21,326 bases of DNA from Chloroflexota bacterium (lineage in GTDB: Bacteria > Chloroflexota > UBA6077): the NCBI GenBank assembly GCA_021845945.1, contig JAJZRD010000039.1:1-21326 (forward strand). The letters run 5' to 3'. A program made the position numbers and the translations under genes. The notes beneath the pieces were generated by a model, which ran no database searches, was not told the DNA's origin, and was given only the letters and a program-made list of their open reading frames with translations. Every line of letters starts with the position of its first letter. Positions within the stretch are counted from its first letter, which is position 1. Positions 1 through 21,326 of the stretch are shown in pieces.

Positions 1-752
1 TTCTGGGGACACGAGCCGGTAGTGTTTCTCGCTGGTGATCGCTACCCCTTGCTCGCTCTCCTCGAAGGCAAACACTGCGATCAGGTTGTCCTCCATGAAC
101 TGCGCCGCGATTGGCCGACAGATCAGCCCTCTGAACTTGGTCGCGCACATGGCCACATCCTGCTCGATCTGGACGATACTCAGCTTATCGGTCCCACCCT
201 TTGCTTGGACGGGGATAACGTAGTGAGCCCCCCCGCCGGTCCACACCAACGTAAACCTCGTCGGTCTCGATCTGGCCGAGACCGGGAGCGGTCGTCCTGA
301 GATGGCTCTGGAGCGAGTGGCAAGCAACACCCGTGAAAATGTCGATCAGCCGGTTGTATCGCACCTTCGCCAAGAGGGCTTGCTCATCAAAGAGGGCGTA
401 CATAGTGATCACGCCCGGGGTGGAATCCGGAACCTTTGTTTCGGCTAGAAGGGGGTTCGGGGTTATGGACGCCAGCGCTGACGCGACGAACTTGTACTTC
501 CCTCGGCCCGCCGGACGAATGATCCAATGCTGTCCCTTGGGGGCCCTGTCGCGGACCCTCTGGGGTAGAGGGACTCTATAGCGGAAGGAGTAGACCACAT
601 CACCAAGGTTCTTGGGGAGAGTGATACAAGTCGCCAGCAACCCGCTCAATGTCCCCACGATCGAAAGGGACTTCTTGGGTCCCCTCTTTGTAGTGGTCCA
701 GGAATATGCGCTCAATGATCTGAGAATAGCGATTCGCCGTCTCCTCGGTCAC
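1..752 (-). pseudogene. Restriction endonuclease-like gene, two frameshifts, cut by window edge
   Basis: The gene begins at a GTG (752) 5 nt after an AGGAGG that overlaps the methyltransferase stop, so the two genes look translationally coupled. The first frame reads VTEETANRYSQIIERIFLDH and continues to about position 627. There the reading shifts to a second frame (TLPKNLGDVVYSFRYRVPLP onward) that stays open to about 232. At a run of seven G (minus strand) it shifts again. Removing one G joins ETDEVYVGVDRRG to AHYVIPVQAKGG, after which the third frame stays open to position 1. The D...QAK spacing resembles the metal-binding core of PD-(D/E)XK nucleases, and the linked methyltransferase supports a restriction role (inference). 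Two frameshifts suggest a pseudogene; sequencing error in the homopolymer could explain one of them. The C-terminus lies outside the window. Confidence 0.7.
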
Positions 753-761
753 TGGTTCCTC

Positions 762-2093
762 CTAACCCGGCCACCGGAGAAGAACGACCTCCTCCCGCAG
801 CTCCTCGTTGGTCGCCGACGACCGGCGGGTACGGAACAGGTCGATGCCCACCAGTTCGTAGCCCAGTTCTCTGGCAATCTCCCCAAGTATCTGACCAGTA
901 CGGATCATGACTCGGAGATAAGAGGCTTGGTCCCCGACCACGTAGGCGAGCTGGGCTCCAGGTCGCAGGATCGTCCGCAGCTCGTCCAGATGCCGGGCCA
1001 TGCCACCGAAGTAGAGCTTCGTCACCCGGCCGTACAATCGCTCGAAGCCGCTCGTCTTGCCAAGAGTGATCCTTCGAGTCTCGATCTCTTCCGCAATCCG
1101 CTGCACTTCCTGGTTGTGCGCCAACCACCGGTCGTCATCGTCAGCCCTATATACATTCCGCGTGTTGGAGCGGACCAGGTGGTGCTTCAGGGCGCGCAAC
1201 TCGTCCTTGCTCCGAATGAGACCGAGAAGCACCGATTCTAGCCGGGTAGTGCGGGTGTAGTCCTTCTCATTCGGGTAGGGTGGCGAGGTAATCACCGCAT
1301 CCACGGACGCTGGCTCCAAGAACTGGAGAAGCTGCCGCGAATCCCCCCAGCGGACCTCCGCCGGCACTCCACCACTCCCACGGAGCTTCCGGAGATCGCC
1401 AGCCATCGTCTGCACCCTAGCTAGCCACGCGGAGATCACCGGCGCATCGGGCTTCGCAGCTGCAACACCCACTTCAGGGCCAAAAGACAGGTTGCCGATA
1501 GAGCTGATTAGCTCACGTGCCAGGGCAAGCTGGTGGTGGCGGAAGTACGACTCGCCCTCGTGTCGGCCCAGCTGTTCCAACAGCACCAGCACCTTATGCA
1601 GGGGCAGAGGACTGATCGAACCCGTCAGCAACAGTTCCATGGCCTCGGGCTCCAGGGTCCGCAACGGCACTCGAGGCTGGCGGCAATTCCACAGGGGGGG
1701 ATTGTCGAGGATATCCTCTGCCTCGAGTTGGTTCGTCGCAACCTCGGCGATCTCGAGGGCACTTTCCACCAATCGGTCCGGATGCACGCTCCAGTCCGTC
1801 TTCACGGCACTTGCCAGGTATGCCATGGGGTTTGCCTCGATCCCCACGCTGGCAACGCCGAGTTTCTTGCACTCAACCAGGGTGGTCCCGGTTCCGCAGA
1901 AGGGGTCCAGAACCCGGTCACGGCGATCTAGATCGAACCGCCGAAGATAATCGCGGACCAGGTGGGGCGGAAATGAGAGGACAAAGCGATACCAGTCATG
2001 GACTGGTCGATCCTCGGGAAAGAGCTTGTTCTGATCTCCGTTGAGCCGATCCCGTGGGCGCAGCCAAGCGGCTGAAGAGGAGACACTTCTCAC
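762..2093 (-). CDS. DNA amino-methyltransferase (N4/N6 family) of a restriction-modification pair
   Basis: Predicted S-adenosylmethionine-dependent DNA methylase modifying an exocyclic amino group (N4-cytosine or N6-adenine). From the GTG at 2093 the protein has 443 residues. The AdoMet-binding motif I DPFCGTGTT lies at about residues 63-71, followed by VGIEANP (motif II-like). The catalytic motif IV TSPPYPNEKDYTR lies at about 269-281. The roughly 200-residue gap probably contains target-recognition sequence. A late segment AYVVGDQASY fits the C-terminal core. GTG 2093 is preferred because AGGTGG lies just upstream; a TTG at 2135 would add 14 residues. The endonuclease-like gene follows 9 nt after the stop, so this was a methylase-nuclease operon. 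With the nuclease apparently broken, this may now be an orphan methylase. The region looks less GC-rich than the rest of the window, as expected for acquired DNA. The target sequence cannot be predicted. Confidence 0.88.
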   Translation of the reverse strand: MRSVSSSAAWLRPRDRLNGDQNKLFPEDRPVHDWYRFVLSFPPHLVRDYLRRFDLDRRDRVLDPFCGTGTTLVECKKLGVASVGIEANPMAYLASAVKTDWSVHPDRLVESALEIAEVATNQLEAEDILDNPPLWNCRQPRVPLRTLEPEAMELLLTGSISPLPLHKVLVLLEQLGRHEGESYFRHHQLALARELISSIGNLSFGPEVGVAAAKPDAPVISAWLARVQTMAGDLRKLRGSGGVPAEVRWGDSRQLLQFLEPASVDAVITSPPYPNEKDYTRTTRLESVLLGLIRSKDELRALKHHLVRSNTRNVYRADDDDRWLAHNQEVQRIAEEIETRRITLGKTSGFERLYGRVTKLYFGGMARHLDELRTILRPGAQLAYVVGDQASYLRVMIRTGQILGEIARELGYELVGIDLFRTRRSSATNEELREEVVLLRWPG

Positions 2094-2212
2094 GAGTCTT
2101 CCACCTGGGCACGTACTACCTTCTAGCTTCGGCAATCCTATCGTAAAGAGGCTCGGAGTGGAAGTGTTGGAGCTTTCTTGGTGTTTCGGTGTTTGCGAGG
2201 CTATTCCAAGCC

Positions 2213-2242
2213 TTGCACCCGGCCGGAGGTGTCTGGTATCAT
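2213..2242 (+). promoter_or_regulatory. Probable promoter of the T-box/leuS transcript
   Basis: TTGCAC (2213-2218) and TATCAT (2237-2242) are separated by 18 nt. The -10 box is preceded by TG one base away (extended -10, TGGTATCAT). A start near 2249-2252 would fall a few bases before the first helix of the T-box leader, the expected position. The -35 match is only partial. The remaining gap between the methyltransferase start and this point (2094-2212) shows nothing else recognisable. Confidence 0.6.
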
Positions 2243-2417
2243 ATCCATGCGTTGAGCGGGAGTAGTAGGCCGTCCCAAAAGCAGAGAGCCGGGAGGGTGA
2301 AAGCCGGCAGAAGAGGGGCCGAACTCGCCCGGGAGCAGCAGCGGTGAAGGCCAGTAGTCGCTGTCGGCCGGCGTCCGTTACAGCGCCGAAGAGCGGACGT
2401 TAGATCCCTTTCTCATG

Positions 2418-2492
2418 GGGCAGTGGCGCAGCGGGAGCGCGCTTCCTTGGCATGGAAGAGGTCAGGGGTTCAATTCCCCTCTGCTCCACCAT
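2418..2492 (+). tRNA. tRNA-Ala (anticodon GGC) inside the T-box leader
   Basis: A complete 75-nt cloverleaf with an encoded CCA. The acceptor stem is GGGGCAG (2418-2424) with CTGCTCC (2482-2488), and contains the G3:U70 wobble pair that identifies alanine tRNAs. D stem GCGC/GCGC (2427-2430, 2438-2441). Anticodon stem CTTCC/GGAAG (2443-2447, 2455-2459) with loop TTGGCAT and anticodon GGC at 2450-2452, reading GCC. Variable loop AGGTC. T stem AGGGG/CCCCT with loop TTCAATT. Discriminator A2489 and CCA 2490-2492. All helices are fully paired, so it looks functional. It lies between the upstream T-box stems and the T-box antiterminator, on the same strand. I see no convincing promoter of its own in the 18 nt between the last upstream T-box helix and the tRNA, so it is probably transcribed from the leuS promoter. 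Confidence 0.96.
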
Positions 2493-2591
2493 CACTTGAG
2501 GGCCCCTCACCAAGCAGGGGCCCGAATTGCACCTCACTTGGAGTGGGGTGGGGATCGAAAAATACGTCAAGCAGGGTGGTACCGCGGAACG

Positions 2592-2620
2592 GCCTTTCGC
2601 CCCTGGTTCGGGTGAAAGGC
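2592..2620 (+). terminator. T-box-controlled terminator hairpin before leuS
   Basis: An 11-pair stem runs GCCTTTCGCCC (2592-2602) with GGGTGAAAGGC (2610-2620), including one G-U pair, with a 7-nt loop. It is followed by TTTCGCATTGTTT, a weak T-rich tract. Bases 2601-2602 are shared with the alternative antiterminator helix, so the two folds exclude each other, as in known T-box leaders. The weak T tract leaves efficiency uncertain. Confidence 0.8.
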
Positions 2621-2675
2621 TTTCGCATTGTTTGGGGAGGTAGATCCACGGCTACGAGACAGCCCTCACCCTTTA

Positions 2676-2696
2676 CCCTCTCCCAAAGGGAGAGGG
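2676..2696 (+). repeat. Palindromic intergenic repeat, CCCTCTCCC type (copy 1)
   Basis: Perfect 9-bp inverted repeat CCCTCTCCC/GGGAGAGGG around AAA, preceded by CCCTCACCCTTTA. A near-identical unit lies at 20376-20396, with variants at 20295-20315 and 18166-18189. It sits in the leuS 5' untranslated region, 30 nt before the start codon and just upstream of the ribosome-binding site. Confidence 0.85.
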
Positions 2697-2726
2697 ATGT
2701 CCTGGCTAGGCAACGGAGGTAGGCAG

Positions 2727-5183
2727 ATGGCTAAGCAGGTGGAGAAGTTCAACCCCAGCGAGATCGAGGCCAAGTGGCAGGCCGAGTGGGAGGAGATGGG
2801 GATCTACCGCGTCAAGGAGGATCCCTCCAAGCCGAAGCACTACGCCCTGGTCATGTTCCCCTACACCTCCGGCGACCTCCACGTCGGCCACTGGTACAAC
2901 TTCGCCCCTGCCGATACCCACGCCCGCTACAAGCGGATGCAGGGCTACAACGTCTTCGAGCCTATCGGTTTCGACGCCTTCGGTCTGCCCGCCGAGGAAG
3001 CCGCCATCAAGAACGGCATCAACCCCGCCGACTGGACCGAGCGCAACATCGAGAACATGACCCGCCAGCTGAAGACCATCGGCAACATGTACGACTGGAG
3101 CCACACCCTGGCCTCCTGCCGGCCCGATTACTACCGGTGGAATCAGTGGTTCTTCCTGCAGTTCTACAAGAGGGGGCTGGCTTACCGGGCCAAGGCGCCC
3201 GCAAACTGGTGCCCCCACTGCGAGACGGTCCTGGCCAACGAGCAGGTGGAGGAGGGCCGCTGCTGGCGGTGCGAGACAGTGGTGACCCGGGTGGACCTGG
3301 AGCAGTGGTTCTTCAAGATCACCGCCTACGCCGACGAACTGCTGGACTTCGACGAGATCGAGTGGCCCGAGCGGGTCGTGACCATGCAGCGCAACTGGAT
3401 CGGCCGCAGCGAGGGCGTCCAGTTCCGCATGCAGGTGGCCGACTCCGACGAGTCCTTCGAGGTCTTCACCACCCGGCCCGACACCATCTTCGGCATCACC
3501 TACGCCGTCCTGGCCCCGGAGCATCCGCTGGTGGAGAAGCTGACGGCTCCAGACCGCCGGCAGGAGGTGGCGGCTTACGTGGAGCAGGCCCGGCGCCAGA
3601 GCGAGATCGAGCGGCTGTCCACCGAGAAGGAGAAGACGGGGGTCTTCATCGGCGCCTACGCCATCAACCCGGTCAACGGTCACAGGGTGCCCATCTGGAT
3701 CGCCGACTACGTCCTGGGCACCTACGGTACCGGTGCCATCATGGCCGTGCCGGCCCACGACGAGCGGGACTTCGAGTTCGCCAGGCGGTTCGGTCTGGAG
3801 ATCCTGGAGGTGATCAGCCCCACCGGACAGCCCACGGGCGAGCTGCAGCAGGCCTATACCGAGCCGGGGATCATGATCAACTCCGGCCCCTTCGACGGCA
3901 CCCCCTCCGTGGAAGGCAAGACGAAGGTGGCCGAGTACCTGGAGTCCAAGGGGATCGGCCGGCGGACGGTGAACTACCGGATCCGTGACTGGCTGATCTC
4001 CCGCCAGCGATACTGGGGCACCCCCATTCCGATGCTGTACTGCGACCATTGCGGCATCGTTCCCGTGCCCGAGGAAGAGCTACCGGTGCTGCTGCCCAGG
4101 TACGAGGGAATGGAGTTCAAGACCCGTGTGAACCCCATGAAGTACGACGAGAACTTCCTGAACACCACCTGCCCTCAGTGCGGCGGTCCGGCCAGGCGCG
4201 AGACCGACACCATGGACACCTTCGTGGACTCCTCCTGGTACTTCCTGCGCTACACCGACCCGAAGTACCAGGAAGGTCCCTTCGATCCGCAGAAGGTCCA
4301 CTACTGGATGCCGGTGGATCAGTACATGGGCGGTGTCGAGCACGCCGTGATGCACCTGCTCTACTCTCGCTTCTTCCAGCGGGTACTGCGAGACATGGGG
4401 CTGGTGGAGACGGGCGAGCCCTTCCAGCGGCTGTACAACCAGGGGATCATCCTGGGCCCCGACGGCTACCGGATGAGCAAGTCCCGGGGCAACGTGGTGA
4501 ACCCCGACGAGTACGTCAAGCAGATGGGCGCCGATACCGTCCGCTGCTACCTGATGTTCATCGGTCCGTGGGACTCGGGAGGACCCTGGAGCGCCAGCGG
4601 GATTAGCGGCGTCTTCAAGTTCCTGAACCGAGCATGGGCCCTGGCGCTGCAGGATGCCCCCGGCCGGGGTGCCGGCAAGGCTACGGCGGAGGCCGACAAG
4701 AAGCTGACCCGAGCCATGCACAAGACCATCAAGGCCGTCACCGACGACATGGAAAAGTTCCGCTACAACACCATGCTGGCCCGGATGATGGAGTACGTGA
4801 ACGCCATGAACGCGGCCTACGACTCCGTCTCGGCGCCCGCCTGGAAGGAAGCAGTGCAGAAGCTGATCCTGCTACTGGCCCCCAGTGCCCCCCACCTGGC
4901 CGAGGAGTTGTGGCACCGAACCGGCCACGAGAAGCAGGGCAGCGTCCACCTGCAGAGCTGGCCGAAGTGGGAGGAGGCCCTCACCATCGAGGAGATGGTG
5001 ACCCTGGTGGTGCAGGTGAACGGCAAGGTCCGCGACAAGCTGGAGATACCGGTGGGCACCCCCAAGGAGGAGGTCCAGCAGCTGGTGCTGGGCAGGGAGA
5101 AGGTTCAGGCCTACCTGGACGGCCGGCGGGTCAAGGACGTGATCTACGTCCCCAACCGGCTGGTCAACGTGGTGATCATCTAA
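2727..5183 (+). CDS. leuS: Leucyl-tRNA synthetase
   Basis: Cytoplasmic class Ia synthetase charging tRNA-Leu with leucine; 818 residues, normal for bacterial LeuRS. The ATP-binding signature HVGH is at residues 52-55 and the KMSKS loop reads RMSKS at 582-586. Zinc-ligand cysteine pairs are at C162/C165 with C179/C182 and at C439/C442 with C482/C485. The editing domain (about 225-420) keeps TTRPDTIFG (248-256) and AHDERD (343-348), so hydrolysis of mischarged tRNA is expected. The C-terminus has the anticodon-binding helices and a final domain ending in VNVVII. The ATG at 2727 is chosen because GGAGGT lies 7 nt upstream and MAKQVEKFNPSEIEAKWQ aligns with the usual N-terminus. An in-frame ATG at 2628 would translate through a hairpin repeat and is unlikely. 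Expression should be controlled by the Leu T-box leader upstream. Confidence 0.99.
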   Translation: MAKQVEKFNPSEIEAKWQAEWEEMGIYRVKEDPSKPKHYALVMFPYTSGDLHVGHWYNFAPADTHARYKRMQGYNVFEPIGFDAFGLPAEEAAIKNGINPADWTERNIENMTRQLKTIGNMYDWSHTLASCRPDYYRWNQWFFLQFYKRGLAYRAKAPANWCPHCETVLANEQVEEGRCWRCETVVTRVDLEQWFFKITAYADELLDFDEIEWPERVVTMQRNWIGRSEGVQFRMQVADSDESFEVFTTRPDTIFGITYAVLAPEHPLVEKLTAPDRRQEVAAYVEQARRQSEIERLSTEKEKTGVFIGAYAINPVNGHRVPIWIADYVLGTYGTGAIMAVPAHDERDFEFARRFGLEILEVISPTGQPTGELQQAYTEPGIMINSGPFDGTPSVEGKTKVAEYLESKGIGRRTVNYRIRDWLISRQRYWGTPIPMLYCDHCGIVPVPEEELPVLLPRYEGMEFKTRVNPMKYDENFLNTTCPQCGGPARRETDTMDTFVDSSWYFLRYTDPKYQEGPFDPQKVHYWMPVDQYMGGVEHAVMHLLYSRFFQRVLRDMGLVETGEPFQRLYNQGIILGPDGYRMSKSRGNVVNPDEYVKQMGADTVRCYLMFIGPWDSGGPWSASGISGVFKFLNRAWALALQDAPGRGAGKATAEADKKLTRAMHKTIKAVTDDMEKFRYNTMLARMMEYVNAMNAAYDSVSAPAWKEAVQKLILLLAPSAPHLAEELWHRTGHEKQGSVHLQSWPKWEEALTIEEMVTLVVQVNGKVRDKLEIPVGTPKEEVQQLVLGREKVQAYLDGRRVKDVIYVPNRLVNVVII

Positions 5184-5219
5184 TAGGAAAGCAGGTCCAG
5201 GGCGCAGCGCCTGGCGGGG

Positions 5220-5236
5220 TTTGGGGTGTCCCCAAA
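5220..5236 (+). terminator. Hairpin after leuS, possible terminator
   Basis: TTTGGGG and CCCCAAA pair perfectly (7 bp) around TGT, 36 nt after the leuS stop. Downstream is ACAACTGTTTCTT, moderately T-rich. A second inverted repeat CCAGG...CCTGG lies just before it (about 5197-5214). The arrangement may also be an interspersed repeat rather than a dedicated terminator. Confidence 0.45.
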
Positions 5237-5276
5237 ACAACTGTTTCTTATGGACATGTGGCTAGAGGCATCGAGC

Positions 5277-5304
5277 AGCGACGGGTCATCCCTGACCCGT
5301 CGCT
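5277..5304. terminator. Strong hairpin between convergent leuS and ggt
   Basis: A perfect 12-bp stem AGCGACGGGTCA/TGACCCGTCGCT encloses the loop TCCC. It lies 6 nt beyond the stop of the minus-strand ggt-like gene and about 93 nt beyond leuS. It could stop transcription from either side of this convergent junction. Neither side has a T tract, so intrinsic termination is uncertain. Confidence 0.45.
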
Positions 5305-5310
5305 TCGGCT

Positions 5311-7089
5311 CTACCACCCTATGACGTAGTTCTCCCGCCGGCTGTCGGCCCCGCCGGCCATGAGCCCCGTCTCGGGGTCGTAGGTGATGGCACACACGCC
5401 CCCCGCCTGCCACTGCCAGGCCTGCCAGGACTCCACCCGATGGTCCAGTTCCTCCAGCCGTCCCATGGTCTCTCCCTGAATCCGTGCCTCCACCCGCAAG
5501 ACCCCGGGCAGGTAGGTGTGGGGCTCGAAGGAGCTGGGGTGGTTGTAGGTGGCGAAGCGAGGCTCCTCCACTGCCCGCTGGGGATCCATCCCGAATTCCA
5601 GGACGTTCAGCAGCACCTGCAGCATGGCCTGCACCTGGACGTCGGAGCCAGGGGAGCCCAGGGCCAGCACCGGCTTGCCGTCCTTGAACACCATGGCTGG
5701 GTTCGGTGTGACCACCGGACGCTGGCCCGGCCGCACCCGGTTGGGGTGATCGGGATCCACGAAGGCCTGAATGCCCCGATTGGAGATGACCATGCCGGTG
5801 CCCGGAACGATAGGGGAGTTCATGAAGGGATCGCTGAAGGTGGCGCCGAAGAAGTTGCCCCAGCGGTCCACCACGGCCAGGTAGCTGGTGTCCAGCTGCT
5901 CCCGGGGGCTCTTGCGGCCGGGGATGGGCTCGTCCCGCTTCCCCCCTCGGACGGCAGCCCCGCTCCAGGGGTCCCCCGCCGGGGGCATCTCCGTCCAGGC
6001 CTGCTTCCCGTCGATCAACCGGCGCCGCTGGACGGCGTACTCCTTGGAGAGCAGCCCCTCGGCGGGCACCTCCACCACCAGCGGGTCGCCGTAGTAGGCG
6101 TGGCGATCGGCAAAGACCAGCGTGAGGGCCTCGGCCACCAGGTGGATGTACTCCGCCGAGTTGTGGCCGAGGGCAGAGAGATCGTACCCCTCCAGCAGGT
6201 TCAGCAGCTGGATCAGCATCGGCCCCTTGGACCAGAAGGGGCAGGTCCGGATCTCGTAGCCCTTCCAGCTTCCGACCATGGGGGGATCGATGGCCGCCCG
6301 ATAGCCGGCCATGTCGCTCTTCCGCAGGAACCCGCCGCTCTCCCGGTAGAAGCGGTCGATCCGATCGGCGATCTCACCCCGATAGAATACGTCCCTGGCC
6401 GCCTGGATCCCTCGGGAACGGTCGCCCTCCCCCGCGCTTGCCTCGGCATCCGCCATCAGGCGGAGAGAGCGCCCCAGCTCCGGCTGGCGAAAGATCTCCC
6501 CCGGCTCCGGCTGCCGTCCGCCGGGCCACAGCACCTCCCGGGTGGAGGGGAACTGGCCCATGACCTCCTGGTGCGCCATCTGCTGCTCGTAGCGGAAGGG
6601 AAACATGGGGAACCCCTCCTCGGCCAGCTCGACGGCCCGGCCGACGGCCTTGCCGAAGCTCCAGCTGCCGAACCGCTCCAGCGCGGTGAGGTAGCCGTCC
6701 GGCGCACCGGGGACCACCCCGTTCCGCACGTCGTTGGGGACGTGGCCACCCGACTGGTCGCGGAAGTGCTCCAGGCTGGCCAGGGCCGGCCAGGGGCCCA
6801 CCCCCGCTATGGTAAAGGATTCGCCCAGGTCGGCCCGGTAGATCTGGATGGCGGCAACCCCACCGAAGCTGACGAAGTCGCTCTGCAAGACGGACCCGGC
6901 CACGGCGGCAGCCACTCCGGCGTCGATGGCGTTTCCCCCCTCCTCCAGCACCCGCACCCCCGCCAGGCTGGAGAGGTAATGCCCCGACGACACCATGCCG
7001 TGGGTACCCATAACGGCGGGGCGGAAGGACTTCTTACCCCCAAGCCCCAGTTCTGAATGGTCAAGGCTCCACGCCTTTGGCTTCTCCAT
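5311..7089 (-). CDS. ggt: Gamma-glutamyltranspeptidase-like N-terminal nucleophile hydrolase
   Basis: Predicted autoprocessing Ntn-hydrolase that cleaves or transfers gamma-glutamyl groups (glutathione or gamma-glutamyl peptides) or related acyl amides. From ATG 7089 it has 592 residues, typical for the family. The large-subunit N-terminus reads MVSSGHYLSS...EEGGNAIDAGVAAAVA. The cleavage site/nucleophile corresponds to the Thr in LDTSYLAVVD (about residue 401), aligned with the TTHYSVVD of classical GGT. The small subunit continues with GNFFGATFSDPF, a GSPGSDVQVQ segment and a C-terminal GGADSRRENYVIGW. No signal peptide is visible, so it is probably cytoplasmic. GGAAGGGGA precedes ATG 7089; an in-frame ATG at 7140 would add 17 residues but lacks a ribosome-binding site. 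It diverges from a peptide-uptake operon, suggesting shared peptide metabolism. The exact substrate is uncertain; cephalosporin-acylase-like members share the fold. Confidence 0.92.
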   Translation of the reverse strand: MEKPKAWSLDHSELGLGGKKSFRPAVMGTHGMVSSGHYLSSLAGVRVLEEGGNAIDAGVAAAVAGSVLQSDFVSFGGVAAIQIYRADLGESFTIAGVGPWPALASLEHFRDQSGGHVPNDVRNGVVPGAPDGYLTALERFGSWSFGKAVGRAVELAEEGFPMFPFRYEQQMAHQEVMGQFPSTREVLWPGGRQPEPGEIFRQPELGRSLRLMADAEASAGEGDRSRGIQAARDVFYRGEIADRIDRFYRESGGFLRKSDMAGYRAAIDPPMVGSWKGYEIRTCPFWSKGPMLIQLLNLLEGYDLSALGHNSAEYIHLVAEALTLVFADRHAYYGDPLVVEVPAEGLLSKEYAVQRRRLIDGKQAWTEMPPAGDPWSGAAVRGGKRDEPIPGRKSPREQLDTSYLAVVDRWGNFFGATFSDPFMNSPIVPGTGMVISNRGIQAFVDPDHPNRVRPGQRPVVTPNPAMVFKDGKPVLALGSPGSDVQVQAMLQVLLNVLEFGMDPQRAVEEPRFATYNHPSSFEPHTYLPGVLRVEARIQGETMGRLEELDHRVESWQAWQWQAGGVCAITYDPETGLMAGGADSRRENYVIGW

Positions 7090-7143
7090 TCCCCTTCCCC
7101 CTGCCAATAGTAGTGCGTTATCTCCACCGTTGCGATCCATGGG

Positions 7144-7172
7144 TAGACAATCGAAGTGGTGCCCGCTAGAAT
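7144..7172 (+). promoter_or_regulatory. Promoter of the peptidase/peptide-transport operon, overlapping a possible ggt promoter
   Basis: TAGACA (7144-7149) and TAGAAT (7167-7172) each match the sigma-70-type consensus at 5 of 6 positions with an optimal 17-nt spacer. Transcription would start near 7179, giving a leader of about 160 nt before the ATG at 7339. On the opposite strand TTGCTA (7196-7191) and TATTCT (7173-7168), 17 nt apart, form a weaker promoter for ggt whose -10 box overlaps this one. The leader contains a perfect 7-bp hairpin TAGCGAG/CTCGCTA (7198-7204 with 7215-7221) but no riboswitch I recognise. Confidence 0.6.
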
Positions 7173-7338
7173 ACTTGCCCTAATCACCCTTTAGCAAGTA
7201 GCGAGTATGCCCAGTCTCGCTATTGCTGCGCGGCCGTTTCGAGTTGTCTCGCCTCTCAGGCATATCGGTGCCAGCCACTGTCCCTACAGCACGGTTGCCC
7301 TCCGGAGGCTGCTACCCTGTGACAGACGGAGGTTCTCC

Positions 7339-8511
7339 ATGAACGACCCCAACCGACGCGCCCGGTTGGCCCGGTTCCAGAAGACCCTCTCCCAGGAGGC
7401 CATGGAGGCAGCGCTGATCTGGCTGCCGGCACACCAGCACTACCTGAGCGGCTTCCTCGCCCACATCTACTCGCGCCCCATCTTCACCTTCATCACCCCC
7501 TCCGACAGCAGTCTGGTGGTGCCGGGACTGGAGGAGGAGCACGCCAGGTCCAGAGCCATCGTGGATCAGGTAGTGGCCTACCAGGAACTGCCGGGAGCAA
7601 CCCGAGCCAGCGGGGGCGCTCAGGGGGGCGCGCAAGCGGTCCTCGGCGAACTGCTGGCCGCCCTGCCTCGAGGGGCCACCGTGGGTATCGAGGCCAGCGT
7701 GCTTCCCTGGCAGTGGGCCGAGCTTATCATCGCGCGGGGCCTGCGCCTGGCGAACGTGGATCCGATCGTCTACCGAATGCGAGAGGTGAAGGACGAGGAG
7801 GAGCAGCGGCTCATGCGGATCGCCGGGAAGCTGTCCAGCATAGCCGCTCGCGACACCATCGGCGCCTTCCGCCCGGGCATCACGGAACCCCTGGCCGAGC
7901 TGGAGGGCAACCGTTCCGCCCTGCAGGCGGCGGCCGAGGAACTGCCCGATGCCACCATAGATCTGGTGAAGATCCTCACCGCGTCGGGGGTGGAGAAGTC
8001 GGCCCTTCCCCACGCCGTCACCACCAACCGGACCATCACCAACCCGGATCTCGGCATCCACCGCCGGCTGGTGCGGGTGGACGGGTACACGGCCGAATGC
8101 GAGCGGACCTTCTTCGTAGGGACCCCCTCGACCGAACTGACCCGGATGTTCGAGGTGATGTGCGAAGCCCAGCAGGCGGCCATCGAGGCGCTGCGCGCGG
8201 GCGTTCTGGCCCGGGAGGTGGATCGCGCCGCTCGGGAGGTGATCACCAGGGCGGGCTACGGCCCCTATTTCGTCCACCGGACCGGCCACAGCATAGGGAT
8301 GGAGCCCCACGAGATGCCCGACATGCGCCACGACAGCGACCGGGTGATGGAAAGCGGCATGGTAGTCAGCGTGGAGCCCGGTATTTACGTCCCCGGGGTC
8401 GGGGGCGTCCGGCACTCCGATACCTATATCCTCACCCCCACGGGGGCCGAGTGCATTACCTTTGGATCCAAAGAGCTGGCGAACTGCATAGTCTGGAAAT
8501 CTCAGGTGTAG
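7339..8511 (+). CDS. M24-fold (creatinase / Xaa-Pro peptidase-like) protein
   Basis: 390-residue pita-bread-fold protein with an N-terminal creatinase-type domain (about 1-145) and a C-terminal M24 domain (about 155-385). ATG 7339 follows GGAGG with a good spacing; an upstream in-frame ATG at 7207 has none and lies in the leader. Recognisable M24 features are LPHA (223-226), HRTGHSIG (H317), HE (324-325) and VEPGIYVPG (E346). The dimetal ligands of true aminopeptidases are not all kept. Where DxG is expected before GY the protein has Arg (about 242), the second Asp is Glu (E253, in GYTAECERTF), and the final RxED is RHSD (Ser360). Creatinase, which needs no metal, shows a similar loss. The enzyme may therefore be an amidinohydrolase-like or altered hydrolase rather than a prolidase. 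It is first in an operon with the binding protein 18 nt downstream. Confidence 0.9.
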   Translation: MNDPNRRARLARFQKTLSQEAMEAALIWLPAHQHYLSGFLAHIYSRPIFTFITPSDSSLVVPGLEEEHARSRAIVDQVVAYQELPGATRASGGAQGGAQAVLGELLAALPRGATVGIEASVLPWQWAELIIARGLRLANVDPIVYRMREVKDEEEQRLMRIAGKLSSIAARDTIGAFRPGITEPLAELEGNRSALQAAAEELPDATIDLVKILTASGVEKSALPHAVTTNRTITNPDLGIHRRLVRVDGYTAECERTFFVGTPSTELTRMFEVMCEAQQAAIEALRAGVLAREVDRAAREVITRAGYGPYFVHRTGHSIGMEPHEMPDMRHDSDRVMESGMVVSVEPGIYVPGVGGVRHSDTYILTPTGAECITFGSKELANCIVWKSQV

Positions 8512-8529
8512 CACGGAAAGGAGAGCAAG

Positions 8530-10062
8530 GTGCGCAGAAGCTTAGTCCTGGTTGGCCTGGCACTCATCTTAGGTATCGCGGCCGGTTGTCAGCAGTCCCA
8601 GTCGGGAGCCCCTTCCTCAGGAGCCCAGAGCAGCGCCGACACCAAGGTGGTGGTGGGGCTCAACGCCGACATCCGCAACTTCGATCCCATCAACACCCTG
8701 GACAACACCACGGATCGGGTGGACACCCACATCTACGATCACCTGTTCACCCGAGACCACGACATGAAGGTAGTCCCCCAGCTGGCCGAGTCGGCCAAAC
8801 CGCTGGACGATCTCAACTGGGAGATCAAGCTGCGTAAGGGCGTGAAGTTCACCAACGGAGAGCCCTTCAACGCCGAATCCGTCAAGGCCACCCTCGACTA
8901 CCTCGCCGACAAGAAGAACAACGCCGCCAGGAAGATCCGCATCGACGCCGTGAAGTCCACCACCGTCGTGGACGATTACACGGTCAAGGTCACCACGGAT
9001 AAGCCGTTCCCCGCCCTGCCAGAGGGTCTGACGGAGATCTACATGGCCCCCGCCAAGGTGCTGAAGGAGCAGGGGCCCAAGGCCCTCACCGAGAACCCGA
9101 TCGGCACCGGTCCCTACAAGCTGAAGGAATGGAAACGGGAACAGAGCATCACCCTGGTCCGGAACGACGGCTACTGGGGACCGAAGCCGCAGATCGCCAC
9201 CGTGGAATTCCGGATCATCCCCGACGTTAGCTCCCGGGTATCGGCCCTGCTGGCGGGAGAGGTGCAGCTGATCCCCGACGTGCCGCCCCAGTCCATGGAC
9301 CAGGTCAACAAGTCCGGGACGGCGGACACCAGAACGGTGGCGGGCCGGCGAGTGATCTTCGTCGGGTTCAACACCCTCCAGCCCGGCCCCCTCCAGGACG
9401 TTCGGGTACGGCAGGCTATGAACTACGCCGTGGACGTGGACAAGATCATCAAGACGGTCATGGAGGGCAACGCCAGGCGGATGGCGGGCCCGCTGCCGGC
9501 CATCAACCAGAACCTGGATCCAAACCTGAAGGCCTACCCGTACGATCCGGCCAAGGCCAAGGCGTTGCTCCAGGAAGCCGGGTACAAGGGCGAGACGATA
9601 ACCCTCCACACCCCCAGCGGGCGGTACCTGAAGGACAAGGAGGCCGCCGAGGCCATCGCCGACCAGCTGACCCAGGCAGGCATCAACGTCAAGGTGCAGG
9701 TGGACGAGTGGGGTACCCTGCTCGACCTGGTGAAGTCCAACAAGATCGACGGCATGTACTTCTTCGGTCGCAGCGACACATCCCTCGAGGGCTCCATGCT
9801 GAAGGACTGGTTCCGGACCGGTTCCACCTGGGTTACCTACTCGGACAAGAACGTGGACGCCTCCATCGAGGCCGCCCTGTCCGCGGTGGATCCGCAGAAG
9901 CGCAAGGATGCCTTCAACAAGGCCCAGGACCTGGTCCAGCAGCAGGCGCCCTGGCTCTTCCTCTGGTCGCAGCTGGACATCTACGGGGCGAGCAAGAAGC
10001 TGGACTGGAAGCCCAAGGGAGACGAGCAGTTCAGCCTGGAACAGGCAACCCTGAAGCAATAA
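8530..10062 (+). CDS. ABC transporter peptide-binding lipoprotein (SBP family 5)
   Basis: 510-residue extracytoplasmic solute-binding protein of the DppA/OppA type. The GTG at 8530 is preceded by AAAGGAG. The N-terminus is a lipoprotein signal: MRRS, a hydrophobic stretch, then the lipobox IAAGC with the lipidated Cys at residue 20, followed by a Ser/Gln-rich linker. The mature part has family features: NADIRNFDPINT near the start, VVPQLAESAKPLDD, WEIKLRKGVKFTNGEPFNAE, NPIGTGPYKLKEWKR and DVRVRQAMNYAVDVDKI. It should sit on the outer face of the cytoplasmic membrane and deliver ligand to the two permeases downstream. The neighbouring peptidase-fold and GGT-like genes suggest di/oligopeptides or glutathione-like compounds. 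The ligand cannot be read from sequence, since this family also binds nickel, sugars and opines. Confidence 0.95.
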   Translation: MRRSLVLVGLALILGIAAGCQQSQSGAPSSGAQSSADTKVVVGLNADIRNFDPINTLDNTTDRVDTHIYDHLFTRDHDMKVVPQLAESAKPLDDLNWEIKLRKGVKFTNGEPFNAESVKATLDYLADKKNNAARKIRIDAVKSTTVVDDYTVKVTTDKPFPALPEGLTEIYMAPAKVLKEQGPKALTENPIGTGPYKLKEWKREQSITLVRNDGYWGPKPQIATVEFRIIPDVSSRVSALLAGEVQLIPDVPPQSMDQVNKSGTADTRTVAGRRVIFVGFNTLQPGPLQDVRVRQAMNYAVDVDKIIKTVMEGNARRMAGPLPAINQNLDPNLKAYPYDPAKAKALLQEAGYKGETITLHTPSGRYLKDKEAAEAIADQLTQAGINVKVQVDEWGTLLDLVKSNKIDGMYFFGRSDTSLEGSMLKDWFRTGSTWVTYSDKNVDASIEAALSAVDPQKRKDAFNKAQDLVQQQAPWLFLWSQLDIYGASKKLDWKPKGDEQFSLEQATLKQ

Positions 10063-10102
10063 CCAACCTGGCAGCTTTCACCGGGGAGTCGAGGCGGATC
10101 GA

Positions 10103-11020
10103 ATGTTATCCTACATAGCGCGTCGGTTGGCTCTCAGTCTTCTGACCGTCTTTCTGGCGCTCACCCTGATGTTCGGGGTGCTGCACCTGGGCGGCGACCC
10201 GGTGCTGCTGCTGGTACCCGTGGACTCCACGCCGGAGTACATCGAGCGGATGCGGGTCCAGTGGGGGTTTAACGACCCTCTCTGGGTTCAATACGCCCGT
10301 TTCATCGGCCGGGCCGCCCTCGGCAACTTCGGGGAGTCGCTGCGGTACAACATTCCCGCCCTCCAGCTGGTGCTGGAGCGGCTGCCAGCCACGGGGTTGC
10401 TCACATTGGTCTCCATCCTCTTCGCCGTGATAGTGGGGGTGCCGCTGGGGTTCCTGGCGGCCCTCCACAACGGCCGTCTCCTGGACCGGCTCTCCAACGT
10501 CAGCTCGGTGCTGGGGCAGTCGGTACCCAGCTTCTGGCTGGGGCTGCTGCTGGTCCTGGTGTTCTCGGTGAACCTGGGGGTGCTCCCCACGGGCGGAATG
10601 GGCACCCCCGAGCAGCTGGTGCTGCCCGGTCTTACCCTGGGCCTCTACTCCCTGGGCCGCATCGTCAAGCTGACTCGCTCCAGCGTCCTGGAGGTGCTGC
10701 GAGCCGAGTACGTCCGCACCGCTCACGCCAAGGGGTTATCCCAGCGCACGGTGCTCTATCGCCACGTGCTGAAGAACGCCAGCATCCCCATAGTCACCAT
10801 CATCGGCCTCCAGATGAGCGGGTTGCTGGGTGGAGCAATAGTGGTGGAGACCATCTTTTCGTGGCCGGGGCTGGGGAGGCTGATCGTCCAGTCCATCCAG
10901 TTCAGGGATTTCCCCACGGCCCTGGCGGCGGTCTTCTTCACCGCCGCCACCGTCTCTCTCATCAACCTGATTGTGGACCTGCTCTACGGTCTGCTCAACC
11001 CGAGGATCGTCTATGAGTGA
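10103..11020 (+). CDS. ABC transporter permease, DppB type
   Basis: 305-residue integral membrane protein with about six predicted helices. The first is LALSLLTVFLALTLMFGVL, followed by a large periplasmic-side loop (GGDPVLLL...PLWVQYARFIGRAALGNFGESL) characteristic of DppB/OppB/GsiC. The EAA loop that contacts the ATPase reads EYVRTAHAKGLSQRTVLYRH (about 197-216). The C-terminus NPRIVYE is the usual DppB ending (DPRIRY-like). ATG 10103 has GAGG upstream at a longer than ideal spacing and lies 40 nt after the binding-protein stop. Its last 8 nt overlap the next permease gene, so the two subunits are probably translationally coupled. Confidence 0.95.
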   Translation: MLSYIARRLALSLLTVFLALTLMFGVLHLGGDPVLLLVPVDSTPEYIERMRVQWGFNDPLWVQYARFIGRAALGNFGESLRYNIPALQLVLERLPATGLLTLVSILFAVIVGVPLGFLAALHNGRLLDRLSNVSSVLGQSVPSFWLGLLLVLVFSVNLGVLPTGGMGTPEQLVLPGLTLGLYSLGRIVKLTRSSVLEVLRAEYVRTAHAKGLSQRTVLYRHVLKNASIPIVTIIGLQMSGLLGGAIVVETIFSWPGLGRLIVQSIQFRDFPTALAAVFFTAATVSLINLIVDLLYGLLNPRIVYE

Positions 11021-11927
11021 AATCGCCGGCAGCAGGCTGGCCGGTAAGAAGGGCACCGAGGCATTTGGGCCATCGGCAGCCCCCCAGCGCCGTCTCCTCC
11101 GCCGCTTGAGGCTGAGGGGGGATTCCGCGTGGGGCATCGCGGCAGGCCTGTTCCTGGCCCTGGAGGTAGTGCTCGCCATCGCCGCTCCCCTCCTGACCGG
11201 CTACGACCCGTTGAGGTCGCACGTGGAGCAGCGATTGCTGGCGCCGGGCTCTCCCGGCCATTGGTTGGGGACCGACCAGCTGGGTCGCGACCTTCTGACG
11301 AGGCTGGTGTTTGGCGCTCGGGTCTCCCTGCTGGTGGGGGGAGTGACCGTCTTCGTGGCCGGCGCCGTGGGTGTCTTCGTCGGCCTGGTGATGGGCTATC
11401 GCGGCGGCTGGCTGGACGTGGTAGGTTCCCGGATAGTGGACGTCCAGCTGAGCTTCCCCTTCATGGCGCTGGCTCTGAGCATCGCCGCGGTCCTGGGTGC
11501 CGGCCTCGAGGGCATCATCGCCACCCTGGCGATCTCCTCCTGGGTGCTGTACGCCCGCCTCGTTCGCGGAGAGGCGATGGTCATGAAAAAGGTGGAGTTC
11601 GTCGAGGCAGCCCGAAGCGTGGGTGCCAGCGGCTGGTGGATCCTCTTGCGGCACGTCCTCCCCAACGTCATCGGACCGGCGATCGCCCTGGCCTCCCTGG
11701 AGGCCGGGCGGTTGATCGTGGCGGAGTCCTCCCTCAGCTTCCTCGGATACGGCATTCAGCCGCCCACCCCCGCCTGGGGCAACATGCTGGCCGAAGGCAA
11801 GGATTACATGGCCAAAGCGTGGTGGCTCACGGTATTCCCGGGTCTCGCCATCTCCCTCACCTGCCTGGCCACCAGCCTCCTGGGCGACTGGCTGACCGAG
11901 GTGCTGGACCCCCGAGCCCGACGCTGA
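11013..11927 (+). CDS. ABC transporter permease, DppC type
   Basis: 304-residue partner permease forming the membrane channel with the DppB-type subunit. The cytoplasmic N-terminal tail (about 1-40) is basic and low complexity. The first helix (GIAAGLFLALEVVLAIAAPL) is followed by the DppC hallmark GTDQLGRDLLTRLVFGARVS. The EAA loop reads EFVEAARSVGASGWWILLRH. A later segment SLSFLGYGIQPPTPAWGNML is also diagnostic. The ATG at 11013 overlaps the preceding stop by 8 nt; an ATG at 10971 lies deep inside the upstream gene. No DppD/DppF ATPase gene follows, so energising subunits must be encoded elsewhere. The 175 nt that follow (11928-12102) hold no gene. Confidence 0.95.
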   Translation: MSEIAGSRLAGKKGTEAFGPSAAPQRRLLRRLRLRGDSAWGIAAGLFLALEVVLAIAAPLLTGYDPLRSHVEQRLLAPGSPGHWLGTDQLGRDLLTRLVFGARVSLLVGGVTVFVAGAVGVFVGLVMGYRGGWLDVVGSRIVDVQLSFPFMALALSIAAVLGAGLEGIIATLAISSWVLYARLVRGEAMVMKKVEFVEAARSVGASGWWILLRHVLPNVIGPAIALASLEAGRLIVAESSLSFLGYGIQPPTPAWGNMLAEGKDYMAKAWWLTVFPGLAISLTCLATSLLGDWLTEVLDPRARR

Positions 11928-12024
11928 GACGGCGGGCAATCCCACCTCGATCGCTGCCGGTACCCCGTACTCTGGTGAATTGTCTACCCCGCCGCCTGAC
12001 CCCTCGGGGGCGCGCACCTCTGGC

Positions 12025-12049
12025 TTGACCCCGCCCCTTGGTTTACAAT
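12025..12049 (+). promoter_or_regulatory. Weak promoter candidate for the ThDP enzyme gene
   Basis: TTGACC (12025-12030) and TACAAT (12044-12049) look like -35 and -10 boxes, but the spacer is only 13 nt, shorter than standard. A start near 12056 would leave a leader of about 47 nt before the TTG at 12103. The gene could instead be read through from the transport operon. Confidence 0.3.
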
Positions 12050-12102
12050 GGGGCTGTCCCCGATCAGCCATCGCGCTCGCACAACAGTGAGGAGGTATTA
12101 CC

Positions 12103-13737
12103 TTGAAAGGTGCAGCCGCGGTCGCCCAGATCCTCCAGCAAGAAGGCGTAGAGCACCTCTTCTGCTTCCCCGTCAATCCGGTGATCGATACGGCCGCCCT
12201 GGTGGGCATCAGACCGATCATGGCGCGAACCGAGCGCACGGTGATCGGCATGGCCGACGGCTACTCCCGCGCCACCAACGGCCGGCGGATCGGCGTGTGC
12301 GCCGTGCAGTACGGGCCTGGCACGGAGAACTCCTTCGGCGGCATCGCTCAGGCCTACTCCGACTCCACCCCACTCCTCTTCCTGCCGGGAGGGTTCCCGG
12401 AAGCCAGGGTAGGGGTAAAGCCCAACTTCGAGGCCGTGCCCAGCTACCAGCAGGTCACCAAGTGGGCGGTGCGGGTCAACCGGGCGGAGCGCATCCCCGA
12501 CTTCATGCGCAGCGCCTTCACCTACCTGAGAACGGGCAGGCTCGGGCCGGTAACCCTGGAGCTGCCGATGGACGTCCTGGGGGCGGAGGTGGAGGAATCG
12601 TCCCTCTCCTACTGGCCCGTCAAGGGGACCAGGTCCATGGCCGATCCCGCGGACGTCTCGGCGGCGGTGAAGGCCCTCCTGGAGGCCAAGAGCCCTCTCC
12701 TTCACGTCGGGGCCGGCGTCCTTTACGCTCAGGCCTGGGAGGAGCTGCGGGAGCTGGCCGAGCTGCTCCAGGCGCCGGTGATGACCACCCTGCCGGGCAA
12801 GGGCGCCTTTCCGGAGGATCACCCCCTCTCCCTGGGCTGCGGGGGCATGGCCTGGCCCCGCGCGGTGAGCCGCTATCTGGAGGAGTCGGACCTGGTCTTC
12901 GGCGTCGGCGCCAGCCTCTCCATCTCCAGCTTCGCTGCTCCGATCCCTAGGGGTAAGGTGGCCCTGCAGCTCACCGTGGACGACCGCGACATCAATAAAG
13001 ACTACCCGATCCGCTACCCTCTGGTGGGCGACGCCAGGCTGGTGCTGCACCAGATGATCGAGGAGGTCCAACGCCTGCTGGGTCCCGAGGGCCGCAAGGG
13101 CGACGACCGGGCAGCCCGGGAGATCGCGGCCATCCGGAAGGAGTGGCTGGCGGAGTGGATGCCCAAGCTGACCTCCGACGAGGTCCCCATCAACCCCTAT
13201 CGGGTGATGTGGGACGTGCAGCAGGCGGTGGACCCCAGGAGCATCATCGCCACCCACGACGCGGGCAACCCCAGGGATCAGATGACCCCCTTCTGGCGAG
13301 CCCTGGAGCCCAACAGCTACATCGGGTGGGGTAAATCCACCCATCTCGGATACAGCCTCCCGTTAGCCATGGGCGCCAAGGTCGCCAGGCCGGAGAAGAC
13401 CGTGATCAACATCATGGGAGACGCCGCCTTCGGCCAGAGCGGCATGGACCTGGAGACGGCCGTCCGCAACCACATCGGCACCCTGACCATCCTGATGAAC
13501 AACTCCTGCCTGGGAGGCTACGACAAGCACCTGCCCAACGCCACCCGGCTGTACGGAACACGGTTCCTCTCCGGGGACTACAGCAAGGTGGCGGAGGGGC
13601 TGGGGGCTTACGTGGAGCAGGTGGAGAAGCCGGCGGAGATCATCCCTGCGGTCCAGCGGGCGGTAAAGGTCACCGCCGACAGCCGCCCGGCGCTCTTGGA
13701 GATCATCACCAGGGAGGAGAAGCAGTTCTCGAAGTAG
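12103..13737 (+). CDS. Thiamine-diphosphate-dependent enzyme, acetolactate synthase-like
   Basis: 544-residue member of the ThDP family related to acetolactate synthase, benzoylformate decarboxylase and similar 2-oxoacid enzymes. The TTG start is set by GGAGG 8 nt upstream. The PYR domain (about 1-165) contains the activating glutamate in ARTERT (E44) and MADGYSRATNG. The middle domain (about 185-330) carries HVGAGVLYAQAWEEL. The PP domain (about 360-544) contains the cofactor motif GDAAFGQSGMDLETAV (from 439) ending at NN (466-467). Substrate specificity is not evident. The catalytic-loop residues differ from those of biosynthetic IlvB as I remember it, and no IlvN-type regulatory subunit gene follows, so branched-chain biosynthesis is unlikely. 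Its place after a peptide/amide uptake operon may mean it handles a 2-oxoacid derived from the imported compound (inference). Confidence 0.93.
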   Translation: MKGAAAVAQILQQEGVEHLFCFPVNPVIDTAALVGIRPIMARTERTVIGMADGYSRATNGRRIGVCAVQYGPGTENSFGGIAQAYSDSTPLLFLPGGFPEARVGVKPNFEAVPSYQQVTKWAVRVNRAERIPDFMRSAFTYLRTGRLGPVTLELPMDVLGAEVEESSLSYWPVKGTRSMADPADVSAAVKALLEAKSPLLHVGAGVLYAQAWEELRELAELLQAPVMTTLPGKGAFPEDHPLSLGCGGMAWPRAVSRYLEESDLVFGVGASLSISSFAAPIPRGKVALQLTVDDRDINKDYPIRYPLVGDARLVLHQMIEEVQRLLGPEGRKGDDRAAREIAAIRKEWLAEWMPKLTSDEVPINPYRVMWDVQQAVDPRSIIATHDAGNPRDQMTPFWRALEPNSYIGWGKSTHLGYSLPLAMGAKVARPEKTVINIMGDAAFGQSGMDLETAVRNHIGTLTILMNNSCLGGYDKHLPNATRLYGTRFLSGDYSKVAEGLGAYVEQVEKPAEIIPAVQRAVKVTADSRPALLEIITREEKQFSK

Positions 13738-13788
13738 GCGGCCAGCGAGGGCCGAGTCTTGCATCCTGGCCCCGTCGGCCGATACCCG

Positions 13789-13870
13789 AATCATGTAGCG
13801 TCGGGCCTGGTGCCCGACGGTCCGGAGCAGCCACTACGACGTCAGGGACGAGCCCCGACGCTACATGATT
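13789..13870. repeat. 82-bp element with 17-bp perfect terminal inverted repeats
   Basis: AATCATGTAGCGTCGGG (13789-13805) is the exact reverse complement of 13854-13870. The 48-nt interior contains a nested hairpin (CGTCGGGC...GCCCGACG, about 13800-13818). It carries no gene. The structure resembles a miniature inverted-repeat or REP-type element between the ThDP enzyme and the GNAT gene. The related hairpin at 17822-17848 shares the GTAG-Cn-Gn layout but not the exact sequence. The rest of the 13738-13909 gap shows nothing else. Confidence 0.8.
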
Positions 13871-13909
13871 TGGAACTCGGGAGCATCTGCCCGACAGGGG
13901 GACGCAACT

Positions 13910-14437
13910 GTGGCCAGGACGACGAAGAAGCTGCGTATCCGCGACGCCCGCGCCGACGACCGAGATGCCATCCGCGACGTCACCCTGTCGGCCTACGAAG
14001 AGTATGCGGCGCAGATGCCACCGAAGCACTGGCAGGCGTACCGGCAGGATATCCTGGCCACCCTCGACCAGGAGGGACCGGCCGAGCGCATAGTCGCCGA
14101 GCAAGATGGCACCATCGTCGGCAGCGTGCTGCTGTACCCGGCCGGAACCATTATCCACCGTGCCGACGGCACCTCGGTCAGCCGTGACTCGCCGGAGGTG
14201 AGGCTGCTGGCGGTGACTCCGGCAGCGCGCGGTCAGGGCGTAGGCGCTGCGCTCATAGAGGAATGCGCGCGTCGGGCCCGACGCGCGGGGGCCTCCATTC
14301 TTACCCTTCACACGACCGACATGATGCGGGTGGCAGTGCGCATGTACGAGCGCATGGGCTTCGTGCGAGCCCCCGAGCTAGACGTCAGTCCAGCGCCTGG
14401 AGTGATCGTCAAGGGGTATGCCCTCAGCCTCGATTGA
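13910..14437 (+). CDS. GNAT-family N-acetyltransferase
   Basis: 175-residue acetyl-CoA-dependent acyltransferase. The N-terminal strand LRIRDARADDRDAI leads into helices; motif A reads RLLAVTPAARGQGVGAALIE with the acetyl-CoA pyrophosphate-binding RGQGVG at about 107-112. The C-terminal LHTTDMMRVAVRMYERMGFV is the usual motif B (MYERMGF). The GTG at 13910 is preferred because GGGGGA lies 7 nt upstream and LRIRDA begins soon after. An ATG at 13865 falls inside the arm of the inverted-repeat element and would add unrelated residues. The acceptor substrate cannot be predicted. Confidence 0.88.
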   Translation: MARTTKKLRIRDARADDRDAIRDVTLSAYEEYAAQMPPKHWQAYRQDILATLDQEGPAERIVAEQDGTIVGSVLLYPAGTIIHRADGTSVSRDSPEVRLLAVTPAARGQGVGAALIEECARRARRAGASILTLHTTDMMRVAVRMYERMGFVRAPELDVSPAPGVIVKGYALSLD

Positions 14438-14439
14438 CT

Positions 14440-14467
14440 TTGACATCACGTCCCCCGTCGGTTAACT
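14440..14467 (+). promoter_or_regulatory. Possible promoter giving a leaderless dus transcript
   Basis: TTGACA (14440-14445, perfect -35) is followed after 16 nt by TTAACT (14462-14467, 3 of 6 for -10), and the dus ATG lies 7 nt later at 14475. Transcription would start at or next to the start codon. No ribosome-binding site is present, which is consistent with a leaderless mRNA. The -10 match is weak. Confidence 0.4.
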
Positions 14468-14474
14468 TTAGGGT

Positions 14475-15473
14475 ATGGAGACCCTTCAACTACCGACGAC
14501 GTTACGCATCGGCAACCTGGCCCTGGAGACCCCAATCCTGCTGGCTCCCATGGCGGGCTTCACCGACCTGCCCTTCCGCATGACCATCCGCCCTCTGGGC
14601 GGGCTGGGGCTGGCCTACGCCGAGATGGTCAATCCCCCCAGCGTCCTCTTCGGCGGGAGCAAGCGGCGCCGGGAGATCCTCGCCACCGTCCCGGAGGATC
14701 GGCCCCTGGGCTACCAGATCTACGGCACCGACCCCGACCTGGCAGCTCAGGCCGCCCGGTGGCTCCAGGAGAACGGCGCCGCGGTGGTGGACATCAACAT
14801 GGGGTGTCCCAGGAGGGAGATCACCTCCTCCGGGGCCGGATCGGCCATCCTGAAGACCCCCGATCTGGCCGTCAGGGTCGCGGAGCGGGTCGTGGCCTCC
14901 GTCTCCGTCCCCGTCACGGTGAAGATGAGGCTGGGCTGGGAGGAGGGATCGCTGGTCGCCCCCGCCCTGGCCCGAGAACTGGAGAAGGTGGGGGTGGCCG
15001 CCATCACCATCCACGGCCGGACCCGATCCCAGGGTTTCACCGGGACGGCGGACCTGGCCGGCATTCGGAAGGTGGTGGAGGCCGTGGAGCGGATACCGGT
15101 GATCGGCAACGGCGACGTCAACTCCCCGGAGGCAGCCCTGCGGATGCTGCGGGAGACCGGCTGCGCGGGGATCATGGTGGCCAGGGGGGCTATCCGCGAC
15201 CACTGGCTGATCCGGGATATCTGGCGGGCGCTGCAGGGGCTCCCGCCCCTCCCCGCGCCCACCTCGGCGGAGCGGATGGCGCTGCTGCGGGACCAGTTCG
15301 ACCGCTCCATCCTCCACTACGGCGAGAAACACGCGGTGGCCATCTTCCGCAGATGGGTACCCGAGGCGACCAAGAAGCTGCAGCTGGGGCGCGAGGCCAT
15401 GCTCCGGCTGCTCCGGATCGCCGGGATTGCGGAGATGCGCCAGGCATTGGCGGAACTGAGCGTGGCGCCCTGA
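14475..15473 (+). CDS. tRNA-dihydrouridine synthase family protein
   Basis: 332-residue FMN/NADPH-dependent enzyme that reduces uridine to dihydrouridine in the tRNA D-loop. The TIM-barrel domain opens with ILLAPMAGFTDLPFR (21-35). The catalytic cysteine is C111 in DINMGCPRREI, followed by SGAGSAIL. FMN contacts are represented by K150 in VKMRLGW, HGRT in the next strand, and GNGDVNSPEAA. The C-terminal helical RNA-binding domain ends at about residue 330. The motif usually written GCPxxK has Glu115 at the Lys position, a small oddity. ATG 14475 has no ribosome-binding site but a -35/-10-like pair sits immediately upstream. The family assignment is secure; the DusA/B/C type and target uridine are not. 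Confidence 0.94.
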   Translation: METLQLPTTLRIGNLALETPILLAPMAGFTDLPFRMTIRPLGGLGLAYAEMVNPPSVLFGGSKRRREILATVPEDRPLGYQIYGTDPDLAAQAARWLQENGAAVVDINMGCPRREITSSGAGSAILKTPDLAVRVAERVVASVSVPVTVKMRLGWEEGSLVAPALARELEKVGVAAITIHGRTRSQGFTGTADLAGIRKVVEAVERIPVIGNGDVNSPEAALRMLRETGCAGIMVARGAIRDHWLIRDIWRALQGLPPLPAPTSAERMALLRDQFDRSILHYGEKHAVAIFRRWVPEATKKLQLGREAMLRLLRIAGIAEMRQALAELSVAP

Positions 15474-15560
15474 CGAGCCGAGCTCGACCGCCGCCACCCT
15501 GGCCCGCATTTCGCCGTGAAGGCCCACGGCGGACTTACCGAGGATCTGGACGGCTTCCGC

Positions 15561-15596
15561 CTTACCTGCTAGTATGTAAGCATGTATCATGGTAAG
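15561..15596. promoter_or_regulatory. Operator-like repeats upstream of the vapBC pair
   Basis: CTTACC (15561-15566) and GGTAAG (15591-15596) form an inverted repeat. A further GTAAG (15576-15580) lies between them, giving copies about 15-16 nt apart. The ATGTA motif occurs twice (15574-15578 and 15582-15586). TAGTAT and TATCAT could serve as -10 boxes inside the element. It lies about 30 nt before the antitoxin start, where autoregulatory VapB-VapC complexes usually bind (inference). Confidence 0.5.
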
Positions 15597-15624
15597 GGCA
15601 GCGTGAGGTAAGGAGAAACAGGGC

Positions 15625-15891
15625 ATGGCATCCGCTCGCATCACCTCGAAAGGCCAGATCACCATCCCGAAGGAGGTACGCGACCGGCTGGGCGTGGAGC
15701 CGGGTGATGCCCTGGAGTTCCACTTCCAGGCCGGGCATCTGGAGGTACGACCGGTGCGGCGCCGACGGCTCGCCGAGTTCCGCGGCACGTTCCCGGTAGA
15801 GCGAGCCCTGGACTTCGAGCAGGAGAGAGCTTTGGCCCGGAAGGCGCGAGGCCGACGACTCGCCGGACGCGAAGAGATCGCCGATGCGTGA
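15625..15891 (+). CDS. AbrB/VapB-type antitoxin
   Basis: 88-residue DNA-binding antitoxin. The N-terminal swapped-hairpin SpoVT/AbrB domain reads ARITSKGQITIPKEVRDRLG followed by VEPGDALEFHF and LEVRPV (about 3-44). The C-terminal tail (45-88) is highly charged and would wrap around the toxin. AAGGAG lies upstream of ATG 15625. The stop overlaps the toxin start by 8 nt (ATGCGTGA), the usual coupled arrangement. Expected role: neutralise the PIN toxin and repress its own promoter. Confidence 0.93.
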   Translation: MASARITSKGQITIPKEVRDRLGVEPGDALEFHFQAGHLEVRPVRRRRLAEFRGTFPVERALDFEQERALARKARGRRLAGREEIADA

Positions 15892-16315
15892 AGCGATCCT
15901 CGACGCCAACGTTCTGCTGCGATATCTCACCGACGAGCCGCGGGACCTGGCGGACCGCGTCGCAGCTATCCTGGAGACGGCGGAAAGCCAGCGGATTCCC
16001 TTGATAGTTGCCCCCCTCACCCTGGCTGAGGTGGTCTACTTACTGGAATCGGTCTACCATTGGCCCCGAAAGGAGATCGCCGAGCGTCTCCTCGACCTGA
16101 TCTCTGCCTCGGTATTGACCGTTCTGGAGCAGGACACCCTATCTCAAGCCTTGACCTGGTATCGGGACCTTCGAGGCCTCGACTTCGCCGACGGCTATGT
16201 GGCGGCGTTGGCTGCCTCCCGTGGGCAGGGACAGGTGATATCCTTCGACCGCCACCTGAGGCGAGTGCCGGGGATCACGGTGATCCAAGACCCCACGCAG
16301 GTCCGACGCGATTGA
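15884..16315 (+). CDS. PIN-domain toxin, VapC type
   Basis: 143-residue metal-dependent ribonuclease toxin. The acidic residues of a PIN active site are visible: D7 in ILDANVLLRYL, E49 in LTLAEVVYLL, D100/D103 in LDFADGYVAALA and D121 in ISFDRHLRR. The length is normal for VapC, and it overlaps the antitoxin gene by 8 nt. Targets of VapC enzymes are usually tRNA or rRNA; this one cannot be specified. Its stop codon lies exactly where a minus-strand acetyltransferase remnant begins, so the cassette may have inserted into that gene. Confidence 0.93.
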   Translation: MREAILDANVLLRYLTDEPRDLADRVAAILETAESQRIPLIVAPLTLAEVVYLLESVYHWPRKEIAERLLDLISASVLTVLEQDTLSQALTWYRDLRGLDFADGYVAALAASRGQGQVISFDRHLRRVPGITVIQDPTQVRRD

Positions 16316-16720
16316 GGTTGCTCTGTTGGCAGCCCCCACCACCACCTTTATCCGCTTGACGCTGCGCTCCGCCATGTCCGCTAGGAAAGCATCCGTCAGA
16401 CTGCTTGCGATGCCGCGCCGGTGGTGCGCCGGGTCGACAGCCAGAAGGACCAGACTCGCCAGCGGGAAGTCGCTATCCTCATCCTCACCGGGCCTCCCCT
16501 CGCAGAGACGGCCCGGCCAGAGAAACGGCAGGTTCGAGAGCAGGTATCGGGCGAGTCGCCCCAGGATGCGCGGAGAGAGGGTGACACCGTGCGCCACCTG
16601 GACCATGAGCAACGCCCATCGCCGGCGCACCAGGAGTCGTCGGTGACGGCTGGAGTCTTCCGTGCCAACAACGAATCCGATCCCACAAACAGGCTCTCCT
16701 TGAGCGGCGTCTGCTGGTCT
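16316..16720 (-). pseudogene. GNAT acetyltransferase remnant lacking both ends
   Basis: On the minus strand a frame runs from a stop near 16725 through GEPVCGIGFVVGTEDSSRHR and onward to LVLLAVDPAHHRRGIASSL, DAFLADMAERSVKRIKVVVG and AANRAT at 16316-16318. This is the central and motif-A part of a GNAT protein, with the acetyl-CoA loop as HHRRGIA. The N-terminal strands/helices and the C-terminal motif-B part (normally NALYRxxGF) are missing. After AANRAT the frame merely continues antisense to the vapC toxin. The only in-frame start (GTG 16630) lies inside the domain. I read it as a decayed gene interrupted by the neighbouring toxin cassette. The stretch 16721-16819 holds no other gene. Confidence 0.7.
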
Positions 16721-16819
16721 ATACTACCCGGCATCGACCCGAGCCTCCCGCCGAGCCGGATCGGGCGGATCGAGGGATGGGATCGGGAGCAGGCGGCTAC
16801 CTGGATTGGAGGAAGGACG

Positions 16820-17710
16820 GTGGACAGCAAGCAGTTCGCGGGGATTTTCCCATACCTGGTGTCCCCCATCGACGAGGCGACCGGCCGGATCCGGGAGGGC
16901 GCGCTGCGGGATCTGGTGGAGCACCTGATCGCCGCGCAGGTCCACGGCCTCAGCCCCCTGGGCAGCACCGGCGAGTTCGCGTACCTCACCTTCGAGCAAC
17001 GGCGGGAGATCGTGCGGATCACGGTGGAGGCGGCGGCGGGACGCGTCCCGGTGGTGCCCGGCGTGGCGGCCTACTCCACGGCCGACGCCGTCCGGCAGGC
17101 CCGCGCCTTCGTGGAGCTGGGCGCCGACGGCCTGGTGCTGATCCTTCAGACCCTCTTCCCCGTCAGCCCGGCAGGCGTGGAGTCCTACTTTCGCGGCATC
17201 GCGGAGTCCGTATCCTGCCCCCTCGTCCTGTACACCAACCCGGGGCTGCTGGGAGGGGAGCTGAGCATCGACGTGATCGAGAGGCTCAGCAGGCTCCCCA
17301 ACATCCAGTACATCAAGGACGCCTCATCCAACACCGGTCGGCTGCTCACCCTGCTGAACCGTGTGGGAGACCGGCTGAAGGTCTTCAGCGCCTCCGCCCA
17401 CGTGCCGATGCTGGTGTTCCAGTTGGGAGGAGTGGGCTGGATGGCCGGGCCGGCCTGCCTGCTGCCGGAACAGTGCGTGAGGCTGTACCGGCTCGCCACC
17501 CAGGGGAAGTGGGAGGCTGCCTTCGAGCTGCAGAAGCCCCTCTGGAGGATCAACGAGCTGTTCCAGAAGTACTCCCTGGCGGGCTGCGTGAAGGCCGGGC
17601 TGCAGATCCAGGGGTTCGAGGTGGGGGAGCCCATCGCGCCTCAGGAGCCCCTCAAGCCCGAGGGGATGGAGGAGATAGGGCGGGCGCTGCGGGAGCTATC
17701 CCTCCTGTAG
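16820..17710 (+). CDS. Dihydrodipicolinate synthase/N-acetylneuraminate lyase superfamily protein
   Basis: 296-residue class I aldolase/lyase with the (beta/alpha)8 barrel of the DapA superfamily. The pyruvate-binding loop reads PLGSTGEFAYLT (GSTGE at 48-52), the catalytic tyrosine is Y138 in LYTNP, and the Schiff-base lysine is K166 in QYIKDASSN. The GTG at 16820 follows GGAGGAAGGA and fits the family N-terminus. Upstream in-frame sequence overlaps the GNAT remnant antisense and is not coding. A -10-like TATACT lies at 16720-16725 without a clear -35. GSTGE in place of GTTGE and the absence of lysine-pathway neighbours make true DapA activity doubtful; related members act on 2-keto sugars, hydroxyproline products or sialic acid. 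The reaction is therefore left open. Confidence 0.9.
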   Translation: MDSKQFAGIFPYLVSPIDEATGRIREGALRDLVEHLIAAQVHGLSPLGSTGEFAYLTFEQRREIVRITVEAAAGRVPVVPGVAAYSTADAVRQARAFVELGADGLVLILQTLFPVSPAGVESYFRGIAESVSCPLVLYTNPGLLGGELSIDVIERLSRLPNIQYIKDASSNTGRLLTLLNRVGDRLKVFSASAHVPMLVFQLGGVGWMAGPACLLPEQCVRLYRLATQGKWEAAFELQKPLWRINELFQKYSLAGCVKAGLQIQGFEVGEPIAPQEPLKPEGMEEIGRALRELSLL

Positions 17711-17821
17711 GGCCTGCATTGGCGACACACCCGGCAGGGCTCCGGCGCCTTTGCCGCTAGATGCACCGTTCTGCAATCCGCTGAGGGGCGACGTTCCACA
17801 ATGCCATTACGCGGCGACGTA

Positions 17822-17848
17822 GGGCGGGGGCCCTGTGCCCCGCCGCCC
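17822..17848. repeat. GC-rich hairpin repeat at the edge of a broken toxin gene
   Basis: GGCGGGG (17823-17829) pairs with CCCCGCC (17838-17844), following CGACGTAG. Such GTAGGGCGGGG-type hairpins look like interspersed intergenic elements. It ends only about 9 nt before the first recognisable codon of the PIN remnant, suggesting it marks the truncation point. The preceding 17711-17821 shows no gene. Confidence 0.5.
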
Positions 17849-17856
17849 AGCGAGCG

Positions 17857-18040
17857 ATGGATAGACCCGCAGCCCGTCGAGCCGCCGAACTGCGAGCAAG
17901 TTATCGCCTGCGTCCCTCCGATGCCCTCCAAGTAGCAGCCTGCCTGCGAGCGGGGGGCAACGGCCTTCCTGACCAATGACCGGGAACTGCGGCGAATCGC
18001 CGAGATAGAGGTGCTGCTCCTGGAGGACTTTGTCAGCTAG
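17857..18040 (+). pseudogene. C-terminal remnant of a second PIN/VapC toxin, frameshifted
   Basis: Frame one reads MDRPAARRAAELRASYRLRP then SDALQVAACLRAG up to a run of six G (17952-17957). Dropping one G continues the protein as ATAFLTNDRELRRIAEIEVL and LLEDFVS, ending at TAG 18038-18040. Together these match the second half of a PIN domain: the SDALQVA helix with a metal-binding Asp and the TND motif. The first half, with the first catalytic Asp, and any antitoxin gene are absent. The sequence is thus both truncated and frameshifted. No start signal is visible. Confidence 0.75.
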
Positions 18041-18165
18041 CCGACGGCTGGGGGCCACAACCTGCTGATGATTGGCCCACCCGTCAAGCCATCCCAGCCG
18101 TTCCGGGTCCGCCACACAATTGTGAGATCGCTTGCTGCCGAGGGCGTGCCACCCCCTTCCCCGAC

Positions 18166-18189
18166 CCTTCCCCCATCCGAGGGGGAAGG
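18166..18189 (+). repeat. Palindromic intergenic repeat (CCTTCCCCC variant)
   Basis: Perfect 9-bp inverted repeat CCTTCCCCC/GGGGGAAGG around ATCCGA, preceded by CACCCCCTTCCCCGAC. Layout and flanks resemble the units at 2676 and 20376. The rest of the gap (18041-18254) contains a 10-bp palindrome CACAATTGTG (18115-18124) and no gene. Confidence 0.75.
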
Positions 18190-18254
18190 AGGCAACCCCC
18201 CTGCCCGTTCGCACCCCTTTGCGCGGCCGGTCCGTACCTGCCGGGGGCGTCCTC

Positions 18255-18263
18255 TGGTATAAT
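18255..18263 (+). promoter_or_regulatory. Extended -10 promoter of rplI
   Basis: TGGTATAAT contains a perfect TATAAT (18258-18263) with the TG of an extended -10. There is no good -35 (TACCTG at 17-nt spacing), as allowed for extended -10 promoters. The start would be near 18270, 38 nt before the rplI ATG. Confidence 0.7.
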
Positions 18264-18307
18264 CGCCCCGCTAGGTTGCTGAAGTTGCAGTCCCAAGGAG
18301 AAACCCC

Positions 18308-18763
18308 ATGAAGGTTCTGCTGTTAGACGACGTCAAGGGGCTGGGCGATGCCGGCCAGATCAAAGAGGTGGCCGAGGGCTACGCCCGCAACTACCTGATC
18401 CCCAAGAAGCTGGCCGTGGTGGCCACCCCTGCCACCCTCAAGGAGCACGAGGAGAAGCAGGTCGCCGAGAAGAAACGGCAGGCGAAGGTCGACGAGGAGA
18501 TGCGCGACCTGGGCAAGAAGATCTCCGGCACCACCATCACCGTCCGCTCCAAGGTGGGCGAGGGGGGCAAGCTGTACGGCTCCATCACCACCGCCGACAT
18601 AGCCGAGGCGATGGAGAAGCAGCTGGGCCAGTCCGTGGATAAGCGAAAAGTAGAGATCGAGGAGCCGATCCGCCACGTCGGCGAGTACAAGGTGCCGGTC
18701 AAGCTCTCCAAGAACGTCACCTCCACCGTGACCGTGATCGTCGAAGGCGAGGAAGGCGATTAA
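18308..18763 (+). CDS. rplI: 50S ribosomal protein L9
   Basis: 151-residue two-domain protein of the large ribosomal subunit, binding 23S rRNA near the L1 stalk. The N-terminal domain reads [20 protein letters not shown] followed by [16 protein letters not shown], the family signature. A charged connecting helix (about 45-75, [18 protein letters not shown]) leads to the C-terminal domain with [16 protein letters not shown]. Length is normal. AAGGAG precedes ATG 18308 and an extended -10 promoter lies upstream. dnaB follows after a repeat-containing gap, an order common in bacteria. Confidence 0.98.
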
Positions 18764-18782
18764 CGAAAGGGCTGAGAATCCA

Positions 18783-18848
18783 GGACTGAGGACTGAGCAT
18801 CACGACACTGCTCTCTCTCCTCAGTCCTCAGTCCCCAGTCCTCAGTCC
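18783..18848. repeat. Heptamer repeats in inverted arrangement between rplI and dnaB
   Basis: Two copies of GGACTGA (18783-18796) are followed after 24 nt by four tandem units TCAGTCC, TCAGTCC, CCAGTCC, TCAGTCC (18821-18848). The left and right arms are complementary, allowing a perfect 14-15 bp hairpin that would lie directly before the dnaB start. This resembles the short tandemly repeated heptamers known from some cyanobacteria, but is unrelated as far as I can tell. Confidence 0.85.
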
Positions 18849-18879
18849 TGTGAGTTTGCCCACTCCATCGAGTGTTCGT

Positions 18880-20238
18880 ATGACCGTAGATAGCGTCGAC
18901 ACCCAGCATCCCATCGATCGTCTGCCACCTCAGAACCCGGAGGCGGAGGAAGCCGTCCTGGGCAGCCTCCTCATGGATCCCGAGGCGGTGGGCAAAGTCT
19001 CCTCTTTCCTGAAGACGGAAGACTTCTACCGGGAGCGGAACGGCGTCATCTACTCCCTCATGCTGGAAGTCTACGACCGCCACGAGCCGGTGGACTTCCT
19101 GACCGTCAGCGACGAGCTGAAGCGGGCAGGCCGCTACGAGGAGGTGGGCGGCCTAGGCTACCTCTCCCACCTGATCGGCGTCGTCCCCACGGCGGTCCAT
19201 GTGGAGCACTACGCCCGCATCGTGGAGCGGACGGCCGTCAAGCGCCGCCTGATCTCCGCCGCCGGCAAGATCGCCGCCGTCGCCTACGACGACACCCTGG
19301 ATCTGGACACCACTCTGGAGAAGGCGGAGCAGCTGCTGTTCAACGTCTCCCAGAGGCGGATCACCAGGGATTTCGAGCCGTTGGGCGCCATCCTGGGCGA
19401 CTACCTGGAGGAGATGGAGCTGCGGGCCGCCGACGCGGAGGGCGGCCGGGGTATACCCAGCGGCTACATCGAGCTGGACAAGTACACCGGCGGGCTTCAG
19501 CGCTCCGACCTGATCATCGTGGCTGCCCGCCCCAGCATGGGCAAGAGCACCTGGGCCCTGAACATCGTCCAGAACGCCGCGGTTCGGAGTCACGCCACCT
19601 GCGCCGTCTTCAGCCTGGAGATGTCCAAGCAGCAGCTGGCCCACCGCCTCCTCTGCTCGGAGTCGGGCGTGGACGCCACCAAGCTGCGGCTGGGGTTGAT
19701 CAACGACAGCGAGCAGAGGAAGCTCCATCACGCCTTCGAGCTGCTCTCCGAGGCCCCCATCTACATCGACGACACCCCCTCCATCAGCCTGACGGAGATG
19801 CGCTCCAAGGCGCGGCGGCTCCACGCCGAGGTGGGGATCGATATGGTGGTGGTGGACTACCTCCAGCTGATCACCACGGGGCGAGGGGGGGACAACCGGG
19901 TCCAGGAGATCTCCGAGATCTCCCGGTCGCTGAAGGCGCTGGCCCGAGAGCTGAACGCCCCGGTCATCGCCCTCTCCCAGCTCTCCCGCGCCGTGGAGGC
20001 CCGCACCCCCCACATCCCCATGCTGTCGGACCTGCGAGAGTCGGGATCCATCGAGCAGGACGCCGACATCGTCCTCTTCATCTACAGGGAGGACATGTAC
20101 AACAAGGACACCGACAAGAAAGGGATCGCCGATATCTACCTGGCCAAGCATCGCAACGGGCCCACCGGCCAGTTCCCCCTGCTGTTCCTGGACAAGTCCA
20201 CTCGGTTCGTGGACCTGGAGGCGTACAGGAATGAGTAG
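18880..20238 (+). CDS. dnaB: Replicative DNA helicase
   Basis: 452-residue hexameric 5'-3' helicase that unwinds DNA at the replication fork. The N-terminal primase-interacting domain begins LPPQNPEAEEAVLGSLLMDP (about 15-34). The RecA-like ATPase domain carries Walker A AARPSMGKST (about 215-224), SLEMSKQQLAHRLL and Walker B MVVVDYLQLI (about 322-331). Further motifs include ALSQLSRAVEAR and SDLRESGSIEQDADIV. The C-terminus KHRNGPTGQFPLLFLDKSTRF is typical. No intein is present. ATG 18880 is chosen on homology; a GTG at 18850 would add ten residues and touches the heptamer repeat. Neither has a clear ribosome-binding site, so the true start is uncertain by ten residues. Confidence 0.98.
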   Translation: MTVDSVDTQHPIDRLPPQNPEAEEAVLGSLLMDPEAVGKVSSFLKTEDFYRERNGVIYSLMLEVYDRHEPVDFLTVSDELKRAGRYEEVGGLGYLSHLIGVVPTAVHVEHYARIVERTAVKRRLISAAGKIAAVAYDDTLDLDTTLEKAEQLLFNVSQRRITRDFEPLGAILGDYLEEMELRAADAEGGRGIPSGYIELDKYTGGLQRSDLIIVAARPSMGKSTWALNIVQNAAVRSHATCAVFSLEMSKQQLAHRLLCSESGVDATKLRLGLINDSEQRKLHHAFELLSEAPIYIDDTPSISLTEMRSKARRLHAEVGIDMVVVDYLQLITTGRGGDNRVQEISEISRSLKALARELNAPVIALSQLSRAVEARTPHIPMLSDLRESGSIEQDADIVLFIYREDMYNKDTDKKGIADIYLAKHRNGPTGQFPLLFLDKSTRFVDLEAYRNE

Positions 20239-20243
20239 CCACA

Positions 20244-20275
20244 GACACGGAGACACGGGGACGCGGGGACACGGG
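20244..20275 (+). repeat. Four tandem 8-bp repeats after dnaB
   Basis: GACACGGA, GACACGGG, GACGCGGG and GACACGGG follow one another directly, 5 nt beyond the dnaB stop, and trail off as GAAGGG. This is a short degenerate microsatellite-like array with no coding content. Confidence 0.85.
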
Positions 20276-20294
20276 GAAGGGCCAAACAGTGACC

Positions 20295-20396
20295 GCCTCT
20301 CCCTCTGGGAGAGGCCGACCGAGCGAAGCGAGGGCGGGTGAGGGTGGTACTCGCAACGCCACACTATCACCCTGACCCTCTCCCAGAGGGAGAGGG
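20295..20396. repeat. Pair of palindromic repeats between dnaB and the DnaD-like gene
   Basis: Two hairpin units lie head to head. GCCTCTCCC/GGGAGAGGC around TCT (20295-20315) is followed by a GAGCGAAGCGAGG spacer and GGGTGAGGGT. The second, CCCTCTCCC/GGGAGAGGG around AGA (20376-20396), is preceded by ATCACCCTGA. The flanking GGGTGAGGGT and ATCACCCTGACCCT are roughly inverted copies. The second unit matches the copy upstream of leuS apart from its 3-nt loop. Confidence 0.85.
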
Positions 20397-20411
20397 CAAA
20401 GGTGCACAGGT

Positions 20412-21134
20412 ATGAAGAAGTTCCACGGCTTTCCGGAGCGGATGCGCTACACACCGGTGCCGAACCTGGTCTTCAGCTCCCTCCTGGGAGAGATCGACGA
20501 CCTGTCGGAGCTGAAGGTCACCCTCTACCTGTTTCGGGTGCTGTACGAGAAGCGGGGGATACCCCGGCTGGCACGGCTGAGCGAGCTGGCGGCCGACCGC
20601 GCCCTGCTTCTGGCCATGCAGGAGGCGGGGGCCGAACCGCCCGAGCGACGGCTGATAGCCGCCCTGGACCGGGCCTGCACCCGGGGCACCCTGCTGGGCG
20701 CCACCCTGCAGGGGGAGGAGAGCGAGGATCGCTGCTACCTGCTGAATACCGCCCTGAATCGGGAGATGCTGAAGCGGGTGGAGCGGGGGGAGCTGAGCCT
20801 GGGCCAGGGGGTCGCCCGTGTGGATTGGGCGGTGCTGCCGGAGCAGCGCCCCACCATCTACGACCTGTACGAGCAGAACATCGGTCTCCTCGCCCCGCTG
20901 ATCGCCGAGGAGCTGCAGCAGGCGGAGGAGGCCTACCCCCCGGAGTGGATCGAGGACGCCTTCCGGGAGGCCGTCAGCTACAACCGGCGCAGCTGGCGCT
21001 ACGTGCGCCGCATCCTCGAGAACTGGGCCACCGACGGGAGAGGTGAGCATGGAAAGGGTAAGCGACATCCTAAAGGGTCTGAGTCCCCTTCAAAGTACCT
21101 CGAGGGGAAATACGCCCACCTCCTCCAGCGGTAG
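20412..21134 (+). CDS. DnaD-like primosomal protein
   Basis: 240-residue protein of the DnaD/DnaB2 superfamily, which remodels DNA and helps load the replicative helicase. The N-terminal half (about 1-110) looks winged-helix-like: VPNLVFSSLLGEIDDLSELK then VTLYLFRVL. The C-terminal DnaD domain begins near TIYDLYEQNIGLLAPLIAEE (about 152-171). It contains the diagnostic YPPEWIEDAFREAV, YNRRSWRYVRRILENW (about 177-206), where aromatic residues and W are conserved. A basic, low-complexity tail follows and overlaps the next gene by 86 nt. AAAGGTG lies upstream of ATG 20412. Its place directly after dnaB and before a DnaC-like gene supports a role in helicase loading. The family is clear; the exact role is inferred. 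Confidence 0.88.
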   Translation: MKKFHGFPERMRYTPVPNLVFSSLLGEIDDLSELKVTLYLFRVLYEKRGIPRLARLSELAADRALLLAMQEAGAEPPERRLIAALDRACTRGTLLGATLQGEESEDRCYLLNTALNREMLKRVERGELSLGQGVARVDWAVLPEQRPTIYDLYEQNIGLLAPLIAEELQQAEEAYPPEWIEDAFREAVSYNRRSWRYVRRILENWATDGRGEHGKGKRHPKGSESPSKYLEGKYAHLLQR

Positions 21135-21326
21135 CGACACCCCCGAGGAGGAGAACAGCTGCCCCCTCTGCAAGGGGGCGGGCTTCCTGCGGCTGGACGT
21201 TCCCCCGGGGCACCCGGATTCCGGCAAGCTGGTCCCCTGCTCCTGTCGATCGCAGGTCGTCACCCAGGAGCGGCGGGAGAGGCTCCAGCGGCTCAGCAAC
21301 CTGGGCCCCCTGGTCCGGCTCACCTT
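21049..21326 (+). CDS. DnaC/DnaI-like helicase loader, N-terminal part (runs off window)
   Basis: An ATG at 21049, preceded by GAGAGGTG, opens a frame that stays open to the window end (92 complete codons). It begins MERVSDILKGLSPLQSTSRG, has a Ser/Thr-rich linker, then a probable zinc module: CPLCKGAGFLRLD...LVPCSCR, with cysteines near residues 38, 41, 60 and 62. A charged segment VVTQERRERLQRLSNLGPLV follows and would lead into the AAA+ ATPase domain beyond the window. This layout matches DnaC-like ATP-binding proteins placed after dnaB/DnaD-like genes. It overlaps the DnaD-like gene by 86 nt in another frame, so the two are probably co-translated. The ATPase motifs are not visible here, so the family call relies on the N-terminal module and context. 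Confidence 0.75.
   Translation, partial: MERVSDILKGLSPLQSTSRGNTPTSSSGSDTPEEENSCPLCKGAGFLRLDVPPGHPDSGKLVPCSCRSQVVTQERRERLQRLSNLGPLVRLT

Follow-up and report, generated by a model that had tools for sequence, protein, structure and literature searches.

A tRNA-Ala gene within the Stem III loop of a leucine T-box leader of leuS in Chloroflexota and other bacteria

The leader described here most closely resembles T-box riboswitches of the leuS class (RF00230), with which it shares a Stem I carrying a leucine specifier, a Stem II region, the RRRxG-Stem III-AA arrangement, the T-box bulge and leuS itself downstream; a hairpin followed by TTTT, a further likeness, is present in 82 of the 100 loci compared below. 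It departs from that class in that its Stem III loop holds an entire tRNA gene, one specific for a different amino acid. Variable Stem III elements, or insertions within them, are described in the available portions of three published accounts, with no tRNA gene at that place (PMC7583486, PMC7778990, PMC2494555). A second close counterpart was found among the leuS loci collected here, where the same tRNA-Ala(GGC), T-box core and gene occur together with the tRNA outside the element, 5′ of Stem I (L010, L018, L121-L125 and L129). In E. coli, the metY-nusA and tufB operons give rise to tRNA-mRNA co-transcripts, from which the tRNA must be cut out of the mRNA precursor; these resemble the present case in having a tRNA in the leader that is excised from a message, and differ in that their tRNA lies beside the message, whereas here it lies inside a riboswitch domain. 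In the open-access literature, judged by title and start of abstract, no account of a T-box harbouring a tRNA gene was found, in agreement with a first-pass annotation of this DNA, which knew of no described example.

Anatomy of the leuS leader

The window, the whole stretch of DNA analysed, comprises 21,326 nt from a Chloroflexota bacterium (UBA6077; assembly GCA_021845945.1, contig JAJZRD010000039.1, positions 1 to 21,326, forward strand). Its leuS leader consists of the following features, in window coordinates:

2243..2607, plus strand: leucine T-box leader, a single element enclosing the tRNA (RF00230)
2324..2326, plus strand: specifier codon CTC (Leu), in the specifier loop GAACTCGCC
2391..2395, plus strand: GAGCG, purine motif (RRRxG) preceding Stem III (sequence)
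2396..2400, plus strand: 5′ arm of Stem III, GACGT, pairing with 2564-2568 (minimum free energy (MFE) fold, anchored tests)
2403..2408, plus strand: 5′ strand of an inner helix, GATCCC, pairing with 2551-2556 (MFE fold)
2417..2491, plus strand: tRNA-Ala(GGC) gene with G3:U70 and encoded CCA (ARAGORN; RF00005, 66.5 bits, gathering 29)
2500..2523, plus strand: hairpin within the Stem III insert, 3′ of the tRNA (fold; one C-G to U-A change relative to L001)
2530..2550, plus strand: second hairpin of the insert, likewise 3′ of the tRNA (fold; one A-U to G-C change relative to L001)
2551..2556, plus strand: 3′ strand of the inner helix, GGGATC (fold)
2564..2568, plus strand: 3′ arm of Stem III, ACGTC (fold, anchored tests)
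2569..2570, plus strand: AA after Stem III, three bases before GGGTGG (sequence)
2573..2586, plus strand: T-box sequence AGGGTGGTACCGCG (sequence, covariance-model alignment)
2577..2583, plus strand: T-box bulge UGGUACC, of the UGGN type, with tRNA NCCA as expected partner (sequence alone)
2592..2620, plus strand: hairpin resembling a terminator, GCCTTTCGCCC/GGGTGAAAGGC, its T tract weak (by eye only)
2727..5183, plus strand: leuS, leucine--tRNA ligase (TIGR00396, 1054.8 bits)

The RF00230 covariance model matches 2243-2607 as one element over all 219 model positions (1-219; 84.6 bits, E 5.5e-19), the alignment running from Stem I with its specifier through the Stem II region, across a skip of 161 unmodelled nucleotides inside Stem III, to the T-box sequence; the suggestion of the first-pass annotation that the tRNA splits a single leucine T-box is thereby borne out, as is its CTC specifier, which agrees with the leuS gene downstream. 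The score falls short of the 93 bits set by Rfam for gathering (a matter of curation and not of biology), and for this reason a default Rfam scan of the window lists the tRNA alone. The tRNA is complete, with the G3:U70 pair and the CCA (2489-2491) both read from the window, its span beginning one base 5′ of the 2418-2492 first given for it. G3:U70 is the pair by which AlaRS recognises its tRNA, and it is present in 97 of the 100 embedded loci; the ACCA end is encoded in 67 of the 100, a proportion on which cis pairing of that end with the T-box bulge was rejected as a general rule. A role for the embedded tRNA-Ala as the T-box's own ligand was likewise rejected, by reasoning, because its anticodon GGC does not fit the specifier CUC. 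Elsewhere in the window, a minus-strand call by ARAGORN at 20616-20710 (tRNA-???, with an anticodon of four bases) has no Rfam support at gathering and is probably false.

Folding of 2388-2573 (MFE -79.4 kcal/mol, z -2.71) places the GACGT/ACGTC arms around the inner helix GATCCC/GGGATC, the tRNA and the two hairpins. Since the Stem III arms pair around the tRNA, the latter lies towards the loop of Stem III and leaves the discriminator uninterrupted, its RRRxG-Stem III-AA elements being complete in the window as GAGCG, GACGT/ACGTC and AA (purine motif after PMC7583486). L001 (Chloroflexi UBA6077), the closest relative found, has a LeuS 81% identical and the same layout, with a tRNA identical to that of the window over all 75 bases between diverged flanks. 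Two pairs in the extra hairpins have changed on both sides between these sequences, and their two-sequence consensus fold contains the inner helix and lacks the outer Stem III pairs. A single RF00230 match spans the tRNA both in L001 (65.6 bits) and in L005, from a Sphaerobacteraceae genome (109.5 bits).

The terminator that had been proposed before leuS is discernible by eye as the hairpin at 2592-2620, followed by a poor T tract (TTTCGCATTGTTT); neither a terminator scan nor a hairpin-plus-TTTT script finds a terminator in the window. The counterpart of this hairpin in L001 ends in a clean run of T, and the hairpin with TTTT lies 3′ of the T-box core in 82 of the 100 embedded loci, the window not being among them. 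A promoter scan of 2100-2730 found no promoter. Between the leader and leuS lies one copy of a short dispersed repeat, the palindrome CCCTCTCCCnnnGGGAGAGGG, which occurs three times in the window (2676-2696, 20295-20315 and 20376-20396, with at most 3 mismatches; 0.13 expected).

Stem III around the embedded tRNA

Conservation of Stem III was assessed across 100 non-redundant loci, each with a specifier, a tRNA-Ala(GGC) and a strict core, made up of the window, 73 Chloroflexota and 26 Bacillota loci. These were retained from 105, five being omitted for want of a specifier match or a strict core (L121, L122, L151, L203 and L280); in L121 and L122 the GGGTGG matches are chance ones and the tRNA lies outside the leader T-box. 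ARAGORN calls tRNA-Ala(GGC) in all 100 retained loci, and all 100 have AA 4-6 nt before the core. With the arms anchored on RRRxG and AA, anchors that were picked after these loci had been viewed and under the guidance of the published motif, at least 4 bp form in 84 of 100 loci, and 5 bp or more in 75, the mean being 5.79 bp; exchanging the 3′ flanks between loci reduces the mean to 2.00 bp (2.34 in the highest of 200 permutations), with at most 19 of 100 loci reaching 5 bp.

The basal 5-bp stems take 46 distinct forms across the 100 loci. A single fixed anchor, by which 83 of the 100 loci could be scored, gives 4.22 of 5 pairs against 2.81 for swapped and 1.02-2.19 for slid arms, and 3.96 against 2.50 when the 57 distinct arm pairs alone are counted; related sequences inflate these contrasts somewhat, an inflation that the count of distinct arms limits. 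A helix search free of anchors yielded no useful information (mean 7.62 for native and 6.15 for swapped), and the anchored tests were therefore used in its place. The anchored test failed in 16 of the 100 loci, seven of which have GATCGAAAATCA before the core, and one of which (L177) is cut by a 75-nt limit. The spacers separating the tRNA from Stem III differ widely in length (0-57 and 1-72 nt). Stem III is thus kept and co-varies around the tRNA, which sits in its loop, and the earlier proposal of a tRNA standing in place of Stem III does not hold.

Distribution and history of the nesting

Among 80 retained LeuS loci, a tRNA within 130 nt 5′ of the T-box core was found only in L001 and L005, nesting in both being confirmed by Rfam. 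Genomes were then scanned with a pattern in which a T-box core comes after a generic tRNA T-arm, neither the tRNA type nor the gene being specified; it was found in 40 of 400 Chloroflexota genomes, 28 of 348 Bacillota genomes and, with one letter relaxed, 4 of 149 genomes of a third phylum, that of L009. These counts are lower bounds, because the patterns need exact letters and span about 30-90 nt; they would miss tRNAs with other T-arms, and the genomes were draws from larger groups that included many draft assemblies. A reversed-pattern control gave no match in these scans, and the nesting pattern was absent from the six genomes of loci L009, L021, L030, L040, L046 and L063. The record of L009 is titled Actinomycetota bacterium and its LeuS falls among Chloroflexota on the LeuS tree, so that the name of the third phylum is unsure; in the draw of 149 genomes, no earlier locus recurred except the genome of L009.

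ARAGORN identifies tRNA-Ala(GGC) in 71 of the 72 scan matches, the exception, L275, being cut at the locus end; the four third-phylum loci are all among the 71. No other tRNA type was called among the 72, and leuS lies downstream in 70, the exceptions being L290, which ends near the core, and L151. The tRNA-bearing T-box of L151, whose core is at 663, precedes an ORF that by eye resembles a branched-chain aminotransferase (ilvE-like), the one other downstream gene among the matches. Of the 28 Bacillota loci, 17 were scanned with RF00230; a single match spans the tRNA in all 17, above gathering in 15. Of 96 embedded loci, 24 (L137, L156, L162-L181, L189 and L190) carry a further tRNA, always tRNA-Ala(CGC), at a distance of 163-674 nt on the 5′ side of the embedded one.

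The embedded copy is usually the one tRNA-Ala(GGC) gene found in its host, on copy counts that rest on a letter pattern. The exact pattern matched once each in 14 of 18 Chloroflexota hosts and in none of the other four, the sole match being the embedded copy in 13 of the 18 and located elsewhere in G050; among 28 Bacillota hosts it matched 26, with the embedded copy alone in 25 and two copies in G696. With two mismatches allowed, the embedded copy remained the sole GGC tRNA in 9 of 11 genomes, a second being present in G408 and G439, and one further match in G001 is not tRNA-like.

The two elements also occur apart. In the class of L005, 110 leuS leaders from 120 genomes, some of them incomplete and with the leuS start estimated only for 27 (L244-L270), comprise 36 with the tRNA inside the T-box, 8 with the tRNA 130-500 nt 5′ of the core, 14 with a core and no tRNA, 6 with tRNA-Ala and no strict core, and 46 with neither. 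In the class of L001 (29 genomes, many leaders being short), nesting was seen only in the leader of L001 itself. A core without a tRNA is present in 11 leuS loci titled as Bacillota. A tRNA-Ala outside the T-box, 5′ of Stem I, characterises L010, L121-L125 and L129, and L018 combines a tRNA-Ala(GGC) 5′ of its leuS T-box with a second tRNA, tRNA-Ala(CGC). Three class-mates of the window (L092, L095 and L111) have tRNA-Ala(GGC) just before leuS, in leaders where no T-box core was found by pattern or by eye. The T-box and the tRNA therefore do not strictly require each other, each occurring alone in leuS leaders. The first-pass annotation had named close relatives with the tRNA outside the leader as a refutation; this is borne out in part, by relatives with the tRNA 5′ of Stem I (L010, L121-L125, L129) and by class-mates in which no core was found (L092 and L095), and it bears on the history of the nesting and not on its reality.

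A LeuS tree (FastTree, 193 partial proteins, 11 of 203 loci left out), which does not separate gain from loss, places the embedded Bacillota loci among Bacillota and disperses the embedded Chloroflexota loci widely, four of these (L137, L155, L189 and L190) falling on the Bacillota side; over this tree, phylum labels require 4 changes and the embedded state 11. Ten class-mates, L092 and L095 included, cluster with the window and L001; in these ten nesting was unseen, and some of their leaders are incomplete. The group with the tRNA outside, 5′ of Stem I (L010, L121-L125 and L129), which we take to be Thermomicrobium-like, sits within an embedded clade. Since the tRNA and T-box are separate or rearranged in relatives, the parts recombine; one association, that of tRNA-Ala, leucine T-box and leuS, persists nonetheless. 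Common ancestry with losses and ancient transfer both fit the distribution.

Proposed function and competing explanations

The nesting recurs in many distant bacteria, so that a single short RNA seems to serve at once as precursor of a tRNA and as a switch for a gene. The best reading is that of an old dual-output RNA, in which a transcription-terminating leucine T-box would decide leuS expression and a functional tRNA-Ala(GGC), in the apical loop of Stem III, would be transcribed either way (probability roughly 0.7). RNA polymerase would make Stem I, after which the tRNA-Ala cloverleaf would fold as a plug-in domain on Stem III; the discriminator would then read the 3′ end of the tRNA-Leu bound at Stem I, and the choice between terminating and reading into leuS would be made over a brief interval of transcription that precedes cleavage. 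Processing by RNase P and at the 3′ end would free tRNA-Ala from the terminated leader and the full mRNA alike, its supply thus following the promoter while leuS alone would be gated by charged tRNA-Leu. Transcription of tRNA-Ala whatever the T-box decides, as had been anticipated, follows from the terminator position downstream of the tRNA. Stem III, which brackets both flanks of the tRNA, may, more speculatively, slow RNase P until the decision has been taken. Against the dual-output reading, base pairs formed close to where the tRNA is cut could impede its maturation, the window T-box scores below gathering, and neither of two tests finds a terminator there; the 16 loci that fail the anchored test, the outer Stem III pairs lacking from the consensus fold with L001, and the occurrence of each part alone also count against it.

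A neutral origin, in which a tRNA landed in a tolerant Stem III loop and was kept as the sole gene of its kind with no regulatory effect, shares this anatomy and differs only on whether the nesting matters. The occurrence of tRNA and T-box apart in relatives and the variable gaps between Stem III and the tRNA are in its favour; set against it are the sharing by three phyla of one isoacceptor, one loop and one T-box-controlled gene, which has lasted long for something that arose by chance, and the lack of any other tRNA type among the 72 scan matches, with the ilvE-like ORF the one other downstream gene. On balance, its chances are put a little short of even.

A race between RNase P cleavage and RNA polymerase, tuning read-through into leuS, would draw on the fact that cleavage would part the specifier from the antiterminator, and on the bracketing of the tRNA by Stem III, with a 5′ gap of zero in some loci. 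The variable gaps speak against such fine-tuned geometry, and Stem III pairs beyond the RCCA, so that the published effect of pairing could be invoked by analogy only; this mode of control is considered unlikely.

That the T-box is a relic broken by tRNA insertion, leaving leuS outside its control, would accord with the sub-gathering score, the terminator unfound in the window by scan and script, and the cores unfound in some class-mates. The co-variation of Stem III across the 100 loci, the retained discriminator motif and core, the hairpin and TTTT of most embedded loci and the Bacillota scores above gathering all speak against it, and the loss of regulation once offered as an option for this leader is highly improbable. 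An assembly or binning chimera, the other early concern, is very unlikely to the point of being negligible, given the independent relative L001, with its identical tRNA and diverged flanks, and the recurrence of the layout across dozens of further genomes, in some of them on contigs that run to millions of bases.

The dual-output reading invites a broader and distinctly tentative proposition: that the nested gene-in-riboswitch may be as old as the split of several phyla, with tRNA folding and RNase P processing setting the time window of the T-box and so coupling tRNA-Ala production to LeuS expression. For annotation, T-box and tRNA calls may legitimately overlap, and a host T-box may drop below default cut-offs, as here. 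The Stem III loop is able to carry a whole tRNA and, with the only tRNA-Ala(GGC) gene found in most hosts tested sitting in this leader, the leader would be switch and tRNA precursor at once, making it testable how co-transcriptional folding, a riboswitch decision and RNase P processing share one RNA.
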